A stretch of DNA of 64,000 nt from Planctomycetota bacterium (GTDB lineage: Bacteria; Planctomycetota; Planctomycetia; Pirellulales; Lacipirellulaceae): NCBI GenBank assembly GCA_024278955.1, contig JAJRSE010000061.1, forward strand, positions 1 to 64,000, in the 5' to 3' direction. How positions within the stretch are numbered: position 1 is the first letter of the stretch; each line of letters opens with the position of its first letter. Positions 1 through 64,000 of this stretch are shown here, piece by piece. The notes beneath the pieces were generated by a model. The model saw only the letters and a list, made by a program, of their open reading frames with translations. It had not been told where the DNA came from and did not search any database. Position numbers and translations under genes: made by a program.

Positions 1-48
1 GTCAGGCTCTTCGATTTTCGGCTTCTTTTTGCGACCGGTGGATGCCAT
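1..48 (-). CDS. Possible N-terminus of a gene running off the left edge
   Basis: Reading leftward from an ATG at 48-46 there are 16 open codons to the window edge, MASTGRKKKPKIEEPD. The lysine-rich start is plausible for a soluble protein, but no Shine-Dalgarno sequence is visible upstream and the piece is too short to assign. An overlapping reading frame on the same strand (2-283) stops at 2-4 and looks like chance. Confidence 0.25.
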   Translation of the reverse strand, partial: MASTGRKKKPKIEEPD

Positions 49-231
49 GCACCAGATTATGCGCGCTCGGGCCATCGGGCGCAAGTCTATCTATACTCCG
101 CATTTTACCTGCCTTGCTCGGCGCAAATCTTGTGCCGAACACTTTTGGGACAGGTCCAGTTAGTAGGTTTTTCATATGATAAATTCTGAAATCGCCGTGA
201 CTTGCAGGCTCTGTTTGCTCCGTGTCTTCAA

Positions 232-396
232 TTATCTGGACCTGTTCCCCGTTTTCTCCCCCACGAGAAGCATTATTCCACAAAGTCCCAGAAGGAGGGC
301 TGTCGATGGTTCAGGGATGACCTGTCCTTCAACGACAAAGCGGAAATTATCGTTGGCTAGGGTGAAAACAGATGCATTGAGCCATCCTTCGTCAGG
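232..396 (-). pseudogene. C-terminal remnant of a PEP-CTERM sorting-signal protein
   Basis: On the minus strand the frame from 396 to the stop at 234-232 encodes about 54 residues. It contains the triplet Pro-Glu-Pro (315-307), then STALLLGLCGIMLLV and a short charged tail ending NRSR. This is the architecture of a PEP-CTERM signal: PEP box, one hydrophobic helix and a basic end, recognised by exosortase. The frame is closed by an in-frame TAA at 399-397, no start codon precedes it, and no intact mature domain can be joined to it in any frame. I read it as the tail of a decayed exported protein, possibly broken by a frameshift near 390. The basic cluster is weaker than usual. Confidence 0.5.
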
Positions 397-757
397 TTAG
401 CCAATGATGTATTGAGGCGATTCGATATCAGTATTATTCGTTGGAGCACTTCCGCGTAGGAGAGGGGGAAGTCGGTATGAATGATTGTTCTATAGACAAT
501 GGAAACGGCTCGATCGCATCGAAGCTTTGCTTACCAGCGTTGCTGAGCAACGAACGGTCAAGAATTCTACTCCCCACTTATCGCCTAACAACTCACAACT
601 CCTCATGGCATTTGAACTTTTCACAAAGCAGGCGGCTCGCAGTTCCCGCGAACCGAAAATCAACTTCAGATGGCTGAAGTGTTACTGCTTGCCAAAGCAC
701 TGGTGCTTTGGCAGCTTTCGATTGATGGTCGAAAAACTAGCTGACGCGACGTAGCAC
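397..757. other. Gap downstream of leuA, no convincing gene
   Basis: Two overlapping plus-strand frames (441-677 and 485-754) have no recognisable domain and no ribosome binding site, so I do not call them. The only structure seen is the palindrome at 691-712 just past the end of leuA. Confidence 0.5.
691..712. repeat. 22-bp palindrome of the AGTGCTTTG repeat family
   Basis: GCCAAAGCAC TG GTGCTTTGGC is a perfect inverted repeat with 10-bp arms and a 2-nt loop. It lies 46 bases past the leuA stop codon but has no T-run, so it is not a standard terminator. The core matches the ends of the elements near 35086, 41363 and 62538. Confidence 0.6.
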
Positions 758-2311
758 TTATGTTGTTGCTCCTGGTTGACCCTCGGTGGTTCCCGATTCG
801 ATTCGGTTGATTACGTTGAGGAAAGCCCTGGTGCTGGCCTCTACCGTATCGGTAGAGACTCCTCGACCGCGGTAAATGCGCCCGTTGTATTCGGCCTCGA
901 TAATTGCCTCGCCCTGAGCGTCTTTACCTCGGGTCGAACTTTGCACTCGGAAGTCGGTGACCGTAACGGTTTTTCCGGTCAACTCTTCAATCGCTCGAAA
1001 AAGCACGTCGAGTGGACCGTCGCCGCAACTCATGGTCTTGGTACACTGCTGATCTCCATGAGACAAAGTGAGGGTGGCCGTTGGAGTTTTACCGCTGGTC
1101 GATTGGATTTCGTAAGTCACCAGCTTCCACTGATCGACCGTCTGGGTGTCCTGATGTTCGATCAATGCGGCGATGTCGCCGTCGTAGATATCCTTTTTCT
1201 TGTCGGCAAGATCTTTGAAGTCTTCAAACACCTTGGTGAGCTGCTCGTCGGTGAGATGGAAGCCCAGGGCCTTGGCACGATCGGCCAAAGCAGCGCGGCC
1301 ACTGTGTTTGCCTAAAACGAGGTCGGTTTTGGTGAACCCAACGTCCTCGGGGCGCATGATTTCGTAGGTGGTTCGTTCTTTGAGCATGCCGTCCTGGTGG
1401 ATGCCCGCTTCGTGAGCAAATGCGTTGCGGCCGACGATTGCTTTGTTACGTTGTACCAACATGCCGGTGATACTCGATACCAAACGGCTTGCAGGAACCA
1501 ATCGAGGAGTATTGATTCGAGTCGTAACTTGGTAGTGGTCGCTACGAGTCTGCATGGCCATCACAACTTCCTCCAGCGAGCAGTTGCCCGCTCGTTCGCC
1601 CAAGCCATTGATGGTGCATTCAATTTGCTTCGCCCCGTTCTCGATGGCAGCCAAACTATTGGCGACCGCTAGGCCGAGGTCGTTGTGACAATGAACGCTG
1701 ATGACCGCTTTATCGATATTAGGCACACGGTTGATGAGATCGGAGATCACACCGGCGAAGTGGTTCGGCGTAGCGTAGCCGACCGTGTCGGGGATGTTGA
1801 CGGTCGTGGCACCGGCGTCGATTGCGGCTTCGACAACTTGGCAAAGAAAATCGGCTTCGGTACGAGCAGCGTCTTCGGGCGAGAACTCGATATTATCGCA
1901 GTAGCTCTTAGCCCGTTTAACGCCTTCGACCGCCCGATGAATAATTTCATCTTTGCCCATTCGCAACTTGAATTCGCGATGGATTGCGCTAGTGGCCAAG
2001 AAAACGTGAATACGCACGTCGTCTCCTTGGCAAAGCGATTCCCACGCCCGATCGATATCTGGGTTACGACATCGGGCAAGACCGCAAATGGTTGATCCGG
2101 AGATCGTGTTCGCAATTTCGCGCACCGCCTTGAAGTCGCCAAGCGAGGTGATTGGAAAGCCTGCTTCGATCACATCAACATTCAAATCGGCTAGTGCCTG
2201 GGCGACTTCGAGCTTTTCGCGGAGGTTCATGCTGCAACCGGGCGATTGCTCGCCGTCGCGAAGCGTTGTGTCGAAGATCGTAATCTGCCGCGGCTCGCTT
2301 GAAGTAGGCAT
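758..2311 (-). CDS. leuA: 2-isopropylmalate synthase
   Basis: Condenses acetyl-CoA with 2-oxoisovalerate, the committed step of leucine synthesis in the cytoplasm. The 517-residue length is normal for the family. The HMGL-like TIM barrel fills about 8-280, with the signature DTTLRDGEQSPG at 14-25 and the metal-binding HCHND at 207-211; a GERAGN motif follows near 240. Residues from about 380 to 505 form the LeuA allosteric dimer domain that binds leucine in this family. The gene stands alone: no leuB, leuC or leuD is adjacent. About 70 bases upstream lies a terminator hairpin, preceded by a Leu-rich leader peptide and a promoter, so transcription is probably controlled by attenuation as well as by enzyme feedback. 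Confidence 0.97.
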   Translation of the reverse strand: MPTSSEPRQITIFDTTLRDGEQSPGCSMNLREKLEVAQALADLNVDVIEAGFPITSLGDFKAVREIANTISGSTICGLARCRNPDIDRAWESLCQGDDVRIHVFLATSAIHREFKLRMGKDEIIHRAVEGVKRAKSYCDNIEFSPEDAARTEADFLCQVVEAAIDAGATTVNIPDTVGYATPNHFAGVISDLINRVPNIDKAVISVHCHNDLGLAVANSLAAIENGAKQIECTINGLGERAGNCSLEEVVMAMQTRSDHYQVTTRINTPRLVPASRLVSSITGMLVQRNKAIVGRNAFAHEAGIHQDGMLKERTTYEIMRPEDVGFTKTDLVLGKHSGRAALADRAKALGFHLTDEQLTKVFEDFKDLADKKKDIYDGDIAALIEHQDTQTVDQWKLVTYEIQSTSGKTPTATLTLSHGDQQCTKTMSCGDGPLDVLFRAIEELTGKTVTVTDFRVQSSTRGKDAQGEAIIEAEYNGRIYRGRGVSTDTVEASTRAFLNVINRIESGTTEGQPGATT

Positions 2312-2383
2312 GTTTTTTTTTCGTGGGATAGTGGGAACTGTTTTTTAAGAAATTCAGCTAGTAGGGAGAGGTAAAGAGACTCC

Positions 2384-2417
2384 AAAAAAAAACCCTGAAG
2401 CCGGTGGGCTCAGGGTT
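2384..2417 (-). terminator. Attenuator terminator hairpin of leuA
   Basis: In the minus direction AACCCTGA (2417-2410) pairs with TCAGGGTT, with an inner GCC/GGC extension around a CACC loop, and the second arm runs into nine T residues. This is a strong intrinsic terminator lying between the leader peptide and leuA. Its first arm can alternatively pair with AGGGTT at 2449-2444. Confidence 0.88.
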
Positions 2418-2447
2418 TTGGTTTCGGTCATCAATGTCCGTACAACC

Positions 2448-2507
2448 CTAAGTCCCGCTCATAGCGAGTTCTAGAAGTAGTAAGGGTAATAGGGACTTGG
2501 CATTCAT
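2448..2507 (-). CDS. leuL: Leucine leader peptide of the leuA attenuator
   Basis: Nineteen codons, MNAKSLLPLLLLELAMSGT, then TAG at 2450-2448. Seven of the nine codons from positions 6 to 14 are leucine (CTA TTA CCC TTA CTA CTT CTA GAA CTC), the hallmark of a leu leader. An AAGGA-like ribosome site lies about 12-15 bases upstream. The leader ends about 30 bases before the terminator hairpin. Codons 4-6 contain AAGTCCC, which is perfectly complementary to GGGACTT at the end of the leader. Ribosome stalling at the Leu run would mask this segment and favour antitermination. The role is inferred from the arrangement; the symbol is used by analogy with enteric leuL. Confidence 0.82.
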   Translation of the reverse strand: MNAKSLLPLLLLELAMSGT

Positions 2508-2561
2508 GTTAGTTTTTAATTCCTTGAAAAGGCGGGGAAAACCACCTTCAGTACGTCTGAC

Positions 2562-2590
2562 ACTTTACTTGACTTGTCGGGCGAGGTCAA
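2562..2590 (-). promoter_or_regulatory. Probable sigma-70 promoter for the leu leader and leuA
   Basis: On the minus strand TTGACC (2590-2585) is followed after exactly 17 bases by TAAAGT (2567-2562). This predicts a start near 2555, about 48 bases ahead of the leader ATG. The -35 matches 5 of 6 consensus bases and the -10 matches 4 of 6. Confidence 0.55.
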
Positions 2591-2734
2591 GGTTCGTTGC
2601 CCGGCGAATTTTTTACGTAGACCAGAACGAGTCAACACAAAAAAGTTGAGGTTTTGTGTTCAGGCTAGTCGAAATAGAATAAGCATCGGCGAGAGACGCC
2701 ATCGAGACCATCTTTTACTAGATTTGAAGTCGTT

Positions 2735-2983
2735 ATGGAAAAAAAAGGGAAAGAACTGGATCTGACGAGCCCTGTAGGACCGAAGCGGGGCGGAACCTCG
2801 GGCCACGATTCTGGCGAAAAAAAGTTCCTGGGCGTGCATTTTGTCTGCTGCGACGTCTACTCGCGAATCTATCTCAAACACGACAAGTCGGCTTACGTAG
2901 GCCATTGCCCCCGCTGTGTAAAGCGAGTGCAGTTTCAGGTAGGCTCAGGCGGCAGCGACTCGCGATTCTTTGCCGTCTCATAA
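2735..2983 (+). CDS. Small Cys-rich conserved hypothetical protein
   Basis: An 82-residue protein with a polar lysine- and glycine-rich N-terminus (1-28) and a compact C-terminal core. The core has FLGVHFVCCDVYSRIY near 31-46 and GHCPRC near 56-61. The CC plus CPRC arrangement suggests a small zinc ribbon or knuckle, and the ending GGSDSRFF is the kind of sequence I associate with small planctomycete hypothetical proteins. It is transcribed divergently from leuA. No function can be assigned; zinc binding is inferred from the cysteines only. Confidence 0.75.
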   Translation: MEKKGKELDLTSPVGPKRGGTSGHDSGEKKFLGVHFVCCDVYSRIYLKHDKSAYVGHCPRCVKRVQFQVGSGGSDSRFFAVS

Positions 2984-3082
2984 CCTTTTGCTTCATCGAT
3001 CTTTCGACGAATCCTCAGGATTTTACAATTCCGAAAGGCCAAGGGGTATTGTGGGCATGGATGTTTTTGGGTGGCAACGCGT

Positions 3083-4228
3083 CTATTCGTTACCGCGGCA
3101 GTAAGAGAGGGAGAGGAGCGCATAGCCGGTTACGAGGTTGGGATCGCCTTCGAGCCAGCGCTGGTTGCCGTTGAGCCAGCTGCCGTCTTTCTGTTGTCGG
3201 GCGGCTAGTTCGTCGATGAGTTCTTGTCGCCAATTATGAGGGTTGCCGTTGGCGTCGACGATTTCCTTTTTGCCGGTCGCTTCGAGAGCTTTGGCAAAAG
3301 TGTGCATGTAGTAAAAGAGGCCGCTGTCGCCCATGCCGGGATTTTCTTGCAGAGTGTAATGTTTTTGAACCCAAACCAAGGCGGCTTTGACGCGGGGATC
3401 GTCGGCCGTGACGCCGGCGTAAATCATGCTTTTGAGCCCTGCATAGGTCATTGATCCATAGCTGCGCAAGCCCCCAGCGGCCGTTTCGCCTGCTTGGCTC
3501 GAACCGCCTGCTGCGACGGTATAGTAGAATCCGCCATCGGGGTTCGTGGCAGCAAATTGGGAGTCGTTGTGCTTCGTTTCAAGATTTTGGCAACGTGAAA
3601 CAAAGATCAACGCACGCTTCATCGCGGGATCTTCTTCTCCGCGGCCCATGGCTGCGAGCGCATCGATTAGGTAGTTCGTGTTCGACAAGTCGGGTCTCTG
3701 GTGCTTGCCGTACCCTGCCCCGCCGTAGCTGGTGCTTGAGGGGTCGTGCCCCTCGTCCTCATCCCATTGGATTCCTTTGACAAAGGCTTCGGCACGAGCC
3801 AGGAGAGTGTCGAAGCGGCCATCGCGATTGGCTTCGTTGAAACAGAGAATAGCGAGGCAAGTTTCGTAGTTGCGGTGGCGGCTGCCCCTCTGATAGATGC
3901 CGCCATCGCTGCGTACTTGCTGCTGAAGATAAGCGAGCGACTTGACGATTTTCGGTTCGGCAGGCGAACTGCCGTGGCGGAGCAAGCTCGTCGTGACGAG
4001 CGAAGTAACGCCTGTGCCTGTGGGGCTGCTATAAGAACCGTCAGCAGCCTGGGCGGCATCGAGAAAGGCAATCGCCCGGGCGACAATCGGAGCCAGCTTT
4101 TGATAGTTGGCTGTTTCGGGCTCGGCAGAAACGTCGGCAGCCGAGGCAAGCTGAAAAGTCCAAGCCTGGAATACGAGAACGAGGCAGCAAGAAAGCGTTG
4201 GTATTCTAAGCATTTTTCTGCTCCGCAC
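3083..4228 (-). CDS. Secreted prenyltransferase/squalene-oxidase repeat protein
   Basis: A 381-residue protein with an N-terminal signal peptide: a basic start, a hydrophobic stretch over about 11-25, and a probable cleavage after LASA. The rest is a run of alpha/alpha repeats of the terpenoid-cyclase type, seen as QAADGSYSSPTGTGVTSL, RSDGGIYQRG, YETCLAILCF, PDGGFYYT and QQKDGSW. This fold is shared with squalene cyclases and complement-like domains, but the catalytic DxDD of hopene cyclases is absent. An enzymatic cyclase role is therefore unlikely. Planctomycetes carry many such exported proteins of unknown role. A second ATG at 4213 is an equally good start. Confidence 0.82.
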   Translation of the reverse strand: MRSRKMLRIPTLSCCLVLVFQAWTFQLASAADVSAEPETANYQKLAPIVARAIAFLDAAQAADGSYSSPTGTGVTSLVTTSLLRHGSSPAEPKIVKSLAYLQQQVRSDGGIYQRGSRHRNYETCLAILCFNEANRDGRFDTLLARAEAFVKGIQWDEDEGHDPSSTSYGGAGYGKHQRPDLSNTNYLIDALAAMGRGEEDPAMKRALIFVSRCQNLETKHNDSQFAATNPDGGFYYTVAAGGSSQAGETAAGGLRSYGSMTYAGLKSMIYAGVTADDPRVKAALVWVQKHYTLQENPGMGDSGLFYYMHTFAKALEATGKKEIVDANGNPHNWRQELIDELAARQQKDGSWLNGNQRWLEGDPNLVTGYALLSLSYCRGNE

Positions 4229-4415
4229 TTGGATTGAATTTTTTGGAAGGCCGCCTTTAGGGCTTTGGTCTTGTGGCGAAGTATCCTACCTACGCGATTG
4301 CCCTATCTCCCCAGTGCAAACCAGGCGAGCATCGCAATCCAGGTAGCTAGCAAGACACTTGAGACAATCAATTGCAGGCGACTCTTTTGGGGAGCCCCGA
4401 TTGGTTCAGCTGACA

Positions 4416-4862
4416 TTACGAACGATGCTCTTCGCTTGTATCAGGCAGCGAAAACTCGAAAGCTTCCCGAAAGCCCTCGTCGAAATCAAAGACGTCTTCA
4501 AAATCTTCACGGCGATCGTGCGGCGTTTTTCGCATCTGCTCGATTTCGATGAGATTGAAAACAATCTCGCCGAAGTCGCCGGTCGACTCGATTCCCCATT
4601 CGTTCAAGACGCATTTCGCTAGGTAGCCATATTCTTCATGGGCGTACTGTCGCATCGCCTCGCAAAGCTCTTGCCCCGTGACATGCTGCTCGGTTTCGCC
4701 TTGCTCGTTAAAATTTTCTCCGTCTTCGGCAGAGTGCTTAGCGCCCATTCCCATTTTTTCTTGGGCATGTCGGAGTGCTTCAAATACGAAAACATAGGCA
4801 TTGAAGTGATATCGCTCGTCGCGACGCAGCAGCTCAGCTATTGGATGAGTAGGATCGATCAT
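4416..4862 (-). CDS. Minf_1886 family (Planctomycete/Verrucomicrobia) protein
   Basis: A 148-residue cytoplasmic protein. The N-terminal part reads as a helical domain with FNAYVFVFEALRHA, followed by VTGQELCEAMRQYAHEEYG and then NEWGIESTGDFGEIVFNLIE. This order matches the small conserved Minf_1886 family known mainly from planctomycetes and verrucomicrobia, whose function is unknown. The C-terminus is acidic. I place the start at the ATG at 4862 (MIDPTHPIAELL) because the family begins there; the frame is open for 11 more codons upstream. It lies 90 bases upstream of... in the same direction as the RicT-like gene, so the two may share a transcript, with ricT first. Confidence 0.8.
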   Translation of the reverse strand: MIDPTHPIAELLRRDERYHFNAYVFVFEALRHAQEKMGMGAKHSAEDGENFNEQGETEQHVTGQELCEAMRQYAHEEYGYLAKCVLNEWGIESTGDFGEIVFNLIEIEQMRKTPHDRREDFEDVFDFDEGFREAFEFSLPDTSEEHRS

Positions 4863-4952
4863 GGTCGTTGGGCTGTGAACCTGAGGTGAAAACAATTCAA
4901 AGGTATTTGCGTTGAGCAGCCAGGTAGGAGCCTGAGTCTGGCTCCCTTCATT

Positions 4953-5909
4953 CTACTCATCTGTTGGAGATACGTCTTCGCTGGGAGGAGATTTTTCTGA
5001 CTTTGAGGGGGGAGTCAACGGTAAATCGGGCGGCGAAGGAGAGGAATCTTGCTGCTGGGAAGCTGCTGGGCGTTTTTTGGGCCTGCTGCGAGCCCCGTTG
5101 CCCCGTTTCAGTATGGTGAGCACGTCGGAGCCTGCGACCACGAATCGCCGGGAATCTTCGCCGACAACGAGTATTTGAGAGGCTAAAATCTCCTGTGCTA
5201 GCACGCGTCCCTTGCCCTCACTCGTAACGATCTCGGAGCCCACAGGGGGAAGGTCTTTTTGGAGATCTTGGTAGGTGTCGTATTCGTAGCGTAGGCAACA
5301 CTTCAATCGGCCGCAGCGGCCCGATATTTTGGTGGGGTCGAGAGTTGCCTTCTGGAGCTTGGCCATTCGCATCGAAACCGGCGGCATCTCGGAAAGGTGC
5401 GTATTGCAACAAACGGGCTTGCCACAGTCGCCATAGTCGGCCAGCAGCTTAGCTTCGTCGCGCACACCAATCTGGCGCATCTCGATACGAGTTTGAAATT
5501 CTTTGGCCAAATTTTTGACCAGCTCTCGAAAATCGACCCGCTCTTCGGCCAGATAGTAGACGATAATTCGTTCGCCGCCGTAAAGGTGCTCGACATCGAC
5601 CAGCTGCATGTCTAAGCTCATTGCGACAATTTGCTGCTTGCAGATCTCGTGCTCTCTCTGCTGCTGTTCGAGCATTCGACGTAGTTCGCCAACGTCGTCG
5701 GCATTCTGCTGGCGAAGAATTTGGCCGTGTTTGGGATTCTCCATGCTGGCAACCACATGATCAGTCGCCTCGCAAAGCACCTCGCCCGATTCAAGCCCGC
5801 GGCTGGTTCGCGCAATGACCGAGATCCCTCGTCCATACGAATCTCCCCCTTTGGTGGAGAAAACGCCGAGGTGTCGCATTACGCCATGGCGGACGATGTA
5901 TTTGGGCAT
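4953..5909 (-). CDS. ricT: PSP1-domain protein, RicT/YaaT-like
   Basis: 318 residues with the PSP1 C-terminal homology region over about 90-200. Conserved cysteines are C162, C167 and C168 (GDCGKPVCC) and C199, C204 and C205 (GRCGRLKCC). These are the signature of the RicT/YaaT group, which in Bacillus forms the iron-sulfur Ric complex acting with RNase Y and phosphorelay proteins. The N-terminus (MPKYIVRHGVMRHLG) matches the usual start. The last 50 residues are a low-complexity Lys/Pro/Ser tail. The role in planctomycetes is inferred only from homology. No RicA or RicF gene is adjacent. Confidence 0.88.
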   Translation of the reverse strand: MPKYIVRHGVMRHLGVFSTKGGDSYGRGISVIARTSRGLESGEVLCEATDHVVASMENPKHGQILRQQNADDVGELRRMLEQQQREHEICKQQIVAMSLDMQLVDVEHLYGGERIIVYYLAEERVDFRELVKNLAKEFQTRIEMRQIGVRDEAKLLADYGDCGKPVCCNTHLSEMPPVSMRMAKLQKATLDPTKISGRCGRLKCCLRYEYDTYQDLQKDLPPVGSEIVTSEGKGRVLAQEILASQILVVGEDSRRFVVAGSDVLTILKRGNGARSRPKKRPAASQQQDSSPSPPDLPLTPPSKSEKSPPSEDVSPTDE

Positions 5910-6171
5910 GGACGAAAAAAACTGGGGACAGTGGCTATCGGGGGCTATCAGTGACTATCGAGACTCGCCCGTTACTATACCCGAAGGGAAACGAGTCGAG
6001 TAGGAGAGCCTATTTTCACTCGCGGGATCCTACGGCCCAGCTTTATCCTCGAAAAACCACTTCTATTGCAAGATCAGCTCGTTGCATACGAAGTTCAGCA
6101 GAGGCTAACATAGAAAACCAGCCAGTCGGCTTGTTGAAAACCGCACACTTCGCCAACCAGAGAATCTCTAG

Positions 6172-7767
6172 ATGGACACTCCCGAACTGCTGGAAAGCAC
6201 GCAAGTTGAGGCTTCGCCGAGAATCCGGCTTTGGCCGGTGGGGGTGATATTGGCGCTTGCCGCTGGCGCTTTGCTTACCATTTGGCAATTTCTCGATTTG
6301 CACCGCCAAGGGCTGTATATCAAGTCGGCCGAAGTGTTTCTTGCCACAATCGGGGCCTTGTTGGTGTGGGTGTTATTTGCGTCGCGTCTTCGTTGGAAAA
6401 ACCGGCTCCTCGCTTGCGGTGGAGTTCTTGGCTTGGTGGGGTTGCTTGCAGCGACTCTTGAGATACGGGGAGTGACCGGCGATCTGTTGTTGGTTTTGGA
6501 ATGGCGTTGGACGAAGACCTCTTCTGAGCAGCTTACGATCGAAGCCGCGGAGGTTGAGCCGGGGAGCATTCCCCTGCCGGTTGAATCGGCTCACGACTTC
6601 CCGCAGTTCTCGGGACCTGATCGCAACGGCAAACTGGCGGGGCCTCGGCTGGCGAAAGATTGGGACGCTCAACCGCCTGAGCTGTTGTGGCGTCAGCCAA
6701 TCGGCACCGCGTGGTCGGGTTTTGCAATCGTTGGACAGTATGCCGTCACGATGGAACAACGGGGCGATAGCGAGTTGGTGACTTGCTATCACTTGACGAC
6801 AGGCGAATTGATTTGGACACATGCCGACAAAACTTACTTCGAGTCGATCATTGCCGGTAGCGGGCCTCGTACGGTGCCAACGATTGTTGACGGCCGAGTT
6901 TTTACGTTAGGTTCGACAGGGCAGATGAATTGCCTTGACTTGCTCGACGGTAAAGTTATTTGGGCAAAGAATGTTGCGGAGGAAAACATCGCTCCCTCGG
7001 AAGATGGCACAATTCTTCCCGATTGGGGAATTAGCTGCTCGCCACTTGTGGCCGAAGGAAAAGTGCTCGTTACCGTGGGTGCTGAGGAGGGGCGGTCGCT
7101 CATTGCGTATGATGTTCTGACTGGCGACGAGGTTTGGTCGGCAGGCGACGACAATGCGAGTTACAGTTCTCCGCTATTGGCGTCGATCGATGGTCGACCA
7201 CAGGTGCTTATCTTCAACGACCCGGGCGTTAAATCGCACGCCCTCGACTCGGGCGAAGTTCTCTGGGGTTACGACTGGCGTGGGGGACATCCTCACATTG
7301 CCTTGCCGGTCGTGCTGCCCGACGGCCGGGTACTGATTTCAAGCGGCTACGGTACCGGCAGCGAACTGCTTCAAGTTGGCCAAGAGGATTCCGAAGGCTG
7401 GTCTGCGGAACCGATTTGGGAGTCTAAAAAACTCAAATCGAAATTTGCGAATTTGATTGTTCGCGACGGGTCGATCTATGGGCTCGACGACGGCATTTTG
7501 GCCTGCCTTGATCTAGAGACAGGCAAACGGCAATGGAAGAAAGGGCGCTACGGCCACGGTCAAATGATACTCGTGGGCGACTTACTGTTGGTGATGGCCG
7601 AAAGTGGCGAAGCGGTACTCTTAGAGCCCACGCCTAAGAAACATCGAGAGCTAACTCGCTTCGCAGTGCTCGACAGCAAAACTTGGAACCCGCCTGCCCT
7701 GGCTGGCGAGTACTTGCTAGTTCGCAACGATAAAGAGGTCGCTTGTTATCGGTTGGCGCTGGAATAA
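6172..7767 (+). CDS. Membrane-anchored PQQ-type beta-propeller protein
   Basis: 531 residues. Three hydrophobic helices occupy about 20-40, 54-71 and 79-95, then a periplasmic-type domain of PQQ-like propeller blades runs to the end. Blade motifs include GELIWTHA, GKVIWAKN, GDEVWSAG, GEVLWGYD and GKRQWKKG. The segment FPQFSGPDRNGKL at about 142-154 is the usual entry to this planctomycete family. PQQ-dehydrogenase metal and PQQ ligands were not recognised, so a catalytic role is doubtful. These proteins are usually annotated as outer-membrane or BamB-like propellers. It is convergent with the TIR-like gene, with only 4 bases between their stop codons. Confidence 0.85.
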   Translation: MDTPELLESTQVEASPRIRLWPVGVILALAAGALLTIWQFLDLHRQGLYIKSAEVFLATIGALLVWVLFASRLRWKNRLLACGGVLGLVGLLAATLEIRGVTGDLLLVLEWRWTKTSSEQLTIEAAEVEPGSIPLPVESAHDFPQFSGPDRNGKLAGPRLAKDWDAQPPELLWRQPIGTAWSGFAIVGQYAVTMEQRGDSELVTCYHLTTGELIWTHADKTYFESIIAGSGPRTVPTIVDGRVFTLGSTGQMNCLDLLDGKVIWAKNVAEENIAPSEDGTILPDWGISCSPLVAEGKVLVTVGAEEGRSLIAYDVLTGDEVWSAGDDNASYSSPLLASIDGRPQVLIFNDPGVKSHALDSGEVLWGYDWRGGHPHIALPVVLPDGRVLISSGYGTGSELLQVGQEDSEGWSAEPIWESKKLKSKFANLIVRDGSIYGLDDGILACLDLETGKRQWKKGRYGHGQMILVGDLLLVMAESGEAVLLEPTPKKHRELTRFAVLDSKTWNPPALAGEYLLVRNDKEVACYRLALE

Positions 7768-7771
7768 GGCA

Positions 7772-8899
7772 CTATGGAATGACTCTTTCACGCTTCAAGG
7801 TATCACTGACTTCATGGAACACACTTTTTATTTTTTCTTTCTCAAATGAGATATAAGTTAGGCCGTGTATATTGGAAAATTCTTGACAGCCTTTTTCGAG
7901 CATTACGATTGCTTTTTCAAATCCTAATTTCCCCTGAAATAAGCCTACTTCGTGAATAACATTCATGCGAGCATTCAAACTGCCATCTTTTTGACAGTCT
8001 TCCCCAGTCAGCACTAAGAAAGCAAAGCACGCCTCATCAAGCATTGTTGATAGCCTTGAAACAGTAGTTGTTCCAGCAGTAGCCTCACGATTAAAGTCAT
8101 CACAGGTCAGATCGAGTCTATCCTGCATATAGTTTTTCAAAACAAGCCAAGCCTTGGAGCGTCCATGCCCAATGAAAACTCTTGTTCCAGTTTTTTCGCT
8201 TTTAAGCATCAAAGCCGCCTTTGCTCGTTTTGCGATGTATTTCCCAGCCCTGTTTGCAATTTTAGCAAGTTGCTCTGCATTGTCGAACAACGACTCAATT
8301 GATTTAACTATTGAATAAAATGCTATATGTGGGGGGACCTTTATCCCACCCGCCATCGCTTTATGGTCATTTGTCATAAAAGTCCCCGCCGGAGCATCTG
8401 AGTGTGAGAAGCTCTTTGGGGAACGCATACGAGCTTTGTCAACATCCTCCTTCAATCGCTTTAGATACCCATCATCTCCAACAGTAAGGCATGCTTCAAT
8501 AGTCAAGAAAAGCTCTTCTCGAATGTCATCAATTTGGCCTGAAACATCCTCCGTAAGATTTGCTAAATCATCGAGCGAAGGCTTAACTTTAGAACTCTTC
8601 AGATAGTCGTAAATATCTGCATATTGATAATACACCCAGTCACCGACTGTATCACTAGAAAACCGGTCTTCAAGACCCCATTGGCTGTCAAAGAAAGCAT
8701 CTGTGGCAGGTTTTTTTAGCTCGTTGTAGTACACGCAAGAATGATAGCCAATCCACGAACAGCTATGTGCAAGTCCAGCATTGATGGCAACATTAGAGAG
8801 TTTGTCAATTGAAGCTCGAATTGCCTTGGTATTACACTTGGCATGAATTGACCTTGCTTTCGCCTCGACTTCTGCAAGGTCGGATGCTAGGTCAGACAT
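7772..8899 (-). CDS. PCTIR (TIR-like nucleotide-binding) domain protein, candidate defence gene
   Basis: 375 residues. From about 238 to 365 it carries the TIR-like domain known as CAP12/PCTIR (formerly 'predicted nucleotide-binding protein containing TIR-like domain'). Visible motifs are RVFIGHGRSKAWLVLKNYM (240-258), NREATAGTTT (270-279), FAFLVLTGED (292-301) and RMNVIHEVGLFQGKLGFEKA (311-330). E317 in the IHEVGLF motif is the likely catalytic glutamate of a TIR NADase. Such domains act as effectors in CBASS and Pycsar antiphage systems. The N-terminal 235 residues are mostly helical and unrecognised, and may be a sensor. No cyclase gene is adjacent. Codon use is visibly AT-rich compared with both neighbours, which suggests horizontal acquisition. 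Confidence 0.85.
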   Translation of the reverse strand: MSDLASDLAEVEAKARSIHAKCNTKAIRASIDKLSNVAINAGLAHSCSWIGYHSCVYYNELKKPATDAFFDSQWGLEDRFSSDTVGDWVYYQYADIYDYLKSSKVKPSLDDLANLTEDVSGQIDDIREELFLTIEACLTVGDDGYLKRLKEDVDKARMRSPKSFSHSDAPAGTFMTNDHKAMAGGIKVPPHIAFYSIVKSIESLFDNAEQLAKIANRAGKYIAKRAKAALMLKSEKTGTRVFIGHGRSKAWLVLKNYMQDRLDLTCDDFNREATAGTTTVSRLSTMLDEACFAFLVLTGEDCQKDGSLNARMNVIHEVGLFQGKLGFEKAIVMLEKGCQEFSNIHGLTYISFEKEKIKSVFHEVSDTLKRERVIP

Positions 8900-9173
8900 T
8901 TCTTGTTACTTACCTTTACTTGCTGATTTTATTTTGCAGTCTCAAAACTAAACAATTCCGCCTAAGCCGCGGACTTTTCATTAATGACATTATCGATGTT
9001 GGATTGCTCTTTGTAACCCCTGCAAAGTACCTTTCTTTGTCGTTCTTCATGTTGCAAATTCAGACTGTTTCCTTCGACCTCCGGCTTGAACGGTGGGGGA
9101 TGGGCCAACTAACCCCGAAGTGGCACGCCTTAGTCGCTTACCGCGCATTTTTACAGTTACTTGCGTGGCACAC

Positions 9174-10370
9174 TTAAAAGGGTCCGTAAAGCCAAGACTC
9201 GACTTCTTCAACTCGTTTGAGCAAACATTCGCCGAGATTCGCTGGCGCGGCGGTCGCGAAAAGAGTGAGGATTGGTTGGCCGCGTAGGATGCTGCTTCCT
9301 TCGAGCGGTATGTCGGCAAGGCAACTCGTGAACGGAACTCCCGACTGCGCGATCGCCCAGGCGAAGAAGCTGGGATCGATTTTGATATCTTGTTTAGCGT
9401 AGAGGATGGCTTTGCCGTGGGCTTGGGCTGAGGGCTCGCCCCGTTTTGGGTTGTTAAGCGTTTGTCCTGTGCAAGCGGCAATATGCGAGTCGATCGAAGA
9501 GACTCCCTCGTTGCGTTCCACAATTTCTACCGAAGCCGTGTAACGAGGGTTGATTTCCAGCACCCAAAGGCGGTCGCCCTCGATTAGCAAGTCGACTCCT
9601 ACGAGACCGCGTAGCTGGAATTGTTCGGCGAGGACGCGAGCCAGTTTTTCGATTTGCTTCTGCACGGCAGGCTGGAGGTCTTGTTGAATTCCTAGCGAAC
9701 CTGCGTATTGAAATTTTGCCGCTCCAACTTCTACGCTGCCAACCCATTGGGTGGTGATACCAAGAGTCGATGTCCCGCGATTTCCAATCGCAAAGACAAC
9801 AGAGGCTAGGTACCCTCGGACACATTTTTGGAAGACCGCACCGGCGGCCTTGGCTTGGCGCTGTGAATTTTTATCGGCAAGTTGCCAAACGCCGCTGCCG
9901 CTGCTGCCGCGATAAGTTTTGCAAAGCCATGAGCCGTCTTGAGGCAAGCCTTGACTAGAGGCTTGGGTCGGGGGGAAGTCGATGCCGTTGTTGCCAAGTA
10001 GGGTTTGCAGATTCAGAGGATCTCGACAACGGTGTAGGACGTCTCCCGAATTGCCAAGCAAGGGGCGGACCTGGGCAAGGCGATCGACCAAGTCGGGTCG
10101 GTTTTCGAGTGCACCGGTGTAGAGCCAAGCGTCACACTCGGTCGCAGCTAGCCAATCGACGAGTCCCTCGGGGTACTGAGAAATTTGTGTGACGGGAACA
10201 TGACGAGCAAGATCGGCATCGGCAAACAGGTCGGCAGCGAAGGCCTTGCGTCCTGATCGGAGCACCGAGAATGCAGCCGAACGGGCACTTGCTCCGACAA
10301 CGGCGATTGAATTCGGAATTGGGGATTTGGAATTCGGAATGTTGGTGAGATTTTCGCTTTTATCAGGCAA
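9174..10370 (-). CDS. ATP-grasp domain protein
   Basis: 398 residues. After a short low-complexity leader, a Rossmann-like segment starts at IAVVGASARSAAF (about 22-34). The ATP-grasp fold then runs from about 115 to 320, with a Ser/Gly-rich loop (YRGSSGSGVW) and ligand-type residues in VGVDLLIEGDRLWVLEINPR, where the ELNPR-like motif binds Mg-ATP. ATP-grasp enzymes ligate a carboxylate to an amine or thiol; the substrate here cannot be read from sequence. Residues 10-21 (NIPNSKSPIPNS) are encoded by a GAATTCGGAATT repeat and are probably not part of the ancestral protein. The gene lies 12 bases downstream of the pyrophosphohydrolase gene and likely shares its transcript. Confidence 0.75.
   Translation of the reverse strand: MPDKSENLTNIPNSKSPIPNSIAVVGASARSAAFSVLRSGRKAFAADLFADADLARHVPVTQISQYPEGLVDWLAATECDAWLYTGALENRPDLVDRLAQVRPLLGNSGDVLHRCRDPLNLQTLLGNNGIDFPPTQASSQGLPQDGSWLCKTYRGSSGSGVWQLADKNSQRQAKAAGAVFQKCVRGYLASVVFAIGNRGTSTLGITTQWVGSVEVGAAKFQYAGSLGIQQDLQPAVQKQIEKLARVLAEQFQLRGLVGVDLLIEGDRLWVLEINPRYTASVEIVERNEGVSSIDSHIAACTGQTLNNPKRGEPSAQAHGKAILYAKQDIKIDPSFFAWAIAQSGVPFTSCLADIPLEGSSILRGQPILTLFATAAPANLGECLLKRVEEVESWLYGPF
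10309..10341. repeat. GAATTCGGAATT short repeat inside a gene start
   Basis: Two copies of GAATTCGGAAT (10309-10319 and 10330-10340) flank GGGGATTTG. A related block with GAATTCGGAATTCGAAATTT lies at 12715-12750 next to the cysNC start. Both sit at the 5' ends of minus-strand genes. Confidence 0.5.
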
Positions 10371-10382
10371 TGTTTTTCGCCT

Positions 10383-10763
10383 TTAGCTACTCGGAGCGGC
10401 GCCGAGGTCGTCGTCTCCCGATCGGCCGCGGTATTGGTCTGCCGGGTACTTGATTGCGTTTTTGATCATCTTCGCGCGGATCGTATCCGACAAATCGATG
10501 CCTAGCGAATTAGCCATGGCCAACGTGTAGCTGAGCACATCGGCCAGTTCTTCGCCGACGGCTGCGAGCTTGGCAGGGTTCTCGGCTAAGCGTCTTGAAT
10601 CGGCGATGTCAATCCACTGGAAGTGCTCCATTAGCTCGGCTGCCTCGATTGCGAGAGCCATGGCAAGGTTCTTGGGAGAATGGAACTGTTGCCAATCTCG
10701 CTCGTCGACAAAGTCGCTGAGGAGCTGGCGAAGGTCTTCAACGGTGGTTTCGGAGTCAGACAT
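10383..10763 (-). CDS. MazG-like nucleotide pyrophosphohydrolase
   Basis: 126 residues from the ATG at 10763 (MSDSETTVEDLRQL). The all-alpha NTP-PPase fold shows WQQFHSPKNLAMALAIEAAE with the EAAELMEHFQW metal-binding helix, followed by EELADVLSYTLAMANSLGID, which is the ExxD pair of the MazG/RS21-C6 family. Members hydrolyse (d)NTPs such as dCTP to the monophosphate and pyrophosphate, a nucleotide-pool cleaning role. The upstream frame extends 22 codons into the end of cysNC and is unlikely to be used. It follows cysNC closely, with a 12-base gap from 10763 to the cysNC stop at 10775, so co-transcription is likely. Confidence 0.85.
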   Translation of the reverse strand: MSDSETTVEDLRQLLSDFVDERDWQQFHSPKNLAMALAIEAAELMEHFQWIDIADSRRLAENPAKLAAVGEELADVLSYTLAMANSLGIDLSDTIRAKMIKNAIKYPADQYRGRSGDDDLGAAPSS

Positions 10764-10774
10764 AGAGTGCTTTT

Positions 10775-12712
10775 CTAGACAGCAATCGCCGAACGTTCTG
10801 TGAGTAGTTCCATCACGCGTTCGACACACTGCTGGACGTCGAGTTCGTGGGACGGCAGCACTAAGTCGGCGTCGGTTGGTTCTTCGTACGGAGAGCTGAC
10901 GCCAGGGAAGTTGGCGATTTTTTTTTCGTCGGCGGCACCGTAGAGGCCCTCTTGGTCTCGCTCGCGGCAGACCTCTATCGGGGCGCTAAGGTGGACAACC
11001 AGAAATTGCTCTTTGCCAACAACTTCCGCAGCTTTTTTCCGGACTTCTTCGCTGGGAGCAAGAAATGCCGCAATGCAGATCATTCCGGCATCGTTCATTA
11101 GCTTCGCTACCTCTGCACCACGGCGAAGATTCTCGCTACGATCATCGGCCGTGAATCCTAAATCACGACTGATACCGCGACGCATATTTTGGCCGTCAAG
11201 CACACAGCAGGCGCGACCTTGGTCGAAAAGTTTTCGTTCGAGAGCATAAGCTAAGGTCGTTTTGCCGGCGCCGGCAAGGCCGGTCAACAGGAGCGTGAGG
11301 GGCTGCTGGCCAAAACGAGCTTGCCGCTCGTCGGTGGTGACGTCGCTATGCTCGACCTGCAAGTGCTCGCTAGACTGGTCGTCCCAGTGATCGTTTTTAT
11401 CGCCAGCGGTTCGCTGCAGAATCATCCCGGCAGCAACTGTGATATTCGAAATGCGATCGATGACGATAAACGATCCCGTGCCAGGATTGTTGCGATAGCC
11501 ATCGAACGCAATGGGTTGGTTAAGATTGATTTGGCAACGTCCGATTTCGTTGAGCTCTAGCGTTGGTGACTGTTCTCGGTGCAACGTGTTGACGTCAATT
11601 TTGTAACGCAAGGTCGAAACGCTGCCAGAAACAAGCTTGGTCGCTTGCTTAATAAGATACTGCTTGCCCGGCAGCATGGGTTCGTCGGCCATCCAGACCA
11701 GGGTGGCGTCGAAGGTGTCGGACGTTTGTGGCACATTCTCGGGCCGGACAAGCATATCGCCTCGGCTGACGTCGATTTCGTCTTCAAGAGTAAGAGTAAT
11801 CGCCAGAGGCGCAAAGGCTTCTTCCAGCTCGCCGTCGTAGGTGACAATTGATTTCACGCGGCTTTTTTTGCGTGACGGCAAAACCATCACTTCATCGCCC
11901 TTATGGATGCGTCCCGAAGCGATGGTCCCACAGAAACCGCGAAAGTCGAGATGAGGACGGTTGACGTATTGGACCGGGTAACGAAAGTCGATCAAGTTGC
12001 GATCCGACGCGATGTGGGTGTTGTTGAGCATATGCATCAGCGTGCTCCCCTCGTACCAGGGCATTTCTTTCTCGGCTTTTTCGACCAAGTTCAAGCCTTG
12101 AAGCGCACTCATCGGAATGAAGTGCAGATCGGTCATGCCGAGCGGTCCGGAAAAGGCAGTGAATTCCTTGCGGATTTCTTCGTACCTCTCTTGAGAGAAG
12201 TCGACCAAGTCCATTTTGTTGACCGCCACAATCACATGCTTGATACCGAGCAGCGAAACGATAAAGCTATGACGCTTGGTTTGGGTGAGCACACCGCGAC
12301 GGGCATCGATGAGGATGATCGCCAGATCGCACGCGCTGGCTCCGGTAGCCATGTTGCGGGTGTACTGCTCGTGCCCCGGGGTGTCGGCGATGATGAACTT
12401 ACGTTTTGCCGTGGAGAAATAGCGATAAGAGACATCGATCGTGATGCCCTGCTCACGCTCGGCCTTGAGGCCATCCATCAAGAGAGCCGGATCAAAGGCT
12501 CCGCCCGTGGACCCAAGGGTTGTCGACTCGGCTTCAACGGCTGCGAGTTGATCTTCGTAGATCATCTTCGCCTCGACGAGCAGCTTGCCAATAAGGGTGC
12601 TTTTGCCGTCGTCGACGCTACCGCAGGTGAGAAAGCGAAGCAACTCTTTTTGCTCGTGTTCTTTCAGGTAAGCGTCGATATCGGTGGCGATAAGTTCTGA
12701 TTGATGGCTCAT
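10775..12712 (-). CDS. cysNC: Bifunctional sulfate adenylyltransferase subunit 1 / APS kinase
   Basis: 645 residues. The N-terminal half is a translation-factor GTPase (CysN): P-loop GSVDDGKST at 31-39, [11 protein letters not shown] near 110, NKMD near 165, then two beta-barrel domains to about 430. From about 475 an APS kinase (CysC) domain follows, with P-loop GLAGAGKTT and [12 protein letters not shown]. CysN with CysD makes adenylyl-sulfate from sulfate and ATP driven by GTP, and CysC phosphorylates it to PAPS. The fusion is known in many bacteria. cysD lies upstream on the same strand, separated by 338 bases that contain a palindromic repeat. Confidence 0.96.
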
Positions 12713-12805
12713 TTGAATTCGGAATTCGAAATTTAGATTGCGGAATGGGGAAAAATTGTGAAATTACTTGTTGCGTCTGGAGGTAATGGACGTCACGGTG
12801 ATGGC

Positions 12806-12938
12806 TAGTGTTCCACTGCGGCTTGGTTTTCGGGTGCCACTGCTGGCTCGTCCAGCAGTGCGAAGCGGGTACCCGGCGTCCACTGCTGGACAAGCCAGCA
12901 GTGGCACCCAACTCGAAATTTGAGCTGCGGTAGACTAC
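12806..12938. repeat. 133-bp dispersed repeat, copy 1, with 78-bp palindrome
   Basis: This 133-bp block matches 62404-62536 at 127 of 133 positions, same length and orientation. Its core, 12832-12909, is an inverted repeat with 29-bp arms beginning GGGTGCCACTGCTGGCT and one mismatch (C against T, tolerated as a G-U pair in RNA), around a 20-base centre holding GGGTACCC. It fills most of the 338-base gap between cysD and cysNC. Confidence 0.88.
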
Positions 12939-13050
12939 GTAGTAGCTCGTCGGCTTCTTTTCCGTCAGTAGCGATCTTGTGACGGAAATCTCTCTTCGAA
13001 TCCGTGCCATCAGCTTCGCTGTAGTTTGCACCGACACGAATGCTTCGTCA

Positions 13051-13962
13051 TTAAAAGTACCCGTCCTTTTTCTTTTCTTCCATCGAGCCACTTTGGTCGT
13101 AGTCGATAACTCGGCCTTGGCGTTCGGAAGTGGTGGTGAGTAGCATCTCTTGGATAATCTCGGGCAGCGTGGCGGCCGTCGACTCGACGGCTCCGGTTAG
13201 TGGATAGCAACCGAGCGTGCGGAAGCGGACCATTCGCTTTTCGATCTTCTCGCCCTCTTCAAGCGGCAGGCGGTCGTCGTCGACCATGATGAGAGTCCCC
13301 TCTCGTGTGACGACCGGGCGTTCAGCAGCCAAGTAAAGCGGGACGATTGGGATTTTCTCAAGATGAATATATTGCCAAACGTCGAGTTCGGTCCAGTTAG
13401 AAATCGGAAACACTCGAATGCTCTCGCCTTTATGAACTCGACCGTTGTACAGATTCCAAAGTTCGGGACGCTGGTTCTTAGGATCCCAGCGATGGTTCTT
13501 GTCGCGAAAAGAATAGACTCGCTCTTTGGCGCGAGATTTTTCTTCGTCACGACGAGCGCCGCCAAACGCAGCATCAAATTTGTATTTATTGAGAGCTTGC
13601 TTCAGGCCGTCGGTCTTCATGATACCCGTATGAACATCGCTCCCATGAGTGAAGGGGCCGACCCCTTGGGCGACGCCCTCTTGATTGATGTGGACGATTA
13701 AGTCCCAGCCAAGTTCCTCTCGCATAAGCTTATCGCGGAACGCGATCATCTCGCGAAATTTCCACGTCGTGTCGATATGCATCATCGGAAACGGAGGCTT
13801 GCCCGGATAAAACGCTTTCTCGGCTAGACGCACCATAACCGACGAGTCTTTGCCAACCGAGTAGAGCATCACCGGATTGTCGAATTCAGCCGCAACCTCG
13901 CGGATGATGTGGATGCTTTCGGCTTCAAGCTGTTTAAGATGCGTTAGGTTGTAGGAAGTCAT
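13051..13962 (-). CDS. cysD: Sulfate adenylyltransferase subunit 2
   Basis: 303 residues from the ATG at 13962 ([20 protein letters not shown]), which fits the family start; the frame continues 11 codons upstream without reason to use them. The PP-loop ATP pyrophosphatase motif is [13 protein letters not shown] near 40-52. [18 protein letters not shown] and [15 protein letters not shown] are typical CysD blocks. CysD adenylates sulfate within the CysDN complex. The 5' region (13963-14169) contains two small hairpins, CGTCTT/AAGACG and GTCCT/AGGAC, but no recognised riboswitch. Confidence 0.96.
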
Positions 13963-14169
13963 AGAAGATCGCGGGTTGGGGCGGCTGGCAAGCAAATTTC
14001 AAACAAGGAAGGCACCTGCTAGCGGTAAGCCGCCCGAGAAGGAATGGTCGGATTCAGTAGTTTAGAGGTCCTGGGTAGGTAGGACAACTCGTCTTTGCGA
14101 GCAAGACGCGGGGCCCCCTTGCAATCTCGGCATAATGGGAGGGAATCTTCGAGATCGATTTCCCTGAGA

Positions 14170-14562
14170 TCACTTTTGATTGCTAGCAAAGTGGCCTAAG
14201 CCGCCTGCAGCTGCCAGCAAGATCCCGGCCCAGAGAAAGTAGCGGCTCCAAAGTTCGGGCTGGTTTTTAGCATATTCGAGCCTTTCTTTCATGACGTCGA
14301 TCTGCTGCTTCATTCGCTCGCGTCGGGCCTCGTTTTCTTTTTTACTGAGGCCTGTCCGTGCCGGATTCTGGTATGCCGAGCGTTTATATTCTTGAGTGAC
14401 TCGATCATATTTAGCCGAGTTCTCGACAGTCCACAGAGATTGCGACGCAAAACGTCCGATCGGGAAAAACGATGCCGCGATAAGCAGCGCCCCCGCAATC
14501 AAGGAGACGATCGGAAGCCAGGAGTGTGGCTGGCGTTGGGAGTTTTTTTGCAGCTGCGTCAT
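14170..14562 (-). CDS. Small two-helix membrane protein following the pseudopilin gene
   Basis: 130 residues from the ATG at 14562 (MTQLQKNSQ), 4 bases past the stop of the DUF1559 gene. It has one hydrophobic helix near 17-35, a polar helical middle rich in Lys, Arg and Glu (about 50-95, probably a coiled coil), and a second hydrophobic helix near 103-122. No known domain was recognised. Tight coupling to the pseudopilin gene suggests a shared transcript and perhaps a shared envelope role, which is inference. Confidence 0.68.
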   Translation of the reverse strand: MTQLQKNSQRQPHSWLPIVSLIAGALLIAASFFPIGRFASQSLWTVENSAKYDRVTQEYKRSAYQNPARTGLSKKENEARRERMKQQIDVMKERLEYAKNQPELWSRYFLWAGILLAAAGGLGHFASNQK

Positions 14563-14566
14563 GGGA

Positions 14567-15649
14567 TCAGTAGTCGAAATCGTCGGACCGTCCATCGTTG
14601 ATGCTGATGCGGTAGGCAAAAGAAATTTCGTCGACTCCGTTACTAGTAAAACTCGTGTGCCCATCTAAATAGGCGACCACAATTCCTCCCGGATGCAGGC
14701 TACGCGGGGAAGCAGAGTAATACCCGCCGACACCGATCGGCCATCTCCATCGAGTGCAGGGCATGCTCTGCAAGTCGGATAAATACTGCTGATCGCTTCC
14801 TCCCGAGCAAAAGCGAACCGTATCTTTTAGATTACTGTTCGGTAGTTGGGTTTGGCCCAAGCTTCTGGGGTCAGCCAGATAGTGGCGATCTTCCGGGCAG
14901 CTGTTTCTGCTTTCTCCATTGAGCGGGCTGCATTTATGGTGCATATCAAACGATAAAATCGAGGCTCCTGCCCAGGGCAATGCCCAGACGCCTCGTTCAT
15001 CTTGTTCCTCATCCAACGTGCGTACTTCAGTAAACGCGATCGTGCGTGACAGACCATCTTCGATACGACTTAACGGTTGCCCTGTGGCCACTATCGCCCC
15101 TGGATAGAGTAACTGAAGGTCAACGTGGTACGGGCTAACGTAAGCGGCGTAGTTGCCCTTGGCGAAGCGTTTCCCCTGGGTTAAGTCCGAGTCAGAAAAG
15201 TAACGCAAATTTGCCTCGTCGCTGGGACACATAAGGCCCGAGAGATGCACTTCTTGTGGTTCAAGGTTTTGCTCGAACACCGTGAGGGAAAAATCGAACT
15301 GCTCGTACAAATTTTGCTGCTCTAAGAATGGCAACAGCAAAACCATCCAACTAAACTGCTTGCCCGACTGGTGGTCGACCACCGGGTAAACACCTTGGTT
15401 GTATTCTCTTTCTTCGTAGTCGAGAATCGCCGACCGCGGCAGGGCGCCGAAGTTCGATTCAAAGTTCGACGTAGCGATTGCAATCTGCCGGAGGTTGTTG
15501 GTGCATTGCACGCGCCGCGCAGCTTCGCGGGCGGCCTGGATAGCAGGCAGCAGCAACGAAACGAGCGTGCCAATGATGGCGATGACCACCAACAGCTCGA
15601 CGAGGCTAAAACCGCTGGAGCATTCAAGTTGTGTTCTCGAACGGCGCAT
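14567..15649 (-). CDS. DUF1559 type II-secretion-like pseudopilin
   Basis: 360 residues from the ATG at 15649; a GTG at 15703 would add 18. The N-terminus has a prepilin leader, SSG then FSLVELLVVIAIIG, with the Gly-Phe cleavage site and the hydrophobic N-methylation helix. It is followed by the planctomycete DUF1559 start LLPAIQAAREAARRVQC and TNNLRQIA. The C-terminus carries the H-x9-DG style motif (LHPGGIVVAYLDGH). These proteins are numerous in planctomycetes and are thought to be pseudopilins assembled in the envelope; individual roles are unknown. Confidence 0.9.
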   Translation of the reverse strand: MRRSRTQLECSSGFSLVELLVVIAIIGTLVSLLLPAIQAAREAARRVQCTNNLRQIAIATSNFESNFGALPRSAILDYEEREYNQGVYPVVDHQSGKQFSWMVLLLPFLEQQNLYEQFDFSLTVFEQNLEPQEVHLSGLMCPSDEANLRYFSDSDLTQGKRFAKGNYAAYVSPYHVDLQLLYPGAIVATGQPLSRIEDGLSRTIAFTEVRTLDEEQDERGVWALPWAGASILSFDMHHKCSPLNGESRNSCPEDRHYLADPRSLGQTQLPNSNLKDTVRFCSGGSDQQYLSDLQSMPCTRWRWPIGVGGYYSASPRSLHPGGIVVAYLDGHTSFTSNGVDEISFAYRISINDGRSDDFDY

Positions 15650-15883
15650 GAAAAGCAACAACTCGGGTTTCGGCTCAATGTCCCAGTGGAGAGATCCCTC
15701 CACACTTTATGAGGAAAGACCTCTTGGCCCTCTATTCTACCCCAGAATTGAGGCCTTGCAGGGAAGGAATTGGCTGTGAGTGCAGCTTTTCGCAGAGAAT
15801 TTTTGCGTTTCTGGGCGAACTGCGGCTCTCTCGGCCCGCATCGCGGGCCGGTTATTGCATCGCTTGAAAGCAGTGGTAGCCGT

Positions 15884-16189
15884 TCAGTCGGCGAGCGACG
15901 AAGGGTTGCCTTGCGTCAACAAAGGGTTGCTCAAGAGTGTCCCGAGCACTGGTGACTTGGTTTGGGCAGCTTCGGTAGGAGCAGCTTGGTAGTGCGAATA
16001 GAGGTCGCAATGGACCTGAACACATTGCAGATAGCGGGTTCTCACCGCTTCGTTCTCTTTGATAAGCGACTCAAGCTGCTTGACGTCGTTGTCGCTGATT
16101 TGATCGTCAAGAAGGGCCCAAATGAGCTTCTCAGACTTTTCTAAGAGCTGGCTGTCCTGCATGCCAAGCGATTTCTGTTCGGTGCTCAT
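15884..16189 (-). CDS. Short anti-sigma/FecR-type N-terminal domain protein
   Basis: 101 residues. The segment LLEKSEKLIWALLDDQISDNDVKQLE followed by RTRYLQCVQVHCDLYSHY resembles the N-terminal domain found in planctomycete FecR- and LamG-type anti-sigma regulators encoded beside ECF sigma factors. Here the protein ends 25-30 residues later, with no membrane helix and no extracytoplasmic domain, and no ECF sigma gene is adjacent. It may be a truncated relic or a free-standing soluble version. Confidence 0.65.
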   Translation of the reverse strand: MSTEQKSLGMQDSQLLEKSEKLIWALLDDQISDNDVKQLESLIKENEAVRTRYLQCVQVHCDLYSHYQAAPTEAAQTKSPVLGTLLSNPLLTQGNPSSLAD

Positions 16190-16491
16190 AACTGGCTTCT
16201 CCGCTACAGTTTCCTAATTTGCTGCCTACTCTACATCCACTGCTTTCGACACTCTGTCAGTAAAAGCACATGCGGATTTACAAAACTCGACATTTTTTGG
16301 CAAGATCGCCTTGCCCAGCTTGCCTGCTGCCCCGCGAAGGAGCTTCGGTAGACAAACCTTGTCCTGTGCGGGAAAGTGGGGGGGAACCCGTGTTTTTTTT
16401 GGAATTCGACGACTGCAAGCACAGCCCTCAGAATTCTGGCCCCCAGCAGAAGTTTACCCCAGAACGAATCCCCGTTTAGAGATTTCCTCCC
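16190..16491. other. 302-base gap, nothing recognised
   Basis: Divergent spacer between the short anti-sigma-like gene and the DUF255 gene. It must hold promoters for both, but no clear -35/-10 pair or hairpin was seen. A G7 run at 16379-16385 and a T8 run at 16393-16400 are the only simple tracts. Confidence 0.4.
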
Positions 16492-18573
16492 ATGCCCAAC
16501 CATTTGGCCACCGAGACCAGCCCTTACTTGTTGCAGCATAAGGATAACCCGGTCGACTGGTATCCTTGGGGGCCCGAGGCACTGGCACGGGCCAAGAGGG
16601 AACAGAAGCCAATTTTTCTTTCGATCGGCTACTCGGCCTGTCATTGGTGCCATGTGATGGAGCACGAGAGCTTCGAGAACGAAGCGATTGCCAAACTTCT
16701 CAACGAAAGCTTTGTCTGCATCAAAGTAGATCGCGAGGAGCGGCCCGATTTAGACCAACTCTACATGAATGCGGTGCAAATGCTCACAGGTCGTGGCGGT
16801 TGGCCGATGAGTGTGTTTCTTACGCCCGAGCTGAAGCCCTTTTACGGGGGCACTTATTGGCCACCAAAACGCAGGGGCCAAATGCCGGGGTTTGATGAGG
16901 TGGTCATTTCGATGGCTCACTTCTGGAAAGAGAAACGAGAGCAAGCCGTTGACATGGCAGACAAGCTGACCGTCGCGATGGCAAAGATCGACCAAGGTGC
17001 CGAGGGAGGGCAACTTTCGGCAAACTTACTGGTGTCCGCTGCGAGCACGCTGAGCAACTCGTTCGACCGTACGTATGGCGGCTTTGGTGGGGCACCGAAA
17101 TTCCCTTCCTCGATGGCGCTACAATTTTTGATGCGCCATTGGCATCGGAAGCAAGATCGTCAGTCGCTCGATATGGTGCGTGTGTCGCTCGACCGTATGG
17201 CGGCGGGGGGGATTTACGATCACGTGGGCGGCGGTTTTGCTCGCTACTCGGTCGATGCCCATTGGTTGGTGCCGCATTTTGAAAAAATGCTGTACGATAA
17301 TGCCCTGCTTGCGGCGACCTACCTCGAAGCTTTCCAGGTAACCGAGGAAGAAAACTACGCTCGCGTGGTGCGTGAAACGTTGGATTACATCCTGCGAGAC
17401 ATGACCGGAGAGGCCGGAGGTTTCTACAGCACCGAGGACGCCGACAGCGAAGGCGTTGAAGGCAAGTTTTACGTTTGGACACCTGACCAACTCAAAGAGG
17501 TGCTTGGAGGAGATGCAGCCGAGACTTTTGCCAGGGTATACGACGTGACCGCGTCGGGCAACTTTGAGCATTCCAACATTCTCAACTTGCCGAAGACTTT
17601 GAAACAACAAGCCGAACTCTTGAAGCGAGACTTGACCGACCTAACGGCGGAGCTTCGAGCAAGCCGAGCCAAGCTGTTTTCGGCCCGAGAAAAACGAATT
17701 CATCCCCACAAAGACGATAAAGTAATCGTCGCGTGGAACGGGTTGATGATCGATACGATGGCCCGAGCAGGAGCCGTGCTCGACGAGCCACGTTACGTGC
17801 AAGCAGCAGCCAAGGCAGCCGACTTTTTACTTACCGAACTCCGCCCCGAAGAGGGACGCCTGCTACACACTTGGCGCAACGGGCAAGCAAAAATTGACGC
17901 CTATTTAGACGACTACGCTTGCTTGGCCAATGGCTTGGTTTCGCTTTACGAAGCGACATTTGAAGGTCGTTTTCTTGACGAAGCGGTCAAGCTGGTTGAG
18001 GCCGTGCTAGAAAAATTTTCGGACAACAAGGGAGGTGGCTTCTACTTTACGTCTGCCGAGCAAGAAACGCTGATTGTGCGAGGCAAAGACTTTGCCGATA
18101 ACGCGGTGCCCAGCGGCAATTCCATGGCGGCAACGGTTTTGGTCCGGCTGGGTAAGCTTACGGGCAAGCAAAAGTATCTCGACGCGGCCCAGGGGGCGAT
18201 GCTACCAACCCTGAAGTTGATGGACCGTGCGCCGGTTGCGACAGGGCAGATTCTAATCGCACTCGATTTACTCTTAGGCCCGACCTACGAAATGGTGTTG
18301 GCAGGCGAGCTACAGGACGAGTCTACGAGTCGTGCCTTGGCAGGTTTGCGTGAACGCTATTTGCCAAACAAGGTGCTGGCTTTTGCCGGCAACTCCGACA
18401 AAGGCAATCCTCCTACAGCAGCCTTGGCTGATCTGTTGGTCGGAAAGTCGGTCCAGGGCAGTGGACCATCGCTCTATGTTTGCGAAGGCCACACGTGCCA
18501 AGCTCCTGCGCTGGGGGAAGAAGAAATTGCCCATCTGCTGGATGAACTTATGCCGCACGGGTTGTTTGACTAG
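16492..18573 (+). CDS. DUF255 thioredoxin-domain protein (YyaL/SPATA20 family)
   Basis: 693 residues. The N-terminal DUF255 thioredoxin-like domain (1-165) shows [11 protein letters not shown] and the redox motif CHWC at 50-53, with [10 protein letters not shown] and [11 protein letters not shown], all strong family signatures. The remaining 500 residues are an (alpha/alpha)6 barrel like that of N-acylglucosamine epimerases and glycosidases ([32 protein letters not shown]). The biochemical role of the family is unsettled. Length is typical. Cytoplasmic, as no signal peptide is visible. Confidence 0.93.
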
Positions 18574-18699
18574 CGAATCTGCGAAGCCATTGAAACCGCC
18601 TTATATCACAACCTCGGAGCCCTACCCGAAGCAGAATTCACCCAAAGATTCTGGTGAGGAGGCTTTTTTAATGTGTGAGCGGTTACGAAGAGGATGGCA

Positions 18700-19014
18700 C
18701 TACTCTGAATCGGATTCACTCTGGATGCGAAAAACGACTCGAAAGGCTTGGTAGCCTTCCGCTAATTTTTCGGCGTAAATCGAAGTGAGTTCCTCGCGCA
18801 GCGCGTCGGCAGTTTCAAAACCGTCGGGAAGGGCGTCGGCGTCGGTGAGGTCTTCGAGGCAGACGGGTTCGACGCGATCGATGTGGATGGCGCCGATGCC
18901 GGGGATGTAGCTTCGCTGGCCGGCTCGCATCCTTCGCCATCGCCAGAGGCGAATCGTTTGCGTTTTATCCCCGCGGCGGATGGCTAGCAGGAATTTCTTT
19001 TTGAAAAGTAACAT
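18700..19014 (-). CDS. ASCH domain protein
   Basis: 104 residues from the ATG at 19014 (MLLFKKKFLLAIRRGDKTQT), the natural ASCH start; 19 upstream codons are open but look non-coding. The ASCH beta-barrel is seen as KTQTIRLWRWRRMRAGQRSYIPG followed by VEPV and an acidic DLTDADALPDGF segment. ASCH folds are related to PUA domains and are thought to bind RNA or modified nucleosides; some are N4-acetylcytidine amidohydrolases. The substrate here is unknown. It is convergent with the DUF255 gene. Confidence 0.8.
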   Translation of the reverse strand: MLLFKKKFLLAIRRGDKTQTIRLWRWRRMRAGQRSYIPGIGAIHIDRVEPVCLEDLTDADALPDGFETADALREELTSIYAEKLAEGYQAFRVVFRIQSESDSE

Positions 19015-19196
19015 GCTTGCTATTTCGGGGCAGAGTGCCGTGAAACTGTGTATCTTGTTCTCCCCTGTCAAAATAAGCGGGGTTTAAGGCAAGGGGTCAA
19101 CCAGGCCTTACGGCTATTTTATCGAGGCGACGGTTGAGGGGGGAGGAAGGCTTTCGCGACCCGGAATGCCAGATGTTTGGCACTCGTGCGTCCGTA

Positions 19197-19258
19197 GCAG
19201 CTCAATTTTCGAGTGCGTGGATTGTGGTCTCCCAATTTTAGCACAGACAAAGCCCTAG
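19197..19258. repeat. Degenerate member of the AGTGCTTTG repeat family
   Basis: GCAGCTCAATTTTCGA at 19197 and CCCAATTTTAGCACAGACAA plus AGCCCTAG up to 19258 match the ends of the elements at 35005-35130 and 41363-41467, with CCCTAG in place of CACTAG. It occupies part of the 400-base gap upstream of the tRNA gene; the rest of 19015-19265 shows no gene. Confidence 0.4.
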
Positions 19259-19265
19259 AGTCCCC

Positions 19266-19293
19266 TTGCGTGCGTCTGGTCGGAACCTATAAT
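19266..19293 (+). promoter_or_regulatory. Sigma-70 promoter upstream of tRNA-Gly and tig
   Basis: TTGCGT (19266-19271), a 16-base spacer and a perfect TATAAT (19288-19293). The predicted start near 19300 lies about 115 bases before the tRNA and would also serve tig if transcription continues. Confidence 0.55.
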
Positions 19294-19416
19294 TCTGGGA
19301 CCTATTTTACCTGGGGCACAGACGAGGACCACGCGGAGGATTGCCTTCTTGGGGGACGAGGCCTTTGCTACGGGTCAGAAATAGGGAGAATTCCGCGTGT
19401 TTTGCGGTGCTAGCAT

Positions 19417-19489
19417 GCGGGTGTAGCTCAGTTGGTAGAGCACAACGTTGCCAACGTTGTTGTCGTCGGTTCGAATCCGATCACCCGCT
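19417..19489 (+). tRNA. tRNA-Gly (GCC)
   Basis: A full cloverleaf can be drawn. The acceptor stem is GCGGGTG with CACCCGC, and the D arm is GCTC-AGTTGGTA-GAGC. The anticodon arm is CAACG-TTGCCAA-CGTTG, with anticodon GCC. The T arm is GTCGG-TTCGAAT-CCGAT. Base 73 is T, typical for glycine, and CCA is not encoded. tig starts 165 bases downstream. Confidence 0.95.
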
Positions 19490-19653
19490 CTTTAGGAGTT
19501 AAATGGCAAATTGGCCCGGTGAGTATTGCCGGGCCGTATGTCGTCTTATAAGCATGGTTGCTTTATAGGGCATGTCTACAAGCTGGTCTCTGAGTAGGCC
19601 AGGAAAACCTTCGGGCCCCAACAGGCCAACCAAACCACAGGTAGTATGAGTCT

Positions 19654-21138
19654 ATGGCCGACGAATCGGATGAAGTAAATGGCGGAGACGCCTCGGAAGA
19701 GAATATCAAGCTTAGCCTTGAGGTGCAGGTCGAGAGTCCTAGTGCGTGTGAACGCCATGTGACGGTGACGATCTCCCGCGAGGACATCGACCGCTATCTT
19801 GATACGGCATTTACCGACATGATGCCAACCGCCAATGTGGCAGGTTTCCGCATTGGGCGTGCTCCTCGGAAGCTGGTCGAGAATCGGCATAAGCAGGAGA
19901 TTGGCGAGCAGATCAAAGGCACGTTGCTGATGGATAGCTTGGGCCAAATCAGCGAAGAGCAGGAGTTTGTGGCGATCAGCGAGCCGGAACTGAACCTCGA
20001 TGCGGTTGAGGTTCCGGACGAAGGGCCGATGACTTTTGAGTTTGATATCGAAGTGCGTCCCGAGTTTGATATGCCGAAGTGGGAGGGCCTTAAGCTCGAT
20101 CGGCCCGTTCGTGATTTTTCGGACGAGGATGTCGACCTGCAGCTTGAGAAGATGCTTACTCGGTTTGGCCAGCTCGTGCCGCACGAGGGTCCCGCTGAGG
20201 ATGGCGACTATCTGACGACCCATGTGGTGACGACGCTGGACGGCAATCAGGTCCATCGCGAGGAAGAACGGGTATTGCGAGTTCGTCCAACCTTGAGCTT
20301 CACCGACAGCGAGCTGGAAGGCTTTGGCAAGCTGGTAGAAGGAGTCGTGGCAGGCGACCGCCGTACGGCCCAGGTCACATTGACCGAGGATGCCCCGAAC
20401 GAAGATCTGCGTGGCAAGACGGTCGACATCGAGTTTGAGGTTCTTGAAGTCAAACGATTGAAGCTGCCTGAGTTGACCGAGGACTTCCTCGACGAGATGG
20501 GCGGTTTCGAGTCGGAAGAGAAGCTTCGCGAAGCAATTCGTGCGAATCTTGGTCGACAGCTTGAGTATGAACAGCAGCAGAAAATCCGAGGTCAAATCAC
20601 CGATTCGCTTACCATCGCGGCCGACTGGGAGCTTCCCCCTGGGTTGCTTAAGCGTCAGAGCGTGCGAGAGCTTGAGCGTGCGGTGATGGAGCTACGTCGG
20701 GCAGGTTTTAGCGAGGCCGAAATTCGCGTCCGCGAGAATCAGCTGCAACAAAACAGTGCTGCTTCGACGGCCCAGGGCCTCAAGGAACACTTCATTCTTG
20801 AGCGTATTGCCGAAGAAGCCGAGATTGAGGCCGAAGAGGGTGATTTCGAGAAAGAAATTTTCTTGATTGCTGCCCAAAGTGGCGAGTCGCCTCGACGTGT
20901 TCGAGCTTCGATCGAAAAACGGGGTCTCATGGATGTGCTTCAAAACCAGATCCTCGAGCGCAAAGTACTTGAGTTGGTGCAATCGAAAGCCGAATTCAAC
21001 GACCAACCTTACGATCCCGAGCCCATGGACGTAGAAGCTGTTTACCTCGCGATTGGAGGCGGAGAAGGTGCCGCGTCGATTCCCGATGCAACCGCAGAGG
21101 ATGCTTCGGAGACGGTTGAGGCTGAGGCCTCTTCGTAG
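19654..21138 (+). CDS. tig: Trigger factor
   Basis: 494 residues, slightly longer than the usual 430-450. The ribosome-binding domain spans about 25-140 with the loop motif GFRIGRAPRKLVENR, equivalent to the GFRxGKxP loop that docks on L23. An FKBP-type PPIase-like segment follows (about 175-270, with DYLTTHVV and VDIEFEVLEVK), then the helical C-terminal chaperone arms. It acts on nascent chains at the ribosome exit. An acidic tail and a 20-residue acidic N-terminal extension are additions. The order tig-clpP-clpP is a classical bacterial arrangement. Confidence 0.95.
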   Translation: MADESDEVNGGDASEENIKLSLEVQVESPSACERHVTVTISREDIDRYLDTAFTDMMPTANVAGFRIGRAPRKLVENRHKQEIGEQIKGTLLMDSLGQISEEQEFVAISEPELNLDAVEVPDEGPMTFEFDIEVRPEFDMPKWEGLKLDRPVRDFSDEDVDLQLEKMLTRFGQLVPHEGPAEDGDYLTTHVVTTLDGNQVHREEERVLRVRPTLSFTDSELEGFGKLVEGVVAGDRRTAQVTLTEDAPNEDLRGKTVDIEFEVLEVKRLKLPELTEDFLDEMGGFESEEKLREAIRANLGRQLEYEQQQKIRGQITDSLTIAADWELPPGLLKRQSVRELERAVMELRRAGFSEAEIRVRENQLQQNSAASTAQGLKEHFILERIAEEAEIEAEEGDFEKEIFLIAAQSGESPRRVRASIEKRGLMDVLQNQILERKVLELVQSKAEFNDQPYDPEPMDVEAVYLAIGGGEGAASIPDATAEDASETVEAEASS

Positions 21139-21272
21139 GGCCAATAGATTTCCCGGTAGGGAGAGGCGGAATACGCCACGGATGAAAATAAGGAATGTGA
21201 AGGTAGTAGACGGTAGTCCGTAGTAAAACGAGTCCTTCGCACTAAAAATTTCAGCCTTTAGATAACCACGGA

Positions 21273-21932
21273 TTGGACATGGACAAGAACCCTTCATCAG
21301 AGTCTTCATTCCCGCCATCATTCACCCCGCAAATGATGGCTGCGGCTTCTCGCGATTACCAGCGTCAGCGTCAAATGACGCTGGGCGATTTGTTGCTTGA
21401 GAATCGTGTGATCTTCCTGCAAGGCGAGATCTACGATGGCAACGCGAACGAGTTGGTGATGAAGTTGCTGTATTTGCAGAGCGAAAATCGCCGCAAAGAG
21501 ATTCATTTCTACATCAACTCGCCCGGCGGCAGCGTGAGCTCGACGCTGGCGATTTATGACACGATGCAGATGATTTCGCCGCCCGTTTCGACCTACTGTG
21601 TCGGCCTGGCAGCTAGCGGCGGGGCGGTTCTTTTGGCCGGTGGAGAAAAGGGCAAGCGATTTGCTTTGAAAAACTCGAAGGTCATGATCCACCAGCCCCA
21701 TGGCGGCGTGGGAGGGCAAGTTTCGGATATCGAAATTCAAGCGAATGAGATTCTCCGCACTCGTGAAACGCTCAATCAAATTCTTGCCGACCACTGCGGC
21801 AAAACGGCCGAGGAAATCGGCCAAGCCTGCGATCGTGACTATTACATGACCGCGCCAGAAGCCAAAGAATTTGGCATCGTCGACGACATTCTGACCAAGC
21901 CTCCGGGCAACGACGAAGAGGATGACGACTGA
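21273..21932 (+). CDS. clpP1: ATP-dependent Clp protease proteolytic subunit (first copy)
   Basis: 219 residues. The ClpP fold shows INSPGGSV at 81-88 and the predicted catalytic triad S115, H140 (MIHQPHGG) and D189. Around the serine the sequence is GLAASGGAVLLAG, with Gly in place of the usual Met after the Ser. This kind of change is seen in divergent ClpP paralogs, which may form mixed rings. An N-terminal extension of about 30 residues precedes the core. It lies 134 bases after tig, and a second clpP follows 77 bases later. Confidence 0.94.
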   Translation: MDMDKNPSSESSFPPSFTPQMMAAASRDYQRQRQMTLGDLLLENRVIFLQGEIYDGNANELVMKLLYLQSENRRKEIHFYINSPGGSVSSTLAIYDTMQMISPPVSTYCVGLAASGGAVLLAGGEKGKRFALKNSKVMIHQPHGGVGGQVSDIEIQANEILRTRETLNQILADHCGKTAEEIGQACDRDYYMTAPEAKEFGIVDDILTKPPGNDEEDDD

Positions 21933-22009
21933 CCTCTCGGACTGACCTCCCGGAAATTGCGAATTTTTAATTTGCTACACCTCCTACCAACCAACGGATT
22001 GATCCAGCC

Positions 22010-22597
22010 ATGTCGCTGATTCCCTACGTCATCGAAAAATCGGGCCGCGAAGAGCGGGCCATGGATATTTATAGTCGTTTGCTGAAGGACCGCATCGTGC
22101 TGATGGGTTCGGCTGTCAACGACGATGTTGCCAACAGCATCGTGGCGCAGTTTCTGTTTTTGCAGACGGATGACCCCAAGGCAGATATTCACTTCTACAT
22201 CAATTCGCCCGGCGGCAGCGTGACGGCAGGGATGGCGATTTACGACACGATGCAGTTTGTTAACTGCGACGTCGCGACCTATTGCATGGGGCAGGCCGCC
22301 TCGATGGGGGCCTTGCTGTTGGCCGCGGGTGCTGCGGGCAAACGGCACGCACTGCCCAACTCTCGCATCATGATTCACCAACCTTCGGCCGGCATGGAAG
22401 GCACCGCCGAGGATATCATGATCCACGCCTCGGAATACAAAAAAACCAAGGACAAGCTCAACCGAATTTTGCTGGAGCACACGGGGCAAACCTTGGAGCA
22501 AATCGAGAAAGACACCAACCGCGATAAGTTTATGTCAGCCGAAGAAGCTTGCGAATACAAGCTGATCGACAAAGTGGTCTCCAAAATGGAAAGCTAA
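22010..22597 (+). CDS. clpP2: ATP-dependent Clp protease proteolytic subunit (second copy)
   Basis: 195 residues, the canonical length. It shows [11 protein letters not shown] at 64-74, the consensus nucleophile site [10 protein letters not shown] with S98, MIHQPSAG with H123, and D172 in the segment [13 protein letters not shown]. This is the more canonical of the two subunits. ClpP forms the barrel that degrades proteins fed by ClpX or ClpA/C. No clpX is present downstream in this window. Genes with two adjacent ClpP subunits often encode hetero-oligomeric proteases. Confidence 0.95.
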
Positions 22598-23007
22598 CGC
22601 TGCTGGAATCCAAGGACGGAGCGTGGATGGCGAATCTGTGCGTTTAGATTTCGACACTTCTCACCTAGCAGTGGGTACCGCCTACACAATGCGTAGGTCC
22701 GGCGGTTTGCGGGCGATGTTTTCGTCGCTTTCTGAAGCAGTCGAGGTCGCTAGTTGCCATCCCGAATCCTTCCAACTATCCAGCTTCCCACTGGAACGCC
22801 CCACATGCCGTCAAATCCTGCTACCACTTCCACAACACAAACGGCTCACGTGCAAAGGGCAGACTGCACGCTCTGCTAGCACTCCTGTCAGCTTCTCTTG
22901 CCTGGATTCGGCACTTCGGCCATAATTCTTAACCGATACCCCGTTTCTTCGCGCCCCACCGCGCGTCGACCCACCCCAGTTACGACTCGGTTTATGGAGA
23001 AACCGCT
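22598..23007. other. 410-base gap between clpP2 and the PPIase gene
   Basis: A frame at 22623-22925 has no domain, odd composition and no ribosome site, so it is not called. One small hairpin, CCTAC/GTAGG (22681-22696), was seen. No terminator or promoter is clear. Confidence 0.4.
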
Positions 23008-24957
23008 ATGTCTCTTCCTGAGACTTCTCGCAAGGATGCTACTTCACGCCCACTGGGCACTCGTTCAATGGCTTGGGCGTGGAAACACCAGATCGGTTGG
23101 CTTCTTGGCGCCGCCGTAATCTTGACCATCGCGTTTCAAGTTCGTTCGCTTGAAGGCGACCGGACCGCGAAGGCCGATTCACCGCTCCAAGCTCAAACCA
23201 CGAAAAAAAGTAGCTCCGAGACACTGCCGCGTGTCGGTCGACCCAAACACGACGTCATGGCTCTGGTCAACGGTCAAGACATTAGCCGTAAAGACTTGCT
23301 CGAGGCTTGCCTCGCTCGTCACGGCGAAACAGTGCTCGAAAGTCTGGTTAACAAACGTCTGATCCTTAATCACTGCGAAAAACGAGGCATCGCGATCACT
23401 AGCGAAGACATCGCTGCCGAGATCGATCGCATGGCCGCCCGTTTTCAGTTGGGCCGCGAACAGTGGCTCGAAATGCTCGAAAAAGAACGTGACATCACGC
23501 CGCAAGAGTATGCCCGAGATATTGTGTGGCCTACGCTTGCCTTGCGAAAGCTCGCCGCAGCCGACCTCCGGGTGCCCGATACCGAAATCGACAAAGAATT
23601 TGAAAAACAATACGGAGCCATGGTGCGTGCGCGGCTGATTGCAGTTGGAAACGCCGACCTTGCCCGTCAGCTTCACGCCCAGCTTACGGCCCAGCCCGAT
23701 AACTTTGCTCGGCTAGCGATCGAACATTCGATCGATATCAACAGCGCGAGCGTCGGCGGGCTGATCCAACCGATTCGTCGGCACGTAGGCGATTTGAATA
23801 TCGAGAAGGAAGCGTTCAGCCTCCAGCCGGGGCAAATTTCTTCGATCATCAGCGTGGCCAACCAATTTGTCATTCTCAAATGCGAAGGTCATATTGAGCC
23901 TCGCCAAGTGAACCGAGCCGAAGTCGAGCAGAAACTTGTCGAAAAAATCTCCGACGACAAACTCCGCGAGCTGGCTCACCATTTGTTTGCTCAGCTACAA
24001 GCTTCGGCAACCATTCAAAACGTCTTCAACAATCCGCAACTCCGCGAAACCATGCCCGGCGTGGTTGCCACGGTCAACGGCGATCGCATCACGCTTAACG
24101 CGTTGCGACAAGAGTGCATGTTACGGCATGGCGAAGAAGTTCTCGAAACTGAAATCTCCCAACTGCTGCTCGAACAATCATTAAAGCAGGCCAAGCTCAC
24201 GGTTACCGACGCCGACCTCGCAGCCGAAGTCCGCCACGCTGCCGAGCTTGCCGGCGTCCTGGACGACCAAGGCGACGGCGATCTCTCGAAGTGGCTCGAA
24301 ACAATCGCCAATCAACGTGGGCTGAAACGCGACCAATACATGCGAGATTCCGTATGGCCTTCCGCAGCACTGAAAAAACTTACGGCCGAAGAAGTTCAAG
24401 TTACCAACGAAGATATCCAAAAAGGCTTTGAAGCCAATTATGGTCAGCGAGTACGCTGCCATGCGATTGTCTTAGGCACCATGCGACGCGCCCAAGAAGT
24501 TTGGAACAAAGCCCGGCAGAACCCAACGCTCAACTACTTTGGCGACTTGGCCGAGGAATACTCGATCGAACCCTCGAGCAAAGCCCTCCGCGGCGAAGTG
24601 CCGCCAATCGGGCGTTTCGGAGGCCAACCACAACTCGAAGACGTCGCCTTTGGTCTTGAGCCCAACCAGCTTTCGGGCATCGTTCAGGTAGGCGATAAAT
24701 TCATTATTCTTCGCTGCGAGGGTCGTACCGAGCGAATCGATGTTCATCAAAACGACGTGCAAAGTATTTTGCAAAAAGACATCCTCGAAAAGAAGATGCG
24801 ACTTGCCATGGCCGAGAAATTTGACTTGATCCGCGAAACCTCACGTATCGACAACTATCTCAGCGGCACTTCGAGCGCCCCTGCCGCAAGGTCTCCAAAC
24901 GCTCAAGCCTCGGTTCGACGCGATACGGCAGTCCAACCAACCGGAACCCAGCGGTAG
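23008..24957 (+). CDS. Exported double-parvulin peptidyl-prolyl isomerase (SurA-like)
   Basis: 649 residues. A single hydrophobic helix at about 28-46 anchors or exports it. The rest is an internal duplication: a SurA-type N-terminal helical domain (VMALVNGQDISRKDLLEACLARHGE) and a parvulin rotamase domain, then the same pair again (VVATVNGDRITLNALRQECMLRHGE). The two parvulin units end in matching PGQISSIISVANQFVILKCEG and PNQLSGIVQVGDKFIILRCEG blocks. Such proteins help fold outer-membrane or cell-surface proteins. Its position after clpP fits a quality-control theme. Confidence 0.85.
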   Translation: MSLPETSRKDATSRPLGTRSMAWAWKHQIGWLLGAAVILTIAFQVRSLEGDRTAKADSPLQAQTTKKSSSETLPRVGRPKHDVMALVNGQDISRKDLLEACLARHGETVLESLVNKRLILNHCEKRGIAITSEDIAAEIDRMAARFQLGREQWLEMLEKERDITPQEYARDIVWPTLALRKLAAADLRVPDTEIDKEFEKQYGAMVRARLIAVGNADLARQLHAQLTAQPDNFARLAIEHSIDINSASVGGLIQPIRRHVGDLNIEKEAFSLQPGQISSIISVANQFVILKCEGHIEPRQVNRAEVEQKLVEKISDDKLRELAHHLFAQLQASATIQNVFNNPQLRETMPGVVATVNGDRITLNALRQECMLRHGEEVLETEISQLLLEQSLKQAKLTVTDADLAAEVRHAAELAGVLDDQGDGDLSKWLETIANQRGLKRDQYMRDSVWPSAALKKLTAEEVQVTNEDIQKGFEANYGQRVRCHAIVLGTMRRAQEVWNKARQNPTLNYFGDLAEEYSIEPSSKALRGEVPPIGRFGGQPQLEDVAFGLEPNQLSGIVQVGDKFIILRCEGRTERIDVHQNDVQSILQKDILEKKMRLAMAEKFDLIRETSRIDNYLSGTSSAPAARSPNAQASVRRDTAVQPTGTQR

Positions 24958-25071
24958 ACCGGCGAGTTTTGAATGTGCTGAAAGACCGGCGATTGGTCAT
25001 TGGCTCTGAGCCGGCAGAGGGTATACTTGTTCTTAGCAAACGACTTGCCATGCTCCCGCTGAGTAAAACCC

Positions 25072-26343
25072 ATGTCTGCCGACCTACCGTCATCTGACCA
25101 CGACTTTCAAGTAGAAGTTGCGCAACGCGTCAAGCAGCTGCCGCCGTATTTGTTCGGTCAGATCAATAAAATGATCTACGACAAACGCGTTGCAGGCGAC
25201 GACGTCATTGAACTTGGCATGGGTAATCCGAGCGACCCGCCTCAAGATCTTGTCATCGAGAAGCTCAACGAGGCGGCCCGCGACCCTCGCAGCCATCGTT
25301 ACAGTAAATCCAACGGCATCGTGAATCTGCGCCGAGAGGTGGCGGCCAAGTATCTCAAGAAATACGGCGCCCAGCTCGACCCCGAAAGCGAAGTGCTCGT
25401 CTGCCTTGGCTCGAAAGAAGGCTTCAGCCACATGTGCCTCGCCCTGATGGGTGCAGGCGACACGGCTTTGGTGCCAGCCCCCTACTTCCCGGTTCACGTC
25501 TACGCGGTTGCCTTGGCGTCGGCCAATGTCATCTCGCTGCCGGTTGCAGACAGCGACAAATTTCTTTCCGATATCGCTTACACCTGCGAAACACTTTACC
25601 CCAAGCCCAAACTTCTGGTTCTTTGCTACCCGCATAACCCTTCCAGCGCGGTCGTCGAACAGGGTTTTTACGACGAAGTCGTCAAGCTGGCAAAACGCTA
25701 CAACCTCATGGTGATCAGCGACTTCGCCTACGCCGACGTAGCCTTCGATGGCTACAAGCCCCCAAGTTTTTTGGCTTCGCCCGGCGCGATCGACGTTGGC
25801 GTCGAGTTCACGACCATGAGCAAAGGCTACAACATGGCCGGCTGGCGGGTCGGCTTTTGTTCAGGCAACGCCAAGATGATTGCTGCACTAGCCACGATCA
25901 AAGGCTACTACGACTACGGCATGTTCCAGGCCATCCAGGTCGCTGCGATCATGGCCCTTCGTCACACCGAGTCTGCGGTCGAAGAGCAATCGCTGATCTA
26001 CAAGGGTCGCCGCGACGCACTTTGCGAAGGCTTAACGCGACTCGGCTGGGAAATCAATCTCCCGAAGGCAGGCATGTTCGTATGGCAGCCGATTCCCGAG
26101 CCTTGGCGATCGCGGATGAGCACCATGGATTTTTCCATGATGCTGCTCGACAAAGGCAACGTCGCGGTGAGCCCAGGCAGCGGCTTTGGCCCTGCTGGCG
26201 AAGGCTTTTTGCGAATGTCGTTGGTCGAAAACCAAGAACGACTCCGCCAAGCGGTCCGGCAAATCAAGCGTTGCCTCGCCGAGGCGGAACCCAATTTCAC
26301 CAACTCTTCTACTAAAGAATCGATTTCTACTGGGGGCCACTGA
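25072..26343 (+). CDS. PLP-dependent aminotransferase class I/II (AlaC-like)
   Basis: 423 residues. Fold-type I aminotransferase with the [11 protein letters not shown] start, HRYSKSNGI, substrate-side [19 protein letters not shown] and the PLP lysine K251 in [13 protein letters not shown]. The overall pattern resembles AlaC and related alanine or LL-diaminopimelate-type aminotransferases; the exact substrate is not certain. Its stop codon overlaps the next start (TGATG), so it is translationally coupled to the PhyH-family gene. The tail of about 25 residues is low-complexity. Confidence 0.9.
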
Positions 26344-27191
26344 TGAGCCAAGGAATTTTCTCAGCCGATCAGCTTTCTGCGTACCAGCAAGATGGTTACG
26401 TGCTTGTTCCCAGTTTATTCGACACCGAAGAAGTCGATCTTCTACGGCAGGCCGCCAAAGAAGATCGTACCATGGACGACCACGCCTTTGGTCGCGACGA
26501 TGGCGAAGGTGGCAGCGTCCGGCTTTCGCTTTGGAACTACCCCGGCGATGGCCTCTACGGAATGTTCGCCCGTAGTCGGCGAATAGTCGACACCGTCGAA
26601 CAAGTGCTCGACGACGAAGCTTATCACTATCATTCCAAAATGATCATGAAACAAGCCGTCACCGGCGGCGCCTGGGAATGGCACCAAGATTACGGCTACT
26701 GGTACGAGAACGGTGTTCTTTATCCCAATCTTTGTAGTGTTTTTACTGCCGTCGACGCGGCGACCAAAGAGAATGGTTGCTTGCAGGTGCTCAAGGGTTC
26801 ACACCTGCTGGGTCGGGTATCTCATATTAAGGTTGGCGACCAGACGTGTGCCGATCCCGAGCGAGTCGCTGCTGCTTCCGAGCAGTTAGAACTTGTCTAC
26901 TGCGAGATGTCGCCAGGAGATTCCGTATTTTTTCACGGCAATCTGCTTCATCGGAGCGACCAGAATCACTCACCCAATGACCGTTGGGCTTTGGTCTGTT
27001 GCTACAACGCCAAGAAAAACACTCCCTACAAAGAAGGACCTCACCCGAGTTACACACCGCTAGAAAAAGTCGATAACCAGGCAATCAAACAAGTCGGTAT
27101 TAAGCGGTTTTCTGACTCAACGGACGACAACTCATTCATGTCAGTCGATCACAAAGCCACCAGCGATTCGCTTGCTCAAGGTGATAATTAG
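26343..27191 (+). CDS. Phytanoyl-CoA dioxygenase (PhyH) family protein
   Basis: 282 residues, an Fe(II)/2-oxoglutarate-dependent oxygenase. The metal triad is H114 and D116 (WEWHQDYGYW) and the distal H203 in GNLLHRSDQN; R214 is the likely 2-oxoglutarate ligand. The N-terminal YQQDGYVLVPSLFDTEEV is a typical PhyH opening. The substrate is unknown. Its start overlaps the aminotransferase stop by one base, and a Gfo/Idh oxidoreductase follows, suggesting a three-gene small-molecule pathway. Confidence 0.88.
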   Translation: MSQGIFSADQLSAYQQDGYVLVPSLFDTEEVDLLRQAAKEDRTMDDHAFGRDDGEGGSVRLSLWNYPGDGLYGMFARSRRIVDTVEQVLDDEAYHYHSKMIMKQAVTGGAWEWHQDYGYWYENGVLYPNLCSVFTAVDAATKENGCLQVLKGSHLLGRVSHIKVGDQTCADPERVAAASEQLELVYCEMSPGDSVFFHGNLLHRSDQNHSPNDRWALVCCYNAKKNTPYKEGPHPSYTPLEKVDNQAIKQVGIKRFSDSTDDNSFMSVDHKATSDSLAQGDN

Positions 27192-27222
27192 GCTAAGTGC
27201 CGTGCCTAATCAATTGACTCCG

Positions 27223-28320
27223 ATGCCCTCACCCGACTCCAAACGCCCTCGCTGGCGAATCGCCGGAATCAACTTTGCCCACATGCACATGGGCGACAAT
27301 CTTCGCATGGCCTGGGAGCATCCCGACTGCGAAATTGTAGGCATTGCCGACGAGTCGGCTGAGCGAATGCAAGACGCGATTCGTAACTTTGCGATTCCTT
27401 CCGAGCGGGTTTTTACCGACTACCGAGCCTGCCTCGAAAAGACCAAGCCAGACCTCGTACTTCTCTGCCCTCCGACGGCAGAGCATGGCCTCTGGACGAA
27501 AAAAGTAGCCAAGTACGGCGTACACCTCCTGATGGAAAAACCCTTCGCCGCGTCGTTGGCCGAAGCCGATTCGATAATCGCAACCATGGAATCGACGGGC
27601 AAACTACTCGCCATCAACTGGCCCCTGGCTTGGGTTGCCTCTCACCGCACCGCCAAGCGATTAATCGACGAACATACAATCGGCGACGTCCTCGAAGTTC
27701 ACTACTACGACGGTAATCGCGGCCCCTGTTGGCACACGTCCGATAAAATCGAAGTCACTGCCGAAGAAGTGAACGCAAACAAGCCACACAGTTGGTTCTA
27801 CCAAAAGAATCAAGGCGGTGGATCGCTGCTCGACTATCTCGGCTATGGCGTAACGCTCGGCACCTGGTTCATCAACGGCCAGGTACCGATCGAAGTTACC
27901 ACCACCGTCAATTCACCCCCGGGACTTGAAGTCGACGAGCACAGCGTAACCGTCGCCCGCTACGAAACGGGGCTCTCCAAGTTTGAAACCCGCTGGGGTA
28001 CTTACACCGACCCCTGGACTCACCAGCCTCAACCACAATGTGGTTTTGTGATCGTCGGCACAGCCGGCACCATCAGCAGCTACGATTATCAACCGACCGT
28101 GCGAATCCAAACGGCCGAGTCTCCCGAAGGGCGAGACCTCCCGTGCGACGAGCTCCTACCTCCCCACCAAAACCCGGTCCAGTATCTGATCGACTGCCTA
28201 GAAAAGGGCCGGTCTCTCGAAGGCCCCCTCTCCCCCGCGATCAGCCGCATCGGTCAGCAAATCACCGAAGCAGCGGTCCAAAGCGCCCGTGAAAAACAAA
28301 CCGTGACGTTGCCGAAGTAA
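27223..28320 (+). CDS. Gfo/Idh/MocA family oxidoreductase
   Basis: 365 residues from the ATG at 27223 (MPSPDSKRPRWRIAG); a start at 27172 would overlap the PhyH gene by 20 bases. The N-terminal Rossmann domain (about 10-130) has the usual ADESAERMQDAIRNF and DLVLLCPPTAEHG. The catalytic Lys lies in LLMEKPFAAS, equivalent to the EKP motif. The C-terminal sheet domain fills the rest. These enzymes oxidise or reduce sugars and related alcohols with NAD(P). The substrate is unknown; context links it to the PhyH and aminotransferase genes. Confidence 0.88.
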   Translation: MPSPDSKRPRWRIAGINFAHMHMGDNLRMAWEHPDCEIVGIADESAERMQDAIRNFAIPSERVFTDYRACLEKTKPDLVLLCPPTAEHGLWTKKVAKYGVHLLMEKPFAASLAEADSIIATMESTGKLLAINWPLAWVASHRTAKRLIDEHTIGDVLEVHYYDGNRGPCWHTSDKIEVTAEEVNANKPHSWFYQKNQGGGSLLDYLGYGVTLGTWFINGQVPIEVTTTVNSPPGLEVDEHSVTVARYETGLSKFETRWGTYTDPWTHQPQPQCGFVIVGTAGTISSYDYQPTVRIQTAESPEGRDLPCDELLPPHQNPVQYLIDCLEKGRSLEGPLSPAISRIGQQITEAAVQSAREKQTVTLPK

Positions 28321-28344
28321 CGATCTCCGTTTGAAACAACACCC

Positions 28345-28364
28345 AAGCCCAGGGATTACAATCC
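28345..28364. repeat. AAGCCCARGGA gene-end motif, copy 1
   Basis: AAGCCCAGGGATTACAATCC lies 24 bases past the oxidoreductase stop. Close relatives lie at 34503-34522 (past the sigma factor stop) and 38226-38244 (past the uvrA stop, read in reverse). Confidence 0.5.
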
Positions 28365-28421
28365 CCGAGATTTCCTCAGGACTCTCTTCTTTCAGGCCCT
28401 TGTTTCCCCAAAAAAACAGCC

Positions 28422-28458
28422 TTGACGCCCGGCAGACTACTGTTATAGTTGTGTAGTC
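28422..28458 (+). promoter_or_regulatory. Promoter with overlapping inverted-repeat operator for the GntR-ABC operon
   Basis: TTGACG (28422-28427), a 16-base spacer and TATAGT (28444-28449) form a good sigma-70 promoter. A perfect inverted repeat GACTAC (28435-28440) and GTAGTC (28453-28458) with a 12-base spacer straddles the -10 box. This is a natural place for the GntR-type regulator encoded next to repress its own operon. Confidence 0.65.
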
Positions 28459-28486
28459 ACTTGGCAAGGAAAGAAAAATACCTCCC

Positions 28487-28894
28487 ATGATTCTTCGTAT
28501 CGAAAAAGGCTCTGCCGTCCCGATCTCTCGCCAAATTGGCGGGCAGATCGCTACGCTCTGCGCCTCGGGCAAGCTGAAACCGGGCGAGCGTCTCCCCTCG
28601 GTACGCGAGCTGGCTCGGGAGCTTGCCGTCAATCAAAACACCATCCTGCGAGTCTACGAGCGGCTCACCAGCGGCGGCCTACTCAAAATGCGCCACGGCC
28701 AAGGCACCTTCGTTTCGCTGCAATCTCAAGACGGCAGCCTCGCAGCCCATCGCAATCGACTGCTTGAAGAACTGCGTCAAATCGCTCGCCAGGGCGTTGC
28801 CTTGGGACTCACCAGCGAACAACTCCACGAGCTACTCACCGAGGCACTCGATCAACTAAACAAAACTAACCCAGAACCAGAGGCCACCTCATGA
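28487..28894 (+). CDS. GntR family transcriptional regulator (YtrA type)
   Basis: 135 residues. The winged-helix DNA-binding domain (about 8-75) reads ISRQIGGQIATLCASGKLKPGERLPSVRELA, then NQNTILRVYERLTSGG and the wing MRHGQGTFV. The C-terminal tail is short (about 60 residues) with no large ligand domain, which defines the YtrA subgroup. YtrA proteins repress ABC transporter operons that they head. Its stop overlaps the ABC ATPase start (ATGA), and a palindromic operator overlies the promoter. Confidence 0.92.
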   Translation: MILRIEKGSAVPISRQIGGQIATLCASGKLKPGERLPSVRELARELAVNQNTILRVYERLTSGGLLKMRHGQGTFVSLQSQDGSLAAHRNRLLEELRQIARQGVALGLTSEQLHELLTEALDQLNKTNPEPEATS

Positions 28895-29796
28895 GCGACC
28901 CGGTCATCGAAATCAAAGCCGTCTCGAAATCGTTTCGCCGCAACCACGTCTTACGCGAAATGTCGCTAGAAGTCGAACGCGGCCAAACCTTCGCCTTCTT
29001 AGGCCGCAACGGTGCCGGCAAGACGACCGCTATTCGGCTGCTCTTGGGATTGCTCGACCGCGACGAAGGAGAAATTCGCGTCCTGGGCCTCGATCCTACC
29101 GAACAACCTCTCGAACTTCGTGCCCGCGTTGGCTACTTGGCCGAAGATCAAACCATGTACGGCTGGATGCGGTGCGCAGAAATGCTAAGTTTCATCGCGC
29201 CCTTCTATCCCACCTGGGACCATGAACTCGCGCTGAAATACGCCCGCGAGTTCGAGGTGCCGCTGCAAACAAAAATAAAACATCTCTCGAAGGGCCAAAA
29301 CGTGAGGCTCGGCCTGGTCCTCTCGCTCGCCCATCGCCCCGAGCTGGTGATTCTCGACGACCCGGCCCTGGGGCTCGACCCCATCATGCGCAAGCAGTTC
29401 AATCGCGACCTCATTACCCATCTGCAAGGCGAAGGCCGCACTGTCTTTTATAGCTCGCACCTCCTTTACGAAGTCGAGCCGGTGGCCGACCAAGTCGCGA
29501 TTCTCGACCAAGGCCAAGTCGTCCGCCAATGCGATACCGAACACCTACGCAGCGACGTCAAGCAAATTATGCTTGGTCGCGATGCAGTATCGCTGGTCGA
29601 CCAGGGGTCGATTCTCGATCAGCGTCCCGATGGCCCCGAGATGGCAATCATCGTCGAAGGAGCCGAAGCGATCCTCGATAAGCTCCAACGAGAAGGCACC
29701 GACCACCGCGTGGTCGACCTAAACCTCGACGAAATTTTCGAGGCCTACGTCGTAGGGCAGGGCGAAACAGAACCCGTTGCGTCAACAAACAGGTAG
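28891..29796 (+). CDS. ABC transporter ATP-binding protein
   Basis: 301 residues. Walker A GRNGAGKTT at 38-46, the signature LSKGQ within HLSKGQNVRLGL, and Walker B LVILDDP followed by ALGLDP and SSHLLYEVE. The C-terminal 80 residues are an accessory domain, as in YtrB/CcmA-type exporters. It energises the membrane partner encoded next. It is translationally coupled to the GntR gene by a 4-base overlap and followed after 122 bases by the permease gene, with an inverted repeat in that gap. Confidence 0.93.
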   Translation: MSDPVIEIKAVSKSFRRNHVLREMSLEVERGQTFAFLGRNGAGKTTAIRLLLGLLDRDEGEIRVLGLDPTEQPLELRARVGYLAEDQTMYGWMRCAEMLSFIAPFYPTWDHELALKYAREFEVPLQTKIKHLSKGQNVRLGLVLSLAHRPELVILDDPALGLDPIMRKQFNRDLITHLQGEGRTVFYSSHLLYEVEPVADQVAILDQGQVVRQCDTEHLRSDVKQIMLGRDAVSLVDQGSILDQRPDGPEMAIIVEGAEAILDKLQREGTDHRVVDLNLDEIFEAYVVGQGETEPVASTNR

Positions 29797-29811
29797 AAAC
29801 ACAAACGGCTA

Positions 29812-29886
29812 GAAACACAGAGGCACGGTGGAGACTAAGCTTATTCTTATGCTTTCCTCTCAGTGACCTCCGTGCCTCGGTGTTTC
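29812..29886. repeat. Inverted repeat between ABC ATPase and permease genes
   Basis: GAAACACAGAGGCACGGTGG (from 29812) pairs with CCTCCGTGCCTCGGTGTTTC (to 29886) with few mismatches and a loop of about 34 bases. It is the same style of element as 47899-47970. As it sits inside the operon it could attenuate permease expression. Confidence 0.65.
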
Positions 29887-29918
29887 AAAAAATTCTTTGC
29901 CATCTAGCGAGACGAAAC

Positions 29919-31481
29919 ATGAATGACCTAACACAACCAATACGATCCATCTGGCTCAGCCTGTTTTGGAAAGAATGGCACGAGCACAAGTGGAAGCTGG
30001 TTTCGCTAACGGCCCTATGCACCCTAGGCTTGTGCCTCTTTGGCTTAAGCGGTCCTCACTCTCTTCAGCAGGGAGTTCATGCGATAGCACACTTCTACGC
30101 GATGCTCGCAGGAATCTTCCTAGGCATGAGCACCGCCGGTCGCGAAAGTAGCCGCAACACCCTGCCCTTCTTGCAATCGCTCCCCGTGCCGATGTGGCAA
30201 CCAGCCGCGGCAAAGCTACTGGTCGTACTCTGCACCGCAACCCTCCCGATACTTGCCTTAACCTGCATCTACTGCGTTTGGCACACATTTTACAGCATCA
30301 GCGGAATTGATCTCTCTCAATCCAATTGGTATGGGCCAAACAACAAATTCTATAACTGGGGAATTTCCAACTGGCTTGTCGCGACGATTCTCAGTAGCAT
30401 CCTCGTAGCCTCCAGCCTCATACTTTGGATCGCTGCGGCGGGCGCAAATCGTTCTGACGAAATCCGCGCCGGGGCGATTGGCTTCTTAATCGTTTGCTTA
30501 ATATGGCTTCCCTTAGCATTCGGACTCAACATCGCCGATAAGTGGGATCTCCCCATGCTAAAATATTGGGTCGGCATCCTATTTGCCGCGGCACCGGGGG
30601 GCGTCGCATTTGTCGGGACCGGCTACGGGTCACAAGGGAGTACCGACTGGTGGCAAAACTTTCTGCCCTATCTTGAATCCGCAATCGTCGGACACGGCTG
30701 CGTACTTATCTGGTACTTGCGTCATTACGGCAAAGCAGGCCCAGGAACTTCCCGCACCGACGGCAAAACACTCGCCCTCGCTTCGAGCGGGTATCAATAC
30801 TTGGCCCCACCCATGCGCAGCCAGCTCACCGCCATCGCCTGGAAACAAGTCCGAGAAACCGGCCCCTTGGCGTTACTCGCCATCGCCGGCGTCCTGCTGC
30901 TGACCACGATTTCTCATTTCACCAACGACTATCAAGTCTGCAGGCACAACCTAGGCGAAACCCTCGGCGGCATCACCGCGAGCGTCTGCTTTTTCGTCAC
31001 CCTCGTAACCGGAATCGGCGTCTTCTTAGAAGATCTCAAACCGCAGGTCGACCAATTCTGGCGCTCACACCCCGTAGACTACCGGCTCTGGTTCGGGGTC
31101 AAGTTCGTAGTTGGGGCAACTATTCTGGCCGTGACTTTCGGGTCGTTGATGCTGCTCGCCCTTTTGCTTTCCGACCGAAGCCTGTTTGGCGGCGATCCGC
31201 ATCCCGCTACTGCCGTTGGATTCACCGGCCTCGTTTTCTTGCTCATCTACACGCTCTCGATGGCAACCTACTGCATCCTCCGCCAACCCTTGTATGCGGC
31301 TGTCCTGACATTTGGACTGCTCTTCGCAGGGATCATCATTCCCCAGCTTATATGCCACCATTTCTTCGACACGACGTTGCCCTCGCAGGCAAAATTGCCC
31401 TTACTGCTGCTAAGCCAAGTCGCCGCCACGTTCGTGGCCTGGAAAGCCGTCAAAAACAACTGGCAAATGGGCGAGATCTAG
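29919..31481 (+). CDS. ABC transporter permease
   Basis: 520 residues from the ATG at 29919 (MNDLTQPIRSIWLSLFWKEW); 13 earlier codons lie within the repeat and are unlikely to be used. About twelve hydrophobic segments can be seen, in two halves separated near residue 285-300 where ALASSGYQYLAPPMRSQL restarts an N-terminal-like WKQVRETG motif. This suggests a duplicated ABC-2-type permease. With the GntR regulator and ATPase it forms a YtrABC-like exporter, whose substrate is unknown. Confidence 0.8.
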   Translation: MNDLTQPIRSIWLSLFWKEWHEHKWKLVSLTALCTLGLCLFGLSGPHSLQQGVHAIAHFYAMLAGIFLGMSTAGRESSRNTLPFLQSLPVPMWQPAAAKLLVVLCTATLPILALTCIYCVWHTFYSISGIDLSQSNWYGPNNKFYNWGISNWLVATILSSILVASSLILWIAAAGANRSDEIRAGAIGFLIVCLIWLPLAFGLNIADKWDLPMLKYWVGILFAAAPGGVAFVGTGYGSQGSTDWWQNFLPYLESAIVGHGCVLIWYLRHYGKAGPGTSRTDGKTLALASSGYQYLAPPMRSQLTAIAWKQVRETGPLALLAIAGVLLLTTISHFTNDYQVCRHNLGETLGGITASVCFFVTLVTGIGVFLEDLKPQVDQFWRSHPVDYRLWFGVKFVVGATILAVTFGSLMLLALLLSDRSLFGGDPHPATAVGFTGLVFLLIYTLSMATYCILRQPLYAAVLTFGLLFAGIIIPQLICHHFFDTTLPSQAKLPLLLLSQVAATFVAWKAVKNNWQMGEI

Positions 31482-31805
31482 CAGATCGCCTAAACGGGTA
31501 GCAGGTAGGATGGTTGGTTCTGTCGGCGATTGATGTGTTTTGCTTAAAGACTTTCAACCGACAGGTTCACCCATCGTGAGTAAAATTGCACGTGAAGAGG
31601 GGGCAAGCACACCATCCTTCCTTCCGATTAAATAACCAGCACGCAGGTGGCCAAAAATAACCTTCGCATTTGCCATCCCAAAATGCGATAATCCCCACGG
31701 GAAACCAGTTACTCACCAATCACAATCCAACACGTAAACGAGGAATGCCCCGGGTACCCGCTTCATCCCTCGCTTACGGGCTTGCTCATTTCCTATACTC
31801 CTCCG
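31482..31805. other. 324-base gap with repeat debris
   Basis: No gene. The segment near 31708-31800 can be read on the plus strand as NPTRKRGMPRVPASSLAYGL, a phrase I recall from many spurious planctomycete frames, so it is probably a dispersed repeat. The CGCATT element at 31650-31695 is listed separately. Confidence 0.4.
31650..31695. repeat. 46-bp CGCATT/AATGCG element, copy 1
   Basis: GCCAAAAATAACCTTCGCAT up to GCGATAATCCC. It matches 47812-47857 at 40 of 46 positions with no gap. The core CGCATT and AATGCG form a hairpin. Confidence 0.65.
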
Positions 31806-32588
31806 TTACTTCCACTCCGCCTCTCGCCCCTCTAAAAACGCAGTCGTGCCTTCTTGCGCGGCTTCTGTCGTGCAAGACATCGCACGCATGATTGCTCCCG
31901 TGCTCAGCTGCGATTCAAGCTGCTCACTCGCCATGTCGTTCAATAACCGCTTGGTGAGATGGATGGCTTCTGGGGCGCCGGTGGCGACCTGCTCGGCCAG
32001 TTCTGCCGCACGCGCCCAAACTAGGTCGCCTTTCACCAGTTCGTGAAATAGCCCCAACCGCTCTGCTTCAGGCGCATCAAGCACAGCCGAGGTGAGCAAC
32101 ATACGGGTCGCATGCGCCCGACCAAGGCGATGGCAAAGTAGCGGCGCAACCACGCCTGCCACGAGTCCGAATTGCGGGTCGGGCACTCCAATACTCGCTT
32201 CCTCTGCTCCAACCACAAGGTCGCAGGCAGCAACCAAACCTGCACCTTCGGAGAGCGCAGGTCCGTTGACCGCCGCAATAATTGGCTTCGGAGTTTCAAG
32301 CATGTGTAGAAGCAAATCGCGAAAGTTACTTGCGTCTTCGCCCCACTGCTTCTGAGCTGCCGGGGTGTCGATGCTCTGCAATTCTTTGAGGTCGACGCCC
32401 GAGCAAAAAGCGTCCCCCGCCCCGGTAAGAATAATCGCCCGGACACTTTTCTCCCGGTAAAGGTCGTCGAGCGCTTCGCCCAACTGTCCAATCATCGAAC
32501 GCGTCAGTGCGTTTTGATTCTCGGGCCGATTTATGACAACTGTCCCGCTACACCCGATAGTTTTTACTTCGATTAAATCTTTTGGCAT
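31806..32588 (-). CDS. Enoyl-CoA hydratase/isomerase family protein
   Basis: 260 residues from the ATG at 32588 (MPKDLIEVKTIGCSG); the frame is open far upstream (to 32996) but that part overlaps the divergent sigma-factor gene and shows no domain. Crotonase-fold signatures are NRPENQNALTRSMI, LTGAGDAFCSGVDLKEL and the second oxyanion site AVNGPALSEGAGL. The usual catalytic Glu pair near 115 and 135 is not fully preserved, so isomerase or hydrolase activity is possible. The C-terminal block MRAMSCTTEAAQEGTTAFLE is standard. Confidence 0.88.
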   Translation of the reverse strand: MPKDLIEVKTIGCSGTVVINRPENQNALTRSMIGQLGEALDDLYREKSVRAIILTGAGDAFCSGVDLKELQSIDTPAAQKQWGEDASNFRDLLLHMLETPKPIIAAVNGPALSEGAGLVAACDLVVGAEEASIGVPDPQFGLVAGVVAPLLCHRLGRAHATRMLLTSAVLDAPEAERLGLFHELVKGDLVWARAAELAEQVATGAPEAIHLTKRLLNDMASEQLESQLSTGAIMRAMSCTTEAAQEGTTAFLEGREAEWK

Positions 32589-32921
32589 GGGTATTTTCGC
32601 AGTTCTATAGTTCTTGTTTATTGAATCTTTCGCGATTCCAACTATAGCGGATTTGTCGATTCTGCTAAGCGCAGAGTTTCCTTGGCTGCCGCGTTGGCTA
32701 AAATTGGACCGGTTGCATTTCGGCAACCTCGTTGGAGAGAGACGTGGCGAAGTCTCAACGTGTGGACTCGCTCTTTTCTGTTCTCTCTCGCGTCCGTAGG
32801 CAACGTAACTCGTTGATGTCAAACAGGTTGTGGTTGCAGATACGCAGCCGAACTCTCGCCCGGCACGGGCTCTGCAATAGGGCAGCCTCAGACTAATTAC
32901 GCAGGCCCCGAGGAAGCAGCC
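32589..32921. other. 333-base divergent spacer upstream of the sigma factor
   Basis: Holds the starts of two divergent transcripts. No gene, strong promoter or hairpin was recognised. A purine-rich GAGGAAGCAG just before 32922 is the likely ribosome site of the sigma factor gene. Confidence 0.4.
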
Positions 32922-34484
32922 ATGCCACGCAAGAGCACTAAGACGAAAGCCGCAGCGGACAAAAGCCAAACCAACGGCCATGTTAGCAGTCGACAAAGCA
33001 ACAAGCCTGCCGTCAATTCAGTCAATCGTGAGGAGACTCCCCAGGAAACCAGTACTGGGTCGAGCGAGAAACAAACTCGGAGCAGTGCCGCAGTTGACGA
33101 TCCTGTGCGGATGTATCTGATGCAGATGGGCGAGATTCCCATGCTTACCCGTGATATGGAAGTCACTTCTGCCAAGCGGATCGAGTACACGCGTTCCAAA
33201 TTCCGAAGAACGATGCTTTCCAACGACTTTGTCCTCCACGGAGCAGCCGAGTTGCTGCAAAAAGTAGCCGACGGCGAGTTGAGACTTGATCGTACCATCG
33301 AAATCTCAGTCACCAACATTGCCGAAAAGAAACGTACCCTGAAACGGATCGGGCCCAACCTAATCACGATTCGTCACCTGCTATCGCAGAATCGAACGGA
33401 CTTTCGGATTGCGGTCAGTCGTCAAGCTTCTCAGGACGAGAAACAAGACGCTTGGCGGCGTTTGGTATGTCGTCGAAACAAGGCCGTGCGATTAGTCGAA
33501 GAACTCAAGCTCCGAATCCAAAAGCTGTTGCCGATCATGGAGCAGTTGCACGAGATCTCCGAACGGATGTCCAGTGTGAAGGAGCAACTCAAGCACCCCG
33601 AGCAGCTCTTGCACTCAGGCTTGCAAAATGAATTCGCCGAAGAGCTTCGATACTTGATGCGGATCACCCTCGAAACTCCTGCGACTCTCAAACGCGCAAA
33701 AGAGCGAGGTCTTCGCCGCAAAGCTGCCTACGATGCCGCCAAACGCGATCTTTCGGCCGCTAATCTCCGGTTGGTCGTTTCGATTGCAAAACGATATCGA
33801 AACCGAGGCATGAGCTTCTTAGATCTTATCCAAGAAGGCAACACAGGCCTCATGCGTGCGGTCGACAAGTTTGAACATGCCCGAGGCTATAAGTTCTCGA
33901 CCTACGCAACCTGGTGGATTCGCCAAGCAATTACGCGAGCAATCGCAGACCAAAGCCGTACGATTCGGCTCCCTGTTCATATGATCGATACGATGAGCAA
34001 AATTCGAGCGGCAGCCGCCGACTTTACCCAGGAGTTTGGCCGGGAGCCAAATCCCGAGGAGATTGCCGAACGAGCCGGGCTTTCTATCGAGGATGCCAAA
34101 TGCGTTCACAAAATGACTCGTCAGCCATTGTCTCTCGACCAACCGGTCGGCGATCACGACGAGAATCACTTCGGAGATTTTCTCGAAGAAAAATGCGTAG
34201 AAGACCCCTTGTACGACACTAACCTCGCAGCACTCAAGCAGCGTTTGGAAGAGGTTATGGAAGATCTCACCTACCGCGAGCGAGAGATCCTCCGACTTCG
34301 CTACGGCCTAGCAGACGGCTACACCTATACGCTGGAAGAAGTCGGAAAAATCTTTTCGGTCACTCGCGAACGTGTACGACAAATTGAGTCTAAAGCCGTC
34401 CGCAAGCTGCAATCGCCTTATCGATCGCGAGCTTTGACCGGTTTTCTTGATGGGCACGAGCCGGCTCCCGTCGAGGTGAATTGA
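32922..34484 (+). CDS. RNA polymerase sigma-70 family factor (RpoD-like)
   Basis: 520 residues. After a 50-residue polar leader comes region 1.2 ([20 protein letters not shown]), then a long non-conserved insert (about 95-270). Region 2 reads [40 protein letters not shown] and [15 protein letters not shown]. Region 3 ([20 protein letters not shown]) and region 4 ([34 protein letters not shown]) follow. All primary-sigma features are present except a long acidic region 1.1. It could be the housekeeping factor or a group 2 paralog; planctomycetes often have several. Confidence 0.92.
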
Positions 34485-34496
34485 AAAGCCAAATAT

Positions 34497-34536
34497 CACA
34501 CTAAGCCCAAGGAGTACAATCCCTGGGCTTGGTGTG
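34497..34536 (+). terminator. Terminator-like hairpin after the sigma factor gene
   Basis: CACACTAAGCCCAAGGA pairs with TCCCTGGGCTTGGTGTG at 15 of 17 positions, with a 6-base loop, and is followed by CGAGTTTTAAC. The T-run is short. It contains copy 2 of the AAGCCCARGGA motif (34503-34522). Confidence 0.55.
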
Positions 34537-34629
34537 CGAGTTTTAACGAAAGCATATTCTTGTATTTCTACGCTGCATTCCTATCACAAAAGCAGCGAAC
34601 GAGGTCAACTGAAAACCCTGCCACACTCT

Positions 34630-34664
34630 ATTTGGGAGTCTCACACTAAGTATAATTTGGGAGT
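34630..34664 (+). promoter_or_regulatory. TATAAT box with paired ATTTGGGAGT direct repeats
   Basis: ATTTGGGAGT occurs at 34630-34639 and 34655-34664, 25 bases apart, and TATAAT (34651-34656) lies between and partly in the second copy. This lies about 70 bases upstream of the solo HTH gene and may be an activator-type promoter. No convincing -35 box was seen. Confidence 0.4.
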
Positions 34665-34731
34665 GTACATCGAAATTACTGGGGTGTATCCTGGTGGTTG
34701 TTTAGAACCATTGCCTCGGGAGATACTAGAA

Positions 34732-34995
34732 ATGAAACCTCACCTCACCCCTCGACAAGCCGAAATCGTTCGCCTCGTCAGCCTCGGCTGCACGAACGAC
34801 GAAGCCGCCGACATCCTCAAGATTTCCCCCTCCACCGTGGATAATCATAAGACGCGAGCCATGGAAGCCTTTGGCACCAACAAAGCGATCCTCATGACTC
34901 GCTTGGCACTCAAGTATCGTATTACTTCGCAAAACGATAAGTTGACCACCCGCGAGAAACGACTTAGCGGTCGCAAGGGCGACGGCTGGAACTAG
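34732..34995 (+). CDS. Stand-alone LuxR/GerE-type HTH protein
   Basis: 87 residues from the ATG at 34732 (MKPHLTPRQAEIVRLVSLGC); the frame is open 66 codons upstream but covers the promoter-like segment and has no domain. Residues 4-62 are a GerE helix-turn-helix with TPRQAEIVRLVSLGCTNDEA, ILKISPSTVDNHKTRAMEAF and a short basic tail. No receiver or sensor domain is attached, so it is an orphan DNA-binding module, perhaps constitutive or controlled by a partner protein. Confidence 0.8.
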   Translation: MKPHLTPRQAEIVRLVSLGCTNDEAADILKISPSTVDNHKTRAMEAFGTNKAILMTRLALKYRITSQNDKLTTREKRLSGRKGDGWN

Positions 34996-35004
34996 TATTG
35001 CGTC

Positions 35005-35130
35005 GCAGCTTAATTTTCGGGTTCATGGAATCAACCGTGGCTAGCGCCAAAACGGATAATCCCAAAATTGAGCTGCGATGGCCACAGTGCTTTGACAATT
35101 CTTAGCTGTGACAAAGCACTAGTGCTTTGG
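35005..35130. repeat. Nested inverted repeats of the AGTGCTTTG family
   Basis: An outer pair GCAGCTTAATTTTCGGGTT (35005) and AATCCCAAAATTGAGCTGC (to 35076) is followed by AGTGCTTTGACA-attcttagc-TGTGACAAAGCACT (35086-35120). A second half-site AGTGCTTTGG (35121-35130) follows. The inner parts match the two ends of the 41363-41467 element with its middle missing. Confidence 0.65.
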
Positions 35131-35187
35131 TGCGTATTAACCCAGAGATTGCACCCTTGCAGCATCGTCAGAATTTCAAAAAAACTT

Positions 35188-36105
35188 CTAGCGATCAGAA
35201 AAACACTCGATCTCAAGCCGCATCAGTTCCTCGGCAACCGCAGCAGCCGACTCAGGACGGCGCAAGGGCTCTTTCGCTAAAAGACGATGTACCAGCGAGG
35301 CCACCGGTTTCGGCAAACCGGCCACGCTATGACGAACACAGTCTGGCGTCATCTCTCGGTGCAGTCGCACCAATTCGTCTGGGGCATCTGCCTCAAACGG
35401 CAGTCGACCAGCGATCATTTCGTAGAGTGTCACGCCGACACTGTACAGATCGCAAGCGATGCTCGACGAGAGACTCGAAGTCACCACTTCTGGCGCCACA
35501 TAACTGAGAGTGCCCACCACGGGACGTGTCGACCAATGGCGTGCTTCCGACGGCGAGTGAGCAAACCCAAAGTCGATCAGCGTCGCATGTCCCTCGGGCG
35601 AGACAAAAATATTGCCTGGCTTTACATCGGCGTGAATCATCCCCGCCGACTCATGAAGGGCCGCCAGTGCCTCGACCACCTGCCGCACAATCCAAAGCGT
35701 CACCGGCAAGGGCAACGGGTTGCCTTGCTCAAGAATATCAGCCAGCGAGCTGCCGTTTAGCTTAGGCGAAACCAAGTAGTACGGCGCTTGCTGCACATTC
35801 GCAGACAGTACCGGCATAAGGTGGGGATGCGAAACTTGCTTGCCGATCCAAGCAGCCCGACGCTGCATCTCGATTGCCTGCGGGTCGCGCCACCACTCTT
35901 TCCGTAGCACCTTCACCACATAAGAAGCAGGCTGGTTGGCTTCGGTGCTCAAGGGTCTCGCCAAATAAACCCGTGCTAGCTCGCTTTCGCTAAGCATCCG
36001 TACCAGTTGCCAAGGGCCAATGCGACCTACGGCTTTGTGATGTTCTACCGGGGCTGCCGCGGCAAAATTCGCGCGTATCGGTGTTACTTGCTCTACGGTT
36101 GCCAT
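35188..36105 (-). CDS. Soluble serine/threonine protein kinase
   Basis: 305 residues with a Hanks-type kinase domain over about 28-295. ATP-binding K65 lies in YVVKVL, the catalytic loop is HADVKPGN (158-165, D160), the metal-binding DFG is at 178-180 and APE at 204-206. The glycine-rich loop is degenerate: LSESELARVYLA has no GxGxxG. There is no transmembrane helix or sensor domain after the kinase, unlike most planctomycete kinases. Catalytic residues are intact, so it is probably active with altered nucleotide binding. Substrates are unknown. Confidence 0.9.
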   Translation of the reverse strand: MATVEQVTPIRANFAAAAPVEHHKAVGRIGPWQLVRMLSESELARVYLARPLSTEANQPASYVVKVLRKEWWRDPQAIEMQRRAAWIGKQVSHPHLMPVLSANVQQAPYYLVSPKLNGSSLADILEQGNPLPLPVTLWIVRQVVEALAALHESAGMIHADVKPGNIFVSPEGHATLIDFGFAHSPSEARHWSTRPVVGTLSYVAPEVVTSSLSSSIACDLYSVGVTLYEMIAGRLPFEADAPDELVRLHREMTPDCVRHSVAGLPKPVASLVHRLLAKEPLRRPESAAAVAEELMRLEIECFSDR

Positions 36106-36279
36106 GCTTGAGTTGGATCACGGGGTCGAAAAATCTGGCGAAGGTGCCAAGCGGGGTGTTTGGCTACCAGTTCAATCGGCCACTTGGGCCGCTTGCCTTA
36201 CGCTCAACGCAGCGATTCAACGAACCACCAACAATTGATTGGTAACTTAGAGAAACCACGGCGGCTTTGCAGCCAAAAA

Positions 36280-37320
36280 TCAGCTTCCCACGTACTTTGC
36301 CAGCACCGTACGTGCCACCGACGGATCATCTGTTCCGCCGACCAAAGTTCGCCCGTCCGTAAAGATCGTTATCAAATAGCCCTCTACTGCTAGGCGAATA
36401 AGAAATGGATTGGCGGTCACTTTCCCAACCCGACGCAACTTCTCGGCAAGCGATGCTAGCTCGATCGGCTCGGAAGAACTCGGCGAAATCTGAACCGAAT
36501 TGCGCCCACACAGCCGCGTAGCCGTCGAGCCACGCTTGCCTTCAAGCCAAGGGAAATTCCGCATGCCGCAAGTAGGGCAACTATCCGATCGCCCACTCGC
36601 CATGCCAATCGAGCGAATTTGGTTGTTCCACAAATCAACAATCGTCATCGCGGGGTTCAGCTGATCCCGATTCCCGCTCAACAGTTTAATTGCCTCAATT
36701 GCCTGGAGCGAAGCAATGATATTTACGATCGGTCCCAAGACACCAGCCGTTTCACAAGTCGGCAGCGCAGCAGCTGGCGGTGGCTCGGGCATGAGGCACG
36801 ACAAGCAAGGCGTTTCGCCAGGAACAATCGCTAGCGTTTGTCCTTCTGCTCCCACACAACCGCCAAACACCCAAGGCTTGCTCGTCGCAACGGCATAGTC
36901 GTTCACCAGATAACGAGTTTCAAAATTATCGGTCCCGTCCACGACAAGCTGCACATCTTCAGCCAACCGCCGAATATTCTCGGCGTTGATATCCGTAACC
37001 ACTGGCTCGATTGCAATGCTGCTGTTCACTCGCGTCAATCGATTTGCCGCCGCAACGGCCTTGGGGAGCTGCTCGGCCGCATCCTTTTCGTCGAACAGCA
37101 CCTGACGATGCAGATTGTCGATCTCCACAAAATCGCGATCAACAATCCGCACAAAGCCTACGCCCGCTCGCACCAAAGTATCGGCCACCACCGAACCAAG
37201 CGCCCCGCAACCACAAATCAGCACCCGGCTTTCGAGCAAGCGGCGCTGGCCTGACTCGCCAAGTGGCGTATAACGGACCTGGCGTAGGTAACGGTCGAGT
37301 TGGGGGTCGTTGAGACTCAT
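36280..37320 (-). CDS. ThiF/MoeB-type ubiquitin-like-protein activating enzyme
   Basis: 346 residues. The E1-like adenylation domain runs 5-250: RQVRYTPLGESGQRRL, nucleotide loop GCGALGSVVAD near 37-47, RIVDRDFVEIDNLHRQ, and VDGTDNFETRYLVNDY. Zinc-type cysteines are in CLSCL and CPTCG. The last 80 residues (SVQISPSS onward) form an extra domain seen in many ThiF homologs. It should adenylate the C-terminal Gly-Gly of ThiS or MoaD for thiazole or molybdopterin sulfur transfer; which one is not decided. It overlaps the upstream gene by 4 bases (ATGA). Confidence 0.9.
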   Translation of the reverse strand: MSLNDPQLDRYLRQVRYTPLGESGQRRLLESRVLICGCGALGSVVADTLVRAGVGFVRIVDRDFVEIDNLHRQVLFDEKDAAEQLPKAVAAANRLTRVNSSIAIEPVVTDINAENIRRLAEDVQLVVDGTDNFETRYLVNDYAVATSKPWVFGGCVGAEGQTLAIVPGETPCLSCLMPEPPPAAALPTCETAGVLGPIVNIIASLQAIEAIKLLSGNRDQLNPAMTIVDLWNNQIRSIGMASGRSDSCPTCGMRNFPWLEGKRGSTATRLCGRNSVQISPSSSEPIELASLAEKLRRVGKVTANPFLIRLAVEGYLITIFTDGRTLVGGTDDPSVARTVLAKYVGS

Positions 37321-38192
37321 CGCGAGACAAAATATCCGGCAAGGTTGAATTCAGGGGCAAGGCGAGCTTGAAGTCGATCGCAAGCCGATCGTCCTTCCTG
37401 ACAATCAGCGTACGTTTCTTCGCAACGAATCGCAATCGCAGGCTTGCCAGAATCGGCCAGCCAGGCGGGCGGGGTTTTCTCTGGCGAGAGTTCCACCGCA
37501 AACAAATCACAGCCGGCAAGGGCCGTTTTTGGCTTCTCCGAATCAGGCGGCACAGCCACAGCCGTCAAAAAAGGCGATCTCAATTTGCCTAGAGAACTGA
37601 GCTGCTCAGTCGTAAGCAGCACCATCATGACCGCCGGGTGCCAACTTAAGCACTGAAGGGCATCCTCGACAGGCCCAGTGAGCGGGCGCAGATCAACCAA
37701 CAGCGAAACCCCATCTCGGCTTGCCGCTTCGCAAAAATCATCGCTTGGCACTTTCACAAACAACGCCGTCTCTGCTAGGCGAGCCTCCTTCAACGTCTCA
37801 GCTGAATGCGACTCGACCTCACAACCTCGCAAGACCGTACGGCGTCGCTCAAGAAAAAAAGCCTCGCCTTCAGTCGCCCAGCGGCGCAACCCGACCAGTC
37901 GTTTTTCGCGTTGCGTCGTGCCGTTTTCGAGCGTGAGGGTCACTTCGAGTTCATATTGAAACGGAAGCGTCGGCGTCCAGTAACATGGTTCGAGCAATAG
38001 AGATTCTGCCGAACACGTACCCTCGTTCCATCGCACAGCGCATTCCGCGGGCAAAGTGTGCGAGAAATCACAAACGGGCCCATGAAGGCTGCCTTCAACT
38101 TTTGTAACTTCCGACTCGCTACGACCGCGCAGGTAAACCCGAGCCTCTGATTCAGTCGCCTTTTCAAGAAATAAAGAAATAAGTTCGTGCAT
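37317..38192 (-). CDS. Conserved hypothetical protein coupled to the ThiF gene
   Basis: 291 residues, soluble. The first 110 residues look like a beta-sandwich (YWTPTLPFQYELEVTLTLEN). The rest alternates strands and helices in a TIM-barrel-like way, with LLVDLRPLTGPVEDALQCLS and WHPAVMMVLLTTEQL. The SWHPAV phrase recalls glycoside hydrolase family 2 folds, but catalytic acids cannot be placed. It ends by overlapping the ThiF gene by 4 bases, so the two are translated together. I do not recognise the family and assign no function. Confidence 0.7.
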   Translation of the reverse strand: MHELISLFLEKATESEARVYLRGRSESEVTKVEGSLHGPVCDFSHTLPAECAVRWNEGTCSAESLLLEPCYWTPTLPFQYELEVTLTLENGTTQREKRLVGLRRWATEGEAFFLERRRTVLRGCEVESHSAETLKEARLAETALFVKVPSDDFCEAASRDGVSLLVDLRPLTGPVEDALQCLSWHPAVMMVLLTTEQLSSLGKLRSPFLTAVAVPPDSEKPKTALAGCDLFAVELSPEKTPPAWLADSGKPAIAIRCEETYADCQEGRSACDRLQARLAPEFNLAGYFVSR

Positions 38193-38225
38193 AATGTATT
38201 AGAGCCGTTTTAGAAAATTCGAAAC

Positions 38226-38244
38226 AAGCCCAAGGATTGCAATC
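38226..38244. repeat. AAGCCCARGGA gene-end motif, copy 3
   Basis: AAGCCCAAGGATTGCAATC lies in the 99-base gap just past the uvrA stop, matching the motif at 28345 and 34503. Confidence 0.4.
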
Positions 38245-38291
38245 ATTGAGAGTTGAACCGAGATTTACTCTGCTGGAATAAGGAAGTCGTT

Positions 38292-41186
38292 CTAAATCTC
38301 CTCCGCGTCTGCAGCACGCTGAAACTCGACTGCCAAAAAATTTCCGGTAAGCGAGTCTGGATGCTTCGCAACCTCCTCGGGTGTCCCCTGGGCAACCAAG
38401 CTTCCTCCCTCGTCCGCAGCCCCCGGCCCCAAGTCGACGATGAAATCAGCAGCTTGCATCATCAGCGAATGATGTTCGACCACGACCAACGAGTGGCCCA
38501 TTGCGATCAGCGAATCAAAACAATCCAATAGCTGCAAAACATCCGAAAAATGCAGCCCCGTCGTTGGTTCATCCAGCACGAACAAGGTTCGCCCCCGGCG
38601 AGCAGCAGCCACATAGGTTGCCATTTTCAGCCGCTGGGCTTCGCCTCCCGAGAGCGTGTTCGCCGGTTGACCAAGACGCAAGTAGTCGAGCCCCACGTCC
38701 ATCAAACACTTCAGCTTTGTGAGAATCTTACGATGCCCGCGAAAAAACGTAAACGCTTCGCGGACCGAAAGGTCAAGCACCTCGGCAATGTTCAGTCCTC
38801 GGTGTTTTACTTCAAGCACTTCACGCCGGTAGCGTTGTCCTTGGCATTCGCTACACCGCATATAAACGTCGGCCATCATCTTCATGTCGATCTGTGTGAA
38901 ACCGTCCCCGCCACACGCTTCGCAGCGACCGCCATCGACGTTGAAACTGAAGTGGCTTGCCTTAAACCCTCGCGACTGCGCCTCGGTTGTCTCGGCAAAC
39001 AACGTACGGATCGGATCAAAGGCCTTAATATACGTTACCGGGTTCGAGCGAGGAGTACGGCCAATCGGCGTCTGGTCGATCATCACGGCATCTTCAATTT
39101 GATTGACGCCAATTAAATCGGAATAAGGCTCTGGCTTGCCGGCATCGATTCCTAGTTGCTGAGCCGCCGCGGGAAACAACGTATGCTGAACCAGCGTGCT
39201 CTTGCCCGCTCCGCTCACGCCAGTCACGACGCATAAAACCCCCAACGGAAACTCGGCTGTCAATTCGCGCAGATTGTTGCCCGTTGCTCCCACCAGCCGC
39301 AACCAACCTTGGTCGGTCTTGCGCCGAGAATCAGGCTGTGCAAACCGGCGCCGTCCCATGATCCAGTCGCCCGTGCTGCTGTCCGACGACTCCAGCATTT
39401 CCTCGGGCGTGCCTTCAAACACAATTCGTCCACCAAATTCGCCAGCCCCTGGTCCGAGCTCAACCACATGGTCAGCAGCACGAATCAGCGCCGGATCGTG
39501 CTCGACCACGGCAACCGTGTTGCCCCGATCGCGTAGGCTATGAATCGTCTCGACCAGCCGAGGCATATCTGCCGGGTGAAGGCCAACACAAGGCTCATCC
39601 AAGACATACAACATGCCCACCAAATTCGATCCCAAAGCCGAAGTCAACGCGACACGCTGCGCCTCGCCGCCGCTCAAGGTCCGAAGAGATCTTTCCAAAG
39701 CCAAATGTCCAACGCCGACCCGTTCGAGGTATTTTAGCCGCGATACCACTTGTTCCAAAAGCAAACGCCCAACTTGACGTTGCCAATCGCTGAGCTTCGC
39801 CGTTCCAAACCATTCGAGGGCATCTTGAATTTTTAGCGCCGCAACACCGGCAATGCTGAGCCCCGCAATTTGAACCGCCAAGGCGTCGGGTTTGAGCCGA
39901 GCCCCCTGGCAATCGCTGCAAGGGTAGTAGCTACGCCAGCGGCTAAGAAACACCCGCAGGTGCATCTTGTACTTCCGACGTTCTAGCCAACCGAAAAATC
40001 CGTCCAAGCCGCCAAAGTTACGTTCCGGAACACCTTCGCGAATCAGCCGCAAGTGCTCTGGCTCAAGTTCGCGATATGGCACGTCGACCGGCAACTGGTG
40101 GTCGCCAGCCAAAGCCAACAGCTCTTCAAGCTCGTGAGCATAGGCAGGCGTGTTCCACGGGGCAATCGCCCCTTCGCGTAACGATTTATCGGAGTTTGGA
40201 ACGACCAGATCCATGTCGACACGAATGACGTTTCCAAACCCTTCGCAGCTCGGGCATGCCCCCAAGGGGTTATTGAAATTCAGGAGCTGCGGTTCAGGCG
40301 TGGGGTAGTCGAGATCGCAAGCTTCACAGCGAAAAAATTGACTAAACCGCTGCCGACGCCACAATCGCCCGCCTAGTTCTACCGTCCTGTTTCTCAGAAC
40401 ATCCAAGTTTTGAGAGGAATTATTTCCCTCTCTCTCGCGACCATCACTTTCTATCCAAACCACCGAAGCCCCGCGCCCCGCTTCAAGCGCCACCTCAAGC
40501 GAATCTCGCAGTCGAGCAAGCGAATCGCTCGAAATAACCAAGCGATCAAGCACTACATCAATCTCTTCCAACCCAACAAGCTCGCCCTGCGCGCTGGACG
40601 AAAGTTCAAGCAGTTGGTCGTTTTTCACACACCGACGGTAACCGAGGGCAATCAAATCGGCCAGCCAAATCTCGTCGGTTCGGTCTTGTCCACGTCGAGC
40701 TGGAAAACCAATCATCAGACGAGAACCCTCGGCAAGTTGCGATAATTCCTCGGCCGCAGACTCCGCCGTATCGCGGCCCACAATCTCATGGCAACCATGG
40801 CAAACCACTTCTCCGATACGGGCAAACAGAAGCTGCAAATGTTCGTTGATCTGAGTCGTGCTACCCACGGTCGCCCGGCTCGATCGACTGATGTTTTTTC
40901 GCGTCACCGCAATCGAAGGAGGGATGCCTTCGATGCTAGTCGCCTCGGGCTTGTCGAGCTGCTGCAAGAACTGGCGAGTGTAAGTCGAAAAGCTCTCGAT
41001 ATAGCGCCGCTGTCCTTCGGCATAGAGGGTATCGAGAGCCAAGCTCGTCTTCCCGCTGCCACTCACGCCACAAAAAGCAATCAACTGCCGATGAGGCAAG
41101 TCGACATCCACCTGCTGGAGGTTGTTGACTGCCACTCCGCGGAGACGAATCATCGAGATGGCCGGCGGTTCTAACGAAGCTGACAC
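38292..41186 (-). CDS. uvrA: Excinuclease ABC subunit A family protein
   Basis: 964 residues with two ABC ATPase halves. The first has Walker A GVSGSGKTSLALDT (about 39-52), YTRQFLQQLDKPE and the zinc module CEACDLDYPTPEPQLLNFNN with CPSCEGFG. It then has SLRTLSGGEAQRVAL and LYVLDEPCVGLHP. The second has GVSGAGKSTLVQHTLFPA, the zinc finger CEACGGDGFTQIDM with CSECQG, NTLSGGEAQRLKMA and LFVLDEPTTGLHF. UvrA scans DNA for damage in nucleotide excision repair. It may be a main UvrA or a second paralog; neither uvrB nor uvrC is nearby. The internal ATG at 41153 is an alternative start. Confidence 0.92.
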   Translation of the reverse strand: MSASLEPPAISMIRLRGVAVNNLQQVDVDLPHRQLIAFCGVSGSGKTSLALDTLYAEGQRRYIESFSTYTRQFLQQLDKPEATSIEGIPPSIAVTRKNISRSSRATVGSTTQINEHLQLLFARIGEVVCHGCHEIVGRDTAESAAEELSQLAEGSRLMIGFPARRGQDRTDEIWLADLIALGYRRCVKNDQLLELSSSAQGELVGLEEIDVVLDRLVISSDSLARLRDSLEVALEAGRGASVVWIESDGREREGNNSSQNLDVLRNRTVELGGRLWRRQRFSQFFRCEACDLDYPTPEPQLLNFNNPLGACPSCEGFGNVIRVDMDLVVPNSDKSLREGAIAPWNTPAYAHELEELLALAGDHQLPVDVPYRELEPEHLRLIREGVPERNFGGLDGFFGWLERRKYKMHLRVFLSRWRSYYPCSDCQGARLKPDALAVQIAGLSIAGVAALKIQDALEWFGTAKLSDWQRQVGRLLLEQVVSRLKYLERVGVGHLALERSLRTLSGGEAQRVALTSALGSNLVGMLYVLDEPCVGLHPADMPRLVETIHSLRDRGNTVAVVEHDPALIRAADHVVELGPGAGEFGGRIVFEGTPEEMLESSDSSTGDWIMGRRRFAQPDSRRKTDQGWLRLVGATGNNLRELTAEFPLGVLCVVTGVSGAGKSTLVQHTLFPAAAQQLGIDAGKPEPYSDLIGVNQIEDAVMIDQTPIGRTPRSNPVTYIKAFDPIRTLFAETTEAQSRGFKASHFSFNVDGGRCEACGGDGFTQIDMKMMADVYMRCSECQGQRYRREVLEVKHRGLNIAEVLDLSVREAFTFFRGHRKILTKLKCLMDVGLDYLRLGQPANTLSGGEAQRLKMATYVAAARRGRTLFVLDEPTTGLHFSDVLQLLDCFDSLIAMGHSLVVVEHHSLMMQAADFIVDLGPGAADEGGSLVAQGTPEEVAKHPDSLTGNFLAVEFQRAADAEEI

Positions 41187-41290
41187 AGGTGGTTGAATCT
41201 CAGTAGGGGCTCGCAGACAGAAGGCAAACCGGCCATCCTACCGCAACCAGCCCCCATTGTGCCAGATGCCCAAAAAAGGGCCGGACGATT

Positions 41291-41328
41291 TCCCAAGTCG
41301 ATATTTTGATCCCAAGTCGATATTTTGA
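41291..41328. repeat. Tandem 19-bp repeat, two copies
   Basis: TCCCAAGTCGATATTTTGA occurs twice head to tail (41291-41309 and 41310-41328) without mismatch. It is followed by a gapped piece of the same theme (ACCGCCAAGTTCG). Only two copies, with no spacer. Confidence 0.85.
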
Positions 41329-41362
41329 ACCGCCAAGTTCGCCAAGAAAAAAAGAAAGCACG

Positions 41363-41467
41363 AGTGCTTTGACAACTCTTAGAATTGGAGTGCTGGCTGA
41401 CAGAAGTTCTTATCCAGTAGGTTGTTCTGACGGCCAGCACCCCAATTTTTAGCTAAGACAAAGCACT
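41363..41467. repeat. 105-bp MITE-like element with long terminal inverted repeats
   Basis: Left end AGTGCTTTGACAACTCTTAG, then ATTGGAGTGCTGGC; right end GCCAGCACCCCAAT, then TTTTAGCTAAGACAAAGCAC and T. The arms of about 35 bases pair along most of their length with one short offset. No open frame lies inside. It sits in the 550-base gap between uvrA and the next gene, where no other gene is seen. Confidence 0.65.
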
Positions 41468-41739
41468 AGGAAGCCCCGGGCGGGGGTTCCGCTTTCAGCA
41501 CGGTTTACCCCTAACATGCCAGTACGGTGACCAGAATACGTAAAACTTGTTTTGGCCTACAAATTCGACTAATTCAACCGGATGCTAGCAGCCTCATATT
41601 CGGTGCTGTCTTGTCTAGGCCTTTGGTCCAAATTGAGTTAGAATCTCGACCGAGGAAGGATTCTCCGGTGAGCTAGGAAATGTATGTGAGTCGTGTCGCG
41701 GCTTGGCTGGCCAAAGCACCTCTAGGAAAGGATTCAAAA

Positions 41740-43440
41740 ATGGAATCAGCCGCACTCTTCTTGTTGGCTTCTGGTATCGGCGTCATGTTCGGTTGGCAAC
41801 CGATGCCTGATGGCAGCCCTCGGTACGAATATGTCGTGCAGCTCGATCCAGAGCTCGTGGCTTCGCTCGAAGAGGGCCAATCGGTGCCGATCACGAGTGA
41901 CATCCCCGAGGAAGCTCAACCCATCGGACGAATTCGCATTGTCGTAGGACGCGGCGCATTGCCGCGCACCCCGCTCAGCGCGAGCTTCGAGCCATCTGAA
42001 TTGCTCGAAAAGACTAAGTTGCTCGAAAGAAAAGGCCGCGAAGGTTTGATCGAGACTCAACATCGGGTTCCTCCTGTTCAACCAACCCATTCGGAAAGAT
42101 ACAGCAACACCTCTTCGCAAGCGATTTTGCCTCCCAACTCGACACCTCCAAACAGCAACCAACGGTTTGCCCAATCTCTGCAAAACGCAGCCCAACCCGC
42201 AGGGAACGGCTCCGCAATTTTGCCACCTCAAAACCTCCAAGGCCTCGCCGGCTCGGTTCAAAACACGACTCAGCAGTTGGGAAATCAGATCCGTAACGTC
42301 GGAGAATCGGTTCGCACTGATGCTCAGCAAATGTTTGGCCAGGCTGGTAACAATGCGGTTGGCAACGCGGTTTCTGGGGTCGTCGGTCAGATGGGAAAAA
42401 CCGTTGATCAACTGCAACTAGGTTTTCAGCAAAGCGTTCAGCCTCTTGGCCAAGCTGCTCAGCGGACAGGGCAACAAATACGGAGCACCGTCGAGGGGCT
42501 TGGGCAAAGGACGCGAGAGACGCTCGATCAATTTGGCCGTCCTCTACGTGGCGGGGCCTTGCTCGGCACGGGACAAAACAATTCGCAAACGATTCTCCCT
42601 CCCAACTCGACACCTCCCCAACAAAACTTTGCGACAGGACATGGCCCCCCGCATGAGACTCGGACTAATCCGCCAGCCGGTCTTCAACGAGACAACTGGC
42701 AAGCGCCGGCTGGGCAGCATTCTCTTCCGATCATTCCGCTGAATGCTTCTCAACCTGCTTTGGGCCAAGCCACGAATAATAACTCAAATGGGTTTAGCGC
42801 CCCTTCGCTTCCGCGTAACGAAAGCCGTGGCCAAGCTTCCCAACCGATTCAGCCGCCTGCGGGGCAAGCTCGTTGGCCGAACCGTACGCCGAACGACTCT
42901 TACGACATGGCAAACCACTCGACCAATCCCTCGACCGGTCGTGCGGCCCGAAACACCAGCTCGAATGGAAATAACTTCAAAAACGATTGGCTCAACAGCC
43001 CAAATTTCCCGACTAAAAACTCCCCTCCTTCGTCTCAAATAGCCGGCGAAGGCCGACCGGCATCCGACCGGCCTGCTCACACCTCCTCTGCCCCAGGCAT
43101 TAGCCGAGACATGCTGGAGAGACCTGCCGATGCGGCTTTGCAGACGGTTGGCATTCAACCTACCTACCCCGTTTCGGAGCCCACTCCTCCTCAAACTTCT
43201 GGCCAACAACCCCGAGCCAGCGACTTTGGCTGGGATAACATCAGCCAAAGATCTGCCGCCCCGGCAAATGCGACGAACGAGGGAGCCCCGAGGGCCGCTT
43301 TCCCGTTAATTCTGTCCTGGGTACTGCTGACCGGCTCAGGGGCTGGAAACATTTATCTGATCTGGAGTTTCTGGGATGTCCGCAGTAAATATCGAGGGCT
43401 CGTTCATAACGCCCGCGGTAGTAGCAGCGGTCGATATTAG
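41740..43440 (+). CDS. Low-complexity Gln/Asn/Pro-rich tail-anchored protein
   Basis: 566 residues from the ATG at 41740, chosen because AGGAAAGGAT lies just upstream; 20 earlier codons are open. A hydrophobic N-terminus (MESAALFLLASGIGVMFGWQ) leads to an ordered segment with YEYVVQLDPELVASLEEG and RIRIVVGRGALP. A long disordered region follows with repeated phrases such as ILPPNSTPPN and ILPPNSTPPQ, and Gln-rich helices (GQMGKTVDQLQLGFQQSV). A single C-terminal helix near 525-545 (FPLILSWVLLTGSGAGNIYL) is followed by a basic tail. I do not recognise the family; it looks like an envelope-associated protein. Confidence 0.78.
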   Translation: MESAALFLLASGIGVMFGWQPMPDGSPRYEYVVQLDPELVASLEEGQSVPITSDIPEEAQPIGRIRIVVGRGALPRTPLSASFEPSELLEKTKLLERKGREGLIETQHRVPPVQPTHSERYSNTSSQAILPPNSTPPNSNQRFAQSLQNAAQPAGNGSAILPPQNLQGLAGSVQNTTQQLGNQIRNVGESVRTDAQQMFGQAGNNAVGNAVSGVVGQMGKTVDQLQLGFQQSVQPLGQAAQRTGQQIRSTVEGLGQRTRETLDQFGRPLRGGALLGTGQNNSQTILPPNSTPPQQNFATGHGPPHETRTNPPAGLQRDNWQAPAGQHSLPIIPLNASQPALGQATNNNSNGFSAPSLPRNESRGQASQPIQPPAGQARWPNRTPNDSYDMANHSTNPSTGRAARNTSSNGNNFKNDWLNSPNFPTKNSPPSSQIAGEGRPASDRPAHTSSAPGISRDMLERPADAALQTVGIQPTYPVSEPTPPQTSGQQPRASDFGWDNISQRSAAPANATNEGAPRAAFPLILSWVLLTGSGAGNIYLIWSFWDVRSKYRGLVHNARGSSSGRY

Positions 43441-43516
43441 CAAGTGTCACCCTGGACGTGCGTCCCCAAGAGGCCCAGCCTTGCCGAGCAGACTCCCAAT
43501 TAGTTGGAAGACCACT

Positions 43517-44440
43517 CTACACGCAAAATTCCTCCAGGTTGCTGTAGCCCATCGCAGCTAAATGAGGGGCCATGGTATCGAGAATTTTCTCCGACCGGTT
43601 GCGCTGCTGTTCGCCCATAGGCTGGCGGCTGTTGCCAATTTTGAATCCCCGCTGCGATATCGCTGCTCGAACACCCATGGGAAACTCGAACGGGTTGATG
43701 ATTGTTTCAAAGAGGCCAATGAGGTCGAACTGCATTTGCTGGGCCGTGGGGATATCTCCAGCACGAGTGGCTTCGTACATTCGCCGGAAGTAGTCGGGCA
43801 CAAGACCGCTGAGCGCATTGGTGCCGCCATCGCAGCCCATTAGCAGCATGGGGACGAGAGCCGCTTCCCAACCGTTGAGGAATACAAAGTCGGGACGGTT
43901 CGGCCGCACGGCACGAATCATGTTCATCATCGAAGTGATATCGCCCGAGGAATCTTTGATGCCGATAACACGGTCAAGTTCAGAGAGACGCTGGATAGTT
44001 GGGACATCGATCGGGCTGGCAAACATCGGAATATTGTACAGCGTGATGTCGATCGGAGAGTTGATCGCGATTTCCTTGAAATTCTCGTAAACCGACTCCG
44101 ACCCCAAGCTGTAATAAAAAGGCGACACGATCGCGACCGCGGTTGCGCCATATTCGCAATAAGTTTCGCAAGCCGCGAGTGTCTCGCGGATGTTCGCTTC
44201 GGCAGCACCAGCTAACACGGGAACTCGCCCGTCGGCTTGCTCGATCGTAATTTTGGCAATGCGTAGACGCTCATCCGCGGTGAAGCGAGTGAACTCGCCT
44301 GAGGAACCGTTGGGGTAGAGGCCATAGATTCCGTTATCGATAAGCCAGTCGATATATCGACGTAGTTCGCCTTCGTTGATCTCACCTTGATCGTCGAGGA
44401 GAACGACGGTGGGTGTGAAAATGCCTTCGATTTTTGTCAC
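43517..44440 (-). CDS. Dihydrodipicolinate synthase (DapA/NanA) family aldolase
   Basis: 307 residues, a class I TIM-barrel aldolase. Visible landmarks are [14 protein letters not shown] near 38-51, [14 protein letters not shown], the catalytic Tyr in [10 protein letters not shown] and the Schiff-base Lys in [10 protein letters not shown]. It lacks the TTGE active-site pattern of true DapA (here NGSSGE), which argues for an aldolase of a different 2-oxo acid, such as a sugar acid. It is divergent from an aldehyde dehydrogenase gene, and such pairs often handle sugar-acid breakdown. Confidence 0.88.
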
Positions 44441-44859
44441 AGCTACAGGGCTCCATGTTGGATTTTTTGGAAATTGAAAGAAAAAAAGAGGCCCCGAATA
44501 TCAGCCTTCGTTTTCTAGCGGGCGAAATCGCCTTGGCCCAGTTGCCGGGCTTGTATTCGCTTGCTGGCCTCCTGAAGGAAAGCATAACAGTTACGCCGCT
44601 GCCTGCCATGGCGGTCGTCGGCAGGGATGGGCTGCTGGCAAGACGAGATCCGCTTCTGCTGGGGACGGTAAAATTTGGGCCGAGGCGGCGAGCAGGGTAG
44701 GGCCCATGCTCTTTCTCTCCTTGCTTTTCGAGGGAAGAGAAAGCTAGAATGGCCGGCTAAGCCGCGATCGCTGCCGAAGAAACAACTTAGCGATTTTCAT
44801 GTCGCTGGGGTTCCCCCTTTTTTTCACAATACTTCCATTAGGCAAGAAGGACAATCCTC
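44441..44859. other. 419-base divergent spacer
   Basis: No gene is called; a plus-strand frame at 44434-44700 has no domain and starts inside the aldolase gene. A small inverted repeat, CCTGCC (44602-44607) with GGCAGG (44620-44625), was seen. Promoters for both flanking genes must lie here. Confidence 0.4.
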
Positions 44860-46356
44860 ATGTCGACTGCTCTCGATCAACAACAGCTGTTACCAGAAGT
44901 CACAGAGTTTCTCGCAGGCGGACCACTCAAGGCAAGGATCGGCGGTAAAGAAGTAGCCTCGTCGGGCGGGGCGACGTTTGAAACTTACGATCCCGGTTCA
45001 GGCAAAAAATTGGCAGATATTTGCGACCTGCAAGCCGAAGAGGTTGACCGTGCCGTAGAAGCAGGAGCCCAGGCTTTCCGCGAGACCAATTGGGCCAAGA
45101 TGCCGGCCAACGAGCGAAGTGCGCTCCTACATCGTTTCGCCGAGGAAATCCAGAATCGTATTGAAATCTTTGCTCAAATCGAATCGCTCGATGCGGGGAA
45201 AATTTACGGTCAGGCCGTGGGCGATGTCCAGAATCTTATCGACACGCTGCGATACTTCGCCGACCTTGCCCAAAACGTTCAGTACCGAACAACCTTGGCT
45301 GTCCAGGGACACGAAGCTTGGCAGGTGCGCCACCCTTGGGGCGTCTGCGGGTTTATCTTCCCTTGGAACTTCCCGCTGCTGTTGATCGGTTGGGGTATTT
45401 CTCCTGCTCTTGCTGCGGGCAATACGGTGGTCATCAAACCGGCCGAAGACACCACACTTTCGGCCCTCTATTTGGCCAAGGTTGCCAAGGAAGCTGGTAT
45501 TCCCGATGGCGTGATCAACGTCGTGACTGGCGTCGGTCCAACGGCTGGCGCGGCGTTAGCCAATAACCCGCAGCTTCAGCGGATGTCGTTCACTGGCTCG
45601 CCGGAAGTCGGACGCCTGGTTGCAGAATCGTGTGCTCGAAATCTGGTGCCCGTCAAACTCGAACTAGGCGGCAAAGGTGCGGCAGTCGTTTGCGACGATG
45701 TCAACATTGCCGAGACGGCAGAGAAACTTGTAGGCGCCATCACATTCAACGCAGGACAGGTCTGCTGCGATGCGACCCGTTGGATCGTGCATAGCAAAAT
45801 CTACGACCAATTTGTCGACGAATGCGTAGCCCGCATGAAAAACGTTGTTGTCGGCTACCAACTAAGCGGGCAAGCGCAAATGGGCCCTGTGGTTAGCGAG
45901 AAACAACGCCTCAGGATCCTCGATTATTTGAAAAGAGGCCAAGCAGAGGGAGCCGAGTTGGTGTTGGAAGGCGGATTGGCCGAGGTGGCTGGCAGAGAGG
46001 GCCACTATTTGAAGCCTGCACTCTTAGCGGGTTCGCTCTATAATGTGGCCGCTCGTGAAGAGATTTTCGGCCCAGTTGCCTACCTCTCGACTTTCGACAA
46101 CGACGACCAAGCCATCCAAATGGCGAACAACACCGACTACGGTTTGGCCAACAGCGTTTGGTCAACCGACTTAGACCGTGCCTCGCGAGTTGCCGAAGTG
46201 CTCTGTGCGGGCAACGCTTGGATCAACGCCCATAACGTATTTCCACACGGCGTCCCTTACGGCGGTGTCCACAAGAGCGGCATGGGCGGCGGCGTGCTTT
46301 CGGCTGATACACTGAGGGACTATTGGCGAACCATGTCGGTCGTACGACCTCTTTAG
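44860..46356 (+). CDS. NAD(P)-dependent aldehyde dehydrogenase
   Basis: 498 residues, the standard ALDH length. Signatures are FIFPWNFPLLLIGWGISPAL, KPAEDTTLSALYLAKVAKEA, the NAD site FTGSPEVGRLVAE, the general base in KLELGGKGAA and the catalytic Cys in FNAGQVCCDATRW. ALDHs oxidise aldehydes to acids; this one is close in pattern to betaine-aldehyde and retinal-type enzymes, with the substrate unknown. A good terminator follows at 46371-46410. Confidence 0.93.
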   Translation: MSTALDQQQLLPEVTEFLAGGPLKARIGGKEVASSGGATFETYDPGSGKKLADICDLQAEEVDRAVEAGAQAFRETNWAKMPANERSALLHRFAEEIQNRIEIFAQIESLDAGKIYGQAVGDVQNLIDTLRYFADLAQNVQYRTTLAVQGHEAWQVRHPWGVCGFIFPWNFPLLLIGWGISPALAAGNTVVIKPAEDTTLSALYLAKVAKEAGIPDGVINVVTGVGPTAGAALANNPQLQRMSFTGSPEVGRLVAESCARNLVPVKLELGGKGAAVVCDDVNIAETAEKLVGAITFNAGQVCCDATRWIVHSKIYDQFVDECVARMKNVVVGYQLSGQAQMGPVVSEKQRLRILDYLKRGQAEGAELVLEGGLAEVAGREGHYLKPALLAGSLYNVAAREEIFGPVAYLSTFDNDDQAIQMANNTDYGLANSVWSTDLDRASRVAEVLCAGNAWINAHNVFPHGVPYGGVHKSGMGGGVLSADTLRDYWRTMSVVRPL

Positions 46357-46370
46357 AATCTCTTACGATC

Positions 46371-46410
46371 AACCAGGAGGACCGACTCGATTCTGGCCTC
46401 CCGGTTTTTT
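46371..46410 (+). terminator. Intrinsic terminator of the aldehyde dehydrogenase gene
   Basis: AACCAGGAGG pairs with CCTCCCGGTT across a 16-base loop and runs directly into TTTTTT. It lies 15 bases past the stop codon. Confidence 0.8.
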
Positions 46411-46509
46411 ATGCGCGATGAGTTTGAAAGGAAAAACGGGGACAAAAGGTAAACGAAAAAGGTCCAGAAAATTGAAAACTGAGCCTACCCGTTTCCTGTC
46501 CCGCTCGTT

Positions 46510-47565
46510 TTACGGACGTAGCTCGCTCAGCCTCATGCGATGCTGAAGCACGACGCCTCCAGTGATGTTACGGACTTGGCAGCGCAGGATTGGATCGTCT
46601 GCGGTCCAGTCGATGGTGATCATGCCGAAATTCTCGGCGTAGTACATACTCCCCAACCGATGTTTATTGGGTTCGGAAAGCCATTTTGCTGGTTCGTTGA
46701 GGCTGCTCGAAGTAACTTCTAAAAGCGAGTAACCAACGTCCGGGTTGTAGACCGATATTTCTGCCGAATGACGATCGCCGCTAATGAAGACCACGCCGCT
46801 GGCTTTCGCATCGCGGATGACCTCGAACAACCGCTGACGTTCCAGCGGCATGTTGCCCCACTTCTCCCAATGATGCCCATCCGCGACGATCTGAGTGCCG
46901 GAAGCAATGATCCGCACATCGGCCGGTTCTCGGAGCTTCTTAGCGAGCCAATCCCATTGAGCATCGCCGAGCATCGTCGCCTGCGGGTCGAGGTTGCGGC
47001 CATAGGGGCCGCGATCTCCTTCACCTGGTTCGGGACGCCAGTCTCGCGTGACGAGCGCACTTCGGAAATACCGCACATCAAGCAACAGCACCTGCACCCG
47101 TTGCCCCTTGGGGCCAAACGCATACGACCCGTAGACACCGGGCCGCGACCGTCGCGGAGAGTCGGTCGGTACATCAAAAAAGTCGAGCATCGCCTGTTGC
47201 GACTGGGCTTTGATCGGGTATTCCTCACCCGCGTTATCCCGCCCGTAGTCGTGGTCGTCCCAAGTGGCAAGGATAGGACAGGTTGCCTTCAACTTTTGGT
47301 AGCCAGCATTGTTCCCCAATTGCTGCCACTTCGCCTTCAAAACTTCAATGTCGTCCGAGTCGCCGTAGATGTTGTCGCCGAGGAAGAGAAAAACCTCTGG
47401 CGAAGTTTCGACGATTGCGTCCCAGATTGGCTGAGGTTTATCCTGTTTACAGCAGGAACCAAATGCGATGCGAGTAAGCGGTGCCTCGTCGGCAGCCAAG
47501 CTACCAGAAAGAATTGACATCGCAAAAAAAGTGGTGGAGATGGCGAAAACGAGTTGACGGCGCAT
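46510..47565 (-). CDS. Exported alkaline phosphatase D-like metallophosphatase
   Basis: 351 residues from the ATG at 47565 (MRRQLVFAISTTFFAMSILS), which gives a clean signal peptide ending SLAADEA. The PhoD fold shows TRIAFGSCC, FLFLGDNIYGDS, TWDDHDYGRDNAGE, DVRYFRS, and ISGDRHSAEIS with the final metal ligands. PhoD enzymes are extracytoplasmic Ca/Fe phosphomonoesterases or diesterases. Length is shorter than Bacillus PhoD because the N-terminal domain is absent, as in the common planctomycete type. The 44 codons upstream of the start are open but implausible. Confidence 0.9.
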   Translation of the reverse strand: MRRQLVFAISTTFFAMSILSGSLAADEAPLTRIAFGSCCKQDKPQPIWDAIVETSPEVFLFLGDNIYGDSDDIEVLKAKWQQLGNNAGYQKLKATCPILATWDDHDYGRDNAGEEYPIKAQSQQAMLDFFDVPTDSPRRSRPGVYGSYAFGPKGQRVQVLLLDVRYFRSALVTRDWRPEPGEGDRGPYGRNLDPQATMLGDAQWDWLAKKLREPADVRIIASGTQIVADGHHWEKWGNMPLERQRLFEVIRDAKASGVVFISGDRHSAEISVYNPDVGYSLLEVTSSSLNEPAKWLSEPNKHRLGSMYYAENFGMITIDWTADDPILRCQVRNITGGVVLQHRMRLSELRP

Positions 47566-47676
47566 GGTGGTAGTTGTTCCAGTCTTTCTATTTGGGTTTC
47601 CAGGGGAGTGTGCAACTATTCTAGCCATCGCAGGTGTCCCAGACAAATTGTTGCCTAAACCACCCTCACATAGTCG

Positions 47677-47719
47677 GGTTTCACTCCGTGAAACCAAATT
47701 CGATTCACAGAGTGAATCG
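47677..47719. repeat. Two tandem 19-nt perfect hairpins
   Basis: GGTTTCAC-TCC-GTGAAACC (47677-47695) and CGATTCAC-AGA-GTGAATCG (47701-47719) are perfect palindromes with 8-bp arms and 3-base loops, separated by AAATT. They share the TTCAC/GTGAA core. They lie in the 820-base gap between the phosphatase and the PQQ protein genes. Confidence 0.8.
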
Positions 47720-47811
47720 CGACATTGTTTGATGACTCCCCCCCCCCCAAAAAAAAACTCGTCGTACCCGCCGTACCGTCGTGGTTCCTCTCTTCATCTA
47801 TTCCGAACCCG

Positions 47812-47857
47812 GCCAAAAACAACCGTCGCATTCTCATTCCCAAAATGCGATAATCCC
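47812..47857. repeat. 46-bp CGCATT/AATGCG element, copy 2
   Basis: GCCAAAAACAACCGTCGCAT up to GCGATAATCCC, 40 of 46 positions identical to 31650-31695 in the same orientation. Confidence 0.65.
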
Positions 47858-47898
47858 GGTGACAACAATTCCTGAAAAGACCAACGACAAAAAGTTTT

Positions 47899-47970
47899 AA
47901 CGCAAAGTCCGCAGAGGGCCGCAGAGAAATTTCCCAACACCAACTCTGCGGCCCTCAGCGACTCTGCGTT
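47899..47970. repeat. Long inverted repeat AACGCA..TGCGTT
   Basis: Left arm starts AACGCAAAGTCCGCAGAGGG (47899), right arm ends CCCTCAGCGACTCTGCGTT (47970). The inner GAGGGCCGCAGAG/CTCTGCGGCCCTC part is perfect over 13 bp and the arms pair over about 27 bases. It is the same class of element as 29812-29886. Confidence 0.7.
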
Positions 47971-48252
47971 TCAAACCGAACACCCAAATAATATTGTCCC
48001 AACGGAAGGCACCAAAAGTCCTAAATCGGGCCCATTTTGTCCCCGTCACCATGCAGCAAACCCTACAATTCTCGAACCCATCAAAAACCCCAAGGGACAA
48101 AACCACCGAATTAAGTCCCAAAACATGGGACCCCTACCATGGGACAAAACCCCAACAGAGGGGGTGCAGGGGAGAGAGGTAGAAGCAAAAAATCAACGGA
48201 CACCACAAGAAACCAGCGTCTAAACGCACAACCGAACATCCATTCCATTCCC

Positions 48253-48282
48253 TTACTCCTAAGACGGCCAGCACGCTACAAT
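48253..48282 (+). promoter_or_regulatory. Possible promoter for the PQQ protein gene
   Basis: TTACTC (48253-48258), an 18-base spacer and TACAAT (48277-48282), about 100 bases before the start codon at 48386. Moderate match only. Confidence 0.35.
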
Positions 48283-48385
48283 GAGGGGTTGGAATAGAAA
48301 TTGACCTCACGCACCAACCGCCCTGCCCTACCTGAGGGAACTTGGGCTAGAGAATAAAAATTAGCAAGGAAGGTAAATCGCAACC

Positions 48386-49705
48386 ATGTTTCGACTGTTC
48401 TGTTGGTTCATGCTCTTGGCACTCAGCTCTGTTTCCACTCTTGTCGCAGACGAGGGCAAGCTGCACATTGCTACGGGAGACTGGCCTTGGTGGCGAGGGC
48501 CAACTCGGAATGGCGTGGCTGAGGCGAATCAATCGCCGCCGAGGGAGTGGAACGAAGAGAAAAACGTCCTTTGGAAAGTGCCTGTCCTGGGACGGGGTCA
48601 TGCTTCGCCGACCGTGGTAGGCGATCGAGTTTTTCTTGCCGTGGCCGATGAGAATCGCGAAGTTCAGGCGGTCACCTGTTACGACCGACAAACGGGCCAA
48701 GAGCTTTGGCTGACCGTCGTCCATGAAGGGGGATTTGAGTTTGCCGACAAGCAGCCCAACAAAAAGGGATCGAGGGCTTCTTCAACCGTTGCCTGCGATG
48801 GCGAGCAGCTGTTCGTCAACTTTTTGAATCACGGGGCTGTATGGACAACCGCTTTGAGCTTGGAGGGCAAGCAACTTTGGCAGACGAAAATTTGCGAATA
48901 CCAGTTGCATCAGGGCTACGGATCGTCGCCAGCCGTTTATGGCCCGTTGGTGATCGCGGTGGCCGACAATATGGCGGGAGGGTCGCTGGTTGCAATGCAA
49001 CGGACGACTGGCAAAGTAGTTTGGCGGGAAGAGCGGCCCAAGCTGCCCAACTATCCTTCGCCAATCGTGCTCTCGATCGCAGGGCAAGATCAGCTGGTGC
49101 TCACAGGTTGCGATTTGGTTGCTTCCTACGAGCCGTTGACGGGCAAAAAGCTTTGGGAGGTCTCTGGGGCGACAACCGAATGTGTCACATCGACGGTGAC
49201 GGATGGAAAACTCGTGATCACCAGCGGTGGCTATCCCGAAAATCATATCTCGGCGATGCGAGCCGACGGGTCGGGCGAGATCGTTTGGAAAAACAACACA
49301 CGCATTTACGTGCCTTCGATGTTAGTTCGCGAAGAACATCTCTACGCGGTAACCGACGCGGGCGTGGCGATCTGTTATGAAATGTCGACCGGCAAGTCGA
49401 CTTGGAAACATCGGCTGGGGACAACTTTTACGTCTTCGCCGGTGTTGGTTGGCAAAATGATTTATGTGACCAGTGACGAAGGGAAGACATTTATTTACAA
49501 GGCGACGCCTGAGAGGTTTGAGCTAATTGGAGAGAATGAGCTGGTTGGAGAAGTGTTTGCAACGCCGGCGATTTGCGGAAGTCAGATTTACATGCGTTTG
49601 GCCAAAGACGTCGAGGGGCGTCGGCAGGAGATGCTTTACTGTATTGGGAAGCAGGGAGACCGACCACGTGGCGAGCCGGCTCTAGAAGATCATGCCAACG
49701 ATTAG
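48386..49705 (+). CDS. Exported PQQ-type beta-propeller protein
   Basis: 439 residues with a signal peptide (MFRLFCWFMLLALSSVSTLVA). The mature part opens with WPWWRGPTRNGVAEANQSPP, the standard planctomycete PQQ-protein entry. It continues with propeller blades marked by NVLWKVPV, GQELWLTV, GKQLWQTK, GKVVWREE, GKKLWEVS and GKSTWKHR. No membrane helix follows, so it is probably periplasmic or secreted. No catalytic PQQ ligands were recognised. Its last 24 bases overlap the convergent DUF456 gene. Confidence 0.88.
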   Translation: MFRLFCWFMLLALSSVSTLVADEGKLHIATGDWPWWRGPTRNGVAEANQSPPREWNEEKNVLWKVPVLGRGHASPTVVGDRVFLAVADENREVQAVTCYDRQTGQELWLTVVHEGGFEFADKQPNKKGSRASSTVACDGEQLFVNFLNHGAVWTTALSLEGKQLWQTKICEYQLHQGYGSSPAVYGPLVIAVADNMAGGSLVAMQRTTGKVVWREERPKLPNYPSPIVLSIAGQDQLVLTGCDLVASYEPLTGKKLWEVSGATTECVTSTVTDGKLVITSGGYPENHISAMRADGSGEIVWKNNTRIYVPSMLVREEHLYAVTDAGVAICYEMSTGKSTWKHRLGTTFTSSPVLVGKMIYVTSDEGKTFIYKATPERFELIGENELVGEVFATPAICGSQIYMRLAKDVEGRRQEMLYCIGKQGDRPRGEPALEDHAND

Positions 49706-50227
49706 AGTGGCGGCGATTGCCGTACCGGCGAGTGTTTTGGCTCCGGTTCCTAGAATGCGGCCCCAAAAGGCGGCGTGGCCTACGCGCAGCGATTGGCCCG
49801 GGGCCTCGCCAAGAGAGTGTTCGGCTGCGGCGGCGCCGATGAGGGCGCCGAGCGCTCCGCCGAGCAGGGCGGCAATCGGAGGGCCGAGAAGGGGGATAGG
49901 AAGACCGAGCATGACGCCGACGACCGCCCCCCCCATGGATCCGAAAAGCGAGAAAATTGCGGCTCGACGGCTTCCGCCAGCTCGCCGAGCCCCCCAGACA
50001 CTGGTGGCCAATTCGGCCAGTTCGCCCACAGCAGCCAGGGCGGCGAGAAAAAGGACGGCAGGCCAACCAATCTGGAGGATACCGCTGTTGGGGCCGATCC
50101 AGGCATAAATCGCGGCCGCGCATACCATGAGCCAATTGCCGGGCATTCCTATCAAGGTGAGCGTCCAGCCGGTAGCAGCCGAGGCGAGGAGCGAGACGAC
50201 AGAAAAAATAGTGAAAATTTGGTGCAT
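49682..50227 (-). CDS. DUF456 family membrane protein
   Basis: 181 residues with several hydrophobic stretches (about 5-25, 28-45, 52-70 and 95-160). The middle is rich in Gly and Ala (GSMGGAVVGVMLGLPIPLLG, AALLGGALGALIGAAAAE), which is typical of DUF456 proteins. The function is unknown. It overlaps the end of the PQQ protein gene in the convergent direction. Confidence 0.82.
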   Translation of the reverse strand: MHQIFTIFSVVSLLASAATGWTLTLIGMPGNWLMVCAAAIYAWIGPNSGILQIGWPAVLFLAALAAVGELAELATSVWGARRAGGSRRAAIFSLFGSMGGAVVGVMLGLPIPLLGPPIAALLGGALGALIGAAAAEHSLGEAPGQSLRVGHAAFWGRILGTGAKTLAGTAIAATLIVGMIF

Positions 50228-50395
50228 CCTACTATTTCGTGCAGAAAGGGGCGATCTTGGGCATTGCTCGTGTCGGAAGAGCCGTAAAGTTATTGAAACG
50301 CGGGAAAAGTGCCCCGTTTTTTTCCGGTGGGGTTCGGCTACAATAGCACGTTTGTGTTTTACCGGATGCTGAAGACTGGGACCAAGGAGATTCGA

Positions 50396-51712
50396 GTGCC
50401 TGGAACATGTGTTATTGGATTGCAGTGGGGCGACGAAGCCAAGGGGAAAATTGTCGATCTGCTAACGCAGCAGCACGACGTGGTGGTGCGCTATCAAGGT
50501 GGCGCGAACGCAGGCCACACGGTTGTCGTGGGAGACGACGTTTATAAGCTCTCGCTGCTGCCCAGCGGAGTGCTTACGGCTGGGGTGACGTGCGTGATTG
50601 CTGGCGGGGTGGTTTTTAATCCGGTCAAGGCAATCGCCGAGATGGATGAACTTGCTTCGCGGAATGTTGACGATAGCGATAATTTGCTACTGAGCGATCG
50701 GGTGCATGTGATTTTCCCCTGGCATTTTGCCGAGGACAAGGCTCTCGATCAAAACACTTCGGATGGCGAAAATATCGGCACGACACAGCGAGGCATCGGA
50801 CCCTGCTATCGCGACAAAGTCGGTCGTGCGTACGCGATTCGTTTGGGCGATCTTTATCGAGATACGTTCCGCGATCAGGTACGACATAACGTCAAGGCGA
50901 AGAACGCGGTATTAGCTTCGATGTATCCGGACGGTGGATTTGAGCTGCTCGAGGCCGAAACCATTTGCGATGAGTATCTCGAATACGCCAAACGATTGAA
51001 GCCGTATGTTGCCGACACAACCGAGTACTTACTTTCGGCTGCTGAGGCGGGCAAGCGGATTTTGTTTGAAGGGGCTCAAGGGGCCCTGCTTGATGTCGAC
51101 CATGGGACTTACCCGTTTGTGACGAGCAGCAATAGCTCGGGCGTGGGCGTGAGCAATGGTTCGGGCGTGCCGGCGCGTTACATCAACAAGGTGATTGGAA
51201 TCGTCAAAGCGTATACGACTCGTGTGGGTGGCGGACCATTCCCGGCTGAGCAGGATAACGAAATTGGACAACTGATTCGCGATCAAGGCAATGAGTATGG
51301 CACGGTGACCAAGCGGCCCAGGCGTTGCGGTTGGCTCGATACCGTAGCGGTACGTTATACTTCGCGTCTGAGCGGTGTGGATTCGATCTGCGTGATGCTG
51401 CTGGATGTGCTGAGCGGCGTGGGCGATTTGAAAATTTGCACCGCTTACAAGATCGACGGGAAGGAAACCAATCAGTTCCCAAGCCATACTGACGACCTAC
51501 GACGAGTTGAGCCCATTTACGAAACCTTGCCTGGCTGGGACGAAGACCTTACCCAGGCGACTACGCTTGATGATCTCCCGCCAAATGCCCGTGCTTATGT
51601 GAACCGCATCGGCGAGCTGGTTGGCGTGCCGGTTGAATACGTGTCGGTGGGACCGGCCCGTAGTCAGACGATATCGGTTGGTTCCGAACCGCTGGTTGCG
51701 GCTACGTGTTAG
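50396..51712 (+). CDS. purA: Adenylosuccinate synthetase
   Basis: 438 residues from a GTG at 50396. The start is fixed by AAGGAG six bases upstream and by alignment to the family opening GLQWGDEAKGKIVDLL; in-frame ATGs further up (50309, 50366) lack such a site. Further signatures are RYQGGANAGHTVV, the IMP-binding TTQRGIGPCYRDK, FEGAQGALLDVDHGTYPFVT and TRVGGGPFPAE. It joins IMP and aspartate using GTP in AMP synthesis. A TACAAT box at 50338-50343 is a possible -10 element. Confidence 0.96.
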   Translation: MPGTCVIGLQWGDEAKGKIVDLLTQQHDVVVRYQGGANAGHTVVVGDDVYKLSLLPSGVLTAGVTCVIAGGVVFNPVKAIAEMDELASRNVDDSDNLLLSDRVHVIFPWHFAEDKALDQNTSDGENIGTTQRGIGPCYRDKVGRAYAIRLGDLYRDTFRDQVRHNVKAKNAVLASMYPDGGFELLEAETICDEYLEYAKRLKPYVADTTEYLLSAAEAGKRILFEGAQGALLDVDHGTYPFVTSSNSSGVGVSNGSGVPARYINKVIGIVKAYTTRVGGGPFPAEQDNEIGQLIRDQGNEYGTVTKRPRRCGWLDTVAVRYTSRLSGVDSICVMLLDVLSGVGDLKICTAYKIDGKETNQFPSHTDDLRRVEPIYETLPGWDEDLTQATTLDDLPPNARAYVNRIGELVGVPVEYVSVGPARSQTISVGSEPLVAATC

Positions 51713-51751
51713 TCCAGGTTCCTCATTGTTTTGTTAGGAAAATTGTTTGGT

Positions 51752-51795
51752 AATTCACCCCCTCCCCTAGCCCCTCCCTGGGTGGGAAGGGGAAT
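51752..51795. repeat. C-rich inverted repeat between purA and uppS
   Basis: AATTCACCCCCTCCCCTAG and GGGTGGGAAGGGGAATT form a stem with a few mismatches. It ends 17 bases before the uppS start and could hide its ribosome site, or be a REP-like element. Confidence 0.45.
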
Positions 51796-51811
51796 TGCTG
51801 CTGTTTGTCTT

Positions 51812-52558
51812 ATGGCTGACTCCATTCCTCATCGACTTCGCAAGGTGCCTCGCGAGCGTTGGCCGCGGCATATTGCGATTATTATGGATGGCAATGGGCG
51901 TTGGGCTCAGCAGCGAGATTTGCCGCGTGTCGAGGGACATCGCACGGGCGTGGTCTCGGTTCGCAAGATTACCGAAGAATGTGCGCGACTCGACATCGAA
52001 CAACTGACGCTCTATTGCCTCTCGAGCGAGAACTGGAAACGACCGCAGCAGGAAATCGATTTCCTGATGCATTTGCTTGAACAGTACATGATTGAAGAGC
52101 GATCGACCATCATGAAAAACGGCGTCCGGGTGCGGATGGTGGGTCGCCGAGAAAACATTCCTGAGCAAGTTCTGAAAGAGCTCGACCAGACGGTTGAAAT
52201 GAGCTCCTCGAACACGGGCATGTGGCTTAACTTGGCGATCAATTATGGTGCGAGGGCCGAGCTGGTGGATGCGGTGCAAGCAATTGGCCGGAAGCTGACG
52301 GCGGGGACGCTGGCTGTCGATGCGATCGACGAAGACACGATTTCTAACCATCTCTATACCGCCGGCCTTGCCGACCCCGACTTGCTGGTTCGCACGGCAG
52401 GAGAAATGCGAATTAGTAATTTCTTGCTGTGGCAAATTAGCTATGCCGAAATTTGGGTGACCAAGAAATGCTGGCCCGACTTCGACGAAACGACGCTACA
52501 CGAGGCTATCGCCGACTTTTCAGAAAGAAATCGCAAGTTTGGTGGACTCAAAACCTAA
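51812..52558 (+). CDS. uppS: Isoprenyl transferase (undecaprenyl diphosphate synthase type)
   Basis: 248 residues from the ATG at 51812 (MADSIPHRLRKVPRERWPRH); 27 earlier open codons cover the C-rich repeat. The cis-prenyltransferase motifs are IAIIMDGNGRWAQQR with the catalytic Asp, LTLYCLSSENWKRP, LNLAINYGARAELVDA and DLLVRTAGEMRISNFLLWQ, then ELYF-like AEIWVTKKCWPDFD. It makes the C55 lipid carrier for cell-wall and surface polysaccharides. cdsA follows after 115 bases, the usual pairing. Confidence 0.95.
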   Translation: MADSIPHRLRKVPRERWPRHIAIIMDGNGRWAQQRDLPRVEGHRTGVVSVRKITEECARLDIEQLTLYCLSSENWKRPQQEIDFLMHLLEQYMIEERSTIMKNGVRVRMVGRRENIPEQVLKELDQTVEMSSSNTGMWLNLAINYGARAELVDAVQAIGRKLTAGTLAVDAIDEDTISNHLYTAGLADPDLLVRTAGEMRISNFLLWQISYAEIWVTKKCWPDFDETTLHEAIADFSERNRKFGGLKT

Positions 52559-52673
52559 CCACGCTATTCGGGCGCCGGTTGCTTGATAGAATAATCGAAC
52601 CTGCCGGGGATCCCAATCAGCGGCGGTCTCGTAAATTCTCTCGCCCTGCTCCTCTCGACACCCTACTCTCAAC

Positions 52674-53585
52674 GTGCTTCGCTGGCGATTAATCCTTGGT
52701 GCTGCTCTTTCCTCGCTCGTCCTAGCGCTGTGTTGGTTGGATGCGCGTGCCGAGCGGCCTGGGATTGCGTTGGCGCCGCTCGCAGTTGTGCTTTGCTTGG
52801 CCGCTACGCAAGAGATGCTAAGGCTGTTTCGCAAGTCGGGACACCAACCGATCGCTTGGACTACTTATCTTGGCACGCTGCTGCCGCTTCTCGGGGCGGC
52901 TGCTCCGATTGCTTGGAAGGAGTATCCGGCGGATTGTCCTGTGGGACGGCTAGGTTGGCTGGCTTGCGGACTGGCTGCGGGATTGATTGTGGTGATCGTT
53001 GGAGAAATGCGCCGTTACACGCAACCGGGGTCGACAATTATCAATCTCGCCTTGGGGGCGTTTTCGGTTCTGTACGTAGGTGGGCTACTGGGCTTTGTGG
53101 TTCAGCTCCGACTTCTTGACGTTGGCAATGGCGTCTCGCATGGGGGGTTGCTGGCCATGATCTCGATGGTTGTGGTGGTGAAATCTGGCGATATCGGGGC
53201 CTACGCTGCCGGACGCTTGTGGGGAAGCCACAAGATGGCTCCCGCCATCAGCCCGGGAAAAACCTGGGAAGGCGTTTTCGGAGGGCTGATCTTGGCCGTG
53301 ATAGGTGCGCTGCTCACGCTTGGCCCCCTAGCAAACGCATTAGGATGCCCAAGTCTAGCCAGTTGGCCTGTGTGGCTCGTCGGCGCCGTAGCGTATGGGT
53401 TAGTCGTGAGTACGGCTGGCATCCTGGGAGATTTGGCCGAATCGCTGCTAAAACGCGATGCGGGGGTCAAAGACTCGAGCAGCTGGCTCCCCGGGTTCGG
53501 CGGGGTGCTCGATCTGCTCGATTCGCTGCTTCTCGCTGCTCCGGTCGCCTACTTCTTCTGGGTGGCTGGGCTGGTAGGGCCATAA
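52674..53585 (+). CDS. cdsA: Phosphatidate cytidylyltransferase
   Basis: 303 residues with about eight hydrophobic helices. The CDP-alcohol signature is visible near the C-terminus: GDLAESLLKRDAGVKDSS, then LPGFGGVLDLLDSLL, matching the S-x-x-K-R-x8-K-D-x5-GHGGxxDRxD pattern with Phe-Gly in place of His-Gly and Leu for Arg. ISPGKTWEG is also characteristic. It makes CDP-diacylglycerol for phospholipid synthesis. The uppS-cdsA order is common; dxr and rseP do not follow here. Confidence 0.92.
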   Translation: MLRWRLILGAALSSLVLALCWLDARAERPGIALAPLAVVLCLAATQEMLRLFRKSGHQPIAWTTYLGTLLPLLGAAAPIAWKEYPADCPVGRLGWLACGLAAGLIVVIVGEMRRYTQPGSTIINLALGAFSVLYVGGLLGFVVQLRLLDVGNGVSHGGLLAMISMVVVVKSGDIGAYAAGRLWGSHKMAPAISPGKTWEGVFGGLILAVIGALLTLGPLANALGCPSLASWPVWLVGAVAYGLVVSTAGILGDLAESLLKRDAGVKDSSSWLPGFGGVLDLLDSLLLAAPVAYFFWVAGLVGP

Positions 53586-53852
53586 TTTCGCGGATGGCTA
53601 GCGGAAGAGGCCAATGTGTCTTGTCCCCGGAGGATCGCCTCAATCCCTATAAACCCAAGGGAGCCAATCTTTTAGGTGTAACCCACACGGTTCCACTAGT
53701 TTCACGCTGGGTCGATTAGGTATAGTTAATGGAACGCCGTCAGCTCTCGGCGACCGGTCTCTCGGCAAGTAAAATGCGGGGATGGCGGTGGGGGGCTGGT
53801 AGCCAACAGCTTGAACCTCGTGCGGCAGCCAGTGTGCGGTCGCCTTATGTGC

Positions 53853-54797
53853 ATGATAGAAGCAACCATCTCGGTCGGTAACGCCGAAAATCTTATACTC
53901 TTGCTAGGGGCCCAAGATCAGCACCTCAAGCAGATTCGTAGCGCGATTCCTGCGAAAATTTCCACACGCGACGGAAAAATTCTCGTGCAAGGCGACGAAG
54001 ACAACGTCCTCCAAGCGACGGCTGTCTTTGAAGAGCTTCGCACTCGACTGGATCGCCAAGATTCGCTCGATCCGGATGTCGTCTCTCAGGTAATCCGAAG
54101 GGTGACCAACGGCGAGGAGTCGCTTGACTCGAAGCCGATTGGGGTTCGAGGTGGCCGCGCGATCCACTCTCGTACGCCTGGCCAAGCAAAGTATGTTGAA
54201 GCCATACGAAGTAATGCCTTGGTGTTTTGTACGGGGCCCGCTGGCACTGGCAAGACGTATCTGGCAGTCGCAACGGCAGTCGAAGCGCTCAGGGCTCAAC
54301 AAATCCGAAAAATCGTGTTGGTTCGTCCCGCTGTCGAAGCAGGCGAGAGCCTGGGTTTTTTGCCGGGCGACTTGCAAGCAAAGATCAATCCGTACTTGCG
54401 CCCATTGCTCGACGCATTGCAGGACATGATGGACTACGACCAGATGCGTCTCTACATGGACGAAGACGTAATCGAAGTCGTGCCGCTGGCCTACATGCGA
54501 GGCCGCACGCTTAACCAAGCCTTTATTATTTTAGACGAAGCGCAGAACACGACCGTTTCGCAAATGAAAATGTTTCTCACCCGCATGGGCGAAGGCTCGC
54601 AAGTAGTGGTCTCGGGCGACACGTCGCAAACCGATTTGTCCTCCCATACAAAGAGCGGACTAATCGATGCGCTGGCCCGTTTGCGCAACATCGAAGGCTT
54701 TGCTCGCGTGACGCTTGGTACGACTGATATTGTTCGTCACCGATTAGTCCAAGAAATTGTCCGTGCTTACGAGGAGGGCTCAAAGAAAAAGAAGTGA
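53853..54797 (+). CDS. PhoH family ATPase (PhoH/YbeZ)
   Basis: 314 residues from the ATG at 53853 (MIEATISVGNAENL); the frame is open for 14 more codons. After a KH-like N-terminal part (1-80) the PhoH core shows Walker A FCTGPAGTGKTYLAVATAV, VLVRPAVEAGESLGFLPGDL, Walker B AFIILDEAQNTT and sensor VVSGDTSQTDLS. YbeZ partners with YbeY in rRNA and RNA maturation, and ybeY indeed lies two genes downstream. The family may unwind or bind RNA. Confidence 0.93.
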   Translation: MIEATISVGNAENLILLLGAQDQHLKQIRSAIPAKISTRDGKILVQGDEDNVLQATAVFEELRTRLDRQDSLDPDVVSQVIRRVTNGEESLDSKPIGVRGGRAIHSRTPGQAKYVEAIRSNALVFCTGPAGTGKTYLAVATAVEALRAQQIRKIVLVRPAVEAGESLGFLPGDLQAKINPYLRPLLDALQDMMDYDQMRLYMDEDVIEVVPLAYMRGRTLNQAFIILDEAQNTTVSQMKMFLTRMGEGSQVVVSGDTSQTDLSSHTKSGLIDALARLRNIEGFARVTLGTTDIVRHRLVQEIVRAYEEGSKKKK

Positions 54798-54886
54798 GGG
54801 ATGAAGAGAGAGGGAGGTGAGAGGAGAGGGACTTGAACGCCCGCCGCTTACCGCTTATCTCTGATCACACTTTCGAGCTATACACT

Positions 54887-57151
54887 ATGGCAAATGGCAA
54901 TCAGAAACGTACACGGCAGCAGCGAGTTGCTGTGGTTGAGTTGCCGCCAGGGGTCTGGGGCACCCTGGCTGGACAACTTCGCAAGGGCAGTGTTCTGCTG
55001 CGATTGGCCCTGTGTACGCTAGTAGCGATCCTGCTTTGGGGCTTTACCCAAGGCTGGGCTCCTCCGTTTAGTTATCGTGTGGGGCAGATTCCGCAACGCG
55101 ATATCGTTGTTCAGATCGACTTCCAACAGCCCGACTCGAAGCTGACCGAGGAGAAACGCGACGAAGCACGCCGTTTGGCGATTTCGGTTTACGATCAGGA
55201 CGTGGAGCCATTGGTTCAGTTGCGGGCCCAGTTGCGGCTTGACTTGAGCAAGCTGCTGTCTGCCGAAAGCTTTGCCGAAGTCGATCAAGAGCTGTGGCAA
55301 CAGTTCCAGCCAACGCCTGCGGAAGGAACTCCCGACCCGACCGAGGAAGAGCGCCAGCAGCAATATCAACGATTTCGCGATGCCTTTGCCGAGGATGGTT
55401 CGCTCGATATTTTTGACGAGCAGCTTTCTGCGGTAATGACTCCGCTAGACCAGTGGGGACTTTTGGGCGAGTTGTCTGAGGGCGTCAATTTAGAAAAGAT
55501 TTTTGTACGAACAGGGGAAGAGAAAGGGTTTGCTGCGGAAGCCCAGCGTGAAGTCACCGAGGTGCTGCTGGAAAGCGCTGCTGCCCGCCTGCAACAGTCA
55601 CTCAAAGAAAAATTGGGGTCGGTAGAATTGGCCCAGCGAATTTATGCCCGGATACGTCCACGGCTTGAACCCACGTTGACGCTCAATAGCGAAGCAACCC
55701 ATCAGGCTCAGGACGAAGCCGCAGACGCGGTCGAAACGCAATACAAGCCTTTTCGTCTTGGCGAAGAAACTTTGGCAAAAGCTGGTGAACCTCTTTCTGC
55801 CGAAGTCGTCGAACTGCTGCGTTTAGAGCACGAAGAAATCATAGCCCAGCAAGATTTGGGCGCCCGGATTCGTCGCACCTTGGCTATTTTGGGAATGTAT
55901 GTAGCTCTCTACACGCTTTGCGGTTTCTACATCTCGATGCGTGAGCCTAAGGTCCTGGAAGAACTCCCGCGTTTTGTTGCGTTGCTATCGCTTGTGATTC
56001 TCTCCGTTGTTCTCTCGTGCATCCTCAACCAATATGCACGGGGAGCTGACCTGATTCCTCTCTTGCTCTTGGCGATGACTTCGGTGATTGCGTACCACCA
56101 GGAAATGGCTTTGCTGCTATCTGCCTCAGTGACTTTGATCGTCACGATTTCGCTTGGACACGACATGTCGCAAGCCTTGGTCTTGATGGCAACGATCTCT
56201 GGCTCGGTGTTGGTGCTAAAAGAAGTTCGCACTCGCGGGAAACTTCTCTCGGTTGGGTTTATTGCCGCAGGCGTTGCTTTACTGACGACGTTCGGGGTAG
56301 GAACTTTGTTCGGGCATCCCGGGGCGGAGCTTTGGCAGAATGGTTTCATGCTCGCGGTGTGGTCGGTCATTGCTGGCTCGCTGATGACGGTTCTCTTGCC
56401 CACGGTTGAAAGCGTATTTGGTGTACAAACCGACTTGAGCTTGATTGCCTTGGGAGACCCGGCCCATCCACTTTTACAGGAATTGATCCGCCGCGCTCCC
56501 GGTACTTACAACCATTCGATTACGGTTGCTTCGCTGGCCGAAGCCGCAGCGGAGTCGGTCGGCGCTCGGGGGCTTTTGGTACGCGTGGGGGCCTATTTCC
56601 ACGATATTGGCAAGATGCTTAAGCCGGGGTACTTCATCGAAAACCAAACGCCGGGCGACAATCGACACGATTCGCTTGTCCCGGCGATGAGCACCCTGGT
56701 GATTATCGCACACGTAAAAGACGGCGCCGATCTCGCTCGACAGAATAAATTGCCGGAACCCATTATCGACTTCATCCAACAACACCACGGCACCACTCTG
56801 GTCGAGTATTTTTATCGACAGGCAAACGAGCAAAAAGAAAAAGACCCCGACAGCGGCGAGGTCGACGAAAGCTCGTTCCGCTATCCAGGCCCTAAGCCTC
56901 AGACGAAAGAAGCCGGAGTTCTGATGCTAGCCGACGCGGTCGAGAGTGCTAGCCGTGCTCTCAAAGAGCCAACGCCCTCTCGGATTGAAAGCATTGTCGA
57001 AGATCTAGCGATGAAACGCCTGCTCGATGGGCAATTTGATGAATGTGGATTAACTCTCGAAGAAGTCCAAAAAATTGGCGAAAGTCTGGTAAAATCGCTG
57101 ACGGCAGTTTACCACGGTCGCGTGAAGTACCCTGGGCAAGAAACGGCTTAG
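54887..57151 (+). CDS. 7TMR-HD family membrane phosphohydrolase (PgpH-like)
   Basis: 754 residues from the ATG at 54887 (MANGNQKRTRQQ); a TTG at 54833 with GGAG upstream would add 18. One helix near 38-55 precedes a large extracytoplasmic 7TMR-HDED domain (about 60-325). About six or seven membrane helices follow (about 335-535), then a cytoplasmic HD domain with NHSITVASLAEAAAES, YFHDIGKMLKPGYF, DFIQQHHGTT and DAVESASRALKEP. PgpH-type proteins hydrolyse cyclic di-AMP. No diadenylate cyclase is in the window, so the substrate is inferred. Set between phoH and ybeY, the usual place. Confidence 0.92.
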   Translation: MANGNQKRTRQQRVAVVELPPGVWGTLAGQLRKGSVLLRLALCTLVAILLWGFTQGWAPPFSYRVGQIPQRDIVVQIDFQQPDSKLTEEKRDEARRLAISVYDQDVEPLVQLRAQLRLDLSKLLSAESFAEVDQELWQQFQPTPAEGTPDPTEEERQQQYQRFRDAFAEDGSLDIFDEQLSAVMTPLDQWGLLGELSEGVNLEKIFVRTGEEKGFAAEAQREVTEVLLESAAARLQQSLKEKLGSVELAQRIYARIRPRLEPTLTLNSEATHQAQDEAADAVETQYKPFRLGEETLAKAGEPLSAEVVELLRLEHEEIIAQQDLGARIRRTLAILGMYVALYTLCGFYISMREPKVLEELPRFVALLSLVILSVVLSCILNQYARGADLIPLLLLAMTSVIAYHQEMALLLSASVTLIVTISLGHDMSQALVLMATISGSVLVLKEVRTRGKLLSVGFIAAGVALLTTFGVGTLFGHPGAELWQNGFMLAVWSVIAGSLMTVLLPTVESVFGVQTDLSLIALGDPAHPLLQELIRRAPGTYNHSITVASLAEAAAESVGARGLLVRVGAYFHDIGKMLKPGYFIENQTPGDNRHDSLVPAMSTLVIIAHVKDGADLARQNKLPEPIIDFIQQHHGTTLVEYFYRQANEQKEKDPDSGEVDESSFRYPGPKPQTKEAGVLMLADAVESASRALKEPTPSRIESIVEDLAMKRLLDGQFDECGLTLEEVQKIGESLVKSLTAVYHGRVKYPGQETA

Positions 57152-57263
57152 GGCAAATAATTTAGTGCAAATAATGAATTTTGAAATATCCAAGTTCAAA
57201 AGAAGCCCGAATTCCTAATGACAAAAGCACGAGGGATCAATCGCTACGAAATTTGCGATAACC

Positions 57264-57854
57264 ATGGATAGTTACCAAACAGAGCCCTGTAACTCGGGGC
57301 CGCATAGCTCCGAGTCTCTTGACTCAGGAGAATCGATTTCTGACACGGCAGAAGAACCTCCTTCTGCGATGCAGATACCGATTGCCAACGAGCAAACTTC
57401 GCTCGTTCTTGATGAACAGAAGCTTCGAGCCGCGGTACAGAGTGTGCTTGAGGACTCTTCTTTCGAGACCGCCATGGTAAGCGTCGCTGTGGTCGACGAC
57501 CCCACCATACACCAGTTGAATCGACAGTTTTTGCAACACGATTACCCGACCGACATCTTGAGCTTTGTGCTCGACGAGAACCAGACGCACCTTGAAGGAG
57601 AGCTGATCGCAAGTTCCGACACGGCCATTCAGAATGCGGCCGAATATGGCTGGTCGAGCGAAAACGAGCTGCTTCTCTATCTGATCCATGGCGCTCTGCA
57701 CCTGGTGGGTTTTCGAGATAAAAACGCCGAAGAACGTGCCGCGATGCACGAGGCCGAAGCAGCACAGCTAAAGAAGCTTGGCCTCGAACTGCCCAAGAAT
57801 CGTTCTCGCTGGCAACAGGACCTAGCGACTCGGGACGGGGTCCCTAAGCCATGA
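57264..57854 (+). CDS. ybeY: Endoribonuclease YbeY (rRNA maturation factor)
   Basis: 196 residues; an internal ATG at 57369 would give 161, nearer the family norm, and the first 35 residues are acidic low-complexity. Family blocks are VAVVDDPTIHQLNRQFLQHD, YPTDILSFVLDE and the metal site LIHGALHLVGFRDKNAEE. The usual H-x3-H-x5-H motif has its third His replaced by Asp (HGALHLVGFRD). YbeY processes 16S rRNA 3' ends and takes part in ribosome quality control. It overlaps the CNNM/CBS gene by 4 bases. Confidence 0.92.
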   Translation: MDSYQTEPCNSGPHSSESLDSGESISDTAEEPPSAMQIPIANEQTSLVLDEQKLRAAVQSVLEDSSFETAMVSVAVVDDPTIHQLNRQFLQHDYPTDILSFVLDENQTHLEGELIASSDTAIQNAAEYGWSSENELLLYLIHGALHLVGFRDKNAEERAAMHEAEAAQLKKLGLELPKNRSRWQQDLATRDGVPKP

Positions 57855-59149
57855 GTGCCACCCAATTGCTTTGGACAAGCTTGTGTGCTCTAGCCGCGAC
57901 GGCAATCGCGAGTTTGGGGGTTCGCGCATTGCGAGATTTTTCGCGCCACGATCTGGAAGAACTTTGCCGACGGCATGGAGAACCCGATCGGTTTGGTCAG
58001 ATGTTACGTTTGCACGAGTCGACGGCATTAGGAATAGAAATGCTGTCGCTATTTACGACCGGCCTGGCCACCGTAGCAGGAACGCTGTGGCTGACTCAAG
58101 TCTGGCAATTCGCCGGAAACTCGGCCTGGGGCAATCTTTTTGCGATGGCCGGAGCGATCGGACTGGCCTTAATCGTGGCGACGACTTGGCTACCTTGGGC
58201 TGCTTCAAGAGTGTTTTCAGCCGATTTTTTGCTTCATACGTGGCCCTTGTGGAAAACGCTTTCCCAGCTTGCTGTTCCCCTGCTCTGGGGAGCAAAATTC
58301 TTTGATACGTCGCTCCACCGCATCGCAGGTCGCAAGCCACAGCAGATGGATGAGGAATCGATCGAAGAAGAAATCCGTACCATTGTTACCGAAGGCCATC
58401 GCGAAGGTTTGCTCGAAGAAGATGCCCGAGAAATGATTGAAGGGGTAATCGAGCTAGGCGAAGCAGACGTTTCAGAAATCATGACACCGCGAACCGACAT
58501 GCACATGCTTCCGCTCGCCATGGACTGGGACGACATGGTCGCCGACGTGATCGAAGCTGCTCATACACGAATTCCAGTCTTCGACAAAAACCGGGACGAC
58601 GTGGTAGGAATCCTCTACAGCAAAGACCTCCTGCCCGAGTTGGCCACAGGCGACCGAGAATCGCGAACACCGATTCGCGACCTTCTCAGAAAGCCGGTCT
58701 TCGTTCCAGAAACCAAGAAAATCGATGACGTGCTGCAAATGTTTCAGCAACTGCGAACGCATATTGCCGTGGTCTTGGACGAATATGGCGGCGTTTCGGG
58801 CTTGGTCTCGATCGAAGATGTTTTAGAAGAAATTGTCGGAGAAATTGTCGACGAGTACGACAAAGAGGTCGTCGAAGAAATCCAGCGAGTTGATAGCAAC
58901 ACCTACGAAGCGCTAGGCCGCACGCATGTGGATGAAATCAATGCGACGATGAATATCGATCTGCCGGACGATGGCGACTTCGACACGATCGGAGGCTTTG
59001 TTTTCACCGAGCTAGGACGAATCCCGCTCCCCGGCGATACCGTGGATTGGCAGAAAAAGGTTCGGATCGAGGTCCTTGAGGCGTCTCAACGTCGGATCGA
59101 TCGCGTAAGAATCTTCCGTCTCGACGAAGGCCAATTGGAAAGTGCATAG
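57851..59149 (+). CDS. CNNM/CorC-type hemolysin-family protein with CBS domains
   Basis: 432 residues. The DUF21/CNNM membrane domain covers about 1-170 with four helices. A linker EEEIRTIVTEGHREGLLEED leads to paired CBS domains (about 205-335: IMTPRTDMHMLPL, RIPVFDKNRDDVVGILYSKD, HIAVVLDEYGGVSGLVSIED). A CorC/HlyC transporter-associated domain follows (about 345-425, DDGDFDTIGGFVFTELGRIP). Such proteins are linked to Mg or Co efflux. It is coupled to ybeY by ATGA overlap, the common bacterial order ybeZ-ybeY-ybeX. Confidence 0.94.
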   Translation: MSATQLLWTSLCALAATAIASLGVRALRDFSRHDLEELCRRHGEPDRFGQMLRLHESTALGIEMLSLFTTGLATVAGTLWLTQVWQFAGNSAWGNLFAMAGAIGLALIVATTWLPWAASRVFSADFLLHTWPLWKTLSQLAVPLLWGAKFFDTSLHRIAGRKPQQMDEESIEEEIRTIVTEGHREGLLEEDAREMIEGVIELGEADVSEIMTPRTDMHMLPLAMDWDDMVADVIEAAHTRIPVFDKNRDDVVGILYSKDLLPELATGDRESRTPIRDLLRKPVFVPETKKIDDVLQMFQQLRTHIAVVLDEYGGVSGLVSIEDVLEEIVGEIVDEYDKEVVEEIQRVDSNTYEALGRTHVDEINATMNIDLPDDGDFDTIGGFVFTELGRIPLPGDTVDWQKKVRIEVLEASQRRIDRVRIFRLDEGQLESA

Positions 59150-59278
59150 AGCGATGCTAGCACCGGCTCTCGGTTGCTCTTGACCACGACGGGCAAGTCT
59201 AGGTAATGTCCCGCGTCATTTCGGCCCGGATTGCGCACTGGTGTTTGCAGCCCGCGGCCTAGCTTCCTCTTCCCTAGC

Positions 59279-60667
59279 ATGTTTGATATGCCACTCAATT
59301 CGCCTCAACTTTTTGTGATTTTGACAGTCGCCAGTTTGCTCGGAGCAAGCGGCTGCGCCACGATGAACGTGAATCCTAGCACTTGGCAATGGCCTTCGCT
59401 TGCTAGCGAGGCGGCCCCAATGGGATCGCCCGATTGGTGGAAGAAGCACAAGAAAGCCGCGGAGTTTGTTCCCGGCGAAGGTTATCGCGTGGTGGGGGTC
59501 GAGGGGTTCTTCGATCAGCAAGGCCGACCGATGAAAGCTCATGCTGCGAAATCGGTGGACGAAGAGAAGAAAAGTGGTTTGCTTAGCGACGTGCAAGTGG
59601 CGAGTTCGGTCGCCGACATGAAATCGCAACTGGGCTATGGCCCCGATCAAGCCGCAGCCGAGCAATCTTTTGCGGCAGGCGAAGGCCTTTTTCGCCGCCA
59701 AGAGTACGGAGAAGCGGCCAAGCAATTTAAGAAAGCCATTGCAAAATCGGCAGATCCTTCGTTGGAACAGAACGGGATGTTCTTTCTTGCAGAAAGCCTG
59801 TTTTTCTCAGACCAGTATCCCGAGGCGGTTGAAGCCTACGACGAACTGTTAGACAAGCATCCTAATTCGTCGCACCTAGACAAAATTGTCCGGCGACAGT
59901 TCGATATCGCGCACTACTGGGAGAAAACCTATCAGCATAAGCCACATTGGGCGATCACGCCAAATTTGTTTGACAAAACTCGTCCGCTATTCGACACCTC
60001 GGGCAATTCGCTGAAGACTTACGAGAACATTCGCCTGAACGATCCGACAGGGCCGCTGGCAGATGATTCGATTATGGCGACCGCCAATTCTCACTTTTTA
60101 CGCGGCCGCTACGGCGATGCCGACTACTACTACGGCTTGCTTCGCCGAGAGTATCCTCGTAGCGAACATCAGTACGAAGCCCATGTTTTGGGGTTGCAGT
60201 GCAAGCTACGAATCTACCAAGGGCCCGATTATGTCTCGGTACCGTTGCTCGAAGCGAAGCAGCTTATCAAGCAGTTGAAAACACAATTTGGTGCCGACTT
60301 GAGTACGACAGAACGCAAACGCTTGGCCGAAATTCAGGGTACTCTGGTCATGCAGCTTGCCACTCGCGATTTCAATCGAGCTAAGGGCTACGACGACAAT
60401 AAACACTTCGAGAGCGCCCGGATGTACTACTCTCAGCTGGTGCGAGATTATCCAGACACTCCCCTGGCCGAGGAATCTCGGAAGCGGTTCATCGAGCTAG
60501 GCGGTAAGCCGGCTCATCCAGAAACCAAGATGCAATGGCTCGTCGACCTATTCCCCGAAAACGCTGAACGGACGGCGATCGCCCAGGTGCCGATGGTGGA
60601 AAGCGAGAATCCGATCGAAATTGCGAGAGAACCTATGCAAGCGACAGAGGCAACCACGGTCCGATGA
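59279..60667 (+). CDS. BamD-like TPR lipoprotein
   Basis: 462 residues from the ATG at 59279 (MFDMPLNSPQLFVILT); upstream codons read only from a TTG. The signal peptide ends in a lipobox-like ASGC, so the protein is probably lipid-anchored. Tetratricopeptide-like repeats begin near 135: EQSFAAGEGLFRRQEYGEAA, FFLAESLFFSDQYPEAVEAY, HFLRGRYGDADYYYGLLRRE and ARMYYSQLVRDYPDTPLAEE. This matches BamD/YfiO-like proteins that help assemble outer-membrane barrels. An LptE-like gene follows, supporting an outer-membrane theme. Confidence 0.85.
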   Translation: MFDMPLNSPQLFVILTVASLLGASGCATMNVNPSTWQWPSLASEAAPMGSPDWWKKHKKAAEFVPGEGYRVVGVEGFFDQQGRPMKAHAAKSVDEEKKSGLLSDVQVASSVADMKSQLGYGPDQAAAEQSFAAGEGLFRRQEYGEAAKQFKKAIAKSADPSLEQNGMFFLAESLFFSDQYPEAVEAYDELLDKHPNSSHLDKIVRRQFDIAHYWEKTYQHKPHWAITPNLFDKTRPLFDTSGNSLKTYENIRLNDPTGPLADDSIMATANSHFLRGRYGDADYYYGLLRREYPRSEHQYEAHVLGLQCKLRIYQGPDYVSVPLLEAKQLIKQLKTQFGADLSTTERKRLAEIQGTLVMQLATRDFNRAKGYDDNKHFESARMYYSQLVRDYPDTPLAEESRKRFIELGGKPAHPETKMQWLVDLFPENAERTAIAQVPMVESENPIEIAREPMQATEATTVR

Positions 60668-60715
60668 ATCGGTCTACAAAATTTGAGACGAAGCTAAGCA
60701 GAGAGCGTTAGAGAG

Positions 60716-61258
60716 ATGCATTTAGCTGGCGAAAAACGAGGTCGACTCATAGCCGTTGGGCTGCTCGGCCTCGCGTTATTACAAGGCTGTGCGTCTTACC
60801 GCGTCGGGGCCCGCTCGCTGTACGCGCCCGATATTGCGACCGTTTATGTACCGATGATCGAGTCCGATAGCTTCCGCCCCGATCTGGGTGAGCGGCTTAC
60901 CGAAGCTGTTGTGAAAGAAATCGAACTAAAAACGCCATTCAAAGTCGTCGGCACGCCCGATGCCGACAGCATTCTTTCGACTCGCTTGGTCGGCGACACC
61001 AAGCGCGTGACGATCGAGACTCGTAACGACGACCCTCGAGCGTTAGAGATCCATTTTTCCGCAGAGGTGACCTGGCTGAACCGACGTCGGATTCCGCTCC
61101 ATGCACCTTCGACGCTTGCCCTTCCTGCTGAGTTACTACCAATCGGCCAAACTTCGACGCTGGTATCTGAATTGGGGCAGTCGATGGTTACCGCACAGCA
61201 GCAAGCCATTGAGCGGCTGGCTCAACAAATCGTTTCGACGATGGAAGAACCGTGGTAA
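60716..61258 (+). CDS. lptE: LptE-like lipoprotein (LPS assembly)
   Basis: 180 residues. Signal peptide RLIAVGLLGLALLQGC with a lipobox LLQGC, then the LptE-type start ASYRVGARSLYAPDIATVYV. RPDLGERLTEAVVKEIELKT and ADSILSTRLVGDTKRV follow. LptE plugs the LptD barrel that delivers lipopolysaccharide to the outer membrane; family assignment rests on these blocks and length. Its stop lies 12 bases before the folP start. Confidence 0.85.
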   Translation: MHLAGEKRGRLIAVGLLGLALLQGCASYRVGARSLYAPDIATVYVPMIESDSFRPDLGERLTEAVVKEIELKTPFKVVGTPDADSILSTRLVGDTKRVTIETRNDDPRALEIHFSAEVTWLNRRRIPLHAPSTLALPAELLPIGQTSTLVSELGQSMVTAQQQAIERLAQQIVSTMEEPW

Positions 61259-61269
61259 GCTTTCCTACC

Positions 61270-62178
61270 ATGGCTTCCCGCGAACTATCTCTCTGCAAGC
61301 AATTTCCAAGCCGGGCAACGCATTGGCGTCTGCGCAAACGAACCTTGGAATTCGGCAGCCGCCCACGCTTGATGGGTATCGTCAACGTAACGCCCGACAG
61401 CTTCTCAGACGGAGGCCATTTTCTTGACTCGGCAAAAGCCGTTGAACAAGGGCTTCGGCTGGCTGCAGAAGGCGCCGATCTACTTGATATTGGCGGCGAA
61501 AGCACTCGGCCTTACGCCGACCCAGTGGCAATCCAAGAGGAACTCGACCGCGTTTTGCCCGTGATCGAATCGCTGGTTAGTCGAGTAGCAATTCCTCTTT
61601 CAATCGACACAAGCAAATCAGCGGTAGCAAAGGCGGCAATCCACTGTGGCGCCGAAATCATCAATGACATCTCCGGGCTCGAAGCCGACTCGCAGATGCC
61701 TAAAATTGCTGCCGACCTGCGAGCCGGAGTATGCGCGATGCACATGCAAGGCACACCTCAAACAATGCAAGACGACCCGCAGTATGCGGATGTGTTACTG
61801 GATATTTCCTCTCACCTTGAATCGCGGCGCAACGCGCTGGTCGCAGCGGGTATCGCAGCCGAGCAAATTTGCCTTGACCCGGGAATTGGCTTTGGAAAAA
61901 CCCACCAACACAACATTCGTCTGATGGCCCAGTGCTGGCAGCTACACAAGCTTGGCTGTCCCCTGTTGGTTGGCCACTCGCGGAAAGGTTTTTTGGCGAA
62001 AATTCTCGGCGATAAAACGTCCGACCGGCAGGCTGCCACGATCGGCGGGGCTCTTGCTCTGGCTGCCCAAGGAGTCCAGCTGATTCGAGTCCACGAGGTC
62101 CGCCCAGTTCGAGAGGCTTTGCTTGCCTTCGAGGCCGTTGGGGGAATCGATGGCCAAGAAAGAGTGCTAGCAGAGTAG
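61270..62178 (+). CDS. folP: Dihydropteroate synthase
   Basis: 302 residues from the ATG at 61270 (MASRELSLCKQFPS); a GTG at 61252 overlaps the lptE end. The TIM barrel carries the pterin-site motifs GIVNVTPDSFSDGGHF, LLDIGGESTRPYA, SIDTSKSAVAKAA, the INDISG block, DPGIGFGKTHQHN and LVGHSRKGFL. It joins 6-hydroxymethyl-dihydropterin diphosphate to p-aminobenzoate in folate synthesis. A hairpin with a T-run follows at 62221. Confidence 0.95.
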   Translation: MASRELSLCKQFPSRATHWRLRKRTLEFGSRPRLMGIVNVTPDSFSDGGHFLDSAKAVEQGLRLAAEGADLLDIGGESTRPYADPVAIQEELDRVLPVIESLVSRVAIPLSIDTSKSAVAKAAIHCGAEIINDISGLEADSQMPKIAADLRAGVCAMHMQGTPQTMQDDPQYADVLLDISSHLESRRNALVAAGIAAEQICLDPGIGFGKTHQHNIRLMAQCWQLHKLGCPLLVGHSRKGFLAKILGDKTSDRQAATIGGALALAAQGVQLIRVHEVRPVREALLAFEAVGGIDGQERVLAE

Positions 62179-62220
62179 GCTCTCCCCCTCTCCCCCACCA
62201 GAATGGCAAAAATCGATGGC

Positions 62221-62288
62221 CGCGGGCGAAAGCCCTCAGTTAAACCTCAAATAACCTTGGGCCTTCGCCCGCGAGGAGTTCTTTTTTT
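62221..62288 (+). terminator. Terminator-like hairpin after folP
   Basis: CGCGGGCGAAAGCCC (62221-62235) pairs with GGGCCTTCGCCCGCG (62259-62273) except for one mismatch, with a 23-base loop. A T-rich run (CTTTTTTTC) starts 8 bases later. The long loop makes it less certain than a canonical terminator. Confidence 0.55.
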
Positions 62289-62403
62289 CTTGCGATTTTA
62301 TGGTTCTTTTGGTCTAACACAATGCCAGCGACGTTGACCCGAATGGCTGGGTGAAGGATAATTGCGGGGTTCGGTGCGAAGGCTCTTTGCTCGTCGAGGG
62401 GCC

Positions 62404-62536
62404 TAGTATTCCATCGCGGCTTGGTTTTCGGGTGCCACTGCTGGCTCGTCCAGCAGTGCGAAGCGGGTACCCGGCGTCCACTGCTGGGCAAGCCAGCAGT
62501 GGCACCCAACTCGAATGTTGAGCTGCGGTAGACTAC
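62404..62536. repeat. 133-bp dispersed repeat, copy 2
   Basis: Same length and orientation as 12806-12938 with six differences. The 78-bp palindrome is at 62430-62507. It fills the centre of the 475-base gap between folP and proA. An AGTGCTTTG element begins two bases after its right end. Confidence 0.88.
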
Positions 62537-62537
62537 T

Positions 62538-62594
62538 AGTGCTTTGCCAACATTCAATTTTCGGCTACTCGAATTTTTGATAAGGACAAAGCGC
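62538..62594. repeat. AGTGCTTTG-family element next to repeat copy 2
   Basis: Starts AGTGCTTTGCCAACATTCAA and ends AAGGACAAAGCGC, giving imperfect terminal inverted repeats (AGTGCTTTG against CAAAGCGC) around 57 bases. It abuts the 133-bp repeat. Confidence 0.5.
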
Positions 62595-62653
62595 AATAAC
62601 AACAAAACACTCGGTTATTTTCTTTCTTGCCCACTTTTTTCTCGTTCATTTCT

Positions 62654-63952
62654 ATGCCCAACATGACAACAACTGCTGAACCTCCGACCGAGACGATCGA
62701 CCTAGGTGCGTATTGCAGCCAGACCGCTCGCCGCGCCAAGGCTGCGTCAACACAGCTTGCGCTAGTTTGTGGGGAAACAAAAATTGCTTGGCTCCGGCGA
62801 TCTGCTGAATTGCTTCGCGAGAACCTTGAGAGAATCCAGATTGCCAACGCGCAAGACATTGAGGCCGCTCCAGGTTACGGTCTTACCGAAGCCCAGATCG
62901 ACCGCTTACGTCTGACGCCCGATCGTATTGAGGGAATTGCCGCGGCACTCGAAGAAGTCGCTCAATTGCAAGATCCTATTGGCCAAGTACTCGACTCAAC
63001 GGTTCGCCCCAATGGATTGACGATCAACAAAATTCGTGTGCCGCTAGGTGTGGTGTTTTTTGTTTACGAATCTCGCCCCAATGTAACCGCAGATGCCGCG
63101 GCCATTTGTGTTAAAGCAGGGAACGCGGTGATTCTTCGAGGCGGTAAAGAAGCGATTCACTCCAGTGGAGCCATCGTCGACTTGCTGCATGAAGCTGCCG
63201 AGGAAGTAGGGCTTCCGAAAGATGCCGTCCAACTTGTGCAAACAACCGACCGAGATGCCGTGGGACATTTCCTGAAGCTGCCGGAGTACGTCGACTTAGC
63301 AATTCCTCGGGGAGGCGAAGGATTGATTCGGCGTGTGGCGGCCGAGGCGCAGATGCCAGTGATCAAACATTTCGCTGGCAACTGTCATGTGTACGTCGAT
63401 TCAGCGGCTAATCTGGAAATGGCAAAATCGATCGTTATCAACTCGAAATGCCATCGCATGGGGGTCTGCAACGCGGCCGAGTCGCTGCTAGTCCATGCCG
63501 ATGTTGCTGGCGAGTTTTTGCCTTCGATGGCAGAGCAGCTGGCAAAACATCAAGTGGAATTACGCGGTGACGAGCGGGCTTGTGAGCTGGTTGAATCAGC
63601 AAAACAGGCCAGCGAGGCCGATTTTTCCGAAGAATACTTAGGGCCAATCATGTCGGTGGCTGTGGTCGGGTCGGTGGACGAGGCGATTGAACACATAAAT
63701 CGATTTGGCTCGGGGCATACCGATGCGATTGTAACAAACGACCTTAACGCATCGAAACGGTTTGTAGCGAGCGTCGATAGCTCGGCTGTGATCGTCAACG
63801 CAAGCACGCGATTCAACGATGGTGGAGAATTTGGCATGGGGGCTGAAATTGGCATTAGCACCGATAAGTTCCATGCTCGTGGACCGTGTGGAATTGAAGA
63901 ACTGACAAGCTACAAGTATGTCGTCCAAGGAAATGGACAAGTAAGAAAGTAA
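62654..63952 (+). CDS. proA: Glutamate-5-semialdehyde dehydrogenase (gamma-glutamyl phosphate reductase)
   Basis: 432 residues from the ATG at 62654; an ATG at 62663 is a near equal. Family blocks are [53 protein letters not shown], the catalytic Cys in [17 protein letters not shown] and [15 protein letters not shown] reduces glutamyl phosphate to the semialdehyde in proline synthesis. proB is not in the window. No Leu- or Pro-rich leader was seen upstream. Confidence 0.96.
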
Positions 63953-64000
63953 TAAGAAGATGTGAGATGGCGGAGCTTGAACTCTGATTTGAAAACGCTT

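Follow-up and report, generated by a model that had tools for sequence, protein, structure and literature searches.

How is leuA, the gene for 2-isopropylmalate synthase, controlled in a planctomycete? A preliminary description of the DNA analysed here (the window, the whole stretch of 64,000 nucleotides, from a 4.6 Mb genome assembly) proposed a complete leucine attenuator upstream of this gene, with a promoter, a Leu-rich leader, a T-tailed terminator and three segments able to pair alternatively. We therefore asked which of these parts are present, whether they are conserved, and whether the codons of the leader match the gene that follows.

A candidate leucine attenuator upstream of leuA

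A promoter-like site, a leader ORF and a T-tailed hairpin can be read from the window sequence between 2590 and 2384 of the minus strand. The features of the locus, in window coordinates, are:

2562..2590, minus strand: promoter-like site TTGACC-17-TAAAGT (scan, 9/12 matches; predicted only)
2448..2507, minus strand: leader ORF MNAKSLLPLLLLELAMSGT, 19 codons from ATG 2507 to the stop TAG 2448 (read directly)
2466..2492, minus strand: control codons, 7 Leu of 9 (3 CTA, 2 TTA, CTT, CTC; read directly)
2483..2499, minus strand: region 1, protector arm in the predicted free RNA (fold); includes AAGTCCC 2498-2492
2437..2457, minus strand: region 2, antiterminator 5' arm around the leader stop codon (duplex with the terminator arm); GGGACTTAGGGTT of the preliminary description lies at 2456-2444
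2407..2418, minus strand: region 3, terminator 5' arm and antiterminator 3' arm (duplex and fold); AACCCTGA of the preliminary description lies at 2417-2410
2390..2402, minus strand: region 4, terminator 3' arm (fold)
2384..2392, minus strand: T-run of the predicted intrinsic terminator, nine T, overlapping the end of region 4 (read directly)
758..2311, minus strand: leuA, 2-isopropylmalate synthase (TIGR00973, 725.6 bits, cut-off 598.7)

The scan recovered the promoter-like site exactly where it had been placed. Between 2200 and 2900 there are two such sites, where shuffles average 0.3; transcription would be expected to start near 2555. A second site, TTGACT-16-AAAAAT, lies at 2635-2608, upstream of the TTGACC-17-TAAAGT site. 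The minus-strand sequence also confirmed the 19-codon leader with seven Leu in nine codons, codons 6-14 being CTA TTA CCC TTA CTA CTT CTA GAA CTC. The T-run ending at 2384 and the three short segments first assigned to region 1 (2498-2492), region 2 (2456-2444) and region 3 (2417-2410) were all found at those positions. By sequence, a putative intrinsic terminator thus sits between the leader and leuA.

The Leu leader is conserved upstream of leuA

Is this arrangement found in related genomes? Searches recovered leuA in 265 of 296 genomes (order) and 146 of 294 genomes (phylum). The tallies below cover the fetched loci, which ranked highest by similarity, rather than every genome searched, and the less similar leuA of the order and phylum are therefore under-represented. 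A Leu leader followed by a terminator was present at 30 of 31 fetched loci of the window's family, at 67 of 90 in the order's other families (absent in 23), at 20 of 25 in the class's other orders and at 8 of 48 in the phylum's other classes (absent in 40). Over the whole order, 97 of 121 fetched loci had a leader followed by a hairpin with six or more T in 8. Because this rule misses broken T-runs, the counts are low for Gemmataceae-type loci, and the same applies to the counts from the 209 upstream regions and from the common rule given below. Three of 37 loci labelled as other phyla (one of them too short to judge) had the leader and terminator, all Verrucomicrobia-labelled (L049, L067, L068); this tally omits L032 (Verrucomicrobia-labelled, no Leu leader), L035 (uncultured bacterium, no leader) and planctomycete- or PVC-labelled loci.

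The sequences came from 80 leuA loci in named records and from genomes of the genus, family, order and phylum. Of the 80 named loci, 26 had within 450 nt a micro-ORF in which 5 or more of 9 codons were Leu; mononucleotide shuffles predict 2.95 such loci. In all, we scanned 209 upstream regions (129 + 80, of which 11 belong to a citramalate synthase paralogue) and obtained 120 distinct Leu leaders, 111 of which are followed, 5-80 nt beyond the stop, by a terminator hairpin. These 111, which include 19 from named records (three Verrucomicrobia-labelled), share a narrow layout: the spacing from stop to terminator is 21-67 nt, with quartiles of 30, 34 (median) and 40. The stop is TAG in 88 and lies in TAGGG in 74, and a Shine-Dalgarno-like 4-mer is present in only 21. 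Codon choice in the leaders is distinctive as well: CTA makes up 22.5% of their 823 Leu codons, against 1.3% of 2054 in 57 leuA genes, and TTA 8.6% against 2.5%.

The leaders vary in sequence while the amino acid type of the reading frame stays. When no amino acid was preset, the most repeated residue in ORFs before a terminator was Leu in 121 of 132 and 31 of 35 leuA regions, where shuffles gave 2.8 and 1.2 (198 and 73 regions were read, the denominators being those with a terminator; the sets combine two collections in which a few genomes are present twice). Thus the Leu run, which the preliminary description expected to recur in related leaders, does so, and the swap tests described below extend this to the paired segments.

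Alternative pairings in the leader RNA

The minus-strand leader from 2560 to 2380 folds at -55.2 kcal/mol (z -3.4), and none of 200 shuffles folds as well. Region 2 pairs with the 5' arm of the terminator at -21.3 kcal/mol (z -4.8; 0/100 shuffles as good), and the AGGGTT/AACCCT core first proposed for this 2:3 pairing is an exact complement, as is AAGTCCC/GGGACTT for 1:2. Among the 111 leuA leaders, region 2 extends from about -10 to +10 relative to the leader stop codon, and the 2:3 duplex is better than dinucleotide shuffles in 84 at p<=0.05 and in 63 at p<=0.01 (mean z -2.8). By the same measure 1:2 stands out in only 24 of 111 (p<=0.05), and the 1:2 pairing of the window is no better than its own shuffles (z -0.1, p 0.43).

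On our reading, shuffled Leu codons still pair with the G-rich region 2, and for this reason 1:2 was also examined with a swap test, in which the energy of each leader's own pair is compared with pairs made from other sequences after row and column means are removed. In the 111 leaders, a set selected for neither 2:3 nor 1:2, own pairs were better for both (z -13.3 for 2:3, -10.5 for 1:2), while reversed-sequence controls gave z between -2.2 and -2.9. Thinning for similarity to 77 leaders left z at -10.8 and -8.6, with controls at -1.3 and -1.4.

We also aligned 48 elements, 40 from leuA (of 68 listed) and 8 from citramalate synthase (of 23). All rows were preselected for the hairpin and the 40 leuA rows also for an antiterminator duplex at p<=0.05, so that pairing and covariance-model figures lean upward. 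In this alignment picked for hairpins, the 3:4 terminator helix pairs in 94.6% of cells, and 9 of its 12 pairs carry double changes (42, against 7.3 in shuffles). Fixed-register 2:3 columns were paired in 77.3% of cases against 75.9% when shuffled, and changes on both sides were matched in 46 of 500 shuffles; sliding 2:3 by one column lowered pairing to 63.0% and 45.8%. The 2:3 columns are thus conserved rather than covarying.

Region 1:2 was originally described as a 7-bp helix. The complementarity stands, but the helix predicted in the free full leader is another one, of 15 interrupted pairs between 2499-2483 and 2449-2432: region 2 (2449-2445) pairs with 2487-2483, and CAAGTCC (2499-2493) pairs with the spacer at 2439-2432. 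Among the folds, the AAGTCCC:GGGACTT helix is seen in just one, that of the full-length leader when a ribosome is placed at Leu codon 12 and so does not cover region 1.

Would a stalled ribosome permit 2:3 antitermination, as proposed? When the transcript extends to region 3 and a ribosome is modelled on Leu codon 6, 7, 10 or 12, the fold contains 11 pairs of 2:3; with the ribosome at the stop codon, it contains zero. This part of the proposal holds in the model, but the full leader at equilibrium forms the terminator in every modelled state. Antitermination must therefore be co-transcriptional. Timing is what the model depends on, since 2:3 is also favoured in the free transcript when this ends before region 4.

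Leader codons follow the downstream gene

Is the element confined to leuA? We applied one common rule to all genes, reading 400 nt upstream for eight leader types with a terminator of <= -10 kcal/mol. The 120 leuA loci gave 89 Leu, no Ile and 2 Phe/Tyr/Trp leaders; 50 citramalate synthase loci gave 19 leaders by Ile alone and 23 by Ile and Val counted together, with no Leu and no aromatic leaders; and 50 DAHP synthase loci gave 42 aromatic, 3 Leu and 1 Ile leaders. No leader of the eight types with a terminator was found under this rule at hisG (0/29; one of 30 loci too short), ilvB (0/13; of 14 loci over the family cut-off, L243 was left out as it ends at a contig edge) or trpE (0/13 over the cut-off, weaker paralogues left out). 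For homoserine dehydrogenase, a terminator was present in 2 of 30 loci (two others being almost without upstream sequence), with no Thr-rich leader near one. Leader codon type therefore tracks the product of the downstream gene; the preliminary description was right to place a Leu leader before leuA, but the system extends beyond that gene.

With a covariance model of the 48 elements and 43 family genomes, the window's genome gave two strong matches, leuA (E 1.3e-10) and a paralogue on contig C36 (E 1.5e-8). These are not independent because both sat in the training set of the model. The paralogue is citramalate synthase (curated model, 650.6 bits, cut-off 450), a route to isoleucine, and its leader is Ile-rich, both in the window's genome (MSGAIAIAAIIEGDRS) and in a relative (MPLGIAIIVIIVAGIVPCGRP). 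In the window's genome, this leader and a terminator lie at L082:1232-1351 before the gene, laid out as at leuA. Among 50 citramalate synthase regions read with no amino acid preset, the most repeated residue was Ile in 14 and Val in 4 of the 36 with a terminator, against 0 and 0.2 in shuffles. The swap test on 29 elements supported 2:3 (z -3.3, control -0.5) and did not support 1:2 (z -0.5, control -0.4).

Under the common rule, 27 of the 50 citramalate synthase loci had no Ile/Val leader plus terminator within 400 nt; because of that reading length, the rule missed the more distant attenuators of L277, L278 and L287. At these three loci a small gene lies between the Ile attenuator and citramalate synthase, as if inserted in the leader transcript; that of L278 encodes a four-helix bundle protein (TIGR02436), and those of L277 and L287 are similar by eye. 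A frame of 706 residues with TPR-like matches (L444:654-2771) separates citramalate synthase from an Ile-containing leader and its terminator in one genome.

We opened 12 weaker matches of the covariance model and found an aromatic leader in six (L434, L435, L437, L438, L440, L442), an Ile-containing leader in two (L433, L444) and none in four (L436, L439, L441, L443). One of the aromatic cases, L442 (E 0.0035), is from the window's genome and precedes a gene outside the training set, DAHP synthase (NF006421, 478.1 bits, cut-off 335):

L442:545-703 (contig C125 21144-21302, window's genome): aromatic leader MASASSYFFWFTLTRSFYFRSLGGAGEFV and terminator before DAHP synthase

The covariance score alone does not decide such cases because L443, a weak match in the same genome that has no leader, scored alike (E 0.0039). 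Of 50 DAHP synthase loci of the order, 44 had a terminator, and in 36 it was joined to a leader in which 6 or more of 12 codons specify Phe, Tyr or Trp, where shuffles predict 0.0; all three residues are present in 34 of these 36. For 9 of 20 extra regions the gene start could not be located, and an approximate position took its place. Here region 2 lies inside the leader, mostly at about -30 to -10 of the stop. A first swap test failed for 2:3 (z -1.9, control -3.3); with the interval searched for region 2 widened to -45..+20 of the stop, a range chosen after that result and after inspecting the position of region 2, z was -8.1 for 2:3 and -8.2 for 1:2 (controls -1.8 and 0.0).

Proposed mechanism and alternatives

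How might the leader act? The best explanation, and in our view a very probable one, is a ribosome-mediated transcription attenuator that would tune leuA to charged leucyl-tRNA. RNA polymerase would start near 2555 and a ribosome would follow on the leader ORF. With ample Leu-tRNA, the ribosome would reach TAG 2448 inside region 2 and cover it, so that the 3:4 terminator forms before leuA. With scarce Leu-tRNA, it would stop on the Leu codons and mask region 1; region 2 would stay free, pair with region 3 once that is made, and let transcription continue into leuA. In these genomes, leaders of the same architecture may also serve citramalate synthase, through Ile/Val codons, and DAHP synthase, through codons for Phe, Tyr and Trp. 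We infer that the promoter is active, that the leader is translated, and that stalling, termination and read-through take place; direct support exists for the parts and their conservation, the co-fit of 2:3 and of 1:2, the double changes in 3:4 and the match of codon to product. The original reading as leucine attenuation gains from the conserved leader and terminator, from swap tests with their controls and from the 3:4 changes.

Could the leader act through leuA translation, RNA stability or Rho rather than intrinsic termination, as may hold for the actinobacterial LEU element? At three Gemmataceae-type loci (L028, L031, L348) the Leu leader is followed by a strong hairpin whose T-run is broken, which would fit such a scheme. 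We nevertheless consider it very unlikely: the hairpin of the window carries a nine-T run, 97 of 121 loci of the order combine a leader with at least 6 T in 8, and 72 nt separate the T-run from the leuA start in the window. Less likely still is that the hairpin simply ends a transcript coming from upstream and that the run of Leu codons is incidental coding noise. A same-strand ORF with a squalene-hopene cyclase C-terminal domain does lie upstream, at 3083-4228, in keeping with this reading; yet Leu ORF, stop and terminator recur in many genomes at the narrow spacing given above, the leader codon type follows the downstream gene, and both 2:3 and 1:2 co-fit.

Least probable of all is a riboswitch or T-box type element that senses leucine or tRNA directly, the ORF being untranslated. 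The scarcity of Shine-Dalgarno-like motifs (21/111) would agree with this, but the reading frame retains its amino acid type even as its sequence varies, and no Rfam family matched the leader region of the window at gathering score. Among 11 sub-threshold Rfam matches up to E 10 there is no riboswitch or T-box, nor the leucine operon leader, a family that Rfam includes; the sole amino acid leader is Thr_leader, at 19.7 bits against 55 needed. On these points the three alternatives were set aside in favour of ribosome-mediated attenuation.

Transcription-translation coupling in planctomycetes

Attenuation needs a ribosome close behind RNA polymerase, so the element could be used to test directly whether transcription and translation are coupled in planctomycetes, whose compartments are a matter of debate. 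It has reportedly been claimed that transcription and translation are segregated in Gemmata obscuriglobus. For this species a nuclear body has been reported, with ribosome-like particles inside (PMC3954628), and the accessible part of PMC5147048 contains nothing about transcription-translation coupling.

One Gemmataceae-labelled locus, L030, has a Leu leader, a terminator and an antiterminator duplex (p 0.02). L028 (Gemmataceae) and L031 and L348 (no family label) have a Leu leader and a strong hairpin, CGGCCCCGG..CCGGGGCCG, with the broken T-run noted above. The GC hairpin with an interrupted T-run, e.g. ATTTCGTTT, is also seen at L033, which has only 4 Leu in 9. If Gemmataceae-type leaders work, transcription and translation would be coupled in that lineage.

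A wider proposal can be made tentatively, with somewhat less than an even chance of being right: planctomycetes may use one codon-swappable attenuator as the standard control of committed biosynthetic steps (Leu at leuA, Ile/Val at citramalate synthase, Phe, Tyr and Trp jointly at DAHP synthase), and coupling may be old in the superphylum, even with the claimed membrane-bounded nucleoid. Coupling would be old because the Leu form also occurs in one Gemmataceae-labelled genome and in Verrucomicrobia-labelled ones. Apart from this proposal, the leaders described here would bring classical attenuation to Planctomycetota, and they yield codon-level predictions for three pathways together.

Comparison with known attenuators

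In the leu attenuator (leuL) of E. coli and Salmonella, the leader is rich in Leu and uses rare CTA codons, region 2 falls at its end, and a terminator precedes leuA. By analogy, the planctomycete leuA leader appears to be of this type, being Leu-rich and CTA-rich, with region 2 at the leader end and a predicted terminator before leuA; it differs in belonging to another phylum and in that the window has no match to the Rfam leucine leader. Lopatovskaya and others published a comparative survey of attenuation in 2010, which may include planctomycetes.

In the accessible text of another 2010 survey, leader peptide systems are described as known only in Proteobacteria and Actinobacteria, and Firmicutes are added (PMC2965389); no planctomycete appears there or in the accessible text on the LEU element of Actinobacteria (PMC1262725). 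Elsewhere, leader genes in Planctomycetes were counted for re-initiation, in a text whose accessible part mentions neither leuA nor leucine (PMC4833913). Among the open-access matches listed, no title or start of an abstract names a planctomycete amino acid attenuator; the preliminary description, too, was aware of no account of leu attenuation in this phylum.

According to the part of the source available, the LEU element shares with the planctomycete leader a short ORF with a run of Leu codons before leuA; it is a candidate pseudoknot in which the Leu codons pair with the ribosome site of leuA to form the base stem, and it lacks the other parts of an attenuator (PMC1262725). The planctomycete leader, in contrast, has a T-tailed terminator and a 2:3/3:4 exchange, and a terminator-based structure is supported. 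Staphylococcus aureus has a leucine-rich attenuator peptide that is described, in the accessible text, as controlling branched-chain synthesis (PMC5794164); the leaders are Leu-rich in both, in different phyla. For DAHP synthase, the available text on the aroR leader of Corynebacterium glutamicum reports Phe-Tyr-Phe codons before the gene and attenuation via ribosome stalling (PMC11802643). Planctomycetes likewise have aromatic codons before DAHP synthase, but in longer and mixed runs, and 34 of 36 leaders hold all of Phe, Tyr and Trp. The kind of attenuator is already known; what appears new is its occurrence in this phylum, with an Ile version at citramalate synthase and an aromatic one of three residues at DAHP synthase.
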